Below, in pieces: positions 1 to 64,000 of a DNA stretch of 64,000 nucleotides. Under the pieces are notes generated by a model that was given only the letters and a program-made list of their open reading frames with translations, did not search any database and was not told where the DNA came from. Made by a program: the position numbers and the translations under genes. Numbering within the stretch: position 1 is the first letter of the stretch; each line of letters begins with the position of its first letter. The DNA comes from Pseudarthrobacter chlorophenolicus (GTDB lineage Bacteria; Actinomycetota; Actinomycetes; Actinomycetales; Micrococcaceae), in contig NZ_JZTW01000001.1 of NCBI RefSeq assembly GCF_000962805.1, forward strand, positions 310,001 through 374,000, read 5' to 3'.

Positions 1-358
1 GCCACGGCAGCCGCCACCCGGTGGAAGCGAACAGGACATCTGCCGGGCCGGGACGGAGGTCGCCGTTAGCGGAGGGTGTGACCCTTAGCGCGAGCCCCAG
101 GATGTCGGGCAGTGTCTGCGGCAGGCCCACTGAGCGGGAGAACCGGGCTTCCACGGCGTCCACTCCGGCGTTGTCGAGCCAGTCGATGCCGCTTGGCGCC
201 GCCGGGTTGCCGGTGCGGGTGAGCTCGCCGGACAGTCCGAGCCCGTGCGGGTGGATGGGCCGTTCGGGCCGGGCAACCTTCAGGAGCCGGAACAGGGCGG
301 CGAACGCCTGCCCGGCGCTGCGTGTGGCGGCGGGTGCGCCGCCCGGGTGCTGGGTCAT
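1..358 (-). CDS. N-terminal part of a catalase-like hypothetical protein (cut by window edge)
   Basis: The first 119 codons are present and the rest lies beyond base 1. The ATG at 358 is preceded by a GGGAG ribosome site six bases upstream. The protein begins MTQHPGGAPAATRSAGQAF and continues with a region containing RPIHPHGLGLSGEL, then FSRSVGLPQTLPDILGLALR. The pattern 'ARFSR...LPDILGLALRV' recalls the heme-entry region of catalase-superfamily proteins, where a similar FSR and FALRF pair occurs. No catalytic His/Asn can be checked in this fragment. Family assignment is tentative; the reading frame is sound because it stays open to the window edge. Confidence 0.5.
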   Translation of the reverse strand, partial: MTQHPGGAPAATRSAGQAFAALFRLLKVARPERPIHPHGLGLSGELTRTGNPAAPSGIDWLDNAGVDAVEARFSRSVGLPQTLPDILGLALRVTPSANGDLRPGPADVLFASTGWRLPW

Positions 359-386
359 GTCTACTCCCTACCCATAATCACGCGGG

Positions 387-1217
387 CTACATGTGTCCGA
401 ACCGGGCACGGATCAGGGCGAAGATCCCATAGGCAATGAAGCCGGCACCAATGGCCACCAGCAGGTAGGGGCCGAAAGGGTGGTCGCGCAGGGCCTGGAG
501 GCTTCCGTCCAGGCCGGTGGACTCTTCCGGGCTGTGCTTCGCCGCGGCGATGATGAACAGCAGCCCGGTGAGGCCAAGGGCAATGCCTTTGGCGATGTGC
601 CCCACCACGCCAAGGCTGTCAACGATCCTTCCCCGCCTGGTCCCGTTGAAGTGGAAGAGTTCTTCTTTCTTGAAGCCGCGGGTAACTCCCTTGGCCACAA
701 AGTAGACGCCTATCCCGATGATCGTCAGCCCCACCGCCACCAGTACCCACAGTCCCAGCGGGTGGCCCATCAGGGCAGCGCTGAAGTCCCGGGTGCTGTC
801 CCCGGAGTCCCCACGGAGCCCCACGGCGAAGCCTGCGAAGCTCAGCCCCACACTGCCGTAGGCGATGGCCAGGAATCCGGAGGAGACAAGCTTCGAGACC
901 CGTTCCTTGCGCGGTTCGCCGCGCATGCGGAGGGTGGCCTCGCTGGCCTGCCACAGTGACAAGCCGGCGCAGGCCGCTACGCAGGCCCACATGATGGCAG
1001 GGCCCCAGGGGTTGCCGGCCAGCTGTTCGATGGCTCCGGTGGCGTCGGCCTGGCCGGGCTGGCCGAAAGCGATGGCAACGGCGATGGCGCCCACGATCAC
1101 GTGGAGCAGCGCCATCACTGCGAAGCCCAGCCGGGCAAGGACGTCCAGGACCTTATGGTTGGACGCCTCCTCGACGGCATCGGCCGCCTGGCTGAGCGTG
1201 GATTCGCCGTCGGACAC
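387..1217 (-). CDS. DUF1206 family membrane protein
   Basis: The 276-aa product is an integral membrane protein with about six hydrophobic helices arranged as three repeats of a two-helix unit (roughly residues 25-95, 105-185 and 195-275). The units share patterns such as 'R.GF..MALLHVIVG' and 'GLGL' near helix ends. This three-fold repeat of paired helices is the known architecture of DUF1206, common in actinobacteria and of unknown function. Translation appears to start at GTG 1217, three bases after the stop of the upstream 96-aa gene, so the two are probably translated from one mRNA. No good ribosome site precedes the GTG, consistent with coupling. The family call is fairly secure; the function is unknown. 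Confidence 0.8.
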   Translation of the reverse strand: MSDGESTLSQAADAVEEASNHKVLDVLARLGFAVMALLHVIVGAIAVAIAFGQPGQADATGAIEQLAGNPWGPAIMWACVAACAGLSLWQASEATLRMRGEPRKERVSKLVSSGFLAIAYGSVGLSFAGFAVGLRGDSGDSTRDFSAALMGHPLGLWVLVAVGLTIIGIGVYFVAKGVTRGFKKEELFHFNGTRRGRIVDSLGVVGHIAKGIALGLTGLLFIIAAAKHSPEESTGLDGSLQALRDHPFGPYLLVAIGAGFIAYGIFALIRARFGHM

Positions 1218-1220
1218 CGG

Positions 1221-1511
1221 TCAGCCGTTCATGGGCCCTTCGGCACGAAGCTTCTCCGCGCCGGGTCCTTCGACGTGCACGGTGCAGCGGACCACCAGGC
1301 GGCCCGGCGCGTTGTCCAGTTCCACCAGGGAATCGTCACCGCTGAGGACGGTGAAGACCTCCGAGCCCGCCACCACGTCCACCTGCTTGGCCTTGGCAGT
1401 CTCGCGGGCGTTCCGGAGTGCCTCGTCCTGGAGGCCGTCCACGTACTTGCCTTCACTTTCACGGGCGGGGTCCCCGAAGGCCCAGCCGAACAATGTCCCT
1501 GTATTTCCCAT
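1221..1511 (-). CDS. Small hypothetical protein upstream of the DUF1206 gene
   Basis: A 96-aa acidic soluble protein with no signal peptide or transmembrane helix. I do not recognise the family. It has a hydrophobic beta-rich centre (VDVVAGSEVFTVLSG, then LVVRCTVHVEG), so a small beta-sandwich or barrel is plausible. An in-frame GTG at 1517 gives two more residues, but a TAATAT -10 box (1524 down to 1519) would put transcription onset at the ATG at 1511, so I choose that start and predict a leaderless mRNA. It is first in a two-gene unit with DUF1206. Confidence 0.6.
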   Translation of the reverse strand: MGNTGTLFGWAFGDPARESEGKYVDGLQDEALRNARETAKAKQVDVVAGSEVFTVLSGDDSLVELDNAPGRLVVRCTVHVEGPGAEKLRAEGPMNG

Positions 1512-1518
1512 GGCCACG

Positions 1519-1524
1519 ATATTA
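1519..1524 (-). promoter_or_regulatory. -10 box for leaderless start at 1511
   Basis: TAATAT on the minus strand ends seven bases before ATG 1511; this decides between the ATG and the GTG at 1517. Confidence 0.5.
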
Positions 1525-1560
1525 CGCGTTTCAGGAAGCGAAGACGGGGTTTCGTAACAT

Positions 1561-1578
1561 TAGTAAGTGTGCTTACCA
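1561..1578. promoter_or_regulatory. Candidate operator palindrome between divergent genes
   Basis: TAGTAAG-tgtg-CTTACCA pairs in six of seven positions. It lies in the 150-bp gap between the divergent 96-aa gene and the 178-aa membrane protein. The regulator is unknown. A related half-site, TAGTAAG followed by a TACTG arm, occurs at 3532-3545 upstream of the AI-2E family gene. Confidence 0.35.
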
Positions 1579-1667
1579 TAGGCGGACGGTGGCCGTGGTT
1601 GGGCCACGGAAAGCCAACGCCGCTCCGGCGGCAGCTCGGAACCGGTTCAACGTTAGGAATGTACAAC

Positions 1668-2204
1668 ATGGCAGGAAACCTCATTGCCCGGTCAGTCCAC
1701 GATCTGACGGCAGCAGCATGGTTCGGCGGCTCATTGATGGGCGCCATCGGATTGAACGGCGCGGCAGCGGAAGCAAAGGATCCATCCGAACGCACCCGGC
1801 TTTCGAGTGCGGGCTGGATGCGGTGGGCTCCGGTCCAGACGGCAGCGTTCGCCACGCACCTCGCAGCCGACCTCGCCATAGCTTTCGAGAACAAGGGCCG
1901 CATCGCCAAGCAGGACGGCGTTGCCCGGGACACGGTGATCAAGACGGCCGTGACCGTGGCGGGCGCGGCCGTCACGCTCTATTCCGGGATCCTCGGCAAA
2001 AAGGTGGAGAAGCTTGCCGGCGAGGGGGCGGAAGGCGCTACTGAGCCGCGGCCCGGCGCGTCGGATGAGCTGAAGGCCGCGCAGCAGCAGCTGAAGGCCC
2101 TTCAGTGGGTCATCCCCGCCTTCGCGGGCGCAGTGGTGGTCCTTGGCGCCAAGCACGGCGAAATGCAGCGGCCCAAGAACGTCTTCGCCGGCTTGCAGCG
2201 CTGA
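1668..2204 (+). CDS. Small membrane protein of unknown function
   Basis: 178 aa, beginning MAGNLIARSVHDLTAAAW. Hydrophobic stretches lie at about residues 15-35, 55-75, 90-115 and 150-170, separated by a charged linker rich in Glu, Ala and Gln (about 118-145). ATG 1668 is chosen because AGGA (1655-1658) lies nine bases upstream; an in-frame ATG at 1659 is too close to that site. I do not recognise the family with confidence. It is followed by a strong bidirectional hairpin shared with the convergent AI-2E transporter gene. Confidence 0.6.
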   Translation: MAGNLIARSVHDLTAAAWFGGSLMGAIGLNGAAAEAKDPSERTRLSSAGWMRWAPVQTAAFATHLAADLAIAFENKGRIAKQDGVARDTVIKTAVTVAGAAVTLYSGILGKKVEKLAGEGAEGATEPRPGASDELKAAQQQLKALQWVIPAFAGAVVVLGAKHGEMQRPKNVFAGLQR

Positions 2205-2242
2205 CCGCGGCATTGCCCGCTCCGTTAGGCGGGCAGGGGCGT

Positions 2243-2293
2243 ACGACGGCGGCCCCGCACCCTTCACTGCGAAAGGTGCGGGGCCGCCGTCGT
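2243..2293. terminator. Bidirectional terminator hairpin
   Basis: A perfect 19-bp stem (2243-2261 with 2275-2293) and 13-nt loop lie between two convergent genes. The stem is G+C rich and lacks a long T tract, as is usual in actinobacteria. Confidence 0.75.
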
Positions 2294-2303
2294 GCGTTAG
2301 GGG

Positions 2304-3467
2304 CTACTTCGCCGCGGTTTCGGCGACCATCGGGTCCCGGCCTGCGCCCTGACCGTCGTCGGTGGTCCAGACTTTGATGATGGCCCAGGCAACGGCAGTG
2401 ATTGGTACGGCCAGGACCGCGCCCACAATGCCTGCCAGGAGGGTGCCCGCGGTGAGGGCAAGAAGGATAACCAGTGCGTGCAGCTGCAGGGACTTGCCCA
2501 TGACCACCGGCTGAAGCAGGTTGCCCTCAAGCTGGTTGACGGCCACCACCACTGCCACCACGATCAACGCCACCACCGGACCATTCGCTACCAGGGCTAC
2601 CAGGGCGGCGAGGATACCTGCCATGGTGGCACCAACAATCGGAATGAACGCGCCGATAAACACCACCATGGCAAGGGGCAGCGCCAGCGGAACCTGGAGG
2701 ATCAGCAGTGCGGCGCCAATGCCCACCGTGTCCACCAGGGCAACGATGGCGGTGCCGCGGACATAGCCGCCCAGCACTTCCTGGCTGCGCGTACCCACAC
2801 GGCGCAGGCGGCTGGCGCGATCGCCCGTGAAGGGGCTGATCAGGAAGCTCCAGATCCGCTCACCGTCCTTGAGGAAAAAGAACAGGATGACCACCAGGAG
2901 CACGGCCCCGGTCAGGAATTCCGTCACCACGGACAGTCCGGTAATGGCACCGGAGCGGGCCTGGCTGCTGGTGGCGAAGTCCACGATCGCGTTCCGGGCG
3001 GCATCGATTTGCGCTTCGTCAACGTGCAGCGGCCCGCTTTGAAGGAAGCTTTGCAGCTGGTCCAGCCCCGAACTGGCCTGCTGGACCAGGTCGTCCCATT
3101 GGCTCCGGACCGAGAAATAGATGACAGTGAAAACCCCGCCCAGGACAACCAGGAGCGACACGAAAGCGATGACGGTGGCTAGCGCGTCGTTGATGCCGCG
3201 CCTTTTGAGGACGTTCACGAACGGGCTGATGGCGGCCGCCAGGATCAGGGCGATCAGCATGGGGATCACCAGCAGCTTGACCTGCAGGAGTGCGAAGACC
3301 GCTACTACGGACACCGCGAGGATGAGCAGAGTCTGGGCCGCGCGGATACCCACCCGGCCGTAGCCGTCACCCCACAGCTGCTGCGGGGTTTTGCTGCCGC
3401 CCTCCGGGGTGGCGGCAGTTCCGTGCTCGGAACATGTGCGGCGGGGATGGCGGGAGAACAGGGCCAT
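2304..3467 (-). CDS. AI-2E family transporter (PerM/YdiK-like)
   Basis: A 387-aa polytopic membrane protein. An N-terminal pair of helices follows 'AAQTLLILAVSVVAVFAL', then comes a soluble segment (about 115-170 of the chosen product), then a cluster of helices with the family's conserved 'QLEGNLLQPVVMGKSLQLH' and glycine-rich ends. This matches AI-2E/PerM proteins, whose members include a proposed AI-2 exporter and Na+/H+ antiporters; the substrate here cannot be deduced. An upstream ATG at 3506 is in frame, but ATG 3467 is favoured by a GAGG site about nine bases upstream. It is convergent with the 178-aa membrane protein. Confidence 0.85.
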   Translation of the reverse strand: MALFSRHPRRTCSEHGTAATPEGGSKTPQQLWGDGYGRVGIRAAQTLLILAVSVVAVFALLQVKLLVIPMLIALILAAAISPFVNVLKRRGINDALATVIAFVSLLVVLGGVFTVIYFSVRSQWDDLVQQASSGLDQLQSFLQSGPLHVDEAQIDAARNAIVDFATSSQARSGAITGLSVVTEFLTGAVLLVVILFFFLKDGERIWSFLISPFTGDRASRLRRVGTRSQEVLGGYVRGTAIVALVDTVGIGAALLILQVPLALPLAMVVFIGAFIPIVGATMAGILAALVALVANGPVVALIVVAVVVAVNQLEGNLLQPVVMGKSLQLHALVILLALTAGTLLAGIVGAVLAVPITAVAWAIIKVWTTDDGQGAGRDPMVAETAAK

Positions 3468-3575
3468 GTGAAGGGTCCTCAGGGTTAGCGAATTCCACCG
3501 GGGCACAGCGGAAGGGGGGAGCTGGGTCAGCTAGTAAGCCTACTGACCGGTCCGGCCCAGGCGAAAACGAGCCGC

Positions 3576-4256
3576 CTACGCGGTGAGCCATTCGGCGCAG
3601 GAGTTGAGGTTCCGGTTGACGGTGGCCACCGCGGCGTCGGCGTCCCCGCGCTCGATCGCATCCACCAGGATGCCGTGCCCCTCCAGGGGAAGCCCGTCGA
3701 ACCCCGGCCGCTTCTGCTGCGCCAGGAGGTCCTGGTGCAGGGCCGGGCCAAAGCTGACGTACAGCTCATGCAACAGGGGATTGCCCGACGCCTGGGCCAC
3801 GCGCGCGTGGAAGCCCCAGTCTGCCGTTGCCCAGGCTTCGCAGTCGCCGCTGCGCCAGGCCTGGTCCCGGGCGGTGAGGAGCGTCCGGAGTGCCGAGACG
3901 TCGTCGGACGTGGCGTGCCTGGCGGCGAGCCGGGCCGCCTGGGTGTCCAGGCCCAGCCGTACCTCCAGGATGTGTTCGGCGGTGTGGTCCTGGAACAGCC
4001 GGCGGGCGGCGCCGGAAATCTCGCTGGTGGCGCGCACGTAGGTTCCATCACCCCGCCGGACCTCCAGCATTCCGCTGTGCGCCAGGGCCTTGACCGCTTC
4101 GCGGAGCGTGCCTCGGGAAACGCCCAGGCGGGCCATGAGCTCTGACTCGGAAGGGATCCGCTGTTGGAGCGGCCACTCGCCGGAGTGGATCATGGCGCGC
4201 AGTTTGGCGGTGACCTCGTCCGCAAGCGGCGGACGGACGGACGGGCTAAGGCTCAT
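3576..4256 (-). CDS. FadR-type GntR transcriptional regulator (FCD domain)
   Basis: 226 aa. A winged helix-turn-helix occupies residues 8-75, with the GntR signature around 'RIPSESELMARLGVSRGT' and 'REAVKALAHSGMLEVRRG'. The C-terminal all-helical FCD ligand domain covers about 90-215, with conserved Asp and His residues (ILEVRLGLD, FHARVAQASGN, HGILVDAIERGD) that bind a metal or carboxylate in relatives. The gene starts six bases after the stop of the MFS transporter and probably shares its promoter. A likely target is the palindrome at 5612-5628 in front of that transporter, giving autoregulation. The ligand is unknown. Confidence 0.88.
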   Translation of the reverse strand: MSLSPSVRPPLADEVTAKLRAMIHSGEWPLQQRIPSESELMARLGVSRGTLREAVKALAHSGMLEVRRGDGTYVRATSEISGAARRLFQDHTAEHILEVRLGLDTQAARLAARHATSDDVSALRTLLTARDQAWRSGDCEAWATADWGFHARVAQASGNPLLHELYVSFGPALHQDLLAQQKRPGFDGLPLEGHGILVDAIERGDADAAVATVNRNLNSCAEWLTA

Positions 4257-4262
4257 GGCTTG

Positions 4263-5594
4263 CTACTTTACTTTCCCGGACGTGAGCAGGTGTGCCACTG
4301 CCATCTGCACCACGGCCAGCACCAGCAGCAGTGCCAGCGGAAGGGTCCAGCCGCCGGTGGCACTGTGCAGCATGCCCATGCCGAAGGGGCCGGCTGTGGC
4401 CAGGAGGTAGCCGGTGGACTGGGCCAGCGTAGAGAGCGCCGTGGTTTCGGCGGTGTCCCTTCCGCTGCGGCTGATCATCACCATGACCAGCGGAAAAATG
4501 CCCAACCCGAATCCCAGCAGCACTGCAGGAATGATTGACAGGCTGACCGGCAGGAACAGCAGCAGCGCCACGCCCGCGGCCATGGTGGTGCTGACCAGGT
4601 AGAACGCGGGACGCAGCATCCCGGGCCGGGAGCCAAGGGCAATCAGCAGCACGCCGGCGGGGACGGACACCAGTTGCATCACGCCGAACATCAGGCCGCT
4701 CTCGGAGGCACTGAGCCCCAGCGTGGTGAGCATGTAGGGGAACCAGCTCAGCAGGGCGTAGGCCAGCAGCGCCTGCAGCGTGAAGATCGCCGTGAGGAGC
4801 GCACCCTTGCGGGTCCGCAGCAGGGGCCACGGCAAGGTGCCGCCGCCAGTGGGCCGCGCGCTGTGCCGGTGGGCGTGCAGCGCAACGGGCAGGAAGCCCA
4901 GCAGCGCGGCCAGGGCCATGATGCCGATCGACCCCACCGCCGCTGACGGTGAGCCGAGGGCCTGTGCCAGCGGCACCACGGCCACAGCCGTCACCGTACC
5001 GCCGGTGGTCATGGTGACCGTATAGACCGCCGTCATCAGCGACGTGCGGGCCGCAAAGTGTTCGCGGATGAAGGATGGCATGGCTACGTTGCAGACAGCC
5101 AGCCCGGACATGCCCACCACGGTTCCGGCCACCAGCATCCCCGTTGCGGGGATGCCCCGGAGGAGGAGTCCGCCGGCCAGCAGGGCCAGGGAGAGCAGGA
5201 TGGCCTTCTCCACGCCCATCTTGCCCGTCAGCCACGACGTCGCCGCCCCAGCCAGGGCAAAGCACAGCGTAGGGATTGAGGGGATGACTGCCGCCACCAG
5301 GGGGCCGTAGCCGAGTACCAGCTGCAGGTCGTGCAGCAGCGCCGAAGCCCCTGTAATGCCGGCGCGCAGGTTCAGGCCGATGAGCACCAGGGCGATGATG
5401 CTGAACACGACGGCGGTGCGCGTCTTTGGCGTTGCCAGCAGCTGCGCCACATTGCCCTGAATTGGGCTGGGCTGCACTGCGTCGGGCTGCGCTGGGTTCT
5501 GCTCCGCTGCTTTGAGCTGGGCTTCCCCAGCGGTGAAGGCAGGTGCGGGCGGGCGGGACGCGCGGGCGGGGGCGGGCGGTGGTGAGGCGGACAT
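4263..5594 (-). CDS. CynX/NimT-type MFS transporter
   Basis: 443 aa. A cytoplasmic N-terminal tail of about 60 residues rich in Ala and Pro precedes twelve predicted transmembrane helices. The first helix region contains 'LIGLNLRAGITGASALL', typical of the CynX/NimT branch (cyanate and 2-nitroimidazole transporters). It heads a two-gene unit with a GntR regulator, an arrangement typical of ligand-induced export or uptake. The ATG at 5594 is six bases after a TAGTCT -10 box, so the mRNA is predicted to be leaderless. The substrate is unknown. Confidence 0.85.
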   Translation of the reverse strand: MSASPPPAPARASRPPAPAFTAGEAQLKAAEQNPAQPDAVQPSPIQGNVAQLLATPKTRTAVVFSIIALVLIGLNLRAGITGASALLHDLQLVLGYGPLVAAVIPSIPTLCFALAGAATSWLTGKMGVEKAILLSLALLAGGLLLRGIPATGMLVAGTVVGMSGLAVCNVAMPSFIREHFAARTSLMTAVYTVTMTTGGTVTAVAVVPLAQALGSPSAAVGSIGIMALAALLGFLPVALHAHRHSARPTGGGTLPWPLLRTRKGALLTAIFTLQALLAYALLSWFPYMLTTLGLSASESGLMFGVMQLVSVPAGVLLIALGSRPGMLRPAFYLVSTTMAAGVALLLFLPVSLSIIPAVLLGFGLGIFPLVMVMISRSGRDTAETTALSTLAQSTGYLLATAGPFGMGMLHSATGGWTLPLALLLVLAVVQMAVAHLLTSGKVK

Positions 5595-5600
5595 TTTTCC

Positions 5601-5628
5601 AGACTAAAGGTTAGACGTTTGATGTCTA
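5601..5628 (-). promoter_or_regulatory. Promoter with GntR-type operator upstream of the MFS gene
   Basis: The -10 box TAGTCT (5606 to 5601) ends six bases before ATG 5594. Just upstream, TAGAC-gtttgat-GTCTA (5612-5628) forms a palindrome with perfect 5-bp arms covering the -35/-10 spacer. Its position suits repression by the GntR protein encoded downstream. Confidence 0.5.
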
Positions 5629-5745
5629 GGGTTTTGTGGGGAACCTCTCCCGACCCCGCAGGTGGGGGCCATAGAATGCGAGCGGGAGCCCGGCGGCCCG
5701 GCCGGTAGGGCCGCAGCCGGTACCGGACGCGTGGGAGGAGCGATT

Positions 5746-7365
5746 GTGAAGGCTGTGCAGGCAGTGGAGGTAGAGAAGAAGTACGACGTCGGCGATGATG
5801 CCGTGGTGCCGCAGCTCCAACATCTTCCCGGAGTGGCGCGGGTTGGGGAGGCCCACACCGCCGAACTGGAAGCCGTCTACTTCGACACCGCCCAGCAGGC
5901 CCTGCGGTCCCGCCGCATTACCCTGCGGCGGCGCACGGGAGGGACGGATGCCGGATGGCACCTGAAGCTGCCGGTGGAGGCGGCGTCAGCCGAGGAAACC
6001 AGCTCCCGGAAGCCTCCCGCCCAGGCCCCCGTTCCTGAGGGAATGACCCAGACGGAGCCCGCACCCCGGCGGCGCGAGATGCGCGCCCCGCTGGGCCAGC
6101 CGGACGTCGTACCCGACAGCCTGCTGGCCTACGTGCAGGCCTTCGTGCGCGGCAACCCCCTTGTGCCTGTGGTGCGGCTGAAGACCGGGCGGACAACCTA
6201 CCCGCTCTACGGACCTGATGGCGTGCACCTGGCAGACCTGGCCGACGACAGGGTGGAAGCCCAACCCCTCGGCGGGCCGGCCGCCGCCGGGAGGCACTGG
6301 CGCGAATGGGAACTGGAACTGGTCCATGGATCAACCAGCCTCTTTGAACCTGCCGGCCAGGTCCTCGCCGCCGCCGGCGCCCGTCCAGCAGGCCATGCGT
6401 CCAAGCTGGCCAAGGCCCTGGGCGCAGGCGGAACCTCGAAGGCCCCGGGCAGTGAACCGGGCGCCGGCACAGCCCTGCTGGCGGGGAAGAAGGCTCCGGC
6501 CGCCGCCGTCGTCACAGTCTTCCTGGCGGGCCAGCTAAACCAGCTTCTTGAACGCGACGCCGGGGTGCGGCTGGAAGAGCCGGAAGCGATTCACGACATG
6601 CGTTCTGCCGCCCGCCGGATGCGGTCTGCGCTCGCCGCCTACCGCAAGCTTTACCGGGCCGTTCCCGTGCGGCGCCTTCGCGACGAGCTCTCATGGCTTG
6701 GCGGGGTGCTGGGTGCGCCCCGGGATGCCGAGGTGCTGCGCTCACGTTTGCTGGGCCAAATCGATGAACTGCCGCCGGGTGAGGGCACAGAAGCGGCCCG
6801 GGACTTCCTGGACCGCCGCGCGGGGGCAACGTTCGACGCCGGCTACCGGCTCCTGCAGGAAGCGCTGGCATCCGAGCGCTACTTCCGTCTCCTGGACAGC
6901 CTCGAAGATTTCCGGGACACCCCGCCGGTCCGCGGCACCGCCGTGGAGCCGGGGCGGCGCGCGGTGGCGAAAGCGGTGGACAAGGCGGCAAAGCGGATCC
7001 GGCGCTCCCATAAGGCGGCCTCGCACGCCCGCCGGGGACCCGAGCGTGACACCGCCCTCCATCAGGTGCGCAAGGACGCCAAGCGGCTGCGGCATGTCGC
7101 AGAATCTGCGGCGGCCGTCAGCGGCAAACGTGCGCGAAAAGTTGCCAAAGCCGCGCACCGGCAGCAGAAGATTCTTGGCGATTACCACGATGCCGTCATT
7201 GCCCGGGAGCTGTTGGCCGGGCTGGGCTCCGAAGCGCCGCCGGCGGCCACGGAAGTCCTCGCGGACCTGCTGGCCAGGCAGCGTGAGCTCATGGCCGCGG
7301 CGGAGAAAAAGTACCGCAAGGCCCGCAGGAAGTCGCGGGACCTCTTGCGGGGCGGCGTACTCTAA
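5746..7365 (+). CDS. CYTH and CHAD domain protein
   Basis: 539 aa. The N-terminal CYTH domain (about 1-200) begins with the triphosphate-tunnel signature ExExK in 'VQAVEVEKKYDVG' and continues with alternating charged strands such as 'RRITLRRRTGG' and 'WHLKLP'. The C-terminal CHAD domain (about 255-535) is helical and rich in conserved His, Arg and Lys (IHDMRSAARRMRSAL, HQVRKDAKRLRHVAE, LGDYHDAVIARELL). CYTH enzymes hydrolyse inorganic triphosphate or related tunnel substrates, and CHAD domains bind polyphosphate, so a role in polyphosphate metabolism is likely. GTG 5746 is chosen because GGAGGAG lies six to twelve bases upstream. The gene ends in a long hairpin. Confidence 0.85.
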   Translation: MKAVQAVEVEKKYDVGDDAVVPQLQHLPGVARVGEAHTAELEAVYFDTAQQALRSRRITLRRRTGGTDAGWHLKLPVEAASAEETSSRKPPAQAPVPEGMTQTEPAPRRREMRAPLGQPDVVPDSLLAYVQAFVRGNPLVPVVRLKTGRTTYPLYGPDGVHLADLADDRVEAQPLGGPAAAGRHWREWELELVHGSTSLFEPAGQVLAAAGARPAGHASKLAKALGAGGTSKAPGSEPGAGTALLAGKKAPAAAVVTVFLAGQLNQLLERDAGVRLEEPEAIHDMRSAARRMRSALAAYRKLYRAVPVRRLRDELSWLGGVLGAPRDAEVLRSRLLGQIDELPPGEGTEAARDFLDRRAGATFDAGYRLLQEALASERYFRLLDSLEDFRDTPPVRGTAVEPGRRAVAKAVDKAAKRIRRSHKAASHARRGPERDTALHQVRKDAKRLRHVAESAAAVSGKRARKVAKAAHRQQKILGDYHDAVIARELLAGLGSEAPPAATEVLADLLARQRELMAAAEKKYRKARRKSRDLLRGGVL

Positions 7366-7371
7366 CCCCCG

Positions 7372-7432
7372 GTTGCCCTATCAGATTTGGTCCCTAAAAC
7401 CCTGTGTTAGGGACCAAATCTGATAGGGCAAC
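7372..7432. repeat. Long inverted repeat between convergent genes
   Basis: Perfect 26-bp arms (7372-7397 and 7407-7432) flank a nine-base loop; pairing continues imperfectly outwards to about 7363 and 7438. It lies between the CYTH-CHAD gene and map, so it can end transcription in both directions. Its stem (CTATCAGATTTGGT) is more A+T rich than the surrounding terminators, which suggests a dispersed hairpin element rather than a gene-specific terminator. Confidence 0.7.
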
Positions 7433-7436
7433 GGGG

Positions 7437-8219
7437 TTAGGGGCGTGTTCCCGTGGGCAGGGTCAGGATTTCAGCCCCGTCCTCGGTGATGGCGATGGTG
7501 TGTTCGGTGTGGGCAGTCCGGCAGCCGGTGGCGCTGCGGAGTGTCCAGCCGTCCGAGTCGGTGACGAGTTCAGCGGTATCCGCCATGATCCACGGTTCGA
7601 GGGCCAGCATCAGGCCGGGGCGGAGCTTGAAGCCGCGTCCGGGCCGGCCCATGTTGGGCACGTGCGGGTCCTGGTGCATGGTGGAGCCGATGCCGTGGCC
7701 GCCAAACTGCCTGTTGATGGGGTAGCCGGCATCGGTGAGGACGCGGCCGATGGCGTAGGAAACGTCCCCGATCTTGGCATTGGGCCCGGCGGCGGCGATG
7801 CCTGCGGCCAGGGCGCGCTCGGTAGCGTCGATCATGGCGACGCTCTCGGCCGGAGCGGAACCGCCCACCAGGAAGCTGATGGCGGCGTCGGCAGCAATGC
7901 CGTCCTTGACGACGGCGAGGTCAAGGGTCAGCAGGTCGCCGTCCGCCAGCGCGTAGTCGCGGGGGAGTCCGTGCAGCACGGCGTCATTGACTCCCGTGCA
8001 GATGTAGTGTCCGAACGGACCTCGGCCAAAGGAAGGTGCGTAGTCCACGTAGCACGATTCCGCGCCCGCTTCGGTGATCATCTCCGCGGTCCAGCGGTCG
8101 ATCTCCAGCAGGTTTGTGCCTACGGTGGCCCGGCCTTTCATGGCCTGGAGGATGTCGGCCACCAGGGCGCCCGTCACCCGGGCCTTGGCGATCTCGGCGG
8201 GGTTGAGGATCTCGATCAT
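7437..8219 (-). CDS. map: Methionine aminopeptidase, type I
   Basis: 260 aa, full length for a type I enzyme without the N-terminal zinc-finger extension. It removes the initiator Met from nascent proteins. The five metal ligands of the pita-bread fold are visible: D100 and D111, H175 (GGHGIGS), E208 (LALEPW) and E239 (AHTEHT), plus the conserved substrate-side H83 (VLHGLP). A start at 8306 is also open, but ATG 8219 has GAAAGG about ten bases upstream and gives the family N-terminus MIEILNPAEI. The gene is divergent from a small HTH regulator across a 42-bp inverted repeat containing a TATAGT -10 box for this gene (8298 to 8293). It is not in the usual ribosomal-protein map context, so it may be a second, regulated copy. 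Confidence 0.93.
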   Translation of the reverse strand: MIEILNPAEIAKARVTGALVADILQAMKGRATVGTNLLEIDRWTAEMITEAGAESCYVDYAPSFGRGPFGHYICTGVNDAVLHGLPRDYALADGDLLTLDLAVVKDGIAADAAISFLVGGSAPAESVAMIDATERALAAGIAAAGPNAKIGDVSYAIGRVLTDAGYPINRQFGGHGIGSTMHQDPHVPNMGRPGRGFKLRPGLMLALEPWIMADTAELVTDSDGWTLRSATGCRTAHTEHTIAITEDGAEILTLPTGTRP

Positions 8220-8286
8220 GCGGTGCCCTTTCCGGTGGCTGGCCCGTTCCAGGGTGGCTTTCCTGTGTTTCCAGCGGGGTTTACGG

Positions 8287-8328
8287 CCAATAACTATACC
8301 GGCCATATTATCCCGGTATTATTATTGG
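8287..8328. promoter_or_regulatory. Large operator-like inverted repeat between map and the HTH regulator
   Basis: Two 16-bp arms (8287-8302 and 8313-8328; 14 of 16 positions pair) flank ten bases. The repeat holds a -10 box for each direction: TATAGT on the minus strand (8298-8293) for map, and TATTAT (8320-8325) ending seven bases before the regulator's ATG. A bound dimer would block both promoters. Confidence 0.6.
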
Positions 8329-8332
8329 AACC

Positions 8333-8632
8333 ATGGTCAGATTGCCGCTTACCCCCGAAGAAGTCCAGCGCGGACAGCGCCTCGGTGCGCTGCTGCGGCG
8401 TGCACGGGGGGACCGCTCGATGCTTGGGACTGCGCTAGAGGCCATGGTGTCTCCGGAGACCCTGCGGAAGATCGAGTCGGGCCGCGTGGCCACGCCTGCT
8501 TTCCCTACCATTGCGGCCATCGCCGACGTCCTGGGGCTTTCCCTCGACGAGGTGTGGGCCGAGATCAATCAGCCCTCGTCAGGGGCGGGCCGGGCCACCG
8601 CCCGCACGGCTCCGCAGCGGCTCGCGTCCTAG
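8333..8632 (+). CDS. XRE-type helix-turn-helix regulator
   Basis: A 99-aa protein consisting almost entirely of a Cro/CI-type HTH: 'RLGALLRRARGDRS', then 'VSPETLRKIESGRVATP' (turn and recognition helix), then 'IAAIADVLGLSLDEVWAEI'. A short basic Ala-rich tail follows. It is probably a repressor of itself and of the divergent methionine aminopeptidase gene through the inverted repeat that separates them. The ATG at 8333 is seven bases after TATTAT, so translation is likely leaderless. Confidence 0.85.
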   Translation: MVRLPLTPEEVQRGQRLGALLRRARGDRSMLGTALEAMVSPETLRKIESGRVATPAFPTIAAIADVLGLSLDEVWAEINQPSSGAGRATARTAPQRLAS

Positions 8633-8666
8633 GTTCCAGGGCGGTCCGTGCCCAGCGGTCGGGCCG

Positions 8667-10103
8667 CTATTTCCCCTGCCGTGCGGACAGGCGGGCCACG
8701 GCCAGGGCCAGCCACAGCTGCACCCGGTCCGGCGTGACCGAGGGGTCGTACCCTGTCAGTTCGGTGATCTGGGCCAGCCGGTAGCGGACGGTGTTCCTGT
8801 GCAGCGTGAGCTGCTCCGCCACGGCCGCCACCGAACCGTTGTTGGTGAGGTAGCTCTCCAAAGTGGTCATCAGCTCGGCACCGTGGGCGGCATCGAAGGC
8901 CCGCAGCGGGTTCAGCGATTCGTGGGCCATGTCCGCCAGGGGCACGTCCTCGCTGGCCAGCAGGAGCGAGGTCAGGCTTAACCGTTCAGGCTCGTTGACA
9001 GGCAGTCCGTGTCCTGCCGCATCACGGGCCTCGAAGTAGCTCCAGCGCAGGCCGTTCGGCTTTGTGTAGGCGCCGCCGATGCCGATGATCGCGTGGATTC
9101 CCGCCTCCGCCAAGTGGTCGCTGAGCTGGCGCGCCAACGCCGGCGCCGCGCCGCCGTCGTCGTTGATCACCACCACCAGGTCCTTACCCACGACGGCGGC
9201 CACCGCGCCTTCCAGCGCGCGCGGAACCGAGGTGCTCCCCAATGCCTTGTGGTGGGCGGGGGAGACGGCCAGCAGCACGACGTTTTTGCGGGTGCTGTTG
9301 ATGCCCACCCCGGCAAGCCTCCGCTGCGCCTCGCTGGTCTCCAGGGCGCCGTGGATGACGTCCTCGAGCACCTGCCCGCACAGGGCACGCTGAGACTGCC
9401 GCTGCTTGACCATGTTGTTCAGCTCCACGCTGATGAGGTTCTGGGCATAGCCCACGATTCCGGTGTCCTCGAATGGCTGGCGGACCCAGAGCGTGCAGGC
9501 GTCGCGGCGGCCCGTGGGGATGGGAAAGGAGGACCAGGAATCGGCTGCGGGCGCGGCGGAGCTGCTGTTGTACAGCTGGGCCGTGAACTGCGTGAGGGCG
9601 ATGTCCGTGCGCAGCATGCTGCCGAGTTGCTTGAGCAGTTCGGCGAGGCCGCCGCCGGTCAGCAGCGCACGGGCCAGGATCTGGTGCCCGGCGATCAGGC
9701 GTTCAAGCTTGGAGTAGTGGTCCGCGGACTGCGCATCGGCCACCAGCTTGGTGATGGCGATGAAGGGGGTCTCGTAGGGGACTTCCACCACTGGCAGGCC
9801 CCACCGGTTTGCCTCTGCCAGCAGCGCCGGCGGGACCGCCTCGTGCGAGAGTCCCACCCCGAACCCGATCCCCACGGCACCGGCCCGCTGGACCTGGCGG
9901 ACGAAGCGGCGCTGCTCCGGGGCGGACTTCAACCTCAGTCCCGTGGTGAGGATCAGTTCGCCGCCGTTGAGGAACCGTTGCGGGTCCTCCAGCTCCGTGA
10001 CAGCAACCCAGTTAATGTCCTGGTGCCAGGTGGTCTCGGCTACCCCTGCCTTGGACAGCTTGAGGGAGTTCACGCCCAGCAGGGCTGCGAGGGAAATGGC
10101 CAT
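8667..10103 (-). CDS. PucR-family transcriptional regulator, divergent from the GABA genes
   Basis: 478 aa. The N-terminal PucR sensor domain covers about 8-130 (INWVAVTELEDPQRFLNGGEL, GIGFGVGLSHEAVP). A GGDEF-like middle domain follows, and the C-terminal PucR-type helix-turn-helix lies at about 415-470 (LTNNGSVAAVAEQLTLHRNT, VRYRLAQITELTG). PucR/CdaR proteins are activators of purine, sugar-acid or amino-acid catabolism. Its divergent placement from aldehyde dehydrogenase and gabT makes it the likely regulator of putrescine/GABA use. ATG 10103 is six bases after TATCCT, giving a leaderless mRNA. Confidence 0.88.
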   Translation of the reverse strand: MAISLAALLGVNSLKLSKAGVAETTWHQDINWVAVTELEDPQRFLNGGELILTTGLRLKSAPEQRRFVRQVQRAGAVGIGFGVGLSHEAVPPALLAEANRWGLPVVEVPYETPFIAITKLVADAQSADHYSKLERLIAGHQILARALLTGGGLAELLKQLGSMLRTDIALTQFTAQLYNSSSAAPAADSWSSFPIPTGRRDACTLWVRQPFEDTGIVGYAQNLISVELNNMVKQRQSQRALCGQVLEDVIHGALETSEAQRRLAGVGINSTRKNVVLLAVSPAHHKALGSTSVPRALEGAVAAVVGKDLVVVINDDGGAAPALARQLSDHLAEAGIHAIIGIGGAYTKPNGLRWSYFEARDAAGHGLPVNEPERLSLTSLLLASEDVPLADMAHESLNPLRAFDAAHGAELMTTLESYLTNNGSVAAVAEQLTLHRNTVRYRLAQITELTGYDPSVTPDRVQLWLALAVARLSARQGK

Positions 10104-10109
10104 GGAACA

Positions 10110-10115
10110 AGGATA
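10110..10115 (-). promoter_or_regulatory. -10 box for leaderless PucR gene
   Basis: TATCCT on the minus strand ends six bases before ATG 10103. Confidence 0.5.
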
Positions 10116-10170
10116 CGGGGATGCTGGACAACCGCACTAAGCCCCTGCGCGAAGGGTGTGCAGGTGGCTA

Positions 10171-10199
10171 TTCACTCGGCTTGGGGGCTGGCATAGGCT
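10171..10199 (+). promoter_or_regulatory. Promoter of the GABA operon
   Basis: TTCACT (10171-10176) and TAGGCT (10194-10199) are spaced by 17 bases and predict a roughly 65-nt leader before the GTG at 10270. The PucR protein probably acts in this 166-bp divergent region. Confidence 0.4.
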
Positions 10200-10269
10200 C
10201 AAGGCAGTTCCATCCATCCGCCGTGGTCTCCGCCGGGCGCGTTGGCCCCTATGAAAGAGGTTGCACACC

Positions 10270-11700
10270 GTGGTCCAAACCTTGCAGAACTTCATCAACG
10301 GGAAGTTCGTCACTCCCGCCGGCACTGAGGTGCTGGACGTGGTCAACCCCACCAACGGCGACGTCGTGGCGCACTCACCGATCTCCGTGCAGGCTGACGT
10401 GGACGCTGCCATGGCAGCGGCTGCGGAGGCGTTCAAGAGCTGGAAACACGCAACCCCCGGCCAGCGCCAGCTGATGCTGCTCAAGCTCGCCGACGCCGTC
10501 GAAGCCAACAGCGACGAACTCGTTGAGGCCCAGCACCGCAACACCGGCCAGGTCCGCTCCCTTATCGCGTCCGAAGAAGTTGCCGCCGGTGCCGACCAGC
10601 TGCGGTTCTTCGCCGGTGCCGCCCGCATCCTTGAGGGCAAGTCGGCAGGCGAATACTTCGAGGGCCACACCTCGTATGTCCGCCGCGAGCCCATTGGCGT
10701 CGTAGCCCAGGTGGCCCCGTGGAACTACCCGTTCCTCATGGCCATCTGGAAGATCGGCCCGGCCCTGGCCGCGGGCAACACTGTGGTCCTCAAACCCTCG
10801 GACACCACGCCCGAATCCACGCTGGTGCTGGCCCGGCTGGCCGGAGAGATCCTGCCTGCAGGCGTCCTGAACGTTGTCCTCGGCACCGGCAAGACCGGCG
10901 CCATGATGGTGGACCACAAGGTCCCCGGCCTGGTGTCCATCACCGGCTCGGTCCGTGCCGGCATTGCCGTCGCTTCCGGCGCCGCCAAGGGCCTCAAGCG
11001 CGCCCACCTGGAACTTGGCGGCAAGGCGCCGGCCATCGTGTTCGCCGACGCCGACATCAAGAAGAGCGCCGCGGCCATCGCCGAATTCGCCTTCTTCAAC
11101 GCAGGCCAGGACTGCACCGCCATCACCAGGGTCCTGGTGGAGGACTCCGTGCATGACGACGTCGTCGCCGCCATGGTGGAGCACACCCGGACCCTGCACA
11201 CCGGTTCGCAGAACGACGAAGACAACTACTTCGGCCCGCTGAACAACGTGAACCACTTCAACGCCGTCACCTCCGTGGTGGAGAACCTGCCGGCCAACTG
11301 CCGCATCGAAACCGGTGGCCACCGGGCGGGGGAGAAGGGCTACTTCTTCGAGCCCACCATCATCACCGGCGCCAAGCAGACCGATGATGTGGTGCAGCAG
11401 GAGACCTTCGGCCCTGTGATCACGGTCCAGAAGTTCAGCACCGAGGAAGAAGCCGTGGAGCTGGCCAACGGGGTTGAATACGCCCTCGCCTCCAGCGTCT
11501 GGACCACCAATCACGGCACCGCCATGCGCCTGAGCCGGGACCTCGACTTCGGCGCTGTCTGGATCAACACCCACATCCTCCTCACCGCCGAAATGCCCCA
11601 CGGCGGCTTCAAACAGTCCGGCTACGGCAAGGACCTCTCCATGTACGGCGTGGAGGACTACACGCGCATCAAGCACGTGATGTCCGCCCTCGACTCCTAG
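10270..11700 (+). CDS. Gamma-aminobutyraldehyde dehydrogenase
   Basis: A 476-aa NAD-dependent aldehyde dehydrogenase. The cofactor region contains 'VAPWNYPFLMAIWKIGPALA' and the glycine motif around 'ITGSVRAGIAVAS'; the general base lies in 'LELGGKAP' and the catalytic Cys is at about residue 282 in 'NAGQDCTAITR'. The family resemblance is to PatD/Prr enzymes that oxidise 4-aminobutanal to GABA, and the next gene, gabT, uses that product. An in-frame TTG at 10261 opens the frame, but GTG 10270 is preceded by AAAGAGG with nine-base spacing and is preferred. The gene is regulated by the divergent PucR gene or from its own promoter at about 10171-10199. Confidence 0.88.
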   Translation: MVQTLQNFINGKFVTPAGTEVLDVVNPTNGDVVAHSPISVQADVDAAMAAAAEAFKSWKHATPGQRQLMLLKLADAVEANSDELVEAQHRNTGQVRSLIASEEVAAGADQLRFFAGAARILEGKSAGEYFEGHTSYVRREPIGVVAQVAPWNYPFLMAIWKIGPALAAGNTVVLKPSDTTPESTLVLARLAGEILPAGVLNVVLGTGKTGAMMVDHKVPGLVSITGSVRAGIAVASGAAKGLKRAHLELGGKAPAIVFADADIKKSAAAIAEFAFFNAGQDCTAITRVLVEDSVHDDVVAAMVEHTRTLHTGSQNDEDNYFGPLNNVNHFNAVTSVVENLPANCRIETGGHRAGEKGYFFEPTIITGAKQTDDVVQQETFGPVITVQKFSTEEEAVELANGVEYALASSVWTTNHGTAMRLSRDLDFGAVWINTHILLTAEMPHGGFKQSGYGKDLSMYGVEDYTRIKHVMSALDS

Positions 11701-11713
11701 AAGGAAAACCCTC

Positions 11714-13084
11714 ATGACCACCACCGCATCAGACCTCACCTTCCGCCTGGAGCAGAAGCGCAACGTCCAGGCCGACTTCCCGGGCCCCAAGTCCGTGGCA
11801 CTGACCGAGCGCCGCAAGTCCGTGGTGGCTGCCGGCGTCGCCTCCAGCGTCCCGGTCTATGTTGCCGACGCCGACGGCGGCATCATCCACGACGTCGACG
11901 GCAACTCCTTCATCGACCTGGGCTCCGGCATTGCGGTGACCAGCGTGGGCGCGTCCGATCCCGCCGTCGTCGGTGCCGTCAAGGAAGCCGTGGAGCACTT
12001 CACCCACACCTGCTTCATGGTCACCCCGTACGAAGGCTACGTGGCCGTCGCCGAGCAGCTGAACCGGCTCACCCCGGGCGACCACGAAAAGCGCACCGTC
12101 CTCTTCAACTCCGGCGCCGAGGCCGTGGAAAACGCGGTCAAGGTGGCCCGCCTGGCCACCGGACGTGACGCCGTCGTGGCCTTCGACCACGCCTACCACG
12201 GCCGCACCAACCTCACCATGGCGCTGACCGCCAAGGCCATGCCGTACAAGACCAACTTCGGCCCGTTCGCGCCCGAGGTCTACCGGATGCCGATGAGCTA
12301 CCCGTACCGCGAGGAAAACCCCGCCATCACGGGTGCCGAGGCCGCCAAGCGCGCCATCACCATGATCGAGAAGCAGATCGGCGGCGACCAGGTGGCCGCG
12401 ATCATCATTGAACCCATCCAGGGCGAGGGCGGCTTCATCGTCCCGGCCGAGGGCTTCCTGCCGGCGCTGGCAGCCTGGGCCAAGGAGAAGGGCATCGTCT
12501 TCATCGCCGATGAAGTCCAGTCCGGATTCTGCCGCACCGGCGAATGGTTTGCCGTCAACCACGAGGGCATCGTCCCCGACATCATGACCATGGCCAAGGG
12601 CATCGCCGGCGGCATGCCGCTGTCCGCCATCACCGGCCGGGCAGACCTGCTCGACGCCGTCCACCCGGGCGGCCTCGGCGGCACCTACGGCGGCAACCCG
12701 GTGGCCTGCGCCGCTGCGTTGGCCTCGATCGGCTCGATGGAGGAATACGACCTCAACAACCGTGCCAAGCACATCGAAGAACTGGCCACCGGCCGCCTCC
12801 GCGAACTGCAGGGTGAGCTTGCCGGTTCGGGGAAGTCGGTGATCGGCGACGTCCGCGGGCGTGGTGCCATGCTCGCCATCGAACTGGTCCAGGCCGGCTC
12901 CAAGGAGCCCAACCCGGAACTGACCAAGGCCGTTGCCGCCGCCTGCCTGAAGGAAGGCGTCATCATCCTCACTTGCGGCACCTACGGCAACGTCATCCGT
13001 TTGCTCCCGCCGCTGGTCATCACGGATGAGCTCCTGACGGACGGCCTCGAAGTCCTGGCCGTCGCCATCAAGGCCCACGCCTAG
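11714..13084 (+). CDS. gabT: 4-aminobutyrate--2-oxoglutarate transaminase
   Basis: 456 aa, full length for a class-III PLP aminotransferase. It converts GABA and 2-oxoglutarate to succinate semialdehyde and glutamate. Visible motifs are the phosphate-binding 'NSGAEAVENAVKVAR', 'FDHAYHGRTNLTMALTAK', the Asp of 'IADEVQSGFCRTG' that contacts the PLP ring nitrogen, and the Schiff-base Lys at about 295 in 'TMAKGIAGGMPLSA'. It starts 13 bases after the aldehyde dehydrogenase with AAGGAAA upstream. A rho-independent terminator follows directly, so this is a two-gene operon. No succinate-semialdehyde dehydrogenase gene lies nearby. Confidence 0.93.
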   Translation: MTTTASDLTFRLEQKRNVQADFPGPKSVALTERRKSVVAAGVASSVPVYVADADGGIIHDVDGNSFIDLGSGIAVTSVGASDPAVVGAVKEAVEHFTHTCFMVTPYEGYVAVAEQLNRLTPGDHEKRTVLFNSGAEAVENAVKVARLATGRDAVVAFDHAYHGRTNLTMALTAKAMPYKTNFGPFAPEVYRMPMSYPYREENPAITGAEAAKRAITMIEKQIGGDQVAAIIIEPIQGEGGFIVPAEGFLPALAAWAKEKGIVFIADEVQSGFCRTGEWFAVNHEGIVPDIMTMAKGIAGGMPLSAITGRADLLDAVHPGGLGGTYGGNPVACAAALASIGSMEEYDLNNRAKHIEELATGRLRELQGELAGSGKSVIGDVRGRGAMLAIELVQAGSKEPNPELTKAVAAACLKEGVIILTCGTYGNVIRLLPPLVITDELLTDGLEVLAVAIKAHA

Positions 13085-13106
13085 ACAGCAGGCCGACAAG
13101 CACCAC

Positions 13107-13142
13107 GGCAGCACCCCCGCATTGCGGGGGTGCTGCCTTTTT
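13107..13142 (+). terminator. Rho-independent terminator of the GABA operon
   Basis: A 14-bp G+C-rich stem (13107-13120 with 13124-13137) is followed by five Ts. Confidence 0.88.
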
Positions 13143-13600
13143 GGTTAACACGTATTTTCCCCTTTCAGCAGCCCACCTCCCCGGGTAACTACCCACTCCC
13201 GGCGGCCGGGAAGGCGGACTACCTAATGCCCCCTACTTGCCTGCCCGGCAAACACCTAACCACCCACTGGTTAAGGCCGGTTGCGGTAAGTATCCCCAAG
13301 AATTTTTTGGAGTACTTGGTACTCGTGTTAAGCGTCCTCAGCTACTCGTAACTTGGACACACCGGGACCCCGGAAAGCGGCCCCTGGAGTGCAACTTTGA
13401 GGAGTTTCCGGACAGCGAAGCCCCTCCACAATGACGAACGCCTCACAGCGAAGCGAGTAAGCGCCTACCAACATGCGGACGGCGGCAAAGGGCTCGGGCG
13501 GCGGCAGCCGCATCACCCCAGGCCGGCCATGGACATCCTGCACAACACAGAGGGGAAATGACGCGATGCAGTTCTCGTACACAGCAAGGGAGGGCCTCCG
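13143..13600 (+). other. 458-bp leader/promoter region of the exopolysaccharide cassette
   Basis: No credible gene lies here. The region is less G+C rich than its surroundings around 13295-13330 and contains a perfect palindrome, GAGTAC-ttg-GTACTC, at 13310-13324, a candidate operator. About 275 bases then separate it from the first gene. I could not match that stretch to a known riboswitch class, including cyclic-di-GMP aptamers. Confidence 0.5.
13310..13324. promoter_or_regulatory. Perfect palindrome upstream of the exopolysaccharide genes
   Basis: GAGTACTTGGTACTC has 6-bp arms around TTG. Its place in a long A+T-rich gap suggests a repressor or activator site; the cognate regulator is not in the window. 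Confidence 0.4.
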
Positions 13601-14146
13601 ATGAGGGGCATCGAAAGCATTGCAGTGCCTGCACAGGCCACCTTCGGCCGGGACGGGGCCATGTTCGAAGGCCTGCTCGATTTCGTAGCCCAGCTGAGCC
13701 TGGTGCTGTGGGGGCTGGTGGTCCTCACTGTGGTGATCCGCTTCGTTGGCGTAGGCCTGTACCGCAGGGGTGCCACCCGCAGGGCACTTGCTGCTGCACT
13801 GGCACCGCCTGTGCTGAAGCCCGTTGTTACGGCACCGCCGGCGCTGGCGCCCGAGGCTCCGACGCCCGGGGCTCCGACGCCCGGGGCTCCGGCGCCCGGG
13901 GCCCCGGCACGCGGGGCGCTGATGCCGGCAGTGCTGACGCCTGGTCCTGCCGCCGCGGCGGACACCCAGGCTGAACGTTCCCAGGCCGGACTCATCGAGG
14001 TCATGGCGGCGGACGCCACCTTCAGGGACGACCTGCAGCCCGCCGAGGTATCGGCCACCGTGGCCGCGCCGGTTCAGGTGCACCGCCGCATCTTCCGCGG
14101 CCGGCGCCGGCACATTCCTGCTCTCGCCAGCTCCACGGAGGGGTGA
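13601..14146 (+). CDS. Small membrane protein with Pro-Ala repeat, first gene of exopolysaccharide cassette
   Basis: 181 aa. One strong transmembrane helix (about residues 24-47, LLDFVAQLSLVLWGLVVLTV) is followed by a basic patch and a low-complexity segment with about four APTPG/APAPG units encoded by 15-bp repeats. The C-terminus is basic (VHRRIFRGRRRH). AGGGAGGG lies shortly upstream of ATG 13601. The stop is two bases before the ATG of the glycosyltransferase, so the two are likely coupled. I do not recognise a family. By position it resembles the small accessory subunits (PgaD, IcaD) that help processive synthases, but no sequence similarity is visible. Confidence 0.6.
   Translation: MRGIESIAVPAQATFGRDGAMFEGLLDFVAQLSLVLWGLVVLTVVIRFVGVGLYRRGATRRALAAALAPPVLKPVVTAPPALAPEAPTPGAPTPGAPAPGAPARGALMPAVLTPGPAAAADTQAERSQAGLIEVMAADATFRDDLQPAEVSATVAAPVQVHRRIFRGRRRHIPALASSTEG
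13856..13915 (+). repeat. Tandem 15-bp repeat encoding APTPG units
   Basis: Four 15-bp units; the first two (13856-13885) are identical and the third differs at one base. The repeat stays in frame in the 181-aa membrane protein, so copy number may vary between strains. Confidence 0.75.
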
Positions 14147-14148
14147 GC

Positions 14149-15486
14149 ATGGACTTCGCACTCGTCATCTTCTGGCTGTTTGCCGGCGTCAGCATCCTCT
14201 ACGTCGTGCACTTCGGCCTCTACCTGGCGGGCGCCAACTTCTACGACATCTGGCAGCAGCGGCGCAAGGGAATGAGGGGCGTGCGGGCACCCGGCCAATT
14301 CCAGCCGGAATGCGCCGCGACGGCCACCTGGACCCGGCGGGCCCGCCCCGAAGTTCCGGGGCTGGTATCGATCGTCATCGCCGCCCACAACGAGGAAGCG
14401 GTGATCGTCAGGACACTCGAGTCCATCGGCACAAGCATCTACCGTTCCTTCGAGGTCTTCGTCGCCGATGACGCCTCATCGGACCTGACCGGCAGGCTGG
14501 TCCGGGACTACCAACTGCGGCACCCCACCATGGACCTGCACCTGGTCCGGATGCGCCGCAACATCGGAAAGGGTGCAGCGCTCAACTCGGTGCTCCGCCG
14601 GCACGCCCGTGGCCAGTTCGCCATGACCCTGGACGCCGATTCAATCATCGGGCCGGAAACCATCACCAACGCGCTGTCCTACTTTGATGATCCGTGCGTG
14701 GCCGGAGTCGCCGCCAACGTGCAGATCCTGGAGGAGACCACCGTACTCGGCATCCTGCAGCGCTTTGAGCACATGATCGGCTACCGCTCCAAGAAGTTCT
14801 ACTCCCTCCTGAACGCCGAGTTCGTGGTGGGCGGTGTGGCCTCCACCTACCGGATGCGCGTGCTGCGGAAAGTGGACTTCTACGACACGGACACCGTGAC
14901 CGAGGACATCGGGCTGAGCGCCAAGATCACCAACCTGGGCAACCGGCGTTTCCGCATGATCTACGGTGCCGACGTGGTGGCCAAGACCGAGGGCGTGCTC
15001 TCGCTGCGCGCCCTGGCCAAGCAGCGCTACCGGTGGAAGTACGGCAGCATCCAGAACCTCATCAAGTACCGCGGCATGATGCTGAACCCGAGCCGCAGGT
15101 ACACGCCTACCCTGACCTACTACCGGATGCCCATGGCCCTGCTGAGCGAATTCACGCTGTTGATATCGCCACTGGCCTGGACCTACGCGGTTTACTGGTC
15201 GCTGACCACGCACACCCCTGCGCTGGTCCTTGGTGCCTATGCCACCATTACCGCCTACACGCTGCTCACCGTGTGGATGGACGAGAACCTGACAGTGCGT
15301 GAACGCAGCCGGCTCTCCGTCTACGCCCCTACGGCATACTTCCTGTTCTACATCATGGACCTGGTGCAGCTGACGGCGGCGCTTCGCTGCATTTTGCGCT
15401 CCCGCGGCCTCTTCCGGCGTCCCGAGATCAACACCTGGAAGTCACCGCAGCGGGCCGGCAGCCTGGTGGTGGCCAATGCCACGTAA
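14149..15486 (+). CDS. Processive family 2 glycosyltransferase (polysaccharide synthase)
   Basis: 445 aa. An N-terminal helix (about 3-25) precedes a GT-A catalytic domain, and two to four C-terminal helices follow (about 320-425). All processive-synthase motifs are visible: 'VADDASSDLTG', DADS at about 162-165, TED at about 251-253, and QRYRW at about 291-295. This is the architecture of PgaC/IcaA, NodC and hyaluronan synthases, which polymerise and extrude a beta-linked (often GlcNAc) chain. ATG 14149 has GGAGGGG ending five bases upstream; a GTG at 14143 is part of that site. It overlaps the next gene by 11 bases. The sugar cannot be read from the sequence, but the deacetylase partners point to an N-acetylated polymer. 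Confidence 0.88.
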   Translation: MDFALVIFWLFAGVSILYVVHFGLYLAGANFYDIWQQRRKGMRGVRAPGQFQPECAATATWTRRARPEVPGLVSIVIAAHNEEAVIVRTLESIGTSIYRSFEVFVADDASSDLTGRLVRDYQLRHPTMDLHLVRMRRNIGKGAALNSVLRRHARGQFAMTLDADSIIGPETITNALSYFDDPCVAGVAANVQILEETTVLGILQRFEHMIGYRSKKFYSLLNAEFVVGGVASTYRMRVLRKVDFYDTDTVTEDIGLSAKITNLGNRRFRMIYGADVVAKTEGVLSLRALAKQRYRWKYGSIQNLIKYRGMMLNPSRRYTPTLTYYRMPMALLSEFTLLISPLAWTYAVYWSLTTHTPALVLGAYATITAYTLLTVWMDENLTVRERSRLSVYAPTAYFLFYIMDLVQLTAALRCILRSRGLFRRPEINTWKSPQRAGSLVVANAT

Positions 15487-17278
15487 GCGGCGGCGGTTAC
15501 TTCGTGTGCTGTTGAACCCCCTCGTGGTCATCCTGGCTGTGGTGGCACTGATCACCGCCGGTTGGCTGGTGTACACGCGGGGCAGCGGCAGCATGGCCCA
15601 GGCACGGCCCGGCGCCAACCTGCTCCCCGCCTTCGACCCGTCAGCGGGGGTCATCCCCGCAGCATCCGGCCAGCCGGACCCGGCCGGGCAGGTGGGCGGC
15701 TGGACCGTCCGGCGCAGCGGGACCGCCGAAACCTCGCTTGAGCTGGCCGCCGGAGAGCTGCAAAGCCAGGCGCTCCGGCTGGACATCAGCGGCTACGGAT
15801 CGGGCGACGTTACGCTGACAACCCCCCGCGTGGACGTCCAGCCCCACCAGACTTACCTTTTCAAGGCCTTTGCCTCCAGCGACACCGACTTCACCCTGCT
15901 GGCCCGCCGGTTCCTGGCCGATGGCAGCACCGTTCTGGAGCAGCTCCGGAACCCGCTGGAGCGGCCCGGGAACACCCCTTACACGGTGAGCGATGCCTTC
16001 GACAGCGGCGAGGCGACAACCGCCGTCGAGTACGTCTTCAGGCTGGCATCCGAGGGCGCACTCAAGATCGAAGGAGCCTACCTGGAACCGGCCAGCGACG
16101 TCCTGCTCCTGCCCTCACCGCCGCCCGGCCCGAACCTCATCCCGAACCCTGGAATCACAGGGATCCAGCCCTCCGGACCCGATGCATGGTCCCCCTATTC
16201 CTCCGGGGCGCTGACGGCGGAGTCCGGCCGGAGCCAGGACGCAGGCGGCAGCTACCTCTGGACGCGCATTTCCAATTACAAGTCCGGCGAGGCGAAATGG
16301 CAGTACCAGCCCATCCCGGTGACCGGTGACAGGTCCTTCGAATTCGGAGCCACCTACCGGTCCGACAGGGAGGTGGATGTGGTGGCCGAGTTCGAGCTCG
16401 CCAACGGTGGCCGCGCATTCCACAGCCTGGAGACCGTGCTGCCCGCCGGAGAATGGACCACCGTCAGCGAGGCATTCCAGGCACCCGCCGGAGCCACCTC
16501 GGCAATGGTCACGCTGGTGGCCCACGGGGACGGCACCACCAGCGTCCGCAACTACTCGCTCACCGACACCACGAAGCCCGGTCCCCTCCGCTGGAGCCAG
16601 CCCATGGTCTCGATCACCTTCGACGACGGCTGGCAATCGGTGTACGACCGTGCACTTCCGCTGCTGGACCGGCATGGATTCCGGTCCACCCAGTACGTCA
16701 ACGCCAGTTCCATCGAGACACCCAACTTCATGACCGCGGCCGAGGTGCAGCAACTGCACCAGGCCGGACACGAGATCGCCGCGCACAGTTACGAGCACGT
16801 GGACCTGACCTCCATCGGGACGGACCGCCTGGACGAACAGGTGCGCAAGAGCGAAGAGGCGCTGGCAGCGGCCGGCTTTGAAACCAGGGACCTGGCGCCC
16901 CCGTACGGCCGCCACGACCCGCAGGTGGACTGGTATGCCAAAAAATACTTCGACATCGTCCGCGGCACGGACGACGGCATCAATACCCGGCAAAGCCTGG
17001 ACCAGCAGGACCTGAAGGTCTTCTACGTGACGGACCAGACCACCATGGCCACGTTGTCTGAAGCGTTGGCCGAGACGGCCCGGATGAACGGATGGCTCAT
17101 CCTCGTCTACCACCAGATTTCCACGGCGCAGTCCACCGGCACCCAGGAACACAGCATCGCGGCGGACCGGAGCACCATCACCAGCGACGTCCTCGCCGCC
17201 CAGCTGCAACTGATCGACGACAGCAATATCGAGGTCCAGCCGGTGATGCAGGCCTTCGAAAAGCTGCAGGGACCCTGA
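15476..17278 (+). CDS. Membrane-anchored polysaccharide deacetylase with beta-sandwich domains
   Basis: 600 aa. A basic N-terminus and one transmembrane anchor (about 12-32) are followed by two carbohydrate-binding-like beta-sandwich regions (about 45-215 and 220-370; the second starts near 'NLIPNPGITG'). A NodB/CE4 deacetylase domain covers about 375-595. CE4 motifs are TFDDGW (about 381), HSYEH (about 436) for metal binding, 'APPYGRHD' (about 475) and 'LVYHQ' near the end. It should remove N-acetyl groups from the exported polymer at the outer membrane face. The start overlaps the synthase gene by 11 bases, indicating coupled translation. Confidence 0.85.
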   Translation: MPRKRRRLLRVLLNPLVVILAVVALITAGWLVYTRGSGSMAQARPGANLLPAFDPSAGVIPAASGQPDPAGQVGGWTVRRSGTAETSLELAAGELQSQALRLDISGYGSGDVTLTTPRVDVQPHQTYLFKAFASSDTDFTLLARRFLADGSTVLEQLRNPLERPGNTPYTVSDAFDSGEATTAVEYVFRLASEGALKIEGAYLEPASDVLLLPSPPPGPNLIPNPGITGIQPSGPDAWSPYSSGALTAESGRSQDAGGSYLWTRISNYKSGEAKWQYQPIPVTGDRSFEFGATYRSDREVDVVAEFELANGGRAFHSLETVLPAGEWTTVSEAFQAPAGATSAMVTLVAHGDGTTSVRNYSLTDTTKPGPLRWSQPMVSITFDDGWQSVYDRALPLLDRHGFRSTQYVNASSIETPNFMTAAEVQQLHQAGHEIAAHSYEHVDLTSIGTDRLDEQVRKSEEALAAAGFETRDLAPPYGRHDPQVDWYAKKYFDIVRGTDDGINTRQSLDQQDLKVFYVTDQTTMATLSEALAETARMNGWLILVYHQISTAQSTGTQEHSIAADRSTITSDVLAAQLQLIDDSNIEVQPVMQAFEKLQGP

Positions 17279-17334
17279 CCAGACTTCGGCGGTGTAACCC
17301 GGCGCCGCCGGCCCCAAAAAGAACGGAACAGCAC

Positions 17335-19128
17335 ATGACCGGAACCAGATCCAGCCTGGCGCCCTGGCGCGTCAAGCTCATGAGCACCGTGGTGGCGGTG
17401 GTGGCCATGGCCGCCGCGCTGCTGACGCCGGGGGCGGCCAACGCGGCCGTGGACAACCCCGCACCAGGGCCCCTCGTGTCCTTCACTTTCGATGACGGCG
17501 CCCAAAGCGCACTGACGCAGGCCGCGCCCACCCTCCAGAAGTACGGGCTGACGGGCACGAACTACGTGATCACCGGCTGCGTCGGCATGACGACAGTACC
17601 GAACACCTGCCGCGCCAACACCGATGTGCCCTACATGACCTGGAGCCAGATCCTGCAGCTGCAGAACACCTACGGCTGGGAGATCGGATCACACACCGTC
17701 AACCACCAGTGCCTCGTCAGCGTTGGCGATGACTGCCAGGCGAACAAGCTGACCGCAGCGCAGGTGGAAGCCCAGCTCGCCAACAGCAAGTCGGCACTGG
17801 CCGCCCAGGGCATCAATGCCACGGCCTTCGCGCCACCCTACGGCGACTACGACATGTCGGCGGTTGCGCGGGTGGCCAAATACTACAGCTCCATGCGCGG
17901 CTTCGCCGACACGGGCAACAACATCTGGCCGCTGGGCGACTACCTGCTCCGCAACGTCCCGGTCCAGGAAGTCACCACCCCGGTGACGGCGCTGAAGGCC
18001 CAGGTGGACGCAGCCATCGCCAACAAGCAGTGGGTGGTCTTCACGTTCCATGACATCCGGCCCAACCCCAGCCAGGTCCCCGATGACTACCAGTACGGCA
18101 CCGCGGAACTGGACCAGCTCGCCGCCTATGTGAAGACCAAGGTGGCTGCCGGGCAAATCCGCAACGTCAACGTCAGCAAGGGCCTCGTGACCGGTTCACC
18201 GAACCTGATGCCGAACCCGTCGTTCAACACGGGAATCGCCGACGGATGGCGCACCGATGCACCTGCGGCCATCACGGCCGACGCCGCAACCAACGGCAGC
18301 TTCCCGGACGCTGCCCGGTCCATCAAGATGGTGTCCGGGACGGCAACGGGGCACCTGTTCTCGCCGGCTGTGGCAGTGTCACCGACCACGAACTACCTGT
18401 TCAAGTCCTACCTGAACGTCGCTGCCATCACCAGCGGCGAAGTGGGCTTCTACGTGGACGAGTACAACGCGGCCGGGCAGTGGATCTCCGGACAGTTCCG
18501 CAAGCGCGAGAACACCAGGTGGGTGGAGGCCATGAACTTCACCTACACGCCGAGCTCCACCAATGTGGCCAAGGCCAGCCTCCAGGTGTGGGTGACCGGC
18601 AGCGGAATTACGGCCTACCTGGACAACGTGCAGTTGCTGGCCCTGACCGCGGGGACCACCCCGCCGCCGCCAACGTCCACCAACCTGGTGGCCAACGGCA
18701 CCTTCGACGCCGGGATCAGCTCGGGCTGGACCACTGACTCCGCGCCCACCATCGTGGCGGACGCAGCCAACCACGGAAGTCCCGCCAACCCGGTCAACTC
18801 CGTCAAACTGGCGTCCACGACGGCGAACAAGCATCTGTTCTCACCCCAGGTGGCGGTTACGGCCGGGACCTACAACATCGCCGGGTACCTGAATGTCGCA
18901 GCCCGCACCAGCGGTGAGGTGGGCTTCTACATCGACGAGTACAACGCCGCAGGACAGTGGATCTCCGGGCAGTACAAGCTCGGCGTGGCGGCCGCTGGAG
19001 TGACCAACGTGGACCTGACTTACTCGCCAAGCACCACCACGGTGGCGAAGGCAAGCCTGCAGGTCATCGTCCAGGCCAACTCCGGGCTGCAGGCGTATTT
19101 CGACGACGTCCGCTGGACCAAACCCTGA
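17335..19128 (+). CDS. Secreted polysaccharide deacetylase with two C-terminal carbohydrate-binding-like repeats
   Basis: 597 aa. A Sec signal peptide (about 1-38, ending near 'GAANAA') is followed by a NodB domain with FDD at 52-54, HTVNH at about 120-124, PPYG at about 165 and a 'VFTFHD' motif. Two homologous beta-sandwich modules follow (about 288-440 and 448-597), beginning NLMPNPSF and NLVANGTF and sharing 'SGEVGFYVDEYNAAGQWISG' almost identically; they look like a recent duplication of a CBM-type module. ATG 17335 is chosen because it gives a clean signal peptide; the frame is open upstream to 17092 but overlaps the previous gene. It probably deacetylates and binds the released polymer. 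Confidence 0.85.
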   Translation: MTGTRSSLAPWRVKLMSTVVAVVAMAAALLTPGAANAAVDNPAPGPLVSFTFDDGAQSALTQAAPTLQKYGLTGTNYVITGCVGMTTVPNTCRANTDVPYMTWSQILQLQNTYGWEIGSHTVNHQCLVSVGDDCQANKLTAAQVEAQLANSKSALAAQGINATAFAPPYGDYDMSAVARVAKYYSSMRGFADTGNNIWPLGDYLLRNVPVQEVTTPVTALKAQVDAAIANKQWVVFTFHDIRPNPSQVPDDYQYGTAELDQLAAYVKTKVAAGQIRNVNVSKGLVTGSPNLMPNPSFNTGIADGWRTDAPAAITADAATNGSFPDAARSIKMVSGTATGHLFSPAVAVSPTTNYLFKSYLNVAAITSGEVGFYVDEYNAAGQWISGQFRKRENTRWVEAMNFTYTPSSTNVAKASLQVWVTGSGITAYLDNVQLLALTAGTTPPPPTSTNLVANGTFDAGISSGWTTDSAPTIVADAANHGSPANPVNSVKLASTTANKHLFSPQVAVTAGTYNIAGYLNVAARTSGEVGFYIDEYNAAGQWISGQYKLGVAAAGVTNVDLTYSPSTTTVAKASLQVIVQANSGLQAYFDDVRWTKP

Positions 19129-19170
19129 CGCCCGGCCCAGGATTGAGGGCACCGGATGGGAGGAGACAGG

Positions 19171-20856
19171 ATGGCCTGGCGCCCGCGCGTAGCGATCGTG
19201 CTGGCGTCCGGCGTCCTGCTCGCCCTTGCAGGCTGCACGCCGGACAGTCCGGAGCCTGACATGGTGGTCAACCTGCTCCAGCAGGACTGGCAGCATACGT
19301 CAGGGGTGACGCCCGACGACGGCGGGTTGCGGGTGGCGGCCACGTCGCGGAGCATCGTGGAACAGGACGGCGGGGGAGGGCAGCCAAACCCGCCGGTCAA
19401 CCTGGCCGGAACACACCTCGTGGCCACCGGTGACTTCACCCTCAGCGCATCGTTCACCGACGTGACGGCCGATGCCTCCCTGACGGTCTACGACAGCCCG
19501 CCGGTGATCGCCGACGAGTTCCGGATAGAACCCGCGGGCCTGCGGCTCACCCTGCGCGGCGACGACCTGGATATTGCGGTCTTTGACGGCTCACGCCAAA
19601 AGTCCGTGACCAATCCCCAACCGGCGCATGACGAGCGGGTCCGGCTCCAGGACCCCGGGGCGGAGCTCACAGTGCGACGGTCCGGGGACAAGCTTGAGGT
19701 GGGCAGCGGCGGGAACACTGTGCTGTCCCGGTCCCTGCACGGCATTTTCGGCTCCGGGCAGCTGTGGCTGGGGCTCGCGAGCGACGCCGGATCGTTCCAG
19801 GTCAGATCCCTAACTGCCACCGCTCCCGGCGGTGTCTCCCTGACCGCGGCGGGTCCCGCCGTCGAGCAGGCAAGCCAACTGCCCGATGGCCTGCAGGCGC
19901 TGGCGGCACGGATCCGTCCGGACTTCAGGATCGGTGCCGCGGTGGCACTCGGACCGCTGGCCTCGGACGCCGACTACGGGCGGGTGCTCGTGGGGAATTT
20001 CGGCGCCATCACCCCGGAGAACGCGATGAAGGCGCAGAACCTCTCCCCACAGCAGGGCGCCTACACCTTCGAAGAGGCGGACGCGATCCTCGCGGTCGCG
20101 GAAAGCAAGGGCATGGCCGTGCACGGCCACACCATTGCCTTCACGGAGGCGATGCCCCGCTGGATGCAGGAACTTCCCTCGGGCACCGAAGCGGAGCGCA
20201 GCGCCAGTGCGGAGGCCCTGCTCGACTACGTCACCGCCGTCGTGACGCACTTCCGGGGCCGGCTCGATTCCCTGGACGTTGTCAACGAGCCCTTTGACAC
20301 TGACCAAGGCACGGACCTCCAGCAGAACATCTGGTACCGCGTCTTCGGACCGGCCTACCCGGCCGCCGTTTCGCAGGCCGTCTACGCGGCCGATCCGCAG
20401 GTGAAGCAGTTCATCAACGAGAACGGGGCGGACGTTCCGGGGCGCCGCCAGGACGCGCTGCTCAAGCTCGCCCTGGACACGAATGCCGCAGGCGGGCACA
20501 TTTACGGCGTGGGCCTCCAAGCCCACGTCTACAACCTCGAAACCGACGCCATCCCGGCCGGCGAGCTCACCAAGACCCTGCGGAACTTCCAGGACGCCGG
20601 GCTGCGCGTCCGCATCTCGGAAAACGACGTGGCGGACGACGACGGTACTGACGTCCAGGCGGCGCAGTATGCCACCATCCTGGACACCTGCCTGCGTTCA
20701 AGCGCCTGCGTCTCCTACACGACGTGGGGCGTGGACAACCGCTACGACTGGCTGATCGACGACGACGGAAGCCTGCAGCAGGGACACGACTACCTGTTCG
20801 AAAACGGCAAGCCGACCCCGCCCTACGACGCGATAAGGAAAGTGCTGGGCGGTTGA
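19171..20856 (+). CDS. Divergent GH10-family glycoside hydrolase, lipoprotein
   Basis: 561 aa. The signal sequence ends in a lipobox (LALAGC), so the mature protein is probably lipid-anchored outside the membrane. Residues about 30-235 form a beta-rich, lectin-like domain; a GH10 (beta/alpha)8 domain covers about 250-555. The acid/base Glu is in 'LDVVNEP' (about 372), and the nucleophile is predicted in 'VRISENDVA' (about 483), where typical xylanases have ITELD. The substrate-site 'HGHTIAFTEAMPRWM' departs from the usual HTLVWHSQ pattern. ATG 19171 has GGAGGA seven bases upstream, which rules out the ATG at 19156. Its place after two deacetylases suggests that it trims the cassette's own polymer rather than plant xylan; this is inference. 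Confidence 0.8.
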   Translation: MAWRPRVAIVLASGVLLALAGCTPDSPEPDMVVNLLQQDWQHTSGVTPDDGGLRVAATSRSIVEQDGGGGQPNPPVNLAGTHLVATGDFTLSASFTDVTADASLTVYDSPPVIADEFRIEPAGLRLTLRGDDLDIAVFDGSRQKSVTNPQPAHDERVRLQDPGAELTVRRSGDKLEVGSGGNTVLSRSLHGIFGSGQLWLGLASDAGSFQVRSLTATAPGGVSLTAAGPAVEQASQLPDGLQALAARIRPDFRIGAAVALGPLASDADYGRVLVGNFGAITPENAMKAQNLSPQQGAYTFEEADAILAVAESKGMAVHGHTIAFTEAMPRWMQELPSGTEAERSASAEALLDYVTAVVTHFRGRLDSLDVVNEPFDTDQGTDLQQNIWYRVFGPAYPAAVSQAVYAADPQVKQFINENGADVPGRRQDALLKLALDTNAAGGHIYGVGLQAHVYNLETDAIPAGELTKTLRNFQDAGLRVRISENDVADDDGTDVQAAQYATILDTCLRSSACVSYTTWGVDNRYDWLIDDDGSLQQGHDYLFENGKPTPPYDAIRKVLGG

Positions 20857-20866
20857 CCCGGACCGT

Positions 20867-21985
20867 TCAGCCGGCGGCCTGCAGCGGAGTCCGACGTTTG
20901 GCCAGAGCATTCTTACGCGCGGTCCGGAGCATGTCCACCGTGAGCAGCAGCAGCGCCACCCACACCACGCCAAAGCCGATCCAGCGCTCCGCGGTCATGG
21001 CTTCGCGGAAGACCACGAGGGCCACGATGAACTGCAGGACCGGGGCGAAATACTGCAGCAGGCCGATGGTGGTCATCGGCAGCCGGCGCGCGGACGCGCC
21101 GAAAAAGACGAGGGGAACCGCGGTAATCACGCCGGAGGCCAGGAGCAGCCAGAAGTGGCCGGCTCCCTGGGTGGTCAGCGTGGCGGCCCCCGAAACGCCG
21201 AGGGTCACCATGGTGGCGGCCGCGAACGGTGCCAGCACCACGGTTTCCACGCTGAGGCTGGTCACGGCGTCCACGCGGGGGCCCACGCGCTTCTTTACGA
21301 AGCCGTACAGGCCAAAACTGAACGCCAGCGTCAGGGCAATCCAGGGCAGCTTGCCGTAGGAATAGGTGAGCACCCCGACCGCAATGAAACCGATGGCTAC
21401 GGCGGCCCACTGCAGCGGGCGCAGCTTCTCCTTGAGGACGAACACGCCGAGCAGCACGGAGACCAGCGGGTTGATGAAGTAGCCCAGCGAGGTTTCCACC
21501 GCCTGGTTGGTGGTCACCCCGTACGTATACGTCAGCCAGTTGACGGCGATGAGGAAGGCCGCCAGCGCCAGGGAACCGAAGACGGCACGGGTGCGGAGTG
21601 CGGCGATCAGGGCTGGCCACGCCCTCGTTACAGTGACCAGCAGGGCGCAGAACAGCAGGGACCACACCACGCGGTTGGCCACGATTTCGACGGCGCCGGC
21701 GGGCTTGAGCACGAAGAAGTACAGCGGGAGCAGCCCCCACAGCCCGTACGCTCCGATGCCGAAGAGGATTCCCGCCGTCGTGTCCCTGTCATTGACCGCG
21801 GCATCCGCCGCCCTGGCGGTCGCCGCGTCCGGACGGGCCGGGGCATGGGCGGAAGCCGGGAGAGGAGATGCGGGGGAGGAGGAAGGATCGGGGTGCGGCA
21901 CGGAACCCATAACATCAGCTGCAGGCCCGGTATTCCAAGCAGCGGGGTCCGAAATCCGGCAATTAGTCAGTACGCTTGCTTTCAT
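20867..21985 (-). CDS. RarD-type EamA family transporter
   Basis: 372 aa, if the ATG at 21985 is used. Residues 1-68 are a low-complexity Ala/Pro/Ser tail, then ten transmembrane helices follow (about 72-360) with the RarD opening 'GILFGIGAYGLWGLLPLYFF' and the second-half repeat 'SFGLYGFVKKRVGPRVDAV'. It belongs to the drug/metabolite transporter superfamily; RarD substrates are not firmly known. The open frame extends to 22933 on this strand but overlaps the topoisomerase gene, so the longer form is rejected. ATG 21910 is an alternative start that would shorten the tail. The gene is divergent from, and overlaps by two bases, the predicted leaderless peptide ORF of the topoisomerase gene. 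Confidence 0.82.
   Translation of the reverse strand: MKASVLTNCRISDPAAWNTGPAADVMGSVPHPDPSSSPASPLPASAHAPARPDAATARAADAAVNDRDTTAGILFGIGAYGLWGLLPLYFFVLKPAGAVEIVANRVVWSLLFCALLVTVTRAWPALIAALRTRAVFGSLALAAFLIAVNWLTYTYGVTTNQAVETSLGYFINPLVSVLLGVFVLKEKLRPLQWAAVAIGFIAVGVLTYSYGKLPWIALTLAFSFGLYGFVKKRVGPRVDAVTSLSVETVVLAPFAAATMVTLGVSGAATLTTQGAGHFWLLLASGVITAVPLVFFGASARRLPMTTIGLLQYFAPVLQFIVALVVFREAMTAERWIGFGVVWVALLLLTVDMLRTARKNALAKRRTPLQAAG
21971..21976 (+). promoter_or_regulatory. -10 box before the 11-codon leader ORF of the topoisomerase
   Basis: TACGCT ends seven bases before ATG 21984, the spacing seen for other leaderless genes in this window. Confidence 0.4.
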
Positions 21986-22019
21986 GGATTCAGCCAACCT
22001 GCCGAAAGCTTCCCGATGA
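21984..22019 (+). CDS. Possible 11-codon leader peptide overlapping the topoisomerase start
   Basis: MDSANLPKASR, with its stop TGA (22017-22019) overlapping the topoisomerase ATG (22016-22018) as ATGA. The -10 box at 21971-21976 would place the mRNA 5' end at this ATG. If real, ribosomes would enter on the leader peptide and reinitiate on the topoisomerase, which has no good ribosome site of its own. Confidence 0.35.
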   Translation: MDSANLPKASR

Positions 22020-23014
22020 GGCTCCGGCGCAGTAACGCCTCGGGCCGCGGCTACCGCCGTATCGCCGCCGGAAAAGGCTTCAGCTACAGGGACCTCGACG
22101 GGTCCACGGTGCCGCCGGGACCTGTCCGGGAACGGCTGGAGGGCATCGGCATCCCGCCGGCATGGACTGACGTGTGGATTGCTCCGTTTGAGAACGGGCA
22201 CATCCAGGCCACCGGCGTCGACGCCGTGGGCCGGCGGCAGTACATCTACCACCCGCAGTGGCGGGAACGGAAGGACCGGCTCAAGTTCGACCGGTCGCTG
22301 CAGCTTGCCGAGTCCCTGCCGACCGCGCGGCGGCGGGTCACCATGGACCTGCGCAGTGACGGGTTCACCCGGGAACGCGTGCTGGCTGGCGCTTTCCGGA
22401 TGCTGGACAGCGGGTCCCTGCGCGTGGGGTCCGAGCGGTACACCAACGAGAACGGCAGCCGCGGGCTGGCTACCCTGCTGTGCGCTCACGTCCAGGTGCG
22501 CAAGGACCGGATCCTGCTGAGCTTCCCGGCCAAGAGCGGCAAGGACTGGGAATCGGAAATCCGCGACGCCGATCTCGCCGCCCTGGTGCGGCTGCTCAAG
22601 CGGCGCGGTGGCAACGCCCGGCTGCTGGCCTACAAGGACGGCCGGAGCTGGCGGCCGGTCACCAGCGCGGACATCAACGCCTACGTCAAGGAACGCACCG
22701 GCTCCGACTTCACGGCGAAGGACTTCCGCACCTTGCGGGGCACCCTGGCAGCGGCCGCCAGCCTGGCCCGGACCGGAACGCAACCGACGGTGGCCAAGCG
22801 GAAGCGGGCTGTCAGCCGGGCCATGATGGACGCGGCCGAGGTGCTGGGGAACACGCCGTCGATAGCCCGCAAGAGCTACGTGGACCCACGCGTCGTGGAC
22901 CACTTCAACGACGGCGAAACCATCGACCCCCACCGGATCGAGTCGGCCGAAGCAGAGCTTCGGGCACTGCTGTACCGCGAAGGTGACGTTGTACCGCTGG
23001 CGAAAAGCGGCTGA
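22016..23014 (+). CDS. Type IB DNA topoisomerase
   Basis: 332 aa, the usual size for bacterial (poxvirus-like) topoisomerase IB, which relaxes supercoils through a 3'-phosphotyrosine. The N-terminal DNA-clamp domain begins MRLRRSNASGRGYRR with 'GKGFSYRDLDG'. The C-terminal catalytic domain has 'YIYHPQWRERKDRLKFDRS', the Arg-containing 'KDFRTLRGT' and the nucleophilic Tyr at about 287 in 'ARKSYVDPRVV'. Most relatives carry Trp after FRT; here it is Leu. The upstream open frame to 21155 is antisense to the RarD-like gene and is not used. Non-essential accessory topoisomerases of this type are scattered in actinobacteria. Confidence 0.88.
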   Translation: MRLRRSNASGRGYRRIAAGKGFSYRDLDGSTVPPGPVRERLEGIGIPPAWTDVWIAPFENGHIQATGVDAVGRRQYIYHPQWRERKDRLKFDRSLQLAESLPTARRRVTMDLRSDGFTRERVLAGAFRMLDSGSLRVGSERYTNENGSRGLATLLCAHVQVRKDRILLSFPAKSGKDWESEIRDADLAALVRLLKRRGGNARLLAYKDGRSWRPVTSADINAYVKERTGSDFTAKDFRTLRGTLAAAASLARTGTQPTVAKRKRAVSRAMMDAAEVLGNTPSIARKSYVDPRVVDHFNDGETIDPHRIESAEAELRALLYREGDVVPLAKSG

Positions 23015-23096
23015 GCCCTAGAATGGGAAGCTGTTGCGCCACCCAATACGGCGCAGCCCGCGAAACATGCACATGACCACGCCAGAAGGGCTCCCG

Positions 23097-24539
23097 GTGT
23101 CCAATCCCAGCGAAAACAGCTCCACCCGTCCGCTCCGCGTCGCCATTGTGGGCGCAGGACCGGCAGGCGTCTATGCTGCGGACATCCTCACCAAGTCCAG
23201 CGGCGTGAAGGACGGCGATTTCGAGGTCAGCATCGACCTGTTTGAGGCCTACCCCGCGCCCTACGGCCTGATCCGCTACGGCGTGGCTCCGGACCACCCC
23301 CGGATTAAGGGCATCGTCAATGCCCTGCACAAGGTCCTGGACCGCGGCGACATCCGCTTCCTGGGCAACGTGACCTACGGCCGGGACCTGACGCTGCATG
23401 ACTTCCGGGCGTTCTATGACGCCGTGATCTTCTCCACCGGCGCCATCAAGGACGCGGACCTGAACATCCCCGGCATCGACCTGCAGGGATCCTTCGGCGG
23501 CGCGGACTTTGTTTCCTGGTACGACGGCCACCCGGACGTTCCCCGTGACTGGCCCCTGGACGCCAAGGAGATTGCCGTCATCGGCAACGGCAACGTGGCC
23601 CTCGATGTTGCCCGCATGCTGGTCAAGCACCCGGAGGAGCTCCTTACCACCGAAATCCCGGACAACGTCTACCAGGGCCTGAAGTCCTCCCCGGTAACGG
23701 ACGTGCACGTCTTCGGCCGCCGCGGCCCGGCGCAGGTGAAGTTCACCCCGCTGGAGCTGCGCGAACTCAGCCACATGAACGATGTGGACATCGTCCTGTA
23801 CCCCGAGGACTTCGAGTTCGATGAAGCCTCGGACGAGGCCATCCGCAGCAACAACCAGATCAAGACCATGGTGAACACCCTCACCAACTGGCTGGTGGAG
23901 GAGCACGCGGAATCGGAGAATCCTTCCTCCCGCAGGCTGCACCTGCACTTCCTGCACAGCCCTGTGGAGATACTTCCGGAGGCTGTGGATGCCGCCGGCG
24001 GCAAGGTGGCGGGCATCAAATTCGAGCGCATGCAGCTGGACGGCACCGGCAATGCCAAGGGCACGGGGGAGTACGTGGAGTACCCGGTCCAGGCTGTCTA
24101 CCGTGCCATCGGCTACCACGGCTCGGCGCTGGACGAACTGGAATACGACGCCAAGCGCGGCGTCATCCCCAATGAGGGCGGCCGGGTGCTGGACGCCGAA
24201 GGCAACCCCGTCCCGGGCATTTACGCCACCGGCTGGATCAAGCGCGGCCCCGTGGGGCTCATCGGCCACACCAAGGGCGACGCGCTGGAAACCATAGGTT
24301 TCCTGCTGGAAGACCGCCTTACCCTGCCGGCGGCCAGCAACCCTGATCCGCAGGCCATCATCGACCTGCTGGAGGAACGCGGCATCGAGTACACCACATG
24401 GGAGGGCTGGAACAGGCTCGATGCCCACGAGGCCGGCCTCGGAGCAGCATGGACCGGACCGGAAGGCCTGGACCACGTGGTCCGTGAGCGCATCAAGGTG
24501 GTTCCGCGCGAGGACATGATCCGGATCTCCCGCGGCTGA
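23097..24539 (+). CDS. Ferredoxin/adrenodoxin-type NADP+ reductase (FprA-like)
   Basis: About 480 aa. The N-terminal FAD-binding Rossmann motif 'VAIVGAGPAGVYAAD' is followed by the family's 'LFEAYPAPYGLIRYGVAPDHP' region. A second dinucleotide (NADP) motif, 'IAVIGNGNVALDVARML', precedes a characteristic 'VFGRRGPAQVKFTPLELREL'. The C-terminus contains 'ATGWIKRGPVGLIGHTKGDA'. It should pass electrons between NADPH and a ferredoxin. GTG 23097 is preferred because AGAAGGG lies six bases upstream; in-frame ATGs at 23067 and 23073 and the frame opening at 23034 lack such a site. No ferredoxin or P450 gene lies nearby, so its partner is elsewhere. Confidence 0.87.
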   Translation: MSNPSENSSTRPLRVAIVGAGPAGVYAADILTKSSGVKDGDFEVSIDLFEAYPAPYGLIRYGVAPDHPRIKGIVNALHKVLDRGDIRFLGNVTYGRDLTLHDFRAFYDAVIFSTGAIKDADLNIPGIDLQGSFGGADFVSWYDGHPDVPRDWPLDAKEIAVIGNGNVALDVARMLVKHPEELLTTEIPDNVYQGLKSSPVTDVHVFGRRGPAQVKFTPLELRELSHMNDVDIVLYPEDFEFDEASDEAIRSNNQIKTMVNTLTNWLVEEHAESENPSSRRLHLHFLHSPVEILPEAVDAAGGKVAGIKFERMQLDGTGNAKGTGEYVEYPVQAVYRAIGYHGSALDELEYDAKRGVIPNEGGRVLDAEGNPVPGIYATGWIKRGPVGLIGHTKGDALETIGFLLEDRLTLPAASNPDPQAIIDLLEERGIEYTTWEGWNRLDAHEAGLGAAWTGPEGLDHVVRERIKVVPREDMIRISRG

Positions 24540-24545
24540 CCCCCG

Positions 24546-24608
24546 GAGTTTTCGGACAGTTACAAGGACTTAAACGCCCCCCAGCCCCTCGTAGCTGTCC
24601 AAAAACTC
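24546..24608 (+). repeat. Imperfect long hairpin after the reductase gene
   Basis: 18-bp arms (24546-24563 and 24591-24608) pair with two mismatches around a 27-base loop; the shared core is GGACAG. It probably acts as a terminator and may be a dispersed element. Confidence 0.6.
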
Positions 24609-24714
24609 TGCTGCCAGGAAGGAGGGGCGCCCGCTACAATGGCGAGCATCCCTTGGCCGGCGTGCTGACGCCGTGTCCTCAGACAGCACCGCAGCGCAGC
24701 AGCACAGGAGTTCG

Positions 24715-26061
24715 ATGAAGAACCTCACCCAGCCGGAGCCGCTGCAGCGCAGTGCCCTGGCCGCCCACGAGAAACTCGACGGCGGCCGGTTTCCCGACGC
24801 CCCCGACGTTCCCGGCCTGCGTTCCCTGATCCGTGAGTCGTGGCTCCGCTCCGCCGGGTTCAAGGCCAACCCGGACAACCCCGCCGCGCCGCTGGCCATG
24901 GACCACGATGAACTTGATGACTACCGGAGCCGGCATCCGCTGGCCACCATCATGCCGGTCATCAACAAACTCCTGGTCCAGCCCAGCCACGACACCGGGC
25001 TCCTGGTGGCGGTGGGTGACGAAGTTGGCCGGCTGCTGTGGGTGGACGGGGATCCTTCGCTGCAACGCCGTGCGGAAGGCATGATGTTCGTTGCCGGGGC
25101 CGACTGGTCCGAAGCCACCGTGGGCACCAGCGCCCCGGGCACTGCCCTGGCGCTGGGCCGCGGGATCCAGATAGCCGGCGCGGAGCACTACCAGCGGGCC
25201 GTCCATCCCTGGAGCTGCACTGCCGTCCCCTTCCACGACCCCGATTCCGGCGCGCTGCTGGGGGTTGTGGACATCACCGGAACAGCGGCGGCAGTGGCCC
25301 CGCACACCTTGTCGCTGGTAGAAGCCACCGTGGCGGCCGCGCAGGCGCAGCTGCGGGTGGAGCGGCTCCAGGCCGCCGCGCAGCTTGCGGCCACGCCCGT
25401 ACGACGCCGGTCCACGGCATCCGCTGCCCGCGCACCGGGCGCCGGTGCACGAGAGGGCAGCCTGTACCGCAACAGCCTCCAGTTGCTGGGCCGCGACCAG
25501 GCACTCCTGAGCATCGACGGCAAGACCGTTGCGCTGTCCGCCCGGCACAGCGAGATCCTGGCCCTGTTGAGCACGCACCCGGACGGGCTGAGCGCCGAGG
25601 AACTGTGCGTCCTGCTCTACCCGGCGGAGGGTTCCAGCATCACCCTGCGGGCCGAAATGGTGCGCCTGCGGAAGGTGCTGCAACAGCTCAACCCCGGGGC
25701 CGTGCCCGAATCCAGGCCCTATCGGCTCCCGCTGGACCTGGTGCCGGACAGCGGCCAGGTGCTCAGCTGTCTGCAGCGCGGTGCCCACCGCATTGCGCTG
25801 GAAATCTACCGGGGCGCGGTGCTGCCGCGGTCCGAGGCGCCGGGCATCGTCGACCTACGGAACAAAGTGTCCTCACTCCTTCGCGAGGCTGTCCTCACCG
25901 ACGGCAGCGCCGATTCGCTGCTCCGCTATGCCGCGCTCCCGGAGGCAAGGGACGACGTCGGGATCCGCCGTGCCGCGCTCCGCCTCCTGCCGCCGCGCTC
26001 GCCCAAGCGGGCCGCCGTTGTCGCCGAACTGGAACGGCTGGAAGCCGAACTCCGCGCCTAG
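24715..26061 (+). CDS. GAF-sensor transcriptional regulator with winged-HTH C-terminus
   Basis: 448 aa. The N-terminal half resembles the GAF sensor of AcoR-type activators ('LRSLIRESWLRSAG', then 'GLLVAVGDEVGRLLWVDGD', 'VGTSAPGTALALGRGIQI', 'WSCTAVPFHDPDSGALLGVVDITG'). There is no sigma-54 AAA+ domain. Instead, residues about 265-340 look like an OmpR/SARP-type winged helix (GKTVALSARHSEILALLSTH, LRAEMVRLRKVLQQL), followed by a helical region. ATG 24715 has AGGAG four bases upstream. It lies directly before an acetaldehyde/alcohol dehydrogenase operon and probably activates it through the GGTTGCA...TGCAACC site at 26119-26139. Confidence 0.82.
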   Translation: MKNLTQPEPLQRSALAAHEKLDGGRFPDAPDVPGLRSLIRESWLRSAGFKANPDNPAAPLAMDHDELDDYRSRHPLATIMPVINKLLVQPSHDTGLLVAVGDEVGRLLWVDGDPSLQRRAEGMMFVAGADWSEATVGTSAPGTALALGRGIQIAGAEHYQRAVHPWSCTAVPFHDPDSGALLGVVDITGTAAAVAPHTLSLVEATVAAAQAQLRVERLQAAAQLAATPVRRRSTASAARAPGAGAREGSLYRNSLQLLGRDQALLSIDGKTVALSARHSEILALLSTHPDGLSAEELCVLLYPAEGSSITLRAEMVRLRKVLQQLNPGAVPESRPYRLPLDLVPDSGQVLSCLQRGAHRIALEIYRGAVLPRSEAPGIVDLRNKVSSLLREAVLTDGSADSLLRYAALPEARDDVGIRRAALRLLPPRSPKRAAVVAELERLEAELRA

Positions 26062-26067
26062 TCCTTT

Positions 26068-26114
26068 CGGTGGTTGAGCCTGTCGAAACCTGATTTCGGC
26101 AGGCGCAATCACCG
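26068..26114. repeat. 47-bp dispersed hairpin, copy 1
   Basis: Two 21-base arms (26068-26088 and 26094-26114) flank a five-base loop. The left arm reads CGGTGGTTGAGCCTGTCGAA followed by A. A second element of identical length and design lies at 51389-51435. Here it follows the GAF regulator stop by six bases. Confidence 0.7.
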
Positions 26115-26118
26115 GGGA

Positions 26119-26139
26119 GGTTGCAACCTTGCTGCAACC
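26119..26139 (+). promoter_or_regulatory. Inverted-repeat activator site of the aldehyde/alcohol dehydrogenase operon
   Basis: GGTTGCA-accttgc-TGCAACC has perfect 7-bp arms. A TACGCT -10 box lies at 26150-26155, so the site covers the -35 region, as expected for a class-II activator. The GAF protein encoded just upstream is the natural candidate. Confidence 0.55.
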
Positions 26140-26212
26140 CCCCTGCTCCTACGCTGGCTGCATCGGCTCATCCCGTACGGGAAAGCCTTCTGCACAGCAA
26201 AGGAGCTACGCA

Positions 26213-27736
26213 ATGACCGTTTACGCACAGCCGGGTACCGAGGGCTCGAAGGTAACCTTCAAGGACCGTTACGAGAACTGGATCGGCGGCGAATGGGTGG
26301 CCCCGGTCAAGGGCCAGTACTTCGAGAACATCACCCCGGTGACGGGCAAGGCGTTCTGCGAAGTGGCCCGCGGCACCGCAGAGGACATCGAGCTTGCGCT
26401 GGATGCCGCACACAAGGTTGCACCGTCCTGGGGCAAGACGTCAGTGGCCGAGCGGGCCGCCATCCTGAACAGGATCGCGGACCGCATCGACGAAAACCTC
26501 GAAATGCTGGCAGTCGCCGAATCCTGGGACAACGGCAAGCCCATCCGCGAAACCCTCAACGCCGACCTCCCGCTGGCCGCCGACCACTTCCGCTACTTCG
26601 CCTCGGCAGTCCGGGCCCAGGAAGGGTCCCTTTCACAGCTTGACGAGGACACCACCGCGTACCACTTCCACGAGCCGCTTGGTGTGGTGGGCCAGATTAT
26701 CCCCTGGAACTTCCCCATCCTGATGGCCGTCTGGAAGCTGGCCCCGGCGCTGGCCGCCGGCAATGCCGTGGTGCTCAAGCCCGCCGAACAGACGCCGTCC
26801 TCCATTCTGGTCCTCATGGAGCTCATCGGTGACCTGCTGCCCGCCGGCGTGGTCAACGTGGTCAACGGCTTCGGCGTGGAGGCAGGCAAGCCCCTCGCCT
26901 CAAGCTCCCGGATCCGCAAGATTGCCTTCACCGGCGAAACCACCACCGGCCGCCTGATCAGCCAGTACGCCAGCCAGAACCTCATTCCGGTCACCCTGGA
27001 GCTCGGCGGCAAGAGCCCGAACATCTTTTTCGGCGACGTTGCCCAGGCCGACGACGCGTTCTACGACAAGGCCCAGGAAGGGTTCGCACTGTTCGCCTTC
27101 AACCAGGGCGAAGTCTGCACCTGCCCCTCCCGCGCCCTGGTGCAGGAAGACATCTACGACTCCTTCATGGCCGACGCCGTTGCCCGCGTCGAGAAGATGG
27201 TGCAGGGCAACCCGCTGGACACCGAAACCCAGGTGGGTGCGCAGGCCTCGAACGACCAGCTCGAGAAGATCCTCTCCTACATCGACATCGGAAAGCAGGA
27301 GGGTGCAAAGATCCTCACCGGCGGGGCCCGTGCCGAACTGCCCGGCGACCTGGCCGGCGGCTTCTACGTCCAGCCCACCGTCTTCGAAGGCCACAACCGG
27401 ATGCGGATCTTCCAGGAGGAGATCTTCGGCCCCGTGGTGGCCGTGACCAAGTTCAGCGACTACAACGACGCCATGGGCATCGCTAACGACACCCTCTACG
27501 GTCTCGGCGCCGGCGTCTGGTCCCGCAACGGCAACATCGCCTACCGCGCGGGCCGTGAAATCCAGGCCGGCCGCGTCTGGGTCAACAACTACCACGCCTA
27601 CCCGGCGGGTGCCGCCTTCGGCGGCTACAAGTCCTCAGGCATCGGCCGTGAAAACCACGCCATGATGCTGGACCACTACCAGCAGACCAAGAACCTGCTG
27701 GTCAGCTACAACGAGAACAAGCTGGGCTTCTTCTAA
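26213..27736 (+). CDS. exaC: Acetaldehyde dehydrogenase (ExaC-type)
   Basis: A 507-aa NAD-dependent aldehyde dehydrogenase of the ExaC/AldB group. Motifs: '[20 protein letters not shown]' (cofactor pocket), '[15 protein letters not shown]' (glycine loop), 'LELGGKSPN' (general base Glu) and the catalytic Cys at about 302 in the group-typical '[10 protein letters not shown]', where a second Cys follows. It oxidises acetaldehyde from the neighbouring alcohol dehydrogenase to acetate. ATG 26213 has AAGGAG seven bases upstream; the frame opening at 26129 lacks a site and would run through the promoter. First gene of an operon with adhP and DUF779. Confidence 0.92.
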
Positions 27737-27773
27737 GCCCGGGTCCACACCTCCATCAACGCAAGGATCGCCA

Positions 27774-28796
27774 ATGACGACGACAATGCAAGCAGCAGTG
27801 GTCAATACCTTCGGAACCGAGCTTCAGGTCCAGGAGCTGCCCATCCCCACCCCCGGCCCGGGGGAGGCCCTCGTGAAGCTCCTCACCACCGGCGTCTGCC
27901 ACACCGACCTCCATGCCGCCGAGGGCGACTGGCCCGTCAAGCCCACGCCGCCGTTCGTGCCCGGCCACGAAGGCGTGGGTGAAGTGGTGGCACTCGGCGA
28001 AGGCGTCACCGACCTCGCCGTGGGCGACATGGTGGGCAACGCCTGGCTGTGGTCCGCCTGCGGCGATTGCCAGTACTGCCGCACCGGCTGGGAGACCCTG
28101 TGCGAGGCGCAAAAGAACGGCGGTTACAGCGTGGACGGGTCCTTTGGCGAGTACATGCTCGTCAACACCCGGTACGCCGCCCGCATACCGGCGGGATCCG
28201 ACCCCGTCGAGGTGGCGCCGGTGCTCTGTGCCGGCGTCACCGTCTACAAGGGCCTGAAGATGACGGAGGCGCAGCCCGGCCAGTGGGTCACCATCTCCGG
28301 GATTGGCGGCCTGGGCCATATTGCCGTGCAGTACGCGGTTGCCATGGGACTTCGGGTGGCCGCCGTTGACATCGCCGATGACAAGCTTGCCCTGGCCAAG
28401 GCCCACGGTGCGGCATTGACGGTCAATGCCCTGCACGAAGACCCGGCGGAGGTGATCCAGCGCGAGACAGGAGGTTGCCATGGGGTGCTGGTTACCGCGG
28501 TGCACCCTTCAGCGTTCGGGCAGGCAATTGGCATGGCCCGTCGTGGCGGCACCATTGTGTTCAACGGGCTGCCGCCGGGCGATTTCCCGGCGCCGATCTT
28601 CGAGATTGTGCTCAAGGGCCTGACCGTCCGCGGTTCCATCGTGGGTACGCGGCAGGACCTGGAGGAGGCCCTGGACTTTTACGCCCAGGGAAAGATCCAC
28701 CCCACCGTCTCAGTCCGGGAACTGTCCGAGGTCAACGCGGTCTTCGATGAGATGAAGCACGCAAAGATCGACGGCCGCGTGGTCCTGAGGTTCTGA
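27774..28796 (+). CDS. adhP: Zinc-dependent alcohol dehydrogenase
   Basis: 340 aa, typical of bacterial AdhP (propanol-preferring/ethanol dehydrogenase) in the medium-chain family. Catalytic zinc ligands are C42 (GVCHTDLH), the His of 'GHEGVGEV' and a later Cys in 'VLCAGVT'. The structural zinc lobe has four Cys in 'SACGDCQYCRTGWETLC'. The NAD fold shows 'GIGGLGHIAVQYA', and Asp after beta-2 (VAAVDIAD) indicates NAD rather than NADP. AAGGA lies six to seven bases before ATG 27774. It forms ethanol to acetaldehyde to acetate with exaC. Confidence 0.92.
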   Translation: MTTTMQAAVVNTFGTELQVQELPIPTPGPGEALVKLLTTGVCHTDLHAAEGDWPVKPTPPFVPGHEGVGEVVALGEGVTDLAVGDMVGNAWLWSACGDCQYCRTGWETLCEAQKNGGYSVDGSFGEYMLVNTRYAARIPAGSDPVEVAPVLCAGVTVYKGLKMTEAQPGQWVTISGIGGLGHIAVQYAVAMGLRVAAVDIADDKLALAKAHGAALTVNALHEDPAEVIQRETGGCHGVLVTAVHPSAFGQAIGMARRGGTIVFNGLPPGDFPAPIFEIVLKGLTVRGSIVGTRQDLEEALDFYAQGKIHPTVSVRELSEVNAVFDEMKHAKIDGRVVLRF

Positions 28797-29203
28797 TGTC
28801 CCAGGACAGCCTGCAGGCCGCTGTGACGCTGCCCGGGGAGGATTTTTCCCGGGTGGCGCTCACGCCGGACGCAGTGGAGCTGCTGCGCCTGCTGTGGCTG
28901 CAGCACGGCCCGCTGATGTTCCACCAGTCCGGCGGCTGCTGCGACGGATCCTCGCCCATGTGCTACCCGGCCGGCGACTTCCAGACCGGCGATGCGGATG
29001 TCCTGCTGGGGCTGTTCGACCTGTCCGAGGGGCTGGAGCCGCAGCCCCTCGAATTCTGGATGTCCCGGGAGCAGTTCAACTACTGGAGCCACACCCACCT
29101 GACCGTGGATGTGGTACCCGGCCGGGGCAGCGGCTTCTCCGTGGAGGCGCCGGAAGGCAAGCGCTTCCTCATCCGCTCAACCCTGATGGACTGGCCGGCC
29201 TAA
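28796..29203 (+). CDS. DUF779 family protein
   Basis: 135 aa. The ATG overlaps the adhP stop (TGATG), so translation is coupled. The family hallmark is the Cys-rich 'FHQSGGCCDGSSPMCYPAGD' near residue 45, followed by 'VLLG' and an aromatic 'FWMSREQFNYWSHTHL' motif. DUF779 genes are regularly found beside ExaC-type aldehyde dehydrogenases, but their biochemical role is not established. The clustered Cys residues suggest metal binding or redox chemistry, possibly protecting or maturing the dehydrogenases; that is inference. Confidence 0.85.
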   Translation: MSQDSLQAAVTLPGEDFSRVALTPDAVELLRLLWLQHGPLMFHQSGGCCDGSSPMCYPAGDFQTGDADVLLGLFDLSEGLEPQPLEFWMSREQFNYWSHTHLTVDVVPGRGSGFSVEAPEGKRFLIRSTLMDWPA

Positions 29204-29233
29204 GCAGAAGCCGGCAAATTCATTGATTCGGTT

Positions 29234-29278
29234 CAAAAGCCCTTGGGGCCCTCACTTTGAGGGTCCCAAGGGCTTTTG
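29234..29278 (+). terminator. Terminator of the exaC-adhP-DUF779 operon
   Basis: A roughly 20-bp near-perfect stem with CAAAAGCCCTT and AAGGGCTTTTG ends; the descending arm closes with TTTT. Confidence 0.8.
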
Positions 29279-29395
29279 GCAGAACAAAGTTCTGCAGTTT
29301 GGCCGTCTCACTATTCGGGACGATTGGGACCGTCCACTGGATGGACACTACGGTTGATAGGTCTGTTTCCTTCACAAATCAGGATTGTGATCCCT

Positions 29396-30958
29396 ATGAA
29401 CCTTCTCCGGACCAAATCCATCGAGCAGTCGATTGCCGACGCCGATGAACCCGGACGCAAGCTCAAGCGCTCCCTCAGCACGTGGGACCTGATGATCATG
29501 GGCGTCGCTGTTGCCGTCGGCGCCGGCATCTTCTCCGTGGGTGCGAAAGCCGCCGCCAACTTCGCCGGCCCGGCCGTGACTGTGTCCTTCGCCATTGCTG
29601 CCGTTACCTGTGCGCTGGCCATCATGTGCTACGCCGAGTTCGCCACTGCCATTCCGGTAGCCGGCTCAGCCTATGTGTTCACCTACGCCACCATGGGCGA
29701 GCTCCTCGCCTGGATCATCGGCTGGAACCTGATTCTTGAGCTGTTCACCGCCGCGGCAGTGATCGCCAAATACTGGGGTATCTACCTCAGCAAGGTGTTC
29801 GCCCTGATGGGTGCCGACGTTCCGCCGGCGCTGACCATCGGCGGCGTGGACCTGTACTGGGGTGCCTTCCTGATCGTGGCCATCTTCACCGTGCTGCTGG
29901 TGCTGGGAACCAAGCTTTCAGCCCGGGTAGGCAACATCTTCACCCTGATCAAGATCGGCGTCGTGCTTTTCGTGATCGTTGTGGGCTTCACCTACGTCAA
30001 GGTTGAGAACTACGCCCCGTTCGTCCCGGCAGCTGAGCCCACCGGCGGGACCGGTGCCGCAGACGTCCTGAAGCAGTCCTTCTTCGGCTTCCTGACCGGT
30101 GCCGCGCCGGCGCAGTACGGCACCCTCGGCATCTTCGCCGGCGCCGCCCTGGTGTTCTTCGCCTTCATTGGCTTCGACGTGGTGGCCACCTCCGCCGAGG
30201 AAGTCAAGAACCCGCAGAAGACCCTTCCCCGCGGCATCTTCGGCGGCCTGGCCGTGGTCACCCTGCTCTACATCCTGGTCTCATTGGCCCTGACCGGAAT
30301 GGTGTCCTACACCCAGCTGGCCGAAGCGGAGAACCCCACCCTCACCACCGCCTTCGAAGCCGTGGGTGACACCTCCGCCGCCAAGGTCATCGCCTTCGGA
30401 TCGCTGATCGGCCTGACCACAGTGATCATGGTGCTCCTCATGGGGCTGTCCCGCGTGGTCCTGGCCATGAGCCGCGACGGCCTCCTGCCGCGTTCCCTGT
30501 CCAAAACCAGCGACAAGCGCTCCACCCCGGCGCGGCTGCAGATCATCTGCGGTGCAGCGGTTGCCCTGGTGGCCGGCCTGACCAACGTGGACCTGCTCGA
30601 GGAAATGATCAACATCGGCACCCTCTCCGCCTTCGTGGTGGTGAGCCTGGGCATCCTGGTGCTTCGCCGCAAGCGCCCCGACCTGAAGCCGTCCTTCCGG
30701 GTTCCGTTCGGCAACGTCCTCCCGGTGGTCTCCGCCGTGCTGTGCCTCTACCTGATGACCAACCTGGCCGTGGAGACCTGGATCTTCTTCGCCATCTGGC
30801 TGGCCATTGGCCTGGCAATCTACTTTGCCTACGGCCAGCGGCACTCACGCCTCAACGAACGCTTCAGCGCCGCGAACGCCGCAGTCAACGGCGGCCCGGC
30901 CGACTCTGCCAGCACCGCTTCCAAGCCCGGCGACGAGGACGAATTCACCCGCGCCTGA
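29396..30958 (+). CDS. APC-family amino acid permease (cationic amino acid transporter type)
   Basis: 520 aa with twelve to thirteen transmembrane helices. The first helix carries the APC substrate-binding motif 'VGAGIFSVG' after a cytoplasmic 'LKRSLSTWDLMIMG' segment. The extra-loop pattern and 'FFAFIGFDVVATSAEEVKNP' in helix 6 are typical of CAT/YhdG-like transporters of Arg, Lys or other amino acids. ATG 29396 is chosen; an in-frame GTG lies nine bases earlier but overlaps the AGGA site (29381-29384). A monocistronic unit with terminators on both sides. The substrate is not readable. Confidence 0.88.
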   Translation: MNLLRTKSIEQSIADADEPGRKLKRSLSTWDLMIMGVAVAVGAGIFSVGAKAAANFAGPAVTVSFAIAAVTCALAIMCYAEFATAIPVAGSAYVFTYATMGELLAWIIGWNLILELFTAAAVIAKYWGIYLSKVFALMGADVPPALTIGGVDLYWGAFLIVAIFTVLLVLGTKLSARVGNIFTLIKIGVVLFVIVVGFTYVKVENYAPFVPAAEPTGGTGAADVLKQSFFGFLTGAAPAQYGTLGIFAGAALVFFAFIGFDVVATSAEEVKNPQKTLPRGIFGGLAVVTLLYILVSLALTGMVSYTQLAEAENPTLTTAFEAVGDTSAAKVIAFGSLIGLTTVIMVLLMGLSRVVLAMSRDGLLPRSLSKTSDKRSTPARLQIICGAAVALVAGLTNVDLLEEMINIGTLSAFVVVSLGILVLRRKRPDLKPSFRVPFGNVLPVVSAVLCLYLMTNLAVETWIFFAIWLAIGLAIYFAYGQRHSRLNERFSAANAAVNGGPADSASTASKPGDEDEFTRA

Positions 30959-30970
30959 CCTGCTCCTGCC

Positions 30971-31003
30971 AATGCCCGCCCGGCTGCCGTCCGGGCGGGC
31001 ATT
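30971..31003 (+). terminator. Terminator of the amino acid permease gene
   Basis: A perfect 13-bp stem (30971-30983 with 30991-31003) with a seven-base loop, followed by a short T-rich end. Confidence 0.8.
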
Positions 31004-31035
31004 TGCATGTTCCGCTCCGGGATGGAGCCCGCTCT

Positions 31036-31041
31036 TAGGAT
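31036..31041 (+). promoter_or_regulatory. -10 box for leaderless TetR gene
   Basis: TAGGAT ends six bases before ATG 31048. Confidence 0.5.
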
Positions 31042-31047
31042 GGATGC

Positions 31048-31647
31048 ATGGCACGCCCCACACGACCCGAACGCAAAGCCGAACTGCTGGGCGCCATCCA
31101 GGACTACCTCATGGACAAGACCCTCACCCAGCTGACGTTCCGGAGCCTGGCGGAGGGGCTGGGCATGAGTTCCTACGTGCTGGTGTACCACTTCGGCAGC
31201 AGGGACCAGCTGATCAACGACATTGTGGTGTCCATCGAGTCCCGGCTGGACCGGCTGCGCAGCACGGACGTGCGTGAGATCGACCGGGCAGCATGGCGTG
31301 CTTTCCTCCTCGATTCCTGGCAGTGGACCATGGCCCAGCGCAACCGGCACCTGACCCGCCTGGAGTTTGAGGCCGCAGCCCAGGACATTGTGGCGCCGGA
31401 ACCCCGCGGGACCTCCCGGGAGCATTTCCGGATGCTGCACCACCAGACGCGCGACTGGCTGATGGTGCAGGGCATCGAGGAAGAATTCGCGGACACCGAT
31501 GCCCGGCTTTTCACGTCCACGTTCTACGGGCTGCAGTTCGACTTCGTGGTCATGAACGAGCCGGAGGCCGCCACCCAGGCCTTCGAACTGATGCTGACGG
31601 TGTTCTTCAACAACCTCGAGACCCGGCTGGCGGCGGCCGGGCAGTAA
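31048..31647 (+). CDS. TetR-family transcriptional regulator
   Basis: 199 aa. The N-terminal HTH (about 8-55) contains 'TFRSLAEGLGMSSYVLVYHFGS', the TetR turn and recognition helix. The remainder is an all-helical ligand domain with no recognised signature. Its ATG is six bases after TAGGAT, giving a leaderless mRNA. Neighbours are the amino acid permease upstream and the convergent DUF2461 gene; neither is divergent from it, so its regulon cannot be guessed. Confidence 0.88.
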   Translation: MARPTRPERKAELLGAIQDYLMDKTLTQLTFRSLAEGLGMSSYVLVYHFGSRDQLINDIVVSIESRLDRLRSTDVREIDRAAWRAFLLDSWQWTMAQRNRHLTRLEFEAAAQDIVAPEPRGTSREHFRMLHHQTRDWLMVQGIEEEFADTDARLFTSTFYGLQFDFVVMNEPEAATQAFELMLTVFFNNLETRLAAAGQ

Positions 31648-31650
31648 GCC

Positions 31651-32286
31651 TCATGGGGCGGCGTACCGGCCCACCCACTCCACCAGGGGACGCAGCTCCC
31701 GCCACCTGCGGGCAATTTCTTCGCTGGCTGCCGTCGTGGACGCCCACCCGGGCTGCCCCAGCTCAACTCCCGCGGACAGCGTCTTATGCTTGAGCAGCTC
31801 CGCGCGCGGGTGGTCCCGGTCAAAACCGCGGGGGACAGTCTTGAGCTTTTCGCCCTCAATGGCGAACCCGGCGCCCGCCAGCGAATCCACAATGTCCTGA
31901 AGCCCGGACCCGCTCGCCGAGGCATCTGCTGCGGCCCGGTACCTGGCCAGCTGGGCCGGCGAGTGCGAGTGGTAGCCGCCGCCCACCAGCAGCCCGTCGG
32001 CGCTGACCTGGAGGTAGAAGCCCACCCCTTCCTGCCGGGTGGCGAAGGCGCCCTGGGCGGTCTTGTACGGGGATTTGTCCTGTGAGAACCGGACGTCCCG
32101 GTAGGGCCGGAACAGTTTGGCCGGTCCGAATTCGGGCTCAAGCCCGGCCAGGAGCAGTTCCAGCGGCTCCCGGACCGCGGAGTCGTAGGTGGACTTGTGC
32201 TCCAGCCACCATTCACGGTTGTTGTTGTCTTCGAGTTCCTCGTAGAAGCGGAAGGCCTCCGGCGGAATCCCTGCGAAAGTGTCCAT
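31651..32286 (-). CDS. DUF2461 family protein
   Basis: 211 aa. It begins 'FAGIPPEAFRFYEELEDNNN' with the family motif 'NREWWLEHKSTYD', then 'FRPYRDVRFSQDKSPYKTAQ' and 'GFYLQVSADGLLVGGGYH'. These conserved Lys, Arg and aromatic residues define DUF2461 (TIGR02453-type) proteins, whose function is unknown. It is soluble, with no signal peptide. The ATG at 32286 follows TAGGCT by six bases, so a leaderless mRNA is predicted. Its stop is three bases from that of the convergent TetR gene. Confidence 0.85.
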   Translation of the reverse strand: MDTFAGIPPEAFRFYEELEDNNNREWWLEHKSTYDSAVREPLELLLAGLEPEFGPAKLFRPYRDVRFSQDKSPYKTAQGAFATRQEGVGFYLQVSADGLLVGGGYHSHSPAQLARYRAAADASASGSGLQDIVDSLAGAGFAIEGEKLKTVPRGFDRDHPRAELLKHKTLSAGVELGQPGWASTTAASEEIARRWRELRPLVEWVGRYAAP

Positions 32287-32292
32287 GAACGG

Positions 32293-32298
32293 AGCCTA
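32293..32298 (-). promoter_or_regulatory. -10 box for leaderless DUF2461 gene
   Basis: TAGGCT on the minus strand ends six bases before ATG 32286. Confidence 0.5.
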
Positions 32299-32376
32299 GG
32301 GCGGGCGGGCACGGGCGAACAGTGGGCCCGGCGCCGTATGTGCACAACGCCGAAGACGCGGCAGGTTATGTGGACA

Positions 32377-32425
32377 AACGCAGAACACCCCGCCCGGAAA
32401 AGTCCGTAGCGGGGTGTTCTGCGTT
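32377..32425 (-). terminator. Terminator of furA-katA
   Basis: A perfect 17-bp stem (32377-32393 with 32409-32425) lies 22 bases beyond the katA stop; read on the minus strand the last arm ends in TT. Confidence 0.8.
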
Positions 32426-32446
32426 ATGTCCGGGGCCGGAACCTGG

Positions 32447-33931
32447 CTAGAGCTTGTTGGCTGCCTCGGCGTCGGATTCCGTCTGGCCTGCCGCACCCAG
32501 GTTGGCGCGCAGCTTGGCGCCGAGCTCTGCGTCAACGTTGGTCCAGTACTGGATGGCGCGTTCCTTGATGTCGGAGCGCTTCACGCCGCCCACGGCACCC
32601 GTGATGGTTTCGAGGAAGCGGGCCTTGGTGGCTTCGTCGTAGACCTCGCGGTACAGCGCGCCGGCCTGGACGAAGTCGCCGTCCTCAGCGTGCAGGGAGT
32701 GCGCGGCGAGGGTGAGCTCGCCGTCGTTCTCCCAGCCGCCTGCCGCGTTCTGCGGCTCAACTGCGGCCGGACCGCCGAACGTGTTCGGGGCGTAGACCGG
32801 AACGGAAGGTGCGTTGAACAGGAACCGCCCCTGGCCGTCCTGGCTGTAGTTGTTGACCTCGTTCTTCGGCTGGTTCACCGGGATCTGGGCGTGGTTGGTG
32901 CCAACGCGGTAGCGGTGGGCGTCCGCGTAGGAGAAGATGCGGGCCTGCAGCATCTTGTCCGGGGAAGCGGCGATGCCCGGCACGAAGTTCGACGGCGCAA
33001 AGGTGGCCTGTTCGATCTGCGCGAAGTAGTTCTCCGGGTTGCGGTTCAGCTCCATGGTGCCCACCTTGATCAGCGGGTAGTCAGCGTGCGGCCAGACCTT
33101 GGTCAGGTCGAACGGGTTGAAGCGGTAGGTCTTGGCATCTTCGTACGGCATGACCTGGACGTGCAGGTCCCAGGAGGGCAGGTTGCCGGCTTCGATGTTT
33201 TCGTGCAGGTCGCGGATGTAGAAGTCCGCGTCCGAGCCGGCCAGCGCTTCGGCTTCGTCGGAAGTCATGCTCTTCACGCCCTGGTTGGACTTGAAGTGGT
33301 ACTTGACCCAGAAACGCTCGCCCTCGGCGTTGATCCACTGGTAGGTGTGCGAGCCGTAGCCCTGCATTTCGCGCCAGGATGCCGGGAGGCCGCGGTCACC
33401 CATCAGCCACGTGACCTGGTGGGCGGACTCGGGGGACAGGGTCCAGAAGTCCCACTGCATGTCGGCGTCGCGCAGGTGGGTGCCCGGCAGGCGCTTCTGG
33501 GAGTGGATGAAGTCCGGGAACTTGATGCCGTCGCGGATGAAGAACACCGGGGTGTTGTTGCCCACGAGGTCGTAGTTGCCTTCGCTGGTGTAGAACTTGA
33601 CGGCGAAGCCGCGCGGGTCACGCCAGGTGTCGGGGGAGCCGTTCTCGCCGGCAACGGAGGAGAAGCGGATCAGCATCTCGGTCTCGACGCCCGGCTGCAG
33701 GAATGCGGCCTTCGTGTACTTGGAGATGTCCTCGGTGGCCTTGAACGTACCGAATGCGCCGCCGCCCTTGGCGTGCACTACGCGCTCCGGAACCCGCTCG
33801 CGGTTGAACTGGGCGAGCTTTTCCACCAGGTAGTGGTCAGTCAGGATGATGGCACCGTCGGCACCAACTGACTTCGAGTGGGCATCGGACGTAACCGGTG
33901 CACCCGACTGTGTGGTCGAAATGGCAGTCAT
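32447..33931 (-). CDS. katA: Catalase (small-subunit, clade 3 type)
   Basis: 494 aa, the normal length of small-subunit heme catalases. The distal His is H53 in '[13 protein letters not shown]', the partner Asn lies in '[12 protein letters not shown]' (about 115), and the proximal heme ligand Tyr is in '[14 protein letters not shown]' (about 333). It converts hydrogen peroxide to water and oxygen in the cytoplasm. It starts seven bases after the furA stop, and its GGAGAA ribosome site overlaps that stop, so furA and katA are cotranscribed and katA is expected to be induced by peroxide through FurA. Confidence 0.96.
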
Positions 33932-33938
33932 TGTTCTC

Positions 33939-34433
33939 CTATTTCTTGTTTATCTGTAGGGGAGGATTGAAAGTCTGTTGTTGGGACTGCTGGCAGTCTT
34001 GGCAGATGCCCTGGTACATGACATCGGCGATCTGGATGGTCATCGGCTTGGACTTTTCGTCCCAGTGCGGGGTCAGGCACGGGGCATGGCCCACGGCGCA
34101 GTCCACATCCTCCACCCGCCCGCAGCTGATGCAGATGGCGTGGTGGTGGTTGTCATCCACCCGCGTTTCATAGAGGGCGGGGGAGTGTGGAGGCTCGAAC
34201 CGGCGGAGCATGTGCAGGTCCGTCAGGTCTCCGAGCACCACGTAGACGGACTGTGCCGTCAGTTCCGGAAGCTCGGCGCGGGCTGCAGCCAGGATGCTTT
34301 CGGCGGGGGAGTGGGGGTGGCGTTCGACGGCGGCGAGTACAGCGAGCCGCTGCTTGGTCACCCTGCGGCCGTGGGCACGCAGGGCTGCAGCCCATGCGTC
34401 CTGGCCGTCAAAGTGTTCCGTCATGAAACCCAT
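33939..34433 (-). CDS. furA: Fur-family peroxide-responsive repressor
   Basis: 164 aa. A winged helix at about 15-85 ([40 protein letters not shown]) precedes a metal-binding dimerisation domain. It shows the His-rich site '[19 protein letters not shown]' and a C-terminal '[11 protein letters not shown]' that with the earlier Cys pair forms the structural zinc site. Position ahead of katA, as with mycobacterial furA-katG, marks it as the peroxide sensor. The start is uncertain: ATG 34433 or 34424. A 25-bp palindrome directly upstream is the expected autoregulatory site. Confidence 0.9.
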
Positions 34434-34440
34434 TAGACCA

Positions 34441-34465
34441 CTTATTTTGACTATCTCACAATAAG
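34441..34465 (-). promoter_or_regulatory. Fur-type operator at the furA-katA promoter
   Basis: CTTATTtTGA-ctatc-TCAcAATAAG pairs at nine of ten arm positions and lies eight bases upstream of the first furA ATG. This A+T-rich palindrome matches the general form of actinobacterial FurA boxes. Confidence 0.7.
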
Positions 34466-34528
34466 GCGTGGCTTACTTCCGAAGCGTGGCGGACCTGCGG
34501 CTTTGCCGGCCGGGCCGGGGCTGCCCAC

Positions 34529-34534
34529 TAGTGT
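34529..34534 (+). promoter_or_regulatory. -10 box for leaderless MFS gene
   Basis: TAGTGT ends six bases before GTG 34541. Confidence 0.5.
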
Positions 34535-34540
34535 TGCAGG

Positions 34541-35812
34541 GTGGGGAAACTGCTGGCCGACATCACACCGCTGCGCGAAAGCCCGGAGTTCCGCCGGCTC
34601 TGGCTGGGTTCGGCGGTCTCTGCCGTCGGCAGCCAGCTCACCCTGGTGGCGGTGAGCCTCGAGGTCTACCGGCTGGCCCAGGACAGCTTCTACGTGGGCC
34701 TGCTGGGCATCTTCGCGCTGGTTCCCCTGGTGATCGGGGGCCTGCTGGGCGGATCCATCGCGGACTCACACGACCGGCGCAAGGTGGCGCTGCTGGCCAC
34801 TACCGTGCTGTGGCTGACCACCGGCCTCATCGCGCTGCAGTCGTGGCTGCACGTGGGGAACGTCTGGGTGCTGTACCTGCTGGTGGCGCTGCAGAGCGGA
34901 GCGCAGGCCATCAACCAGCCCGCCCGGAGCGCCATCATCCCGATGCTCATCCGCAAGGAACTCCTGCCCGCTGCGAACGCCCTCAGCATGCTGGTATTCG
35001 GCCTCGCCATGACCGCCGGGCCCCTGCTGGCCGGCGTCCTGGTGGCCTGGATCGGCTTCGGCTGGACCTACACCATTGACTTCGTAAGCTTTGCGTTCGT
35101 CCTTTGGGCGGTGTACCGGCTCCCGCCCCTGGCCCCGACAGGTGCCCGCAGCAAGCCGGGCATCAGGTCGGTTATCGAGGGATTCCGTTTCCTGGGAACC
35201 CGGCCCAACCTCCGGATGACCTTCGTGATCGACCTGGTGGCCATGATCCTGGCCCAGCCGCGCGCCCTGCTGCCTGCCGTCGCCGCGCTGATGATTGGCG
35301 GCGGCGAGGCGACTGTGGGCATCCTGCTCGCGTGCACCGCCGTCGGGGCCTTCCTTGCCGGCCTGTTCTCCGGGCCGCTGGGCACCGTGCGCGCACAGGC
35401 TACTGCTGTGGTTGTCTCCGTGATGGGCTGGGGTGCGTCAATCGCCGGATTCGGCCTGGTGGTGCTCCTCGCCGGCAGGGCGGAGGGCGAAACGGCAACG
35501 CCTTGGCTGCTGCCCGCAGCGCTGTGCTGCGTGCTCGCAGGTGTGGCCGACTCGGTCAGCAGCGTTTTCCGCAACACCATCCTCCAGGCCGCCACGCCGG
35601 ACCACCTGCGCGGCCGGCTGCAGGGTGTGTTCATCGTGGTGGTGGCCGGCGGGCCGCGGGTTGGCGACCTCCTGGCCGGGGGCGCGACTAAGCTCCTCAA
35701 TGAGGGCTGGGTGCTGCTTTTCGGCGGGCTGCTCTGCATTGCCGGGGCCTGGACCGCGGCCAAGCTGCAGCCGGGTTTCCGCCGCTACGACGCGCGGAAC
35801 CCGGCTCCGTAG
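34541..35812 (+). CDS. MFS transporter of the DHA3 (EntS/MefA-like) group
   Basis: 423 aa with about twelve helices. The N-terminus 'TPLRESPEFRRLWLGSAVSAVGSQLT' and the loop 'GGSIADSHDRRKVAL' (MFS motif A) are typical of DHA3 exporters for macrolides and siderophores. 'ALQSGAQAINQPARSAIIP' is another group hallmark. Translation starts at GTG 34541, six bases after TAGTGT, so a leaderless mRNA is predicted. Although it is divergent from furA, no second Fur box is evident, so peroxide or iron control is not supported. The substrate is unknown. Confidence 0.85.
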   Translation: MGKLLADITPLRESPEFRRLWLGSAVSAVGSQLTLVAVSLEVYRLAQDSFYVGLLGIFALVPLVIGGLLGGSIADSHDRRKVALLATTVLWLTTGLIALQSWLHVGNVWVLYLLVALQSGAQAINQPARSAIIPMLIRKELLPAANALSMLVFGLAMTAGPLLAGVLVAWIGFGWTYTIDFVSFAFVLWAVYRLPPLAPTGARSKPGIRSVIEGFRFLGTRPNLRMTFVIDLVAMILAQPRALLPAVAALMIGGGEATVGILLACTAVGAFLAGLFSGPLGTVRAQATAVVVSVMGWGASIAGFGLVVLLAGRAEGETATPWLLPAALCCVLAGVADSVSSVFRNTILQAATPDHLRGRLQGVFIVVVAGGPRVGDLLAGGATKLLNEGWVLLFGGLLCIAGAWTAAKLQPGFRRYDARNPAP

Positions 35813-35840
35813 CGATCCGTTCCCTTAGTAAGGAGGAATC

Positions 35841-36710
35841 GTGCACAAACATCACAACGGGCTCAAGACCGCGGCGCTGTTCGGCGTGCTCTGGGCGGTT
35901 TTGCTGGCTCTGGGCGCACTGATCGGGGCGGGGACGCGCAGCTCGGCGCCCATCTGGATCATGGCCCTGGTCGGCGTCGGCACCACGTTCTACGGCTACT
36001 GGAACAGCGACAAGATTGCCATCCGTTCCATGCAGGCCTTCGAGGTCTCCGAAGCCCAGGCGCCGCAGCTATACCAGATCGTGCGGGAATTGTCCGCCCG
36101 GGCCAACCAGCCCATGCCGCGGATCTACGTTTCTCCCACCATGAACCCCAACGCCTTCGCCACCGGCCGCAATCCGCAGAACGCCGCCGTCTGCTGCACC
36201 GAAGGCATCCTGCAGCTCCTGGACGCCCGCGAACTCCGAGGCGTCCTGGGCCACGAACTCATGCACGTCTATAACCGCGACATCCTCACCTCGTCGGTGG
36301 CTGCCGCCGTCGCGGGCGTCATCACCTCGGTGGGCCAGATGCTGCTCTTTTTCGGCGGCGGCGACCGGCGCAACACCAACCCGCTGGCCATGATCGCCAT
36401 GGCACTGCTGGCACCCTTTGCGGCGTCGCTGATCCAGATGGCCATCTCCCGCACCAGGGAGTACGACGCCGACGAGGACGGTTCGCAGCTCACCGGCGAT
36501 CCGCTGGCGCTCGCCTCAGCCCTGGCCAAGATCGAGCGGGGCGTCACCATGGTTCCGCTGCCGCCGGACCAGCGGCTGGTCAATGCTTCACACCTGATGA
36601 TTGCCAACCCGTTCCGGGGTGGTGCCATGAACAAGCTGTTCGCCACCCACCCGCCCATGCGGGACCGGATCGCGCGGCTGGAACGCATGGCCGGACGGCC
36701 CCTGCAGTAG
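35841..36710 (+). CDS. htpX: HtpX-like M48 membrane metalloprotease
   Basis: 289 aa. Two N-terminal helices (about 10-52) are followed by a cytoplasmic protease domain with the zinc site HELMH at about residue 137 in 'LRGVLGHELMHVYNRDI' and the downstream Glu ligand in 'SRTREYDADEDGSQLTGDP'. Two further helices (about 155-200) interrupt the domain. HtpX degrades misfolded membrane proteins. GTG 35841 has a strong AAGGAGGA site. It starts 28 bases after the MFS gene and may be cotranscribed with it. Confidence 0.92.
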   Translation: MHKHHNGLKTAALFGVLWAVLLALGALIGAGTRSSAPIWIMALVGVGTTFYGYWNSDKIAIRSMQAFEVSEAQAPQLYQIVRELSARANQPMPRIYVSPTMNPNAFATGRNPQNAAVCCTEGILQLLDARELRGVLGHELMHVYNRDILTSSVAAAVAGVITSVGQMLLFFGGGDRRNTNPLAMIAMALLAPFAASLIQMAISRTREYDADEDGSQLTGDPLALASALAKIERGVTMVPLPPDQRLVNASHLMIANPFRGGAMNKLFATHPPMRDRIARLERMAGRPLQ

Positions 36711-36811
36711 TCGGCGTCCCGCCGTCGGACGCCTGTTTTGCGGAGTTGGCTGGTTGGTGGGCAGGCGACGCGCGTGCCCGTCCTCGACGACCAAACCCGT
36801 CCCCGACGCGC

Positions 36812-36855
36812 AAAAAGGCCGGCGCCCCCGGAATACGGGGTGCGCCGGCCTTTTT
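36812..36855. terminator. Bidirectional terminator between htpX and yajQ
   Basis: The stem AAAAAGGCCGGCGC (36812-36825) pairs perfectly with 36842-36855; A and T tracts on the two sides serve both directions. Confidence 0.85.
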
Positions 36856-36912
36856 ACGCAACGGTAGAACATACGCGCGTCGATAACGGCCGCTACATGG
36901 GCCGCAGGACGG

Positions 36913-37404
36913 TCAGCTGCGGAAGTTCACGAACTGCAGGTCCGCTTCGTCGAAGTCCTTCAGCAGCGCCATGGTGGCCTGGAGGTCGTCGCGGGACTTG
37001 GAAGTTACGCGGAGCTCGTCGCCCTGGATCTGGGACTTGACGGACTTGGGGGCCTCGTCGCGGATGATCTTGTTGATCTTCTTGGCCAGGTCCTGCGCGA
37101 TGCCCTCCTTGATGGACGCCTCCAGCCGGTACTCCTTGCCGGAGGCGAACGGCTCGCCTTCCTCCAGGGACTTCAGCGAAATGCCGCGCTTGATCAGCTT
37201 GGACTGGAAGACGTCCAGGACGGCCTTGACGCGTTCCTCTGAGTTGGCCTTCATCAGGATCTTTTCACCGCTGAAATCGATCTCGGCGCCGACTCCCTTG
37301 AAGTCATAGCGCTGGGCGATTTCCTTCTGGGCCTGGTTCAGGGCGTTTGCCACTTCCTGCTTGTCCACCTTGCTTACGACGTCGAACGTTGACTCGCCTG
37401 CCAT
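36913..37404 (-). CDS. YajQ family nucleotide-binding protein
   Basis: 163 aa, full length. It begins MAGESTFDVVSKVDKQEVAN, the family start, and continues with 'AQRYDFKGVGAEIDFSGEKI', 'KLIKRGISLKSLEEGEP' and a C-terminal 'SKSRDDLQATMALLKDFD'. YajQ proteins have two tandem RNP-like folds and bind nucleotides; one Xanthomonas member binds cyclic di-GMP. The frame opens at 37455, but ATG 37404 has AAGGAGA six bases upstream. Confidence 0.92.
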   Translation of the reverse strand: MAGESTFDVVSKVDKQEVANALNQAQKEIAQRYDFKGVGAEIDFSGEKILMKANSEERVKAVLDVFQSKLIKRGISLKSLEEGEPFASGKEYRLEASIKEGIAQDLAKKINKIIRDEAPKSVKSQIQGDELRVTSKSRDDLQATMALLKDFDEADLQFVNFRS

Positions 37405-37589
37405 GACTCTCCTTATTCCGGCTGGAGCCCCGTCCACGGACAGGGCACTATTCACTGCATTCCAGACTAGTACGGTTGCTTCGCACCGGGGGTCCGAAGA
37501 TTCACAGTTCCCTCTCAGCGGACACCCGGAGGGAACGAAGGCAGGGTGGGAACAGTTGTACGTGTTGGTAAGTCGCGAAGGGAACCACC

Positions 37590-37844
37590 ATGCACCGCAA
37601 GGCCGTCAGTTACGTCACCCGGACCACCTCGGCGGCTGCAGGAGCAGTGGCAACGGCGGCAACCTCCGTAGCGGCCGCCGCTGTTGCGGCGTCCATCGTC
37701 TTCAGTCCGGTAGCTGACGCGTCCTCGCGCATGGCAGGAGTCAGCGAGGACCTGCTGCGGGCCGTACAGCTGAACCAGATCACCGAGGAACAGGCCATCA
37801 AGTTTGAAGCCAGGCTGGCCGGGAGGATCAGCGGCGAGGCCTGA
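37590..37844 (+). CDS. Small Ala-rich secreted or membrane-associated protein
   Basis: 84 aa. The first 45 residues are Ala/Val/Thr rich with a basic start (MHRKAVSYVTRTTSAAAGAV), like a signal peptide or anchor that could be cleaved near 'SPVADASS'. The mature part is a short amphipathic sequence with 'GVSEDLLRAVQLNQITEEQA', a possible helix-turn-helix-like hairpin. GAAGGG lies eight to ten bases before the ATG. I do not recognise a family. It is divergent from yajQ. Confidence 0.55.
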   Translation: MHRKAVSYVTRTTSAAAGAVATAATSVAAAAVAASIVFSPVADASSRMAGVSEDLLRAVQLNQITEEQAIKFEARLAGRISGEA

Positions 37845-38023
37845 CGCACGCCGAATTTCCGCGCCGTTCCGGGCTTTCCGGGGTGTCAGCCCACCCGATT
37901 CGATTCTTGGGCGGAAGTTCTGTAAAGTTGTCTTGCCCGCGGTTACTGGAAGCGGAACGGACCGGACTGGAAACAGAAAAGGTGTGTTTCACAGACTGTA
38001 GCCAGGGTCTTCTTATGAAGTTC

Positions 38024-38105
38024 GGCAGATTACCCGAGCGGCCAAAGGGGGCTGACTGTAAATCAGCTGGCAACGCCTACGGGGGTTCGAATCCCTCATC
38101 TGCCA
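38024..38105 (+). tRNA. tRNA-Tyr (GTA)
   Basis: An 82-nt class II tRNA with a long variable arm. The acceptor stem GGCAGAT pairs with ATCTGCC, the anticodon arm is CTGACTGTAAATCAG with anticodon GTA, and the discriminator is A. The CCA end is not encoded (the next bases are CCC). A GGTTCCGGAGGC-type terminator-like repeat follows at about 38112-38147. Confidence 0.95.
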
Positions 38106-38304
38106 CCCAAGGAGAAGCCTCCGGAACCAACAGGTTCCGGAGGCTTTTTCGTTCCCCCGGGACATCTTCTCCCGCTTCAGCTCCCGCGTGATCCGCCGCC
38201 GCAGCCCGCCGTCGACATCCCTGTTGGACCGGGCGTAATCTGGCACCATCGGCGCACGTGCCCCGATGCCCTGCGTCGATATTCCATCGATGAAGGAGGA
38301 TTCA

Positions 38305-38730
38305 ATGAGTGCTGTACGCGAATTCATGACCACTGATGCGCGATGTATCAAGGAAAATGAATCCCTCGTGGAAGCTGCCCGGACAATGCGGGACATGGAC
38401 TGCGGTTCGCTGCCTATTTGTGGAGACGACGGCAAGCTGAAAGGCATGATCACCGACCGCGACATCGTGCTCAAGTGCGTCGCTGCCGGGCGGGACCCGG
38501 GGCAGGTGATGGCCCGCGAGCTCGCCTCCGGCACGCCGCACTGGATTGACGCCGACGCCAACGTGGATGCCGCCATCGACATGATGGAAAAGCACCAGAT
38601 CCGCCGGCTTCCCGTGATTGCCGACCATAAGCTCGTCGGCATCATCAGCCAGGGTGACATTGCCCGCAACTACTCCGAGCACCGGGTGGGCGAACTGGTG
38701 GAACACATTTCGGAGCGCCACGGGGTGTAG
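38305..38730 (+). CDS. CBS-domain pair protein
   Basis: 141 aa made only of two CBS motifs: 'ARCIKENESLVEAARTMRDM' to 'LKGMITDRDIVLK', and 'PHWIDADANVDAAIDMMEK' to 'LVGIISQGDIARN'. The 'ITDRD' and 'ISQGD' ends are typical adenosine-nucleotide contacts. Such stand-alone proteins (Hrp1-like in mycobacteria) are linked to hypoxia or energy stress, but no DosR-like site was recognised here. ATG 38305 has GAAGGAGGA six bases upstream. No partner enzyme lies beside it. Confidence 0.88.
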   Translation: MSAVREFMTTDARCIKENESLVEAARTMRDMDCGSLPICGDDGKLKGMITDRDIVLKCVAAGRDPGQVMARELASGTPHWIDADANVDAAIDMMEKHQIRRLPVIADHKLVGIISQGDIARNYSEHRVGELVEHISERHGV

Positions 38731-38750
38731 CCGGTGCACCACATCATGGC

Positions 38751-38795
38751 CTTGTCCGCGGATCAGGACCCTCAAGGTCCGGAGCCGCGGACAAG
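38751..38795. terminator. Two-tier hairpin terminator
   Basis: The outer stem CTTGTCCGCGG pairs with CCGCGGACAAG (38751-38761 with 38785-38795), with an inner GGACC/GGTCC stem. It lies between the convergent CBS-domain and LysM genes. Confidence 0.7.
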
Positions 38796-38831
38796 CTTCT
38801 GGGAACCTGGTCCGTGGGGCCAGGCGGCCCC

Positions 38832-39866
38832 TCAGTTCAGCGCGATCACCAGCATCTGGCTGGTCCCCGGAATGCAGGTCTGCAGGATGGCCCGGGGGAA
38901 GCCGCCGAAAACTGCTATGACATCGTTGGTGGTACCGGGGTTGGGGACCTGGCCCCGGCCCGTCACCTTGTACGTTCCGTAGCCCGGGATGCTCACCGTC
39001 TCGCCGACGCCAATGCCGGAGAACCGTGCCCAGCCGCCGCAGAAATCGTGCTCAGTAATGAAGAGCGAGTAGCCGTCGTTCGGGGTGTAGTGGATGGGGC
39101 CGATGCAGGCGTCCACCATCGACTGCCCGCCGGCGCCGGCCACATAGATGGTGCGCACTGCAGGGGCGGCCGGCGCAGCAGGGGCGGCCGGCGCAACTGG
39201 CGCGGAAACCGGTGGCGGTGCAGCGGCGACGGGTGCAGGGGCTGCTGCCGGGCTGGGCGCAGGTGCAGCCACGGGCACGGCCACCGCGGGACCCGTCAAC
39301 ACAAGGACCTGGCCGGGGACGATGATGCTGTACGGACCCAGCCCGTTGGCAGCCAGCATGGCGTTCATGTCGACGCCGTACCTGCCGGCAATGGCGCCGA
39401 CCGTGTCGCCGGACACCACCGTGTACCGGTTGGAATCGGCCGCAGGTGCTGGTGCTGGTGCAGGTGCAGGTGCAGGAGCGGGCTCGGGGGCCGGCGCCGG
39501 AACCGGATCGGGCGCGGCGGCCGGTGGTGCGGCAGCCTCGGCCGTGGCCGCCGGCGAATGGTCGGGAGCCGGGGAAACCTGCCCAGACGGAGCGGACGGT
39601 GCGTCGCCGGCTGCGGCGGGTTGCGCTGCAGGTGCGGCGTTGGCAACCTGGCCGGCCGCCGTCGTGCCCTGGTCTGGCGGACTTGTGAGAGGGGTGGACG
39701 GGCCTGCTAAGGCTCCTACCCCCACGGCCGCCACTACTGCCGCGGTTGCCATTCCGGCCCAAAGCCTGTGGCTGATAGCCGGGCGGCCGGGCGTGATGGT
39801 GTCGCGGGGTTCGTCGGTGGCGAAGCTTCTGCTGCTGGGATCGGTGGTGACATATGGCTGGTTCAT
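38832..39866 (-). CDS. Membrane-anchored or secreted LysM protein with sortase-like C-terminus
   Basis: 344 aa. A hydrophobic segment at about 33-52 (LWAGMATAAVVAAVGVGALA) is a signal anchor. Ala/Pro-rich linkers with APAP repeats flank one LysM domain at about 140-185 ('RYTVVSGDTVGAIAGRYGVD' to 'IIVPGQVLVL'), which binds peptidoglycan. The last roughly 105 residues look like a sortase fold: a His in 'FITEHDFCGGW', 'IGVGETVSIPGYGTYKV' as the middle strands, and a Cys in 'ILQTCIPGTSQMLVIAL' matching the sortase TC motif. The catalytic Arg expected four to eight residues after it is absent. The frame opens at 39968, but ATG 39866 gives the sensible N-terminus. Confidence 0.75.
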   Translation of the reverse strand: MNQPYVTTDPSSRSFATDEPRDTITPGRPAISHRLWAGMATAAVVAAVGVGALAGPSTPLTSPPDQGTTAAGQVANAAPAAQPAAAGDAPSAPSGQVSPAPDHSPAATAEAAAPPAAAPDPVPAPAPEPAPAPAPAPAPAPAADSNRYTVVSGDTVGAIAGRYGVDMNAMLAANGLGPYSIIVPGQVLVLTGPAVAVPVAAPAPSPAAAPAPVAAAPPPVSAPVAPAAPAAPAAPAVRTIYVAGAGGQSMVDACIGPIHYTPNDGYSLFITEHDFCGGWARFSGIGVGETVSIPGYGTYKVTGRGQVPNPGTTNDVIAVFGGFPRAILQTCIPGTSQMLVIALN

Positions 39867-40212
39867 GGTGGCCCATCCGGGTGCGCTCCCGCCGGCCGGA
39901 CGCAAACGCCGGCTGCGGCAGGAAGAATTAAGATCTGACGCGTCGTGGCCGCCGGTAACGGGGGCCACGCGGTGCGTTCGATGAGGCCGGCCGCATACCC
40001 AGAAAATGCGGGGGGCTCCTTGTTGCGGCGGAGGGCCCGGGGAGCAAACCCGGGGAACCGCCGGTGCGTGGTTCTGTCCTAGGAATCCCGAGTCTAGGAA
40101 CCGGGGGAACAGCCCGGCATCAGTAGGAATTACCCGACTTTTCCCGCCCGCTACTTGGCCGCCGCCGGCCCGCGTACTCAGGAACCGGCCGCCGCCTACC
40201 TGCGGGCACCCT
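39867..40212 (-). other. 346-bp G+C-rich leader upstream of the LysM gene
   Basis: No coding potential that I trust. The region can form several hairpins, including CCCGGG-agcaaa-CCCGGG near 40037-40055 and a TCCTAG...CTAGGA pair near 40077-40099. Leaders of actinobacterial cell-wall genes sometimes hold cyclic-di-AMP riboswitches, but I could not find the conserved core of that class here. Confidence 0.4.
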
Positions 40213-40947
40213 TTAGAGGGTCCGGTTTTCCTTCAGCTCGGCGATCTCGCGGCGGAGTGCGGAGATCTCGGCCACCAGCTCCGCAACTTCGGCGCGGACG
40301 GGTTCCTCGACGGCCTCGGCCACTGTCTCCGCGGTGTCTTCCACGCGCTGCACCAGCCACGAAGCAATCGATGCCGTGACCACGCCGAGCACGGCAATTC
40401 CGCTCATCATCAGCGCGGCTGCCACCATCCGGCCGATGGGGGTCACCGGGTAGAGGTCGCCGTAGCCCACGGTGGTGATGGTGGTGATGGCCCACCAGAG
40501 CGCGTCTCCGAAGGTGACGATCTTGGCGTCCGGTGCGGACTGCTCCACATCCAGGACGGCGAGCGCGCCCACGAAGATCAGCATTCCTGCCGAACCGGCC
40601 ACGTAAGTAACTACGCGGCCCCGCAGGGTTTCGCCCACGGTCCGGTGGAGTACGGACAGCAGTGTCACCAGCCGGAGCAGGCGCAGCGGCCGGAAAAACG
40701 GCAGGGCCACGATGAGCAGTTCGTGGAGGTTGCGGACGAACCAGTCCCACCGGCGCGGTGCCAGCCAGAGGTTGGCCGCATAATCGACGGCGAACACTAT
40801 CCAGGTGGCCCACATGACGGCTTCCAGCCAGCTCGCGCCGCTGCCTTCGAGGCGGCCGATCACCTGCCACGCGTAGGCTGCCAGGAAGACGAGCGCAGTG
40901 CCCATCAGCGGCCATTCCGCCAGGTCCCGGTAGCGTTGGTGCGTCAT
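40213..40947 (-). CDS. Voltage-gated-type potassium channel
   Basis: 244 aa with a six-helix layout. A short S4-like segment has regularly spaced Arg ('FFRPLRLLRLVTLLSVLHR', about residues 88-106). The pore helix and selectivity filter read 'WWAITTITTVGYGDLYPVT' (about 160-178), with the canonical TVGYGD. S6 is followed by an acidic amphipathic tail ending 'EISALRREIAELKE', a likely tetramerising coiled coil. The frame extends upstream to 41352, but the ATG at 40947 is seven bases after TAGGAT and gives the normal start, so a leaderless mRNA is predicted. Confidence 0.9.
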   Translation of the reverse strand: MTHQRYRDLAEWPLMGTALVFLAAYAWQVIGRLEGSGASWLEAVMWATWIVFAVDYAANLWLAPRRWDWFVRNLHELLIVALPFFRPLRLLRLVTLLSVLHRTVGETLRGRVVTYVAGSAGMLIFVGALAVLDVEQSAPDAKIVTFGDALWWAITTITTVGYGDLYPVTPIGRMVAAALMMSGIAVLGVVTASIASWLVQRVEDTAETVAEAVEEPVRAEVAELVAEISALRREIAELKENRTL

Positions 40948-40954
40948 GCTGGAA

Positions 40955-41026
40955 ATCCTACGTGCACGGCCGGCGTCGGGTACCTCCACGCCTGTCCGCG
41001 CCAGCAAAGTTACCAGCGGGTAACAT
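40955..41026. promoter_or_regulatory. Divergent leaderless promoters of the K+ channel and thioesterase genes
   Basis: TAGGAT on the minus strand (40960-40955) ends seven bases before ATG 40947; TAACAT (41021-41026) ends six bases before ATG 41033. Confidence 0.5.
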
Positions 41027-41032
41027 CGAGTC

Positions 41033-41578
41033 ATGCACCTTCTCCTGAGGACCCTGCTCCTGCTGTTCCGTTCAGCCCGCCGCCGTCCGCTCACGGTATG
41101 GGACAGTGCTTCCCTGCCCCTGCGCGTCCTGCCCACGGACATCGACATCGCCATGCACGTCAACAACGGCATGTACCTGTCCCTGATGGACCTGGGCCGG
41201 TTCGACCTGATGGTGCGCAGCGGGGTCTGGAAGCGGATGCGCCGCCGCGGCTGGAGTCCCGTGGTGGCGGCCGAGACCATTGCCTTCCGTAAGTCGCTGC
41301 AACTGTGGCAGGAGTACGCCATCGAGACCCGGATCATCGGGCTGGACACCAAGGCAATTTTCTTCGAGCAGCGGATGGTGGCCGACGGCGAAATCTACGC
41401 GCGTGCCTACATCGCCACGCGGCTGGTCAGCAGGTCCGGTCCGGTCAGCCAGGACGAGATCCTTCGCGAATTCGGCCAGCCGCCCGCAGACCTGGTGCTG
41501 CCCGGGTGGATCCACGAATGGCGCGAATCCAGCCAGCTGCCCGGCAGCCGCACGCCGGCTCCGCACTCCTGGCCCTGA
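41033..41578 (+). CDS. Hotdog-fold acyl-CoA thioesterase-like protein
   Basis: 181 aa. The signature 'LPTDIDIAMHVNNGMYLSLM' (about 35-55) matches the 4HBT-type catalytic region, with Asp and the HxNN helix. 'TIAFRKSLQLWQEYAIETRI' and 'FFEQRMVADGEIYARAYIAT' form the remaining hotdog strands. The N-terminal 18 residues are hydrophobic then basic and could associate with membrane. It probably hydrolyses an acyl-CoA, but the substrate is unknown. The ATG follows TAACAT by six bases. Confidence 0.82.
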   Translation: MHLLLRTLLLLFRSARRRPLTVWDSASLPLRVLPTDIDIAMHVNNGMYLSLMDLGRFDLMVRSGVWKRMRRRGWSPVVAAETIAFRKSLQLWQEYAIETRIIGLDTKAIFFEQRMVADGEIYARAYIATRLVSRSGPVSQDEILREFGQPPADLVLPGWIHEWRESSQLPGSRTPAPHSWP

Positions 41579-41667
41579 GCCGGGCGCAAACGACGGGTCC
41601 AAACGACAGGCCCTGACGCCATGCCCATAAAGCCAGCCCCTAAGGGGTCCTGAATTAGCGGTGCCGG

Positions 41668-42492
41668 CTACGCGCCGACGTCGCGCTGTTCGAGGGCGAC
41701 GGCGGCCAGCACCACCAGGGCCGCAGAGATTCCCCAGAGCCACCCGGCAGCAGCCCAGTCGGCCCCGTTGACCATGGGGGAGTTGCCGTAGGCCCAGTGG
41801 TAGGGGCTGACCCTGAGCAGCCACTCCACGTCCGGGCTTTGCCGGCCCACGGCGTTGAACACGTAACCGAGCACGGCCACTGCCGCTCCGGCCGCGAGCC
41901 CGTATGTGCGGCGTCCGGTGGCCGCGCCGACGAACAGCGCCGAGGTCCCTGTGAGCAGGCCAAGTCCGGCAAACAGCACCACGGCGCCGAAGAGGTTGGC
42001 AGTATCGATGTCCAGCTGGGAGGGGCCGTTCAGCAGGGCCACGATGACGAAAGCCAGGGCGGCCAGCACCAGCACCCGCAACAGCAGTGCCAGTGCGCGT
42101 TCCAGGACTACCTGCACCCGCCGCACGCCGTGGGCCAGCGTCAGTTCAAGTTGTCCCGACTCCTCATCGCCGCCCACGGCAGCGGCGCCCCAGGCTACCG
42201 TGGCGATGCTCATAAGGAGGAAACCGATCAGCCCGAACAAAGTAGCTTGCGTGTAGCCGGGCCCGGAGGCGATCTGGTCGTAATTCAGGGCACGGGTCAT
42301 CTCTGCCGGCAGGGCATTGATCATTTCCTGCATCTGGTCGCTGCCTCCGATGGAGGGGTACAGCGGGAGGTACAGGAACGCGGCCGCAGCGAGGCCGGCC
42401 GCCCAGGCAAGGGTGGAGCGCCACGAATCGACGAAGGCCCGCCGGAACAACGGAAGCCGGGTGCCCGCAGGGCTTTTCCCTGGGTGACTCAC
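41668..42492 (-). CDS. ABC-2 type exporter, membrane subunit
   Basis: 274 aa with about six transmembrane helices: one near 27-50, then a soluble loop 'MINALPAEMTRALNYDQIAS', then five more. The conserved cytoplasmic 'GGDEESGQLELTLAHGVRRV' segment is typical of the actinobacterial 'exporter of polyketide antibiotics' permeases. Its start overlaps the ATPase stop by four bases (ATGA), so the two subunits are made together. It is about half the length of two-repeat relatives, so a homodimer is expected. The cargo is unknown. Confidence 0.85.
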   Translation of the reverse strand: MSHPGKSPAGTRLPLFRRAFVDSWRSTLAWAAGLAAAAFLYLPLYPSIGGSDQMQEMINALPAEMTRALNYDQIASGPGYTQATLFGLIGFLLMSIATVAWGAAAVGGDEESGQLELTLAHGVRRVQVVLERALALLLRVLVLAALAFVIVALLNGPSQLDIDTANLFGAVVLFAGLGLLTGTSALFVGAATGRRTYGLAAGAAVAVLGYVFNAVGRQSPDVEWLLRVSPYHWAYGNSPMVNGADWAAAGWLWGISAALVVLAAVALEQRDVGA

Positions 42493-43412
42493 AGGACTTC
42501 CTTCTGCGGCATGGCGTACATCTTCAGCACGGACTCCTCAAGGTCCGGCTCTTCCAACACAAGGTCGGTCAGCTCCAGCCGTCCCAGCGCATGGAGCAGC
42601 GGCTGGATGGCGCCCTCAAGGACCGCGGACAGGGTGACGCCGCCGTTGGACTCCAGCACCTCGATGTTCCCGATGCCTGGCACCGCCGTGAGCAGCGCAA
42701 CGGCGTCGGGTGCCGCTGTGTGGGAGGCCGTGAAGCGGAGGTGCCGCACGGCGCCTTCCCGCAGCCCGGTCACGGATTCGATCGCGATGATGCGGCCGTC
42801 CCGGAGGATTGCCACCGTGTCAGCGGTCTGCTGGATCTCGCTGAGGACGTGGGAGCTCAGGAAAACGGTCTGGCCGTTGTGGCGGGCCTCCCGGAGCATG
42901 GCGTGGAACTCCTGCTGGATGAGGGGGTCCAGTCCGCTGGTGGGTTCGTCCAGCACCAGCAGCTCCGGCTGGTGCATGAAGGCCTGCACCAGGCCGAGTT
43001 TCTGCTTGTTGCCCTTGGACAGCTTGCGGGTGTGACGGTCCAGGTCAAGGTCCAGCCGCTCGGCCAGCTCGTCAATCCTGCCGGGCGGCACCGGTCCGCT
43101 GACCGCCTCATAGTGGGACAGCAGCTTCCGCCCAGTCACCCGCCCTTCGAGGAAAAGTTCGCCCGGGAGGTAGCCGATGCGGCGGCGCAGGTCCGGCCCG
43201 CCCGCCCTGGGGTCCAGGCCCAGGACCCGCACCTCACCGCTGTTGGGCCGGATGATGTCCAGGAGGCAGCGCATGGTGGTGGTCTTGCCTGCGCCGTTGG
43301 GGCCGATCACACCAAAAACACTGCCCGCCTGCACCTCGAAGTCGACGCCGTGCAGGACTTCGCGGCGGCCAAAGCTCTTGGTCAGGGAATGCGCGGTAAC
43401 CGCGATGTCCAT
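42489..43412 (-). CDS. ABC transporter ATP-binding subunit
   Basis: 307 aa. Walker A 'GPNGAGKTT' (about 36-44), the signature 'LSKGNKQKLGLVQAFMHQ', Walker B 'LLVLDEPTSGLDP' and the switch His in 'VFLSSHVLSEIQQ' are intact. A C-terminal regulatory extension (about 215-307) follows, as in DrrA/CcmA-type drug-exporter ATPases. GGGAGGG precedes ATG 43412. It forms a two-component exporter with the downstream permease. Confidence 0.93.
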   Translation of the reverse strand: MDIAVTAHSLTKSFGRREVLHGVDFEVQAGSVFGVIGPNGAGKTTTMRCLLDIIRPNSGEVRVLGLDPRAGGPDLRRRIGYLPGELFLEGRVTGRKLLSHYEAVSGPVPPGRIDELAERLDLDLDRHTRKLSKGNKQKLGLVQAFMHQPELLVLDEPTSGLDPLIQQEFHAMLREARHNGQTVFLSSHVLSEIQQTADTVAILRDGRIIAIESVTGLREGAVRHLRFTASHTAAPDAVALLTAVPGIGNIEVLESNGGVTLSAVLEGAIQPLLHALGRLELTDLVLEEPDLEESVLKMYAMPQKEVL

Positions 43413-43547
43413 GGGGCCCTCCCGGGTGCTGCTGCGGGGCTGATGACCATAGGGTAGGCCCGGGAAGCAGCTGTGTACATGTGCAGAGCCGGGTTATTCC
43501 CGATGACGCGTGCAGCGAACAGCGGCACACGGCGGCGGCATCACGCG

Positions 43548-43553
43548 TACCGT
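43548..43553 (+). promoter_or_regulatory. -10 box for leaderless thioredoxin gene
   Basis: TACCGT ends six bases before ATG 43560; this decides the start against the longer frame opening at 43473. Confidence 0.5.
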
Positions 43554-43559
43554 AGTTCC

Positions 43560-43982
43560 ATGGCTACCCTTGACATCACAGGTGAACAGTTCGCATCGAC
43601 GATCGAAGGCAACGACATTGTCCTGGTCGACTTCTGGGCAGAATGGTGCGGCCCCTGCAAGCAGTTCGGGCCCACGTACTCGGCTGTTTCCGAGAAGCAC
43701 CCTGACGTCCTCTTCACCAAGGTGGACACCGAAGCCGAGCAGCAGCTCGCCGCGGAGGCAGGCATCTCCTCCATCCCCACCCTGATGGCTTTCCGCGAAA
43801 AGGTGCTGGTGTTCTCCCAGCCCGGCGCGCTGAACGCCCAGCAGCTGGAGCAGGTGGTGGACGCCGTGAAGGCCCTGGACATGGAGGAAGTCCACGCCCA
43901 CGTGGCCAAGCAGCGTGAAGAGGCTTCAGCCGCGGCCAAGCCCTCAGGCCCCCAGGACGGCTCGCAGATCCCGGACCTGTAA
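43560..43982 (+). CDS. trxA: Thioredoxin with acidic C-terminal extension
   Basis: 140 aa. The thioredoxin fold occupies about 1-108 with the active site W29-C30-G-P-C33-K, preceded by 'IVLVDFWAE' and followed by the cis-Pro region 'ISSIPTLMAFREK'. The last 30 residues are a charged, probably disordered tail (HVAKQREEASAAAKPSGPQD), longer than in standard TrxA. It reduces protein disulfides in the cytoplasm. No thioredoxin reductase gene is adjacent. ATG 43560 follows TACCGT by six bases, so the mRNA is predicted leaderless. Confidence 0.92.
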   Translation: MATLDITGEQFASTIEGNDIVLVDFWAEWCGPCKQFGPTYSAVSEKHPDVLFTKVDTEAEQQLAAEAGISSIPTLMAFREKVLVFSQPGALNAQQLEQVVDAVKALDMEEVHAHVAKQREEASAAAKPSGPQDGSQIPDL

Positions 43983-43997
43983 AGAATCCATAAACCA

Positions 43998-44034
43998 AAG
44001 AGCGGGACCTCCCAACAGGGAGGTCCCGCTCTTT
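43998..44034. terminator. Bidirectional terminator between trxA and the monooxygenase gene
   Basis: A perfect 17-bp stem (43998-44014 with 44018-44034) closes a short three-base loop, with A and T ends for both directions. Confidence 0.88.
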
Positions 44035-44049
44035 CGTCTTCGTGGCCCG

Positions 44050-44328
44050 TTAGATGCGTTCCACCTTGGCCGGCTCAGCCAGCAGGGCGCTCAGCGATTC
44101 GTTGAGGTCCTGCACCGCGATGCCCTTCGAATGCTTGGCCAGGTCTTCCTCGGAGGCCCACTGTTCGGTCAGCACCAGCTTTTCCTCGGTGGCTTCCGTC
44201 AGTTCGTAGCGGATGCAGCCCGGCTCGTTCACCACCTCATCAATGGCGATTTCCAGGGCCAGCTTCACGCGGAAGAACTCGCCCTCGTTGGGGATAAACG
44301 TTGCCTGCAGGTCGATCGGTGCACTCAT
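44050..44328 (-). CDS. Antibiotic-biosynthesis-monooxygenase (ABM) domain protein
   Basis: 92 aa, a single dimeric alpha+beta barrel like YgiN-type quinol monooxygenases: 'IDLQATFIPNEGEFFRVKLA', then 'NEPGCIRYELTEATEE' and 'LVLTEQWASEEDLAKHSKG'. The conserved His and Glu/Trp cluster of the family is present. The role is probably oxidation of a small aromatic or a reactive-aldehyde response, but no substrate is suggested by context. An in-frame ATG at 44382 would add 18 residues; ATG 44328 is chosen because TATTGT lies seven bases upstream and the family start fits. Confidence 0.8.
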   Translation of the reverse strand: MSAPIDLQATFIPNEGEFFRVKLALEIAIDEVVNEPGCIRYELTEATEEKLVLTEQWASEEDLAKHSKGIAVQDLNESLSALLAEPAKVERI

Positions 44329-44335
44329 GGATTTC

Positions 44336-44341
44336 ACAATA
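44336..44341 (-). promoter_or_regulatory. -10 box for leaderless ABM gene
   Basis: TATTGT on the minus strand ends seven bases before ATG 44328 and decides the start. Confidence 0.45.
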
Positions 44342-44418
44342 CCGGGCACGGGCACCGCTTCCCGCCGTGTTGCGGCGGACATGGGTCAGGGATGCTGTCA
44401 TTGCCGCCTCCCTGTTGG

Positions 44419-44424
44419 TAGCGT
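44419..44424 (+). promoter_or_regulatory. -10 box for leaderless acyl-CoA synthetase gene
   Basis: TAGCGT ends six bases before ATG 44431. Confidence 0.5.
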
Positions 44425-44430
44425 GCCTGC

Positions 44431-46107
44431 ATGCGTGCTTACACAGCCGGGGACACTGACGTTCCGCTGCTCGAGGAGACCATTGGTGCGAACTTCGAGC
44501 GGGTGGCCGCCAGGTTCCCGTACCACGACGCGTTGATCGAGGCCGCACCGGTGCCCGGCGCCGACGCGCGCCGCTGGAGCTACAGCAAGATGAACGACGA
44601 CGTCGACCGGCTGGCCCGCGCGCTCCTCGCCCTGGGCGTGGCCAAAGGGGAGCGGGTGGGCATCTGGAGCCCCAACTGCGCCGAGTGGACGCTGCTGCAG
44701 TACGCCACCGCGAAGGTGGGAGCCATCCTGGTCAACGTGAACCCCGCCTACCGCAGCCACGAGCTTGAATTCGTGGTGAAGCAGAACGGGATGCGCACCC
44801 TCGTGACTGCGCCGCCGGACACCAACAGCGATTATGTGGGGATGGCCCGGCAGGCGCTCGCCGGCTGCCCGGAGCTGCGGGAACTGGTGTTCCTGCCGGT
44901 TCCGGGCGGGGACTTGGACGACGCCGTGTCCCCGCTCAGCGACGCGGAGCTGACGTACGCCGAGCTGCTCAAGCGGGCTGACGCCGTCGGGCACTCCGCA
45001 CTGAAGGCGCGGATGGCGGAACTGGATCCGCACGATCCCATCAACCTGCAGTACACCTCCGGCACCACCGGCTTCCCCAAGGGCGCCACCCTCACGCACC
45101 ACAACATCCTGAACAACGGCTTCGCCATCGGGGAACTGCTGGGCTACACCGAACACGACCGCGTGGTGATCCCGGTGCCGTTCTACCACTGCTTCGGCAT
45201 GGTGATCGGGAACCTCAACGCCCTGAGCCATGGCGCCGCCACCATCATCCCGGGCCGGGGGTTCTCGCCCGCCGCGGCGTTGGAGGCGGTCCAGGATTTT
45301 GGCGGCACGTCCCTGTACGGGGTGCCCACCATGTTTATTGCCGAGCTCGCCCTGCCCGATTTCGCCTCCTACGACCTCTCCACCCTCCGCACGGGGGTGA
45401 TGGCGGGTTCGCTGTGCCCCATCGAGGTGATGAACCACGTCATCGCGGACATGAACATGACGGACGTGGCCATCTGCTACGGCATGACGGAGACGTCGCC
45501 GGTATCCACCATGACGCGCAAGGGCGACACCCTGCAGCACCGGACCGAAACGGTGGGCCGGACCATGCCGCACCTGGAGAGCAAGATCGTGGACCCCGTT
45601 TCCGGCGCCGTGGTGGAGCGCGGGGAGATCGGCGAACTCTGCACGCGCGGCTACGCGGTGATGGACGGGTACTGGAACCAGCCGGACAAGACCGCGGAAG
45701 CCATCGATGCCGAGGGTTGGATGCACACCGGAGACCTCGCCCGGATGGACGCTGACGGGTATGTGCTGCTGGAGGGCAGGATCAAGGACATGGTGATCCG
45801 CGGCGGCGAGAACATCTATCCCCGCGAAATCGAAGAGTTCCTCTACACCCACCCGGCAGTCCAGGACGTCCAGGTGATCGGGGTGCCGGACGACAAATAC
45901 GGTGAGGAACTGATGGCCTGCATCATCCTCAAGCCCGGCGCTGAACCACTGGATGCGGCAACACTTGCCGACTTCTGCCGCGGAAAGCTGGCGCACTACA
46001 AGGTGCCCCGCTACGTCGAGATCCGCAGCAGCTTTCCCATGACGGTCTCGGGGAAGATCAGGAAGGTGGAGATGCGGCAGGAAGCGGTGGCCCGGCTGGG
46101 CCTCTGA
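44431..46107 (+). CDS. Acyl-CoA synthetase (AMP-binding, medium/long-chain type)
   Basis: 558 aa, the full ANL-family architecture. The P-loop-like A3 motif is 'LQYTSGTTGFPKGATLTHHN' (about 205-225); A5 is 'ICYGMTETSP', A7 'WMHTGDLARMDADGYVLLEG', A8 'RIKDMVIRGGENIYPREIEE', and the C-terminal catalytic Lys of A10 is in 'MTVSGKIRKVEMR'. It activates a fatty or other carboxylic acid to the CoA thioester with ATP. Resemblance is to the FadD35-like actinobacterial group. It stands alone with a leaderless promoter, and no beta-oxidation genes are adjacent. Confidence 0.9.
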   Translation: MRAYTAGDTDVPLLEETIGANFERVAARFPYHDALIEAAPVPGADARRWSYSKMNDDVDRLARALLALGVAKGERVGIWSPNCAEWTLLQYATAKVGAILVNVNPAYRSHELEFVVKQNGMRTLVTAPPDTNSDYVGMARQALAGCPELRELVFLPVPGGDLDDAVSPLSDAELTYAELLKRADAVGHSALKARMAELDPHDPINLQYTSGTTGFPKGATLTHHNILNNGFAIGELLGYTEHDRVVIPVPFYHCFGMVIGNLNALSHGAATIIPGRGFSPAAALEAVQDFGGTSLYGVPTMFIAELALPDFASYDLSTLRTGVMAGSLCPIEVMNHVIADMNMTDVAICYGMTETSPVSTMTRKGDTLQHRTETVGRTMPHLESKIVDPVSGAVVERGEIGELCTRGYAVMDGYWNQPDKTAEAIDAEGWMHTGDLARMDADGYVLLEGRIKDMVIRGGENIYPREIEEFLYTHPAVQDVQVIGVPDDKYGEELMACIILKPGAEPLDAATLADFCRGKLAHYKVPRYVEIRSSFPMTVSGKIRKVEMRQEAVARLGL

Positions 46108-46132
46108 CCCTTCGCCGTTTCGCGGGGCGGGC

Positions 46133-46687
46133 TTATTTTGCCCGGCCCGCACCCCGGCGGGTGGCCCGCGCGGCAACAAACGCCAGGACGACGGCGGCGG
46201 CCAGCGAGGCCGCGATGAGCAGCGGGCGGAAGCCGGCACCGTTCCCTTCCGGACCGCGGGAATGAGGCCCGCCCGGCGATGGGGCGGCGTCAGCTGTGGT
46301 CACCTCGTCCGGCGACAGCTTCCATTCGGACGCGGCAGGGAGTGTGCCCGGCGGCAGCTTTTCGTGCCGGAGCTCCCTCCGCAGTTCGAGCTGTTCCCTG
46401 ACCTCATCGGTGGGGGCGGGCACGGCATCATCGGCGGCAACGGCAGAGGGGAGGTCCACGATATACGGCTTTCCGTAGAACGCGGCGGATGCCACCGAGT
46501 CCAGCCAGGTGCCCGGCGGGGACTGGACGCCACGGCGGGCGAATTCTGCCCGGAGCCTCTCCTTGATCTCGTCAAGGTCGTGGCCCTCCGCATCCCGGGT
46601 GACGTCAAAGATGGCCAGTTGAAGCTGGACATGGCTGTCCTCTCCTGGCTCGTTGGTACCGGGGGTCGCATTCGTTGCCGCATCCAT
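46133..46687 (-). CDS. Hypothetical protein with C-terminal membrane anchor
   Basis: 184 aa. The N-terminal domain (about 15-85) has alternating charged and hydrophobic residues, with 'VQLQLAIFDVTRDAEGHDLD' and 'EIKERLRAEFARRGVQSPPG', followed by an acidic Ala/Pro-rich linker. One transmembrane helix ends the protein (about 155-178, LLIAASLAAAVVLAFVAARA) with a basic tail, so the domain would face the cytoplasm as a tail-anchored protein. I do not recognise the family. The ATG follows TAGGGT by six bases. Confidence 0.6.
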   Translation of the reverse strand: MDAATNATPGTNEPGEDSHVQLQLAIFDVTRDAEGHDLDEIKERLRAEFARRGVQSPPGTWLDSVASAAFYGKPYIVDLPSAVAADDAVPAPTDEVREQLELRRELRHEKLPPGTLPAASEWKLSPDEVTTADAAPSPGGPHSRGPEGNGAGFRPLLIAASLAAAVVLAFVAARATRRGAGRAK

Positions 46688-46693
46688 CCGGAC

Positions 46694-46699
46694 ACCCTA
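46694..46699 (-). promoter_or_regulatory. -10 box for the leaderless tail-anchored protein gene
   Basis: TAGGGT on the minus strand ends six bases before ATG 46687. Confidence 0.5.
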
Positions 46700-46736
46700 C
46701 CCACATGTGGGCCGCCTTACGCGTTAAGTCCGGTGG

Positions 46737-47747
46737 CTAGTGCCCGCGGTGGTCCTGGATGGTCATCCGGGGGCCAAAGGTCGGCTTGCGGAAGCCGGAG
46801 CTCTGGATCATCCTTACCACCCTTTGCCGCTGCCCGTTCCAGGGCTCGAGCAGGCGGAGCATCCCGGCGTCGTCGGTCCGGCGTCCGGTCAGGGCCGCCC
46901 CCACGTAGGCCGCCAGGTGGTAGTCACCCACGGCAATGGAATCCGGGCAGCCGTGGGTCCGCTGCACCACTTCAGCCGCAGTCCAGATCCCGATGCCCGG
47001 GATGGTCTGCATCTTCAGCCCGGCTTCTGCTGCCGGCAGCCCGGCCAGCCGTTCAAGCGCGGCGGCGGAGCGCAGTGCCCGCATCACCGTGGCCGAACGT
47101 TGGGGTCCCACGCCGGCTTTGTGCCACTCCCAGCTGGGGACATGCAGCCACTGCGTGGCCGTAGGCGGCACCAGCAGGCCCTGGGGTGTGGACATGCCGG
47201 CCTGCGGGGCGGGCGTTCCATACCGCTGCACCAGGTACCTGTACCCCCGCCGGGCTTCGATGACCGTGACCTTCTGCTCCAGGATGATGGGCACCAGCTG
47301 GTCCACCATCCGGCCGCTGGCCGGGAGGCGCAGCGCCTGGCTCCGCCGCCGGGCCTCGCGGACCATCCGGGGCAGCGTGGCGTGGAATACCGGCTCATCA
47401 AAGGAAGACCAGTCGTCATCCGCGCCCATCAGCCGGGGAGCTGCACGTGCCGCCAGTTCCGCACCGGGTCCCCACGCCTGGACATCCACCCGGGCTGGGA
47501 CCCGGGGGCCGTCGTCGTGCGCTCCGGAGGCAGTACCTCCCACCGGGCTGAGCCGCAGCGTGGCGGGACCGTCCGGCGTCGTAAACGCATTCCAGATCAC
47601 ATCCCCCTGGACGCTGAAGGAGGGGTCGCTGTGGCCGCGCAGCAGCGAGCCAAGGGTGCGGGCCAGGCTGTAGGGGCCCTCCGGATACCAGCACAGGGAC
47701 ACGTCCGCGCCGGCGGCAAGCCGGGGAGGTGCTGCTGCGATGGTCAT
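46737..47747 (-). CDS. HhH-GPD DNA glycosylase-like protein
   Basis: 336 aa. The C-terminal half holds the helix-hairpin-helix 'MQTIPGIGIWTAAEVVQRTH' and the catalytic Asp in 'SIAVGDYHLAAYVG', the AlkA/OGG1 superfamily signature. 'LVPIILEQKVTVIEARRGYR' resembles the 'QQ.s...A...' helix of AlkA. The N-terminal 130 residues may form the AlkA-like accessory domain. It should excise damaged (perhaps alkylated) bases from DNA; exact specificity is unknown. The sequence before the ATG (GACGAT, then six bases) departs from TANNNT at one position. Confidence 0.83.
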   Translation of the reverse strand: MTIAAAPPRLAAGADVSLCWYPEGPYSLARTLGSLLRGHSDPSFSVQGDVIWNAFTTPDGPATLRLSPVGGTASGAHDDGPRVPARVDVQAWGPGAELAARAAPRLMGADDDWSSFDEPVFHATLPRMVREARRRSQALRLPASGRMVDQLVPIILEQKVTVIEARRGYRYLVQRYGTPAPQAGMSTPQGLLVPPTATQWLHVPSWEWHKAGVGPQRSATVMRALRSAAALERLAGLPAAEAGLKMQTIPGIGIWTAAEVVQRTHGCPDSIAVGDYHLAAYVGAALTGRRTDDAGMLRLLEPWNGQRQRVVRMIQSSGFRKPTFGPRMTIQDHRGH

Positions 47748-47808
47748 GCCTTAATCGTCCCACGGCCCTGCGACACGGCGGGCCCTTATCAGCGGAGACC
47801 GGCCGGAC

Positions 47809-47814
47809 TAGAAT
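47809..47814 (+). promoter_or_regulatory. -10 box upstream of the VOC gene
   Basis: TAGAAT ends six bases before GTG 47821, the probable transcription start region; translation may begin there or at ATG 47869. Confidence 0.45.
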
Positions 47815-47868
47815 CCCAGCGTGAGGCGCGGAGCCGCCGCGCCCGGCCGGGAAAGGCAGGAAGACGCC

Positions 47869-48303
47869 ATGGGCGGAGTAGTGCATTTCGAAATCCCCGC
47901 GGACGACCGCGGACGGGCAGCGGAGTTCTACCGGCAGGCACTGGGCTGGACGCTGGAACCGGTGCCGGGGATGGATTACTACACCAACGTGACCACCACG
48001 CCGATGGACTCCTCTGGGAGGCCCACGGAGCCGGGTGCGATCAACGGCGGCATGATGGACAGGGAGGCAGACCTGGCCTCTCCGGTGATCACCGTGGACG
48101 TACCGGACATCGACGCCACCCTCAAGGCCGTCGAATCGCTGGGCGGAGCGGTGGTGCGGGCCAAGGAGACCATCCCGGGCATGGGGCACTTCGCCTATTT
48201 CAGGGACACCGAAGGCAACGTCATGGGGCTGTGGGAAAACCTTCCCGCCAACGAGGCCAGTGAAGCCGGCGAGGCAGGGCAGGCAACGGCGGACGGCGCC
48301 TAG
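47869..48303 (+). CDS. VOC (glyoxalase/bleomycin-resistance) family protein
   Basis: 144 aa with two beta-alpha-beta-beta-beta modules: 'VVHFEIPADDRGRAAEFYRQ' with 'ALGWTLEPVPGMDYY', then 'PVITVDVPDIDATLKAVESL' with 'GHFAYFRDTEGNVMGLWE'. This is the VOC fold; His and Glu at strand ends may bind a metal. The function is unknown. ATG 47869 has AGGAAG six to seven bases upstream and gives the family-typical start MGGVVHF. An in-frame GTG at 47821, six bases after TAGAAT, would add 16 residues and is the alternative. Confidence 0.82.
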   Translation: MGGVVHFEIPADDRGRAAEFYRQALGWTLEPVPGMDYYTNVTTTPMDSSGRPTEPGAINGGMMDREADLASPVITVDVPDIDATLKAVESLGGAVVRAKETIPGMGHFAYFRDTEGNVMGLWENLPANEASEAGEAGQATADGA

Positions 48304-48333
48304 CAGCCCGCCGCCGAGCCAGGAGGGCCACGC

Positions 48334-48711
48334 ATGAGCACGCTGATCCAGGTGCTGGCAATCATCACCGGGATGGTCCTCGTTTCGGTGGGCCTGCTGG
48401 AAGCCTTCGCGTACAAAAATCCACGGCTCTACCCAATCTTCCTGATCAAGCCTGAAGACACCGGAGCGGTTCGGCTGTGGACCGTGAACGTAGGGTTCTA
48501 CAACATTGTCTGGGGCCTGTTTGGGATTGCCGGGGTGGTCATTGCCAACTCAGGAGACCTCGCGACAGACCGGACCATCGTGGCCATGATGTGCATCGCC
48601 CATGCAATCCTCGGAGCTGTTCTGGTCATCAGTGAACCAAGGCTCTGGCTCAGCGGGATCGGGCAGGCCCTTCTGCCCGCCATCATTCTCTGGCTGATGT
48701 TTGCCGCCTGA
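48334..48711 (+). CDS. DUF1304 family membrane protein
   Basis: 125 aa with four transmembrane helices. The family pattern is seen in 'GLLEAFAYKNPRLYPIF' after helix 1, 'NVGFYNIVWGLFGIAGVV' in helix 2 and a terminal 'LLPAIILWLMF'. DUF1304 proteins are small integral membrane proteins of unknown function. CAGGAGG lies seven bases before the ATG. It probably shares the VOC gene's mRNA (gap 30 bases). Confidence 0.85.
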   Translation: MSTLIQVLAIITGMVLVSVGLLEAFAYKNPRLYPIFLIKPEDTGAVRLWTVNVGFYNIVWGLFGIAGVVIANSGDLATDRTIVAMMCIAHAILGAVLVISEPRLWLSGIGQALLPAIILWLMFAA

Positions 48712-48751
48712 CCGTCGCCCATGCAGTCACTGTTATGGGGCAACGGAGGAA

Positions 48752-49939
48752 TCAGTGCATCCCTGACACGGACCAGAGTGCCAGTACGGCAAGGGGGAGC
48801 GTCAGCAGCACGGCCACCAGCCCTGCCAGCGCGAAACCGCCCCACCTGACGGGGACGTTCAGCACCCGAAGCCGCTCGTGCCACAGCAGCGTGGCCAGGG
48901 ATGCCCACGGGCTGATCAGTGGCCCGAGGTTGACCCCGATCAGCAGCGCGGCAAGCCGGGCGGGGGAGTCCGCCACGGGCTCCAGGGCCAGGTAGGCCGG
49001 CAGGTTGTTAGCCACGTTTGCAGCGCCCGCCCCAACGCCGGCCAGCTGAAGGAGTGCAGGAAGGCCATCCCCGGAACCTGCCACGCCATCAAGCAGGGCG
49101 GTGAGGCCACTGGCATGCAGGGCTTCCATCAGCATGAACAGCCCGGCCGTCAGCATCAGGGGCCGCCACGGCACCATGGACCACTTCAACGCCGCCGGAC
49201 GGCGCCAGATGAATACCGCCACCAGGAAAGCTGCCGCGGCAAGCGCCGGGTACTGGACCGGCAATCCGGAGACCAGCGCCGGCAGCAGGACCAGGAGCGT
49301 TGCCCCGGCAATCACCAGCAGGGTCCGGTCCCCGGCCGGGCGGACGGGCCGTGGCCGGTACTGCCCGCGGAGGTCGCGCCGGAAGGCCAGCCACAGCAGG
49401 ACAAGGGGGACCAGCAAACCCACCACTGCCGGAGCCCACACCAGCCCGGCAAACTGCACCGGGCTCAGGCCCAGCCGCTCCTGGGCCAGCAGGTTGGTCA
49501 GGTTGGACACGGGCAGCAGCAGCGATGCCGTGTTGGCCAGCCAGATGCTGGTCAGGGCGAATGGCAGCGGCGGGATTCCGGCATGCATGGCCAGGAGGAC
49601 AACCACCGGCGTCACCAGCACCGCGGTGGTGTCCAGGGACAGGAACACCGTGGACACGGTAGCCAGCGCGATCACCAGCAGCCACAGGGTAAACACGCTG
49701 CCCCGGCCCAGGGCCGCGAGCCTTCCCGTCACGGCCCGGAAGAGCCCTGCCTCGTCCACCAGTTCGGTGACCAGGGACATGGCCAGGACAAAGCCCAGGA
49801 TGGGCACCGTCCGCCCGGCCAGTTCACTGAACGCCGGCAGGGGGAGGATGCCTGTGGCCAGGGCTGCCAGGCCTGCCGCCAGCGCGGCACCGGGCAGCAG
49901 GTAACTGCGGGCAGCCTTGGCCCATGCGAACTGCTTCAC
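48752..49939 (-). CDS. ArsB/SLC13-type anion transporter
   Basis: 395 aa with about eleven transmembrane helices. It shows the repeated hairpin and unwound-helix motifs of the ion-transporter superfamily: 'ALATVSTVFLSLDTTAVLVT' in the first half, 'LANTASLLLPVSNLTNLL', then 'VGAGAANVANNLPAYLAL' and 'GVNLGPLISPWASLATLLW' in the second. These match ArsB-like arsenite and dicarboxylate transporters. No arsR or arsC gene is adjacent, so arsenite export is only one possibility. It starts at GTG 49939, six bases after a GACGAT sequence that may be a degenerate -10. Confidence 0.82.
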   Translation of the reverse strand: MKQFAWAKAARSYLLPGAALAAGLAALATGILPLPAFSELAGRTVPILGFVLAMSLVTELVDEAGLFRAVTGRLAALGRGSVFTLWLLVIALATVSTVFLSLDTTAVLVTPVVVLLAMHAGIPPLPFALTSIWLANTASLLLPVSNLTNLLAQERLGLSPVQFAGLVWAPAVVGLLVPLVLLWLAFRRDLRGQYRPRPVRPAGDRTLLVIAGATLLVLLPALVSGLPVQYPALAAAAFLVAVFIWRRPAALKWSMVPWRPLMLTAGLFMLMEALHASGLTALLDGVAGSGDGLPALLQLAGVGAGAANVANNLPAYLALEPVADSPARLAALLIGVNLGPLISPWASLATLLWHERLRVLNVPVRWGGFALAGLVAVLLTLPLAVLALWSVSGMH

Positions 49940-49985
49940 CGCCTTATCGTCGCACCCCCGGCCGGGTGGCGCGTGCAGGAAGCGG

Positions 49986-49991
49986 TAGCTT
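49986..49991 (+). promoter_or_regulatory. -10 box for cystathionine beta-synthase gene
   Basis: TAGCTT ends seven bases before ATG 49999, suggesting a leaderless mRNA. Confidence 0.4.
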
Positions 49992-49998
49992 TATACCT

Positions 49999-51384
49999 AT
50001 GAAGTACGCCCAGTCCATCCTGGACCTCATCGGCAACACCCCGCTCATCAAACTCAACCACGTAACCGGGGGCATCAAGGCCACCGTCCTGGTGAAAGTC
50101 GAGTACCTGAACCCCGGCGGATCCATCAAGGACCGCATCGCGGCGCAGATGGTCGAGGACGCCGAACGGGAAGGTAAACTGCAGCCCGGCGGCACCATCA
50201 TCGAACCCACCTCCGGCAACACCGGAGTGGGCCTGGCACTCGTGGCACAGCAAAAGGGCTACAAGTGCATCTTCGTCGTTCCGGACAAGGTGGGCGAGGA
50301 CAAGCGGGCGGTCCTTCAGGCCTACGGAGCCGAGGTTGTGGTCACACCCACCGCCGTGCCGCCGGACAGCCCGCACAGCTACTACGGCGTCTCGGACCGG
50401 CTGGTCCGCGAAACGCCTGGTGCCTACAAACCGGACCAGTTCTCCAACCCTGCAGCGCCGGGCAGCCACTACAGGACCACCGGTCCGGAGATCTGGCAGG
50501 ACACCGACGGCAAGGTCACCCACGTGGTCATCGGGGCAGGCACCGGTGGCACCATCACCGGTACCGGCCGCTACCTCAAGGAGGTTTCGGCGGACCGTCC
50601 CGAGTCCGACGGCGGCGTGGTCCGGATCATCGGAGCGGATCCGTCGGGTTCGGTCTACTCGGGCGGTACCGGCCGGCCGTACTTCGTCGAGGGCGTGGGC
50701 GAGGACATGTGGCCGGCGAACTACGACATATCCGTTCCGGACCAGGTCATCGCCGTCACCGACGCAGACTCTTTCGCCATGACCCGCAGGCTTGCCCGCG
50801 AGGAAGGACTGCTGGTGGGCGGTTCGTCGGGGATGGCCGTGGTGGCCGCCCTGCAGGCGGCAAAGGACCTCCCCGAATCAGCCGTCGTCGTCGTGATCCT
50901 GCCCGACTCAGGGCGCGGTTACCTGGCCAAGATTTTCAACGACCAATGGATGCGCTCGTACGGCTTCCTGGCCGGCGGCGAGGAAACCTCCGTGGGCGAG
51001 GTCATCAAGTCCAAGAACGGTGAACTGCCGGACCTTGTGCACATCCACCCCAACGAGTCCGTCCGCGACGTCATCAACATCATGAACGAGTTCGGCGTCA
51101 GCCACATCCCGGTGCTCTCGCAGGAACCGCCGGTGGTGATGGGCGAGGTCCTCGGTGCCGTGGACGAACGCAGCCTGACGGCCAAGCTCTTCCGCGGCGA
51201 AGCCAAGCTGACGGACAAGATTGCTGAACACATGGGTCCCAAGCTGCCCGTCATCGGATCGCTGGAAAGCATCTCGGCGGCCCGCGAGCTGCTCTCCGAC
51301 GTGGACACCGTCATGGTCACGTTCGTGGGCGCCCCCATCGGCATCCTCACCCGGCACGACCTCCTGGCGTACCTCAGCAACTAG
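49999..51384 (+). CDS. cbs: Cystathionine beta-synthase
   Basis: 461 aa. The N-terminal PLP-dependent fold-II domain has the Schiff-base Lys in 'LNPGGSIKDRIAAQ' (about residue 44), the phosphate/carboxylate loop 'EPTSGNTGVGLAL' and 'VIGAGTGGTITGTGRYLKE' for the PLP phosphate. Two C-terminal CBS motifs (about 345-460) follow ('HIHPNESVRDVINIMNEFG', 'VDTVMVTFVGAPIGILTRHD'). It lacks the N-terminal heme domain of animal enzymes. It condenses homocysteine with serine to cystathionine; the gamma-synthase/lyase gene 65 bases downstream completes conversion to cysteine. ATG 49999 replaces the frame opening at 49924. Confidence 0.92.
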   Translation: MKYAQSILDLIGNTPLIKLNHVTGGIKATVLVKVEYLNPGGSIKDRIAAQMVEDAEREGKLQPGGTIIEPTSGNTGVGLALVAQQKGYKCIFVVPDKVGEDKRAVLQAYGAEVVVTPTAVPPDSPHSYYGVSDRLVRETPGAYKPDQFSNPAAPGSHYRTTGPEIWQDTDGKVTHVVIGAGTGGTITGTGRYLKEVSADRPESDGGVVRIIGADPSGSVYSGGTGRPYFVEGVGEDMWPANYDISVPDQVIAVTDADSFAMTRRLAREEGLLVGGSSGMAVVAALQAAKDLPESAVVVVILPDSGRGYLAKIFNDQWMRSYGFLAGGEETSVGEVIKSKNGELPDLVHIHPNESVRDVINIMNEFGVSHIPVLSQEPPVVMGEVLGAVDERSLTAKLFRGEAKLTDKIAEHMGPKLPVIGSLESISAARELLSDVDTVMVTFVGAPIGILTRHDLLAYLSN

Positions 51385-51388
51385 TATC

Positions 51389-51435
51389 CGGTGGCTGGGC
51401 TGGCCGAAACCCGGTTTCGGTACGCTCAACCACCG
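51389..51435. repeat. 47-bp dispersed hairpin, copy 2
   Basis: 21-base arms (51389-51409 and 51415-51435) and a five-base loop, the same design as the element at 26068-26114 but in the opposite orientation. It lies between cbs and metB and ends about 15 bases before the metB start, so it could attenuate or process the joint transcript. Confidence 0.7.
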
Positions 51436-51449
51436 CTGAAAGGAACATC

Positions 51450-52613
51450 ATGACTGTTTCCGGAAACCAAGGTTTCAACACCCGTGCCGTACACGCCGGC
51501 CAGGCCTTCGAGCCCCGCACCGGCGCCGTGGTTCCGCCGCTGCATTTCAGTTCCACTTACGCGCAGGACGGCATCGGCAACCTTCGCGCTGGCTACGAGT
51601 ACGGCCGCGGCGGCAACCCCACCCGCGACGCCCTGCAGGAACAGCTGGCGGCACTGGAACTGGGAACGCACGCCTACAGCTTCAGCTCAGGCCTGGCCGC
51701 CGAGGACGCCCTGATCCGTGCCCTCACCCGGCCCGGTGACCACATAGTGCTCGGCAACGATGCCTACGGCGGGACGTACCGGCTGATCAGCCGTGTGCTG
51801 GGCGACTGGGGCATCGGCAACACCCCGGTGGACATGGCCAACCTGGACACCGTCCGCAGCGCCGTCGCCGCCAACAAGACCCGGTTCGTGTGGGTAGAGA
51901 CGCCCTCCAACCCCCTGATGAAGATCACGGACATCGCCGCGCTCGCGGACATCGCGCACGACGCCGGTGCCCTCCTGGTGGTGGACAACACCTTCGCGTC
52001 TCCCTACCTGCAAAACCCGCTCGGCCTGGGTGCCGACGTCGTGGTCCACTCCACCACCAAGTACATCGGCGGCCACTCCGATGTGGTGGGCGGCGCCGTC
52101 GTGGTCAAGGACGCGGAGCTGGCGGACAAGATCGGCTTCGTGCAGTTCGCCGTCGGTGCAGTGTCCGGGCCCATGGATGCCTTCCTCACCACCCGCGGCC
52201 TGAAGACCCTGGGCGTGCGGATGGACCGGCACAGCGAGAACGGCCAGGCTGTGGCCGAATGGCTGCTGGAACGCCCCGAAGTTGAGGCCGTCCTGTACCC
52301 GGGACTTCCGTCCCACCCCGGGCACGAACTGGCCAAGAGCCAGATGCGCAGTTTTGGCGGGATGGTCTCGGTGCAGTTCAAGGGCGGCGAAGCTGCTGCC
52401 CGCAAGGTGGCGGAGTCAACCTCGGTATTCACCCTGGCCGAGTCCCTGGGCGGCATCGAGTCGCTGATGAATTACCCATCGGAAATGACGCATGCTTCGG
52501 TCAAGGGCACCGAGCTTGCCGTGCCGGTGAACCTGCTGCGCCTGTCCTGCGGTATTGAGGATAAAGAAGACCTGATCGGCGACCTGGAGCAGGCGTTCTC
52601 CGCGATCCCGTAA
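51450..52613 (+). CDS. metB: Cystathionine gamma-synthase / gamma-lyase
   Basis: 387 aa, a typical Cys/Met-metabolism PLP enzyme. The PLP-phosphate site is 'EYGRGGNPTRDALQEQL' (Tyr and Arg from the neighbouring subunit), 'FSSGLAAEDA' follows, 'VVDNTFASPYLQNP' holds the Asp that contacts the PLP ring, and the Schiff-base Lys is at about 203 in 'HSTTKYIGGHSDVVGG'. The C-terminal 'RLSCGIEDKEDLIGDLEQAF' is characteristic. Next to cbs it probably serves reverse transsulfuration (lyase) as well as gamma-synthase; sequence alone does not separate the two. AAAGGA lies six bases upstream. Confidence 0.92.
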   Translation: MTVSGNQGFNTRAVHAGQAFEPRTGAVVPPLHFSSTYAQDGIGNLRAGYEYGRGGNPTRDALQEQLAALELGTHAYSFSSGLAAEDALIRALTRPGDHIVLGNDAYGGTYRLISRVLGDWGIGNTPVDMANLDTVRSAVAANKTRFVWVETPSNPLMKITDIAALADIAHDAGALLVVDNTFASPYLQNPLGLGADVVVHSTTKYIGGHSDVVGGAVVVKDAELADKIGFVQFAVGAVSGPMDAFLTTRGLKTLGVRMDRHSENGQAVAEWLLERPEVEAVLYPGLPSHPGHELAKSQMRSFGGMVSVQFKGGEAAARKVAESTSVFTLAESLGGIESLMNYPSEMTHASVKGTELAVPVNLLRLSCGIEDKEDLIGDLEQAFSAIP

Positions 52614-52631
52614 CGGTAGGCTGGGCTATGG

Positions 52632-52657
52632 CTTTCTTGAAGAAAGTCAGCTAGCGT
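52632..52657 (+). promoter_or_regulatory. Promoter and palindromic operator of the HxlR-MFS unit
   Basis: CTTTCTT-G-AAGAAAG (52632-52646) is a perfect palindrome sitting in the -35/-10 spacer; the -10 box TAGCGT (52652-52657) ends seven bases before ATG 52665. It is a natural binding site for the HxlR dimer encoded next. Confidence 0.6.
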
Positions 52658-52664
52658 TTCCGGC

Positions 52665-53171
52665 ATGCCACTTCGATCCGACTGGTCCCGCCGGAACTGC
52701 AGCATGGCCCGCGGCCTGGACGTCCTGGGAGACCCCTGGACCATCCTTGTCCTCCGCGAGGTCTTCTTCGGCAACGGCCGCTTCGACGCCATGAAAGCCC
52801 GCCTTGAGGCGGCGGACTCCGTACTCACCAGGCGCCTCGCGGGTCTGGTGGACGCCGGGCTGCTGGCGAAGCAGGCCTACGACGACGGCGGCCGAACCCG
52901 CCAGGAGTACGTCCTCACTTCCAAGGGGGAGGACGTACTCCCGGTCCTGAATGCCGTGACGATCTGGTCGGAGAAGCACCTGCCGGCGCCATCGGAGAAG
53001 GCCCATATGTTCGTGATCCATTCGGACTGCGGGCAGCGCACCACGTCCGCCGATACCTGTATGTCCTGTGGCCAGCGGCTCACCGCCGCCAACACCAGCT
53101 GGCACAGCCAGACACGGTCCGATACTCCCGTGGCCCTTGCCACCTCCCCCCGCAACGGAGCCGCAGCATGA
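52665..53171 (+). CDS. HxlR-family transcriptional regulator with Cys-containing tail
   Basis: 168 aa. The HxlR winged HTH covers about 12-100: 'CSMARGLDVLGDPWTILVLR' with the family Cys at the start, 'RFDAMKARLEAADSVLTRRL', then the wing 'QEYVLTSKGEDVLPVL'. The last 50 residues contain 'DCGQRTTSADTCMSCGQRL', with three Cys and a nearby His, a possible zinc ribbon or thiol sensor that most HxlR proteins lack. Its stop overlaps the start of an MFS exporter gene (ATGA). It probably represses itself and the exporter through the palindrome at 52632-52646. Confidence 0.88.
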   Translation: MPLRSDWSRRNCSMARGLDVLGDPWTILVLREVFFGNGRFDAMKARLEAADSVLTRRLAGLVDAGLLAKQAYDDGGRTRQEYVLTSKGEDVLPVLNAVTIWSEKHLPAPSEKAHMFVIHSDCGQRTTSADTCMSCGQRLTAANTSWHSQTRSDTPVALATSPRNGAAA

Positions 53172-54565
53172 GCACCCTGCCAGACGAAGCGGCCGTCCCC
53201 GGCGACCGGGAGGCAGCCGACGCCCCGGAACGTCCCGGCGGCGCGGAGCAGGCACGTCCTCCCCGCCGGCTGCACCCCGCCTGGATCGTGGCAGCCGTGG
53301 CCTTTCTCGCCCTGGTGGGCGCAGCCGGCTTCCGGGCAGCCCCGGGCGTCCTCATGGTCCCGCTGCAGCAGGAATTCGGCTGGAGCACCACTGTCCTGTC
53401 TGCGGCGGTCAGCATCAACCTGGTCCTGTTCGGCCTGACGGCACCGTTCGCAGCGGCCCTGATGGAACGCTTCGGCGTCCGGGCCGTGACGGCCACGGCA
53501 CTGGTGCTGATCGGCATGGGCAGTGCACTCACCGTCCTGGTGAACCAGTCCTGGCAGATCCTGCTGACCTGGGGCCTGCTGATCGGACTGGGCACCGGCT
53601 CCATGGCGCTGGTCTTCGCCGCCACCATCGCCAACACCTGGTTCACCAGGAGCCGCGGGCTGGTGATCGGCATCCTGACAGCCGGGAGCGCCGCGGGCCA
53701 GTTGGTCTTCCTGCCTTTCATCGCAATGCTCGCCCAGGACCCGGGCTGGCGGCAGGCTTCGCTGCTGATCGCCGCCGGGGCCCTGGCCGTTGTTCCGCTG
53801 GTGCTGAAGTTCCTCAGGAACTCGCCCGCTGAGGCCGGCGTCCTGCCCTACGGCGCCGAACCGGCAGTAACGCAGTCTCCAACAGGGGCGCCGGTGCAGC
53901 CTGCGGATGCCGGCCCGCGTGTCAACGCCGCCGTCCGCGCCCTGCAGGTGCTCCGCCGGGCCAGCAGGGTGCGTACCTTCTGGGCCCTGGCTGCCGGCTT
54001 CGCGATCTGCGGTGCCACCACCAACGGCCTGATCGGCACCCACTTCATCCCCTCCGCACACGACCACGGGATGCCCGAAACCACTGCCGCGGGCCTGCTG
54101 GCCGTCGTCGGGATCTTCGACATCCTCGGAACCATCGCCTCAGGGTGGCTGACGGACCGGTTCAACCCGCGCATCCTGCTGGCCGTCTACTACCAGTTCC
54201 GCGGCATCGGCCTGCTGGTGCTCCCGCTGCTGCTCAGCGCCGAGGTCCAGCCCAGCATGATCGTGTTCGTGGTGATCTACGGCCTGGACTGGGTGGCCAC
54301 CGTGCCGCCGACGGCCGCCATCTGCCGCGAAACCTTTGGCGCGGACGGCAGCGTGGTGTTCGGCTGGGTCTTTGCGGCCCATCAGCTGGGGGCCGCCGCT
54401 GCGGCGCTGGCGGCAGGTGCGCTCCGCGACGCCACCGGACACTACACCTACGCGTGGCTGGGTGCAGCCGCCATGTGCACTATCGCCGCCGTCATCAGCG
54501 CCACCATCCGGAAGCACCGCCGGGCCGGCGAGGCGCAGTCCGGGGCGGAGCACGCAGCGGCGTGA
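53168..54565 (+). CDS. MFS transporter controlled by the HxlR regulator
   Basis: 465 aa. A 30-residue acidic and Pro-rich N-terminus precedes twelve transmembrane helices with MCT/OFA-like features: 'FGWSTTVLSAAVSINLVLFG', 'FGLTAPFAAALMERFGVRAV', and in the second half 'DILGTIASGWLTDRFNPRIL'. These resemble oxalate/formate- or monocarboxylate-type MFS carriers. The start overlaps the HxlR gene by four bases. The substrate is unknown; a regulator-exporter pair of this kind is usually induced by the compound it removes. Confidence 0.86.
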   Translation: MSTLPDEAAVPGDREAADAPERPGGAEQARPPRRLHPAWIVAAVAFLALVGAAGFRAAPGVLMVPLQQEFGWSTTVLSAAVSINLVLFGLTAPFAAALMERFGVRAVTATALVLIGMGSALTVLVNQSWQILLTWGLLIGLGTGSMALVFAATIANTWFTRSRGLVIGILTAGSAAGQLVFLPFIAMLAQDPGWRQASLLIAAGALAVVPLVLKFLRNSPAEAGVLPYGAEPAVTQSPTGAPVQPADAGPRVNAAVRALQVLRRASRVRTFWALAAGFAICGATTNGLIGTHFIPSAHDHGMPETTAAGLLAVVGIFDILGTIASGWLTDRFNPRILLAVYYQFRGIGLLVLPLLLSAEVQPSMIVFVVIYGLDWVATVPPTAAICRETFGADGSVVFGWVFAAHQLGAAAAALAAGALRDATGHYTYAWLGAAAMCTIAAVISATIRKHRRAGEAQSGAEHAAA

Positions 54566-54588
54566 GCGGGGTCCCTGCCCGGCGCGGC

Positions 54589-54594
54589 TAGGCT
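54589..54594 (+). promoter_or_regulatory. -10 box for leaderless SDR gene
   Basis: TAGGCT ends six bases before ATG 54601. Confidence 0.5.
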
Positions 54595-54600
54595 GGACGC

Positions 54601-55371
54601 ATGGAATCCACGGCTCCGGTCCCTGCCCGCAACGTTGCCCTTGTTACGGGCGCTGGCCGGCTGGCCGGCATTGGGGCGGGAATAGCCCGCCAGCTCGCGG
54701 CCGATGGCTGGGACCTGGTGCTTGCCGGCTGGCAGGAGTATGACGGCCGCATGCCGTGGGGGAGTGACCCCGAGGACGAAGTCCGGCTGACCGCGGAACT
54801 CGAAGCCATAGGCGCCAAGGTCCACGTCCTCTCAGCGGACCTGCAGGATCCCGCGGTGCCGGAGCGCCTGGTCGCCGAGGCCGTCGAGCTTGCGGGGCCC
54901 CTGCAGGGCCTCGTGCTCAGCCACGCCGAGTCCGTGGACTCCGGCATCCTCGATACCAGCCTCGAATCCTTTGAACGGCACTTCGCCGTCAACACCCGGG
55001 CCAGCTGGCAGCTGATCGCCGCCTTCGCACGGCAGGCAACGGACGACGGCGGCGCGATCGTTGCGCTGACCAGTGACCACACAGCCTTCAACCTTCCCTA
55101 CGGAGCGTCCAAGGGGGCGCTGGACCGGATCGTCATTGCCGCGGCGCGCGAGCTGGGACCGCAGGGCATCTCCGCGAATGTCCTCAACCCCGGCCCGGTG
55201 GACACCGGTTGGATGTCGGACGAGGTGCGCGAGTCAGGAACTGCGCGCCAGCCCACCGGACGGTTGGGAACCCCAGCCGACGTCGCCGGGACCGTGGCGT
55301 TCCTGCTGTCGCCGGCGGGCCGCTGGGTGTCCGGCCAGCTGATCAAAGCCGACGGCGGTTTCTCGGCCTAG
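54601..55371 (+). CDS. Short-chain dehydrogenase/reductase
   Basis: 256 aa, classical SDR size. The cofactor loop is 'LVTGAGRLAGIGAGIARQLA' and the catalytic YxxxK is in 'YGASKGALDRIVIAAARELG'; the C-terminal 'LNPGPVDTGWM' and 'FLLSPAGRWVSGQLIKADGG' are family-typical. The Ser in 'ALTSDH' lies only nine residues before the Tyr, closer than the usual 12-13, and the NNAG strand motif is replaced by 'VLSHAES', so the active site is unusual. The substrate is unknown. It is related to FabG-like reductases. Confidence 0.86.
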   Translation: MESTAPVPARNVALVTGAGRLAGIGAGIARQLAADGWDLVLAGWQEYDGRMPWGSDPEDEVRLTAELEAIGAKVHVLSADLQDPAVPERLVAEAVELAGPLQGLVLSHAESVDSGILDTSLESFERHFAVNTRASWQLIAAFARQATDDGGAIVALTSDHTAFNLPYGASKGALDRIVIAAARELGPQGISANVLNPGPVDTGWMSDEVRESGTARQPTGRLGTPADVAGTVAFLLSPAGRWVSGQLIKADGGFSA

Positions 55372-55385
55372 GTGCCCGGGCCCCT

Positions 55386-55467
55386 TTCCCAACTTCCCTC
55401 GCAACCAGGTCGCAGTAAGTGCTGTTTTGAGCCCCCAAAACGACATCTACTGCTACCTAGTTGGGAA
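55386..55467. repeat. Large imperfect hairpin between convergent genes
   Basis: Outer arms TTCCCAAC/GTTGGGAA and inner imperfect arms (AGGTcGCAGTA with TACTGCtACCT, then GTTTT/AAAAC) fold the whole 82 bases, with a 12-base bulge in the left arm. It probably serves as terminator for the SDR gene and the minus-strand dehydrogenase gene. Confidence 0.6.
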
Positions 55468-55486
55468 GGCAGGGCCCCGGGAGGGA

Positions 55487-56674
55487 TCAGCGGAAGGCGG
55501 GGAGGCCCGTGATGTGCTGGCCCAGGATCAGGGTGTGGACCTCGTCGGTGCCCTCGTAGGTGCGCACCGACTCAAGGTTGGCGGCGTGCCGCAGCGGCGG
55601 GTAGTCCAGGGTGATGCCGTTGCCGCCCAGGATGGTGCGGGCTTCGCGGGCGATCTTGATGGCCTCGCGGACGTTGTTCAGCTTCCCCAGTGAGATCTGT
55701 TCGGGCCGGATGGTGCCGGCATCCTTGAGCCGGCCCAGGTGCAGCGCCAGCATGGTCCCCTTTTGGATTTCCACCAGCATGTTCACCAGCTTCTCCTGCG
55801 TGAGCTGGTAGCCGGCCAGCGGCCGGCCGAACTGAAGGCGGTCCTGCGAGTAGGCCAACGCCGCTTCGTACGAATCACGGGCCGCGCCCATGGCGCCCCA
55901 GGCGATGCCGTACCGGGCCTCGTTCAGGCAGGTGAACGGGCCGCGCAGGCCAAACGCGCCGGGAAGCAGCGCCTCGGGACCCAGCCGGACGCCGTCGAAC
56001 GTTATATCGCACTGGATCGATGCGCGCATGGACAGCTTCCGCCCGATGGGCGTGGCGGTGACGCCGGGAGTGCCTGCGGGTACCAGGAAGCCCCGGACAC
56101 CGTCCTCCGTCATCGCCCACACCACCATCACGCCGGCCACCGAGGCCAGCCCGATCCAGCGCTTGGCACCGTTCAGCACCCACCCGGCATCCTCGCCGCT
56201 GCCGTCTCGCGTGGCCGTGGTGGCCATGGAGGACGGGTCCGAACCTGCACTGGGCTCGGTCAGTGCAAAACAGCCGACCACCTCGCCGGCGGCCATCCGC
56301 GGCAGCCACTCCTCCTTCTGTTCCTCGGATCCCCAGGTATGAATGGCCGTCATGGCCAGCGAGCCCTGGACCGAGACGAAGGTGCGGATCCCGGAATCGC
56401 CTGCCTCCAATTCCATCGCCGCCAGCCCGTAATCGACGGCGGTCCGGCCCGGGCAGCCGTAGCCCTCCAGGTGCATACCCAGCACGCCGAGCTCACCGAG
56501 TTCCGGGGCAAGTTCCACCGGGAAGACGCCGTCCTCGTACCACCGGGCAATGTCCGGCCTGATCCGCTGCGCGGTGAAGTCGCGGACTCGTTGCCGGACC
56601 GCCAGTTCCTCGTCGCTCAGCAGGGAATCGAGGTCCAGGACGTCGGATGCGCCCGCGGTCAGGTCACCGGTCAC
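55487..56674 (-). CDS. Acyl-CoA dehydrogenase of the glutaryl-CoA dehydrogenase type
   Basis: 395 aa. It shows the three acyl-CoA dehydrogenase domains: an N-terminal helical part, a middle beta domain with 'FALTEPSAGSDPSSMATTAT' and 'KRWIGLASVAGVMVVWA', and a C-terminal helical part with 'RLQFGRPLAGYQLTQEKLVN' and the catalytic Glu in 'RTYEGTDEVHTLILGQHITG' (about 375). Those motifs are closest to glutaryl-CoA dehydrogenases, which convert glutaryl-CoA to crotonyl-CoA in lysine/cadaverine breakdown. It starts at GTG 56674, overlapping the permease stop (GTGA). Last gene of the ygiBC-like operon. Confidence 0.88.
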   Translation of the reverse strand: MTGDLTAGASDVLDLDSLLSDEELAVRQRVRDFTAQRIRPDIARWYEDGVFPVELAPELGELGVLGMHLEGYGCPGRTAVDYGLAAMELEAGDSGIRTFVSVQGSLAMTAIHTWGSEEQKEEWLPRMAAGEVVGCFALTEPSAGSDPSSMATTATRDGSGEDAGWVLNGAKRWIGLASVAGVMVVWAMTEDGVRGFLVPAGTPGVTATPIGRKLSMRASIQCDITFDGVRLGPEALLPGAFGLRGPFTCLNEARYGIAWGAMGAARDSYEAALAYSQDRLQFGRPLAGYQLTQEKLVNMLVEIQKGTMLALHLGRLKDAGTIRPEQISLGKLNNVREAIKIAREARTILGGNGITLDYPPLRHAANLESVRTYEGTDEVHTLILGQHITGLPAFR

Positions 56675-58164
56675 CGCTTGGCCAGGAAGTAGCCGCGGGT
56701 GGAGGGCAGGAACCGGCACACGGCGGCGAGCACCACACCCAGGGCCAGCAGCACCACGCCGCTGACAAACGCCCCGCCGATGCCGAAGATCTGCGTATCG
56801 CCGTAGGCCGGGTCCCACATCTGCACAGCGGAGACGAAGAACGCCGCTGTGAGGAGCAGTGCGCCCAGCAGCGGGAAGATGCCGCGGAACCAGAGGTTGC
56901 GGGCCGATGCGCGCAGCGTGCCGCGGAAGTACCAGAAGCAGGCGAACCCGGTCAGCGCGTAGTAGAACGCGATGAAGAGGCTGATGGCGCTGATGGAATC
57001 CGCCAGCAGGTTCTCGCTGAGGAAGCTCATGGCCACGTAGTACGCCCCGGCCGCGATGCCCATCACCTTGGTGGAGAAGCCCGGAGTCTGGTTCTTCGGG
57101 TGCACCTCGCCGAACTTGGGCGGAAGCGCTCCGTGGGTTCCCATGGACAGGGTGCCGCGGGCGGTGGGCAGGATGGTGGTCTGGGTGGAGGACAGCACCG
57201 AGGCCAGGACCGCGACGACGATCAGCCAGCCCCACGGACCCAGCACCACGTCCTTCATGGCCAGGAAGACATCGTCCTGGTTGGCCTCGTTGCCCAGGCC
57301 GATGCCGTCGCTGCCCACGGTGGCGTACATCATCACCAGCAGCGCCACGGAAACGTAGATGGCCACCAGGACGAACGCCGAGATCACGGCGCCCCTGCCG
57401 GGGGTCTTTGACGGATTTTCGGTTTCCTCGTTCAGGGCCAGGCAGGTGTCCCAGCCCCAGTAGATGAACAGGGCCAGGAGGGCGCCGTGCACCACGGCCC
57501 CGGGATCGGCGAAGGCGCCCACCGGGTTGAACCACTCGAAGTCGAACGCCTGCCCCTCCGGCGGGCCGCCCACGATCCTGATCACAATGGCCAAAGCGAA
57601 AATGCCGAGCGCAATGTACTGCACATACGTCAGGACCCGCTGCACATGCTCGCCCAGCCGGATGCCCCGGTAATTCACGAGGGTCATGAGCGCGATGAAG
57701 AGCACGCCCGTGCCGGTGACCACCAGTTTGTTCTGGGCCAGGGACCCGTCACCGATGAGCAGCCACAGATACTGCCCGGCCACCTGGGCGAGGTTCGCCA
57801 GCACCACGATTCCGGCGAGCGCAACACCCCAGCCGCCCAGCCAGCCGGCCCACGGGCCGAAGGCCCTGCGGGACCACGTGAACGTGGTGCCGCAGTCGGG
57901 CATGGCGCTGTTCAGTTCCCGGAACGCATAGGCGATGAACAGGACCGGGATGAACCCGAGCAGCAGGATGAAGGGCGTGTAGTTTCCGTTGACCGCCACG
58001 ATGAGTCCCAGCGTCGCCGCCAGGGAGTACACCGGCGCCGTGGAGGCAAGGCCGAGCATGACGGAGTCGCCGAGGTCCAGGATGCCGGCGCGCAGCCCCT
58101 TCGCCTGGACCGTGGTGCCGGTCGGGCCTCCCGGGCCGCCCGCCGTCGTCATGTCTGTGCTCAT
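56671..58164 (-). CDS. APC-family amino acid/polyamine permease
   Basis: 497 aa with twelve or more helices. The N-terminal tail is Gly/Thr rich; helix 1 contains 'DSVMLGLASTAPVYSLAATL', the APC substrate-binding unwound helix. Also visible are 'AMPDCGTTFTWSRRAFGPWA' and 'FIYWGWDTCLALNEETENPS', hallmarks of the amino acid/polyamine branch. The start overlaps the ligase gene (ATGA) and the stop overlaps the dehydrogenase start (GTGA), so it is the third of four coupled genes. The substrate could be an amino acid or polyamine linked to the ligase; not proven. Confidence 0.87.
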   Translation of the reverse strand: MSTDMTTAGGPGGPTGTTVQAKGLRAGILDLGDSVMLGLASTAPVYSLAATLGLIVAVNGNYTPFILLLGFIPVLFIAYAFRELNSAMPDCGTTFTWSRRAFGPWAGWLGGWGVALAGIVVLANLAQVAGQYLWLLIGDGSLAQNKLVVTGTGVLFIALMTLVNYRGIRLGEHVQRVLTYVQYIALGIFALAIVIRIVGGPPEGQAFDFEWFNPVGAFADPGAVVHGALLALFIYWGWDTCLALNEETENPSKTPGRGAVISAFVLVAIYVSVALLVMMYATVGSDGIGLGNEANQDDVFLAMKDVVLGPWGWLIVVAVLASVLSSTQTTILPTARGTLSMGTHGALPPKFGEVHPKNQTPGFSTKVMGIAAGAYYVAMSFLSENLLADSISAISLFIAFYYALTGFACFWYFRGTLRASARNLWFRGIFPLLGALLLTAAFFVSAVQMWDPAYGDTQIFGIGGAFVSGVVLLALGVVLAAVCRFLPSTRGYFLAKR

Positions 58165-59372
58165 AGGGTGATACCTGCCTTGCTGGAGGAAGTTCCGGCA
58201 CTCAGCGGTGCGGGCGCGTCAATGGTGTTGGGCACGAAGCGGCAGAAGTAGTCCGTGATGGGGCCATCCGATTCCCGGATGCCGCAGCCCACGGACTCGC
58301 CGTCCACCACCCACAGGCCGAGGACCGGATGGTTGCCGTCGAAGTCGGGCAGCGGGTGGTACTGCTGGTAGCACCAGCCTTCGCGGCCGTACCCGCCGGG
58401 CTGCTCCAGGCTGATTCCCGGTGCGTGGATCTTGATGTTGTCCCCCTCGCGGCCGTGCAGCGGCTTGGCCACCCATTCCTTCAGCGGACCGGGATTGTCC
58501 AGAAACGCGGGCAGCAGGTTGGGGTGGTCCGGGTAGAGGTGCCAGAGCGCGGCCAGCAGCGCCTTGTTGGAGAGCAGCATCTTCCATGCAGGTTCCACCC
58601 AACGCGGGTTATGGGCTCGTTCCAGCAGCCGCGGACCAAACGGTTCCTTCATCATCAGCTCCCACGGGTAGAGCTTGAAGATGGTGCTGATCATGAAGTT
58701 GTCCATGTCCACGAAGCGGTTCAGGTTGGGGTCCCAGCCGATATCGGACATGTTGATGCCGATGGTGGTCCAGCCGGCCTGGCTGGCGGCGTCCCGCATG
58801 TAGGCGGCGGTCATCCAGTCCTCGCCGGATTCCTCCACCTCGGAGTGGGCCACGTGCAGGGTGGACATGCCGGTGCGGTACTGGAACTTCTTCCATTGCC
58901 GGATCAGGGCTTCATGGATGCCGTTCCACTGGTCCTTTTCCGGGAACACGTCCTGGAGCCAGAACCACTGCGCCACGGCAGCCTCGATCAGACCGGTGGG
59001 GGTGTCCGCGTTGTATTCGAGCATCTTGGCCGGGCCGCCCCGCCCGTCGTAGATGAAGTCGAACCGGCCATAGACGTCAACGTCGCCCGCCTGAAGCGAC
59101 TCGGCCGCAAGCTCAAGGGCCTGCGGTCCGATGCCGATAGGGCCCATCGCGCCGGTGGCAAGGAACTTGGCCGCTTCGAGGCACATGCGGTGCATCTCTT
59201 CGGCCGTTTCCTCGAGCTGTTCCACCTCATCCTCGGTGAACTCGTAGTACGCGGACTCGTTCCAGTAGTCGATTTTCCGCCCGTCATCCATCGTGGTGGT
59301 GGAGAAGACCAGGCCCTGCTCTTCAATTTTCTGTTTCCAGCCCGGCCGGGGGCTCGACAGCAACCGCTTCAC
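58161..59372 (-). CDS. YgiC-like ATP-grasp ligase (glutathionylspermidine synthase family)
   Basis: 403 aa. The ATP-grasp ligase domain of the glutathionylspermidine synthase family is evident: 'YYEFTEDEVEQLEETAEEMH', 'VDVYGRFDFIYDGRGG', 'KMLEYNADTPTGLIEAA' (Mg2+/ATP-site acidic residues) and C-terminal 'NIKIHAPGISLEQPGGYGRE'. The amidase domain of true glutathionylspermidine synthase is absent, as in E. coli YgiC/YjfC. The enzyme probably forms an amide bond between a carboxylate, perhaps a peptide, and an amine. Actinobacteria of this group use mycothiol, so glutathione is an unlikely substrate. GTG 59372 lies two bases after the YgiB-like stop and has a G-rich site before it. Confidence 0.9.
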   Translation of the reverse strand: MKRLLSSPRPGWKQKIEEQGLVFSTTTMDDGRKIDYWNESAYYEFTEDEVEQLEETAEEMHRMCLEAAKFLATGAMGPIGIGPQALELAAESLQAGDVDVYGRFDFIYDGRGGPAKMLEYNADTPTGLIEAAVAQWFWLQDVFPEKDQWNGIHEALIRQWKKFQYRTGMSTLHVAHSEVEESGEDWMTAAYMRDAASQAGWTTIGINMSDIGWDPNLNRFVDMDNFMISTIFKLYPWELMMKEPFGPRLLERAHNPRWVEPAWKMLLSNKALLAALWHLYPDHPNLLPAFLDNPGPLKEWVAKPLHGREGDNIKIHAPGISLEQPGGYGREGWCYQQYHPLPDFDGNHPVLGLWVVDGESVGCGIRESDGPITDYFCRFVPNTIDAPAPLSAGTSSSKAGITL

Positions 59373-59374
59373 GC

Positions 59375-60025
59375 TCAGCCCCCCGAACTCTTGCCGCCGC
59401 TGGTGCCGCTCTTGGCGCTGGTGCCGAAGCCGCCGCGGCTGACCGTGCCGCCCTTGCTGCTGTAACCGGTGGAGGCTTTCGCGCCGCTGGGCATGGTCCG
59501 GGTGTAGTTGGGTGCGGTGGACCGGTTCTGGCCCACGGCGGGGACGGAGGCACCGCGGGAGTAGAAGTACCAGGCGTAGAGGCCGCCGCTGCGTCCGGAG
59601 GAGCTGTCGCAGTTGCGGTCCTCGACGCGCTCGCCGGTTTCGTCGTTGAAGCACACCTGGGCGTATTCGGGATCGTCCTGGTTGCTCGCCACGACGGCGG
59701 TGATGGTGCCGGCGAGCAGTGCCGTCACACCCAGGCCCACGACGACGGTGCGCCGCTGGGAGCGCTTCTTCCGGGCTGCTGCCTCGTTCTGCTGCTTCTC
59801 CCGGTCCCGGGCGAACGGGTCCACAGGGGTGACGGGTTCATTGAGGAGGTCAGGGCGGAGCTCCGGCTTGGGCACCTGCCACGGCGGAGGTTTGGGGGTA
59901 TTGCCCCCGTTTGGGGACGGAGCACCGTCGCCGGGCAGGCCGTTGCCGGCGTTGCTGCCCGGTTGGTTGTCCGGCCCGTTCTTTGGACCTTTGTCGTCTG
60001 GATCCACGGCGTCCCCCTCAGTCAT
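59375..60025 (-). CDS. YgiB-like membrane protein, partner of the YgiC-like ligase
   Basis: 216 aa. A hydrophilic Pro/Asn/Gly-rich N-terminus (about 1-88) leads to one transmembrane helix (about 90-112, TVVVGLGVTALLAGTITAVV) and an outer segment with two Cys ('YAQVCFNDETGERVEDRNC'). The Gly/Ser-rich C-terminus has 'GGTVSRGGFGTSAKSG', closely resembling the end of E. coli YgiB (DUF1190; TVTRGGFG-type, from memory). Gene order with a YgiC-like ligase, two bases apart, repeats E. coli ygiBC. It may be the ligase's substrate or anchor. The frame runs upstream to 60226, but ATG 60025 gives the sensible start. Confidence 0.75.
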   Translation of the reverse strand: MTEGDAVDPDDKGPKNGPDNQPGSNAGNGLPGDGAPSPNGGNTPKPPPWQVPKPELRPDLLNEPVTPVDPFARDREKQQNEAAARKKRSQRRTVVVGLGVTALLAGTITAVVASNQDDPEYAQVCFNDETGERVEDRNCDSSSGRSGGLYAWYFYSRGASVPAVGQNRSTAPNYTRTMPSGAKASTGYSSKGGTVSRGGFGTSAKSGTSGGKSSGG

Positions 60026-60153
60026 CCACGTGAAATGGGCACAGCGCTGCACCCCAAGTTGTGATCTGCACATCAGCGTAGTCCCTGCCGGTGCCGGCTG
60101 CGAGCCTGAAACAGGGGAGAACTGCCCACGGCAGGGGCAGGTCCGGGGAACCC

Positions 60154-60159
60154 TAGACT
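60154..60159 (+). promoter_or_regulatory. -10 box for leaderless MOSC gene
   Basis: TAGACT ends six bases before ATG 60166. Confidence 0.5.
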
Positions 60160-60165
60160 GTTGCC

Positions 60166-60822
60166 ATGGAAACCGCTTCACTGCTTGCCGTCTGCCGCGT
60201 CCACCAGCTCCTGCCGGATGCCTCAAACGTGGGTGTGACCGCCATCGACAAGCGTCCGGCGGAGGGCCCGGTCAAGGTTCACCGGCTGGGACTGACGGGC
60301 GACATCCAGGCCAACCGGGTCCACCACGGCGGCCCGGACCAGGCCATCTACGCCTACTCGCAGGCCGACGCCGACTACTGGGCCGGCGTGTTGCAACGGG
60401 AGGTGCCGCCGGGGGAGTTCGGCGAGAACCTCCGGGTGGCAGGCATCGATGCCACCTCCGCGGTGATCGGCGAGCGGTGGAGGATCGGGCTCGACGTCGA
60501 GCTGGAAGTCACCTCGCCGCGGACCCCCTGCGCCACGTTCCAGCGGCGGCTGGGGGAGCGCCAGTGGGTCAAGCGCTTCACCGACGAAGGGCGGGTGGGA
60601 GCGTACCTGCGGGTCATCAAGACCGGCAGCATCCAGGCGGGAGACCACATCCACCGCACTTACGTTCCGCGGCACGGTGTCACAGTGGGCAAGTGGTTCA
60701 GCGATCCGGACCTGGAATCCATGGAAGCGCTCCGGGATGCCGAGGCGGATGGTGAGATCAGGCTGCAGCAGCCAGAGTTCGGCAAGAAGTTCGAGGCCCT
60801 GCTGCGCCGGCTGGGGCAGTAG
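60166..60822 (+). CDS. MOSC domain protein (YiiM-like)
   Basis: 218 aa. The MOSC beta-barrel covers about 25-160, with 'KVHRLGLTGDIQANRVHHGG', the YiiM-type 'PDQAIYAYSQADADYW', 'FGENLRVAGIDATSAVIGER' and the conserved Cys in 'SPRTPCATFQRRLG'. A 3-alpha C-terminal extension follows (about 175-215). MOSC proteins bind the molybdenum cofactor or act on N-hydroxylated compounds. No Moco genes are nearby. The ATG follows TAGACT by six bases, so the gene has a leaderless mRNA. Confidence 0.87.
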   Translation: METASLLAVCRVHQLLPDASNVGVTAIDKRPAEGPVKVHRLGLTGDIQANRVHHGGPDQAIYAYSQADADYWAGVLQREVPPGEFGENLRVAGIDATSAVIGERWRIGLDVELEVTSPRTPCATFQRRLGERQWVKRFTDEGRVGAYLRVIKTGSIQAGDHIHRTYVPRHGVTVGKWFSDPDLESMEALRDAEADGEIRLQQPEFGKKFEALLRRLGQ

Positions 60823-60886
60823 CACCGGGTTGCAGTACCCCGTTGCGACCGGGCCATGTGCGCAACCTCACCGCCGTCGTCGCCCG

Positions 60887-61229
60887 TTGAATTACCTACG
60901 CGGGCCGCGCATACCCTACACTTGAAACATCCCCCACTCCGGAAATCCCTTATTCCTGCCCAATTTTTGAGGCAGGACTGGTAAGTGTTGGGGCCCGCGC
61001 AAGCGATGCGGGCATTTTCATAGGGAGAGCCGGCTAAAGAAAACGCTGTACAGACTGCTGGGATAGCAGCCAAGAGATGCAGCGAGAAGTCCTGCCATGG
61101 GATTGCGAAAGCGCCGGACTTCTGTGACCGGCCGGTCAACGTTTGCCCGGCACCATCGGCACGTGTACTGCGGCTCCGCTCACCTCGGGTAGTGCCGCCT
61201 GGCCCCCTATGGATGAGGAATAAATCCCT
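60887..61229 (+). other. Promoter and roughly 300-nt structured leader of the DEAD-box helicase
   Basis: The promoter is TTGAAT (60887-60892) and TACCCT (60912-60917), with a start near 60924. The leader then contains a terminator-like hairpin GCCCGC...GCGGGC followed by ATTTTC (about 60994-61020). An 8-bp stem AGAAGTCC/GGACTTCT (61085-61092 with 61116-61123) follows, with an inner GCGAAAGC tetraloop, and a perfect 14-bp palindrome TGACCGGCCGGTCA (61125-61138). No ORF is convincing. Long leaders are common on cold-shock helicase mRNAs; this one looks able to switch structures. Confidence 0.5.
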
Positions 61230-63314
61230 ATGCCCGAAAACCAGAACGAAACCACCAGCGTCATCGACGAGGCAGCAACCCCAGCCGCCGGGGAAGCCGC
61301 CCCGGCTGCTGCTCCCGCAGCTGACGCCCAGGACACCACCGACGTCAAAACCGGCGCCGACGCTGACGAAAACGCCGTCAAGTTCGCCGATCTCGGCATC
61401 GATGGCCGCGTCCTCGCCGCCCTGCAGGACGTCGGATACGAGAAGCCCTCGCCCATCCAGGCCGCTACAATCCCGCTGCTGCTCGAAGGCCGCGACGTTG
61501 TTGGCCTGGCGCAGACCGGTACCGGCAAGACTGCAGCATTCGCAGTGCCGGCACTGTCCCGCCTGGCTGAACTCCACGACCTCAACGGCCCGTCCCGCAA
61601 GACCCAGGCCCTGGTCCTCGCCCCCACCCGTGAGCTGGCGCTCCAGGTTGCCGAGGCGTTCACCTCCTACGCCAAGCACATTGACGACTTCACGGTCCTG
61701 CCCGTGTACGGCGGCTCCGCGTACGGTCCCCAGCTGGCCGGCCTGCGCCGCGGCGCCCAGGTTGTTGTGGGTACCCCCGGCCGCGTGATCGACCACATCT
61801 CCAAGGGTTCCCTTGACCTGTCCGAGCTGCAGTACCTGGTGCTGGACGAGGCCGATGAGATGCTGCGGATGGGCTTTGCCGAAGACGTGGAGCAGATCTT
61901 CCAGCAGACGCCGGAAGACCGCCAGGTGGCGCTGTTCTCGGCCACCATGCCGGGCCAGATCCGCCGGATGTCCAAGCAGTACCTGAACGACCCCGCCGAG
62001 ATCTCGGTCAAGACCAAGACCTCCACGGGCACCAACATCCGCCAGCGCTACCTGCAGATCATGGGCCCGCAGAAGCTGGACGCCATGACCCGCATCCTCG
62101 AGGTTGAAGAGTTCGACGGCGTGATCGCCTTCGTCCGCACCAAGATGGCCACCGAGGACCTGGCTGACAAGCTGAAGTCCCGCGGCTTCCAGGCTGCCGC
62201 CATCAACGGCGACATCCCGCAGCAGCAGCGTGAGCGCACCGTGGACGCGCTGAAGGAAGGCCGGATCGACATCCTTGTGGCCACCGACGTCGCGGCCCGC
62301 GGCCTGGACGTGGAGCGCATCAGCCACGTCATCAACTACGACATTCCGCACGACACGGAGTCCTACGTGCACCGGATCGGCCGCACCGGCCGCGCCGGCC
62401 GCAACGGTGACGCGATCCTGTTCATGACGCCCCGCGAGAAGTACCTGCTGCGCGCCATTGAAAAGGCAACCCGCCAGTCCGTGGAGCAGATGCACCTGCC
62501 CACCGCGGAGACCGTGAACACGCTTCGCCTGGGTAAGTTCGCCGAACGCATCACGGAAACCCTCGCCTCCGAGGACGTCTCGATGTTCCGCGACCTCATC
62601 GCTTCCTACGAAGAAGAGCACAAGGTGCCGGCAGCAGAAATCGCTGCGGCACTGGCCGTCATGGCCCAGGGCGGACAGCCGCTGCTGGTCAAGGAACTGG
62701 CTGCGGCTCCCGACTTCCAGAAGCGCGAGCGCTCCAAGGACGGCTTCGGCTCCCGTGGCCCCACCCGCCAGCTGACCGAGGGCAACGCCACCTACCGCAT
62801 CGCGGTGGGCCGCCGCCAGCGTGTCATGCCGGGTTCGATCGTGGGCGCCATCGCCAACGAGGGCGGCATCTCCTCCGCGCAGATCGGCGGCATCGATATC
62901 CGCTCGGACCACTCCCTGGTGGAGCTGCCCGCGGACCTGAGCCCCGAGCAGCTGCGTGCACTGTCCCGCACCCGGATCGGCGGCGAGCTGATCCACCTCG
63001 AGCTGGACAACGGCCGCAGGCCCTCCGGCGACCGTGGCGCCTACCAGGGCAACCGTGGCGGAGACCGCGGCGGCAACTTCAAGGGCAACGGCGGGTTCAA
63101 GAAGGAATTCCGGAAGAACGACGGCGAGCGTTCCTCGGCGGACCGCGGCGGCCGCTCCTACAGCGAGCGCTCTGAGCGCAGCTTCGGTTCAGACAACTAC
63201 AGCCGCGGCCAGTCCAGCGATTCCCGCTTCGGCGGCCACGGCGACGGCTCCCGCAAGCCCCGCAGCGGCGGCGACAGCGGTCACCGCGACTTCAACCGCA
63301 AGGGCAAGTGGTAA
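61230..63314 (+). CDS. deaD: DEAD-box ATP-dependent RNA helicase
   Basis: 694 aa. A roughly 45-residue acidic/Ala-rich N-terminus is followed by the helicase core: Q motif 'FADLGIDGRVLAALQDVGYE' with 'PSPIQ', Walker A 'AQTGTGKT' (94-101), DEAD at about 205, SAT at about 237, and motif VI 'HRIGRTGRAGR' (about 381). A DbpA-type RNA-binding domain ('YRIAVGRRQRVMPGSIVGAI', about 515-585) and a Gly/Arg/Ser-rich tail (about 590-694) follow. It unwinds structured RNA in ribosome assembly and cold adaptation. The long leader suggests post-transcriptional control. Confidence 0.95.
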   Translation: MPENQNETTSVIDEAATPAAGEAAPAAAPAADAQDTTDVKTGADADENAVKFADLGIDGRVLAALQDVGYEKPSPIQAATIPLLLEGRDVVGLAQTGTGKTAAFAVPALSRLAELHDLNGPSRKTQALVLAPTRELALQVAEAFTSYAKHIDDFTVLPVYGGSAYGPQLAGLRRGAQVVVGTPGRVIDHISKGSLDLSELQYLVLDEADEMLRMGFAEDVEQIFQQTPEDRQVALFSATMPGQIRRMSKQYLNDPAEISVKTKTSTGTNIRQRYLQIMGPQKLDAMTRILEVEEFDGVIAFVRTKMATEDLADKLKSRGFQAAAINGDIPQQQRERTVDALKEGRIDILVATDVAARGLDVERISHVINYDIPHDTESYVHRIGRTGRAGRNGDAILFMTPREKYLLRAIEKATRQSVEQMHLPTAETVNTLRLGKFAERITETLASEDVSMFRDLIASYEEEHKVPAAEIAAALAVMAQGGQPLLVKELAAAPDFQKRERSKDGFGSRGPTRQLTEGNATYRIAVGRRQRVMPGSIVGAIANEGGISSAQIGGIDIRSDHSLVELPADLSPEQLRALSRTRIGGELIHLELDNGRRPSGDRGAYQGNRGGDRGGNFKGNGGFKKEFRKNDGERSSADRGGRSYSERSERSFGSDNYSRGQSSDSRFGGHGDGSRKPRSGGDSGHRDFNRKGKW

Positions 63315-63341
63315 ACCTTCCGCGGGTTAGCTCCATGCACG

Positions 63342-63382
63342 ACGGCGATGGGCCGGCTTTCGAGCCGGCCCATCGCCGTTTA
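63342..63382 (+). terminator. Terminator of deaD
   Basis: A perfect 17-bp stem (63342-63358 with 63363-63379) capped by a TTCG tetraloop, ending in TTT. Confidence 0.9.
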
Positions 63383-63642
63383 ACTGCCCGGAACCTTCGT
63401 CCGCGCCGGCACGGTTCCGGTCCCGGGATGTCCGCAGCCGGGGGCCAGCACGTGCGGCCGCATGTGGGGCTGGACACATTCGGAGCCCCGAGCGGCTGCG
63501 GGGGGCTCCCAAAGGTGCTTCCCGCCGTCGTTCGCCCTGCCCTCCGGCGTGCCGGGAAACCCCGGAATCCCGCGGAATTTGGAGATATTTCAGCGCCGAA
63601 TCGCAACTGTTGCGGGCCGCCAGGACGGCCGTTCAGGCCGAT

Positions 63643-63671
63643 TTGTTGGTGCGTAAATCTTCCGGTAGAGT
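63643..63671 (+). promoter_or_regulatory. Promoter of tRNA-Thr
   Basis: TTGTTG (63643-63648) and TAGAGT (63666-63671), spaced by 17 bases, lie just upstream of the tRNA. Between 63383 and 63640 I see no gene or clear signal. Confidence 0.6.
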
Positions 63672-63682
63672 ATTTACTCGTT

Positions 63683-63754
63683 GCCCCCCTAGCTCAGTGG
63701 TAGAGCGCGTTCTTGGTAAGAACGAGGTCACCGGATCGATTCCGGTGGGGGGCT
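63683..63754 (+). tRNA. tRNA-Thr (GGT)
   Basis: Acceptor GCCCCCC pairs with GGGGGGC; the anticodon arm is CGTTC-TTGGTAA-GAACG with anticodon GGT; the T arm is ACCGG-ATCGATT-CCGGT. The CCA end is not encoded. Confidence 0.95.
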
Positions 63755-63765
63755 CTGAATGAGGG

Positions 63766-63806
63766 CCTGCGTCAAGGCGGTTTTGACCGGCTTGACGCAG
63801 GTTTTT
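63766..63806 (+). terminator. Terminator between tRNA-Thr and tRNA-Met
   Basis: CCTGCGTCAAG (63766-63776) pairs perfectly with CTTGACGCAGG (63791-63801), followed by five Ts. The two tRNAs therefore seem to be separate units or are joined only by read-through. Confidence 0.88.
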
Positions 63807-63815
63807 CTCATTCGT

Positions 63816-63889
63816 GGCGGTGTAGCTCAGTTGGTTAGAGCGCACGACTCATAATCGTGAGGTCGGGAGATCGAGCCTCCCCACCGCTA
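63816..63889 (+). tRNA. tRNA-Met (CAT, elongator type)
   Basis: Acceptor GGCGGTG pairs with CACCGCT (a G-U first pair); the anticodon arm is CACGA-CTCATAA-TCGTG with anticodon CAT; the T arm is GGGAG-ATCGAGC-CTCCC. The discriminator is A and CCA is not encoded. The first pair differs from the C-A mismatch of initiator tRNAs, so this is the elongator. Confidence 0.93.
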
Positions 63890-63895
63890 CAGGCT

Positions 63896-63929
63896 AAGCC
63901 CCCGGAATCCCCCGAGATTCCGGGGGCTT
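63896..63929 (+). terminator. Terminator after tRNA-Met
   Basis: A perfect 14-bp stem (63896-63909 with 63916-63929) directly after the tRNA. The last 70 bases of the window show no gene. Confidence 0.88.
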
Positions 63930-64000
63930 TCCTGTTTGTCCGAAGGGCAGTAGTTTTGCAGCAACTGTCGAACGGGGGAATCGGTGGACGCTCTTGCACA

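Follow-up and report, generated by a model that had tools for sequence, protein, structure and literature searches.

What do five adjacent actinobacterial genes make together, when they predict a small one-helix protein, a GT2 glycosyltransferase, two NodB deacetylases and a GH10 lipoprotein? In Gram-positive bacteria, few synthase-dependent exopolysaccharide systems have been characterised, according to one source (PMC7112194), in whose main text the terms Arthrobacter, GH10 and xylanase are absent. A full-text search, outside which subscription papers fall, found nothing specific on this operon. The reading preferred here, to which a probability of roughly 60% is assigned, is that the genes constitute an undescribed synthase-dependent system whose product is a beta-linked amino-sugar polymer, de-N-acetylated in part, with the GH10 enzyme probably occupying the role of BcsZ, PgaB or CcsZ.

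Layout and conservation of the operon

The five genes are collinear on the + strand, in the order small protein, GT2, NodB1, NodB2 and GH10 lipoprotein, with overlaps of 4 and 11 bases followed by gaps of 56 and 27 bases between successive genes; the gene reading thereby bears out the compact collinear arrangement that a sequence-only reading had described. The start given there, 13143, needs correction: it falls 458 bases ahead of the first gene, immediately past the point where the upstream gabT closes in a terminator-like sequence. Specifically, a GC-rich inverted repeat followed by a T-run (13107..13142, + strand, read in the sequence) sets gabT apart from the operon; near this repeat Rfam gave no match at gathering score, and the matches within 13000-13700 are weak and far under that score. 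No riboswitch was found upstream of the operon at gathering score in the window (the whole 64-kb stretch of DNA that was analysed), where three tRNAs are the sole matches, and the upstream DNA aligned from 19 loci is conserved only in patches. An anti-phage system was also considered and rejected, PADLOC giving no match for any of the five proteins.

Conservation was assessed over 31 distinct actinobacterial loci, each found through an intact orthologue of the operon GT2. In every one of them the small one-helix gene stands ahead of GT2, GH10 is the last operon gene (in two loci, L094 and L098, it is cut by a contig end), and the order and orientation of small protein, GT2 and GH10 are kept, while both deacetylases are present in 29. 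Chance gene order is rejected because the arrangement recurs in all 31, and a synthase locus devoid of GH10, which the sequence-only reading had named as evidence against its proposal, was not encountered among them. The converse fails: two class-sample genomes (G413 and G450) carry a close GH10, nested inside the operon-borne GH10 clade, without GT2 or NodB2; the class searches were capped at four GT2 and three GH10 candidates per genome, the family search at five, and the counts may be low.

Carriers belong to Arthrobacter, Pseudarthrobacter, Kocuria, Cryobacterium, Arachnia, Geodermatophilus and Blastococcus and, going by record titles, span four families (Micrococcaceae, Microbacteriaceae, Propionibacteriaceae and Geodermatophilaceae); the scan of named genomes used two short peptide patterns and is therefore biased to close relatives. 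Of 101 genomes sampled from the genus, 12 have a GT2 orthologue and 13 a GH10 orthologue; the additional genome carries this operon too, but with an internal deletion. The gabT and EamA genes that flank the operon directly adjoin in 11 of the 22 non-carrier loci of the genus that were read. Over 29 loci, the pairwise distances obtained with each of the four large proteins correlate with one another (rho 0.49-0.78, uncorrected for shared ancestry). Apparent frameshifts were observed in one locus (L089).

Related genes extend beyond the Actinobacteria. All three Saccharibacteria genomes compared carry a GT2 of the operon clade and a related NodB2, a sortase-like gene lies directly ahead of the synthase in two of them, and a related GH10 is present in one and was not found in the other two, which are MAGs of unstated completeness. 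Some Saccharibacteria live on Actinobacteria, and the related gene set raises the question of whether a surface polymer is shared with actinobacterial hosts. On the Lactobacillales plasmids pLP5401 and pLLUC073C, a GT2 about 28-30% identical to that of the operon is likewise preceded by a short one-helix protein. Unlike the small protein of the operon, these have 57 and 54 aa and an LPxTG-like motif, and no annotated deacetylase or GH10 occurs within the stretch read. The GT2 of pLP5401 is the nearest tree row to the operon clade (starred 96, on a long branch), that of pLLUC073C being outside the tree.

Synthase, small partner and deacetylases

The GT2 (14143..15486, + strand, 447 aa, Pfam GT2 6e-24) had been described as processive with its catalytic motifs in place, and the alignment of 18 members agrees, with DADS, TED and the invariant Q, R and W of QRYRW. 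With a low pLDDT of 64, its structure model is too unreliable for a fold search. The best curated (NCBIfam) model is PgaC/IcaA (TIGR03937), reached with 124.4 bits, below the cut-off of 422.3; identity to PgaC/IcaA is 21-22%, and in a quick tree with long branches the operon GT2s form a starred clade of 18, PgaC and IcaA being a separate starred pair. Ahead of the synthase, the small Pro/Ala-rich protein (13601..14146, + strand, 181 aa) consists of one predicted transmembrane helix and a variable Pro/Ala-rich tail, with conserved stretches around TFGRD..MFE.L..FV.Q.S...W and RF.G...YRR. It has no Pfam match, and in a weak test against PgaD it gave 19.6 bits (E 0.015) along a hydrophobic stretch, which is no convincing similarity; the lack of likeness to PgaD/IcaD noted in the sequence-only reading stands, tentatively, for PgaD alone. 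The protein is a putative membrane partner of the synthase.

Two CE4 deacetylases follow. NodB1 (15476..17278, + strand, 600 aa, Pfam NodB 3.2e-24) and NodB2 (17335..19128, + strand, 597 aa, Pfam NodB 3.1e-19) contain Pfam NodB domains at 16598-16945 and 17458-17880 (both + strand), scoring 85.7 and 69.6 bits, respectively, against a cut-off of 23.1, and both carry TFDD, HxxxH and the motif-5 His that place them in CE4; in the L098 locus, NodB1 has Asp in place of the second His. The proposal of a membrane-anchored NodB and a secreted NodB with two binding modules is supported by the N-terminal helix of NodB1, the N-terminal hydrophobic signal of NodB2 and two CBM_4_9-like stretches after the NodB domain of NodB2, marginally above the cut-off (26.1 vs 25.9 bits). 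That account passed over one CBM_4_9 stretch ahead of the NodB domain of NodB1, marginally below the same cut-off (25.2 vs 25.9 bits). The best curated model for both proteins is HfsH (75.2 and 59.4 bits, far under the cut-off of 400); for NodB1 the next best are peptidoglycan deacetylases (49.9 bits), and its matches among solved structures include a chitin deacetylase as well as a peptidoglycan deacetylase and an acetylxylan esterase. Given this mixture, the N-acetyl groups of a polymer are no more than a putative target of NodB1.

In their motifs, NodB1 and NodB2 combine features of beta-1,6 enzymes with features of other CE4 members. Three residues lie between the motif-2 histidines in both, whereas beta-1,6-PNAG de-N-acetylases have four; conversely, the motif-3 Arg is absent (LAPPYG / FAPPYG) and an Arg appears further on (VRGT / MRGF), as described for beta-1,6 deacetylases, a position read as before motif 4, whose own assignment is uncertain. 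This displaced Arg and the top rank of the PgaC/IcaA model would suit a divergent Pga/Ica system that makes true PNAG (beta-1,6-GlcNAc), with a GH10 that has evolved to cut beta-1,6 links. Such a system is improbable, since the scores fall far under the curated cut-offs, the GT2 clade is separate from PgaC and IcaA, the histidine spacing differs and the links that GH10 enzymes are known to cut are beta-1,4 or beta-1,3. From the Pga/Ica likeness first proposed, the synthase-deacetylase-hydrolase logic is retained, while membership is rejected as the main reading on the scores (124 vs 422 bits for GT2), the separate GT2 clade and the motif-2 spacing.

The GH10 lipoprotein and its substrate

The last gene (19156..20856, + strand) encodes a lipoprotein of 566 aa with lipobox LAGC and a GH10 catalytic domain (19903-20838, + strand, by Pfam and fold; Pfam GH10 1.3e-58, 199.1 bits vs a cut-off of 22.1). 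Its characterisation as a divergent GH10 lipoprotein is confirmed by Pfam and fold, the lipobox and an altered substrate-binding loop, and is to be completed by a beta-rich N-terminal domain (residues ~34-232, about 19255-19851, + strand), for which the sequence search found no solved structure (best E 0.51) and no credible Pfam family emerged. By alignment, Glu378 (20287..20289, + strand) corresponds to Cex E127 and Glu489 (20620..20622, + strand, motif ISENDV) to Cex E233, the GH10 acid/base and nucleophile, respectively, and both are kept. The loop codons for Phe329 and Ala332 (20140..20151, + strand, by alignment) lie at the positions of Cex Trp84 and Gln87, which bind substrate at -2. Trp84 is replaced by Phe and Gln87 by Ala or Ser in all 41 close GH10 rows (32 different), while both residues are retained in 14 of the 15 remaining GH10s of the genus. 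These changes point to a hexose, rather than xylose, as the likely substrate of the operon GH10.

GH10 is otherwise known for the digestion of plant xylan, and the GH10 and CE4 genes could serve xylan foraging and merely lie beside an unrelated glycosyltransferase, given that the Pfam match and the closest solved structures point to xylanases (24-30% identity in the first ten matches), that CE4 includes acetylxylan esterases and that a close GH10 can stand alone. This explanation, already disfavoured, is very improbable: order and co-conservation are strict over 31 loci, no GH10 besides that of the operon was found in this genome, and W84 and Q87 are lost although ordinary GH10s of the genus retain them in 14 of 15 rows.

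Another candidate is a neutral, cellulose-like beta-1,4-glucan whose O-acetyls are removed by the CE4 enzymes, a family with acetylxylan esterases among its members, and whose GH10 acts as an endoglucanase. The W84F and Q87A changes suit glucose at -2, a study of Xyn10A reportedly discusses the choice between glucose and xylose at what is apparently the matching position, and the GH10 keeps the residues that bind beta-1,4 chains in xylanases. The clostridial CcsZ is, moreover, a precedent for a swapped glycoside hydrolase in a cellulose operon (PMC7710045). Such a glucan is nonetheless unlikely: no acetyltransferase gene is among the five, the cellulose synthase model gives the GT2 20.7 bits as against 124 for PgaC/IcaA, and the best curated models of the deacetylases are amino-sugar deacetylases.

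The sequence-only reading had suggested looking in the -1 subsite for room for an acetamido or a free amine. No sign of extra space for an acetamido was found there, because the residues expected to surround C2 of the -1 sugar are the same as in xylanases.

Proposed mechanism and comparison with known systems

The gene content supports a synthase-deacetylase-hydrolase logic. In the proposed mechanism, GT2 with its small one-helix partner would join hexosamine units, most likely GlcNAc, into a beta-linked polymer and extrude it. Outside the membrane, some of the N-acetyl groups would be removed by NodB1, which is anchored there, and by NodB2, which is secreted and would bind the polymer. The GH10 lipoprotein at the surface, with loop changes that may admit six-carbon sugars, would cut the polymer and either clear stuck chains or set length and release, like BcsZ, PgaB and CcsZ. 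We infer that its substrate is the partly de-N-acetylated polymer and that, because the C2-region residues match those of xylanases, cleavage would occur where the -1 residue is de-acetylated; deacetylation would therefore license cutting. A narrower version, with a beta-1,4 chitosan-like polymer made by a new GT2 clade, a GH10 acting as a deacetylation-dependent chitosanase and a core of synthase and deacetylase, at times with the GH10, shared by Actinobacteria and Saccharibacteria, is offered tentatively and is rather unlikely. Conserved over four actinobacterial families, the operon could therefore account for how common environmental bacteria form a matrix; if its GH10 acts on an amino-sugar polymer, a family known for xylan would be extended, and such enzymes would be candidates for removing biofilms or processing chitosan.

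Among known enzymes, the GH10 endo-xylanases/cellulases Cex, Xyn10A and XynAS9 share the fold (TM 0.83-0.89, target-normalised, best ten matches) and the catalytic residues; the operon GH10 differs in W84F, Q87A, an Asn after the nucleophile, the extra N-terminal domain, its lipoprotein nature and an operon shared with a synthase. Caulobacter HfsH, the holdfast deacetylase whose model ranks first for both NodB proteins despite scores far below the cut-off, belongs to a different setting, the holdfast being made by a lipid-linked repeat pathway. The Pga and Ica systems have in common a GT2 membrane synthase, a small membrane partner and a de-N-acetylase, and pga also has a hydrolase, which cut the in situ polymer only when the deacetylase was active, as reported (PMC5933820). 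Here, in contrast, deacetylation falls to two proteins, each with CBM-like sequence, GH10 replaces GH153, no PgaA porin gene is among the five, and the small partner has one predicted helix. The clostridial cellulose operon ccsZABHI, in which an unrelated GH5 takes the BcsZ role (PMC7710045), is likewise a Gram-positive synthase operon with a swapped glycoside hydrolase family, although putative acetyltransferases replace the deacetylases there and the glycosyltransferase is of cellulose synthase type.

A five-gene unit conserved with its synthase

The window carries on its + strand five genes that form a unit bounded by gabT (11714-13084) and, on the opposite strand, by an EamA-type transporter gene from 20867. 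Specifically, they code for a 181-residue protein with one helix (13601-14146), the GT2 synthase (14143-15486), the membrane-anchored NodB protein NodB1 (15476-17278), the secreted NodB protein NodB2 with two CBM_4_9-like modules (17335-19128), and a GH10 lipoprotein (19156-20856), the sole GH10 detected in this genome. The collinearity with short gaps or overlaps described by the sequence-only reading is borne out, with Pfam domains above cut-off in four of the five proteins and none in the small protein. From the gabT terminator to the operon start, about 460 bases (13143-13600) have no assigned gene; their conservation is patchy and Rfam gave no match.

A genus sample of 101 genomes has GT2 orthologues (at least 82% identity) in 12 and GH10 orthologues (at least 68%) in 13, while the next-best matches in the genus reach at most 35% and 38% identity, respectively. 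The five genes stand in identical order in all 12 GT2-bearing genomes, in one of which (L068, the operon of G026) a single in-frame TGA interrupts the GH10 frame (3677-5365). The thirteenth GH10 genome, Arthrobacter liuii, holds an operon remnant (L070:8887-11558, the same locus as L103), in which an internal deletion fuses the GT2 start to the NodB2 end, and the small protein and GH10 remain. In the family sample (245 genomes), NodB1 is present in six, all of which, including the window's, show the five genes, with one GH10 truncated at a contig end. Moreover, a scan of named genomes gave 27 loci, namely 22 actinobacterial loci with the synthase, the liuii remnant, three from Saccharibacteria, and one unrelated Prevotella match. 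Once the locus sets were merged by GT2 sequence, 31 distinct loci with an intact operon remained in Actinobacteria, in addition to the remnant; all 31 were reached via the synthase (or NodB1), and two of them (L066 and L092) are near-copies, seven GT2 residues apart.

A conserved neighbourhood emerged from this comparison, as the single system proposed from the sequence implied: the small protein, GT2, and GH10 occur together in 31/31 synthase-located actinobacterial loci, with GH10 visible in its first part only (L094) or without its last residues (L098) at two contig ends. NodB1 is absent in Arachnia and NodB2 in Geodermatophilus (1/31 each), the NodB2 end aligns just partially in Kocuria, and in Pseudarthrobacter sp. 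Fe7 (L089, 11373-14977) each deacetylase gene aligns in two frames, an apparent frameshift or a sequencing error. In the five loci with all ends readable automatically, the genes are spaced by overlaps of 4 (in one, 25) and 11 bases and by gaps of 56-59 and 20-27 bases.

Of the 31 intact loci, 21 have one or more of gabD, gabT, EamA, and FprA as neighbours of the operon, as the window does. None of these four genes is found within the stretch examined in the other ten (three Cryobacterium, two Arthrobacter, and one each from Kocuria, a Micrococcaceae MAG, Arachnia, Geodermatophilus, and Blastococcus), two of which are entire contigs of ~12 kb. A survey of 61 genus genomes gave 60 gabT matches; in the 30 of these loci that were read, gabT is adjoined by the operon in seven and by the remnant in one, whereas in the other 22 EamA directly adjoins gabT in 11, is ~1 kb or more off and partly visible in eight, and is not seen in three. 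Within this genus the operon is thus gained or lost as one block at a single site, and it resides elsewhere in other genera.

Lone GH10 genes and a version in Saccharibacteria

Close GH10s occur in four of the 394 genomes of the class sample: the window's, one further operon, and the genomes G413 and G450 (71 and 69% identity). In the latter two, none of the other four operon genes lies in the 19 kb around GH10, NodB2 is unmatched genome-wide at 1e-10, and no GT2 of the operon clade is found (best E ~5e-15, against 1e-190 or better in Saccharibacteria). These lone copies look derived because, in a quick tree, they nest inside the operon-borne clade, with the Geodermatophilus and Blastococcus operons outside. 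Lone operon-clade genes of this kind are located at L117:8096-9871 and L118:8297-9994, in two genomes without this synthase or NodB2. They may scavenge, or cheat on, polymer made by neighbouring cells. A distant GH10 form is also present in three more genomes of another family, again without operon-clade GT2 or NodB2.

In three Saccharibacteria MAGs there is a GT2 of the operon clade, at 43-47% identity, together with a protein resembling NodB2; the latter is 58% identical in two and, in the third, lies in pieces on two contigs, one piece with a stop codon. A sortase-like gene directly precedes GT2 in two of the three (L101 and L102, with the Pfam sortase checked for L102). One MAG has, on a separate contig, a GH10 with the two-domain layout at 34% identity; none was found in the other two, whose completeness is not given. 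Between them, the loci (L101:21-1939, L102:6764-11380, L100:1962-3608, and L122:8269-10047) comprise GT2, the two-CBM deacetylase, the sortase-like gene, and GH10. MAG contamination is possible, but actinobacterial DNA that strayed into the assemblies is disfavoured by the low identities and by the separate clade of the GT2s. This small-genome lineage has a distinct version of the pathway.

Substrate-binding residues of the GH10 protein

The predicted model shows a GH10 barrel (pLDDT 79) behind an N-terminal beta-rich domain that has no known match by sequence, and its first ten solved-structure matches are GH10 enzymes, 24-30% identical. With the residue roles and Cex numbering of the literature, E43, N44, K47, H80, N126, E127, Q203, H205, E233, W273, and W281 are unchanged in 41 close rows (32 different sequences). 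The W84 position is Phe in 41/41 (Phe329 in the window), the Q87 position is Ala in 40/41 (Ala332 in the window) and Ser in one (L099), and the residue following the nucleophile is Asn in all. W84 and Q87 are both present in 14 of the 15 other GH10s of the genus, the exception (L026) being divergent. Among four distant relatives sharing the two-domain layout (34-35%), the Q87 position is Ala in all, the W84 position is Phe in the Saccharibacterium only and Trp in the other three, and the two relatives in which the W281 position is visible have lost this Trp.

Q87 presumably aligns with Tyr87 of Xyn10A and with Gln88 of a Streptomyces xylanase; the former is named in a title by Andrews and colleagues (2000) as a determinant of glucose versus xylose, and entry titles of solved structures include a Q88A/R275A mutant of the latter. 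The residue changes, seen with these correspondences, are taken as evidence that the operon GH10 may accept a six-carbon sugar at -2. Judged from sequence, the -1 residues are unchanged and show no sign that an N-acetyl group could be accommodated there; a free amine or a hydroxyl would fit better.

Linkage and likeness to known synthase operons

PgaC/IcaA is the best curated model for GT2, yet the score is far under its cut-off (124 versus 422 bits), the protein shares 21-22% identity with E. coli PgaC and with a staphylococcal IcaA, and in a quick tree whose branches are long the operon GT2s make one separate starred clade, whose nearest row is the GT2 of a Lacticaseibacillus plasmid. The resemblance to Pga/Ica systems claimed at first thus holds for the scheme of synthase, deacetylase, and hydrolase, but not for the synthase itself. 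In plasmid records, 125 entries match GT2, all below 60% identity and with no close relative. On lactic acid bacterial plasmids, one-helix proteins of 57 and 54 residues precede distant GT2 relatives (L175:1633-1806 and L178:4687-4851); they bear LPQAG/LPETG motifs and may serve as partners of the synthase or as sorted anchors for the polymer.

For both deacetylases the best curated model is HfsH, with scores under its cut-off, followed by peptidoglycan deacetylases for NodB1 and by IcaB for NodB2. TFDD and the motif-5 His are present in both, and in one of five aligned NodB1 sequences (L098) the second metal His is replaced by Asp. Alignment with IcaB and PgaB shows that both proteins miss the motif-3 Arg but have an Arg further on, and that in both the motif-2 His pair is separated by three residues. 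Excerpts of a review assign the displaced Arg to beta-1,6 deacetylases and the three-residue spacing to deacetylases other than beta-1,6; NodB1 and NodB2 are thus like the beta-1,6 enzymes in motif 3 and unlike them in motif 2, and with such mixed signatures the linkage is therefore not callable from these proteins. GH10 and motif 2 lean towards beta-1,4, and motif 3 towards beta-1,6.

The presence of the operon and the joint conservation of its genes are established; its exopolysaccharide function is likely, with an amino-sugar polymer more likely than a neutral glucan. No description of the operon was found among open-licence papers, and a term search in the main text of PMC7112194, which surveys synthase-dependent operons, yields neither Arthrobacter nor GH10 nor xylanase. 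Synthase operons commonly include hydrolases whose family varies by system, with GH8 and GH5 in cellulose operons according to one article (PMC7710045), and another indicates that the PgaB hydrolase cut PNAG made in situ only with an active deacetylase (PMC5933820). By analogy with the cellulose and Pga operons, which follow the same scheme of synthase plus hydrolase, the operon fits an arrangement in which GH10 would fill the hydrolase role.
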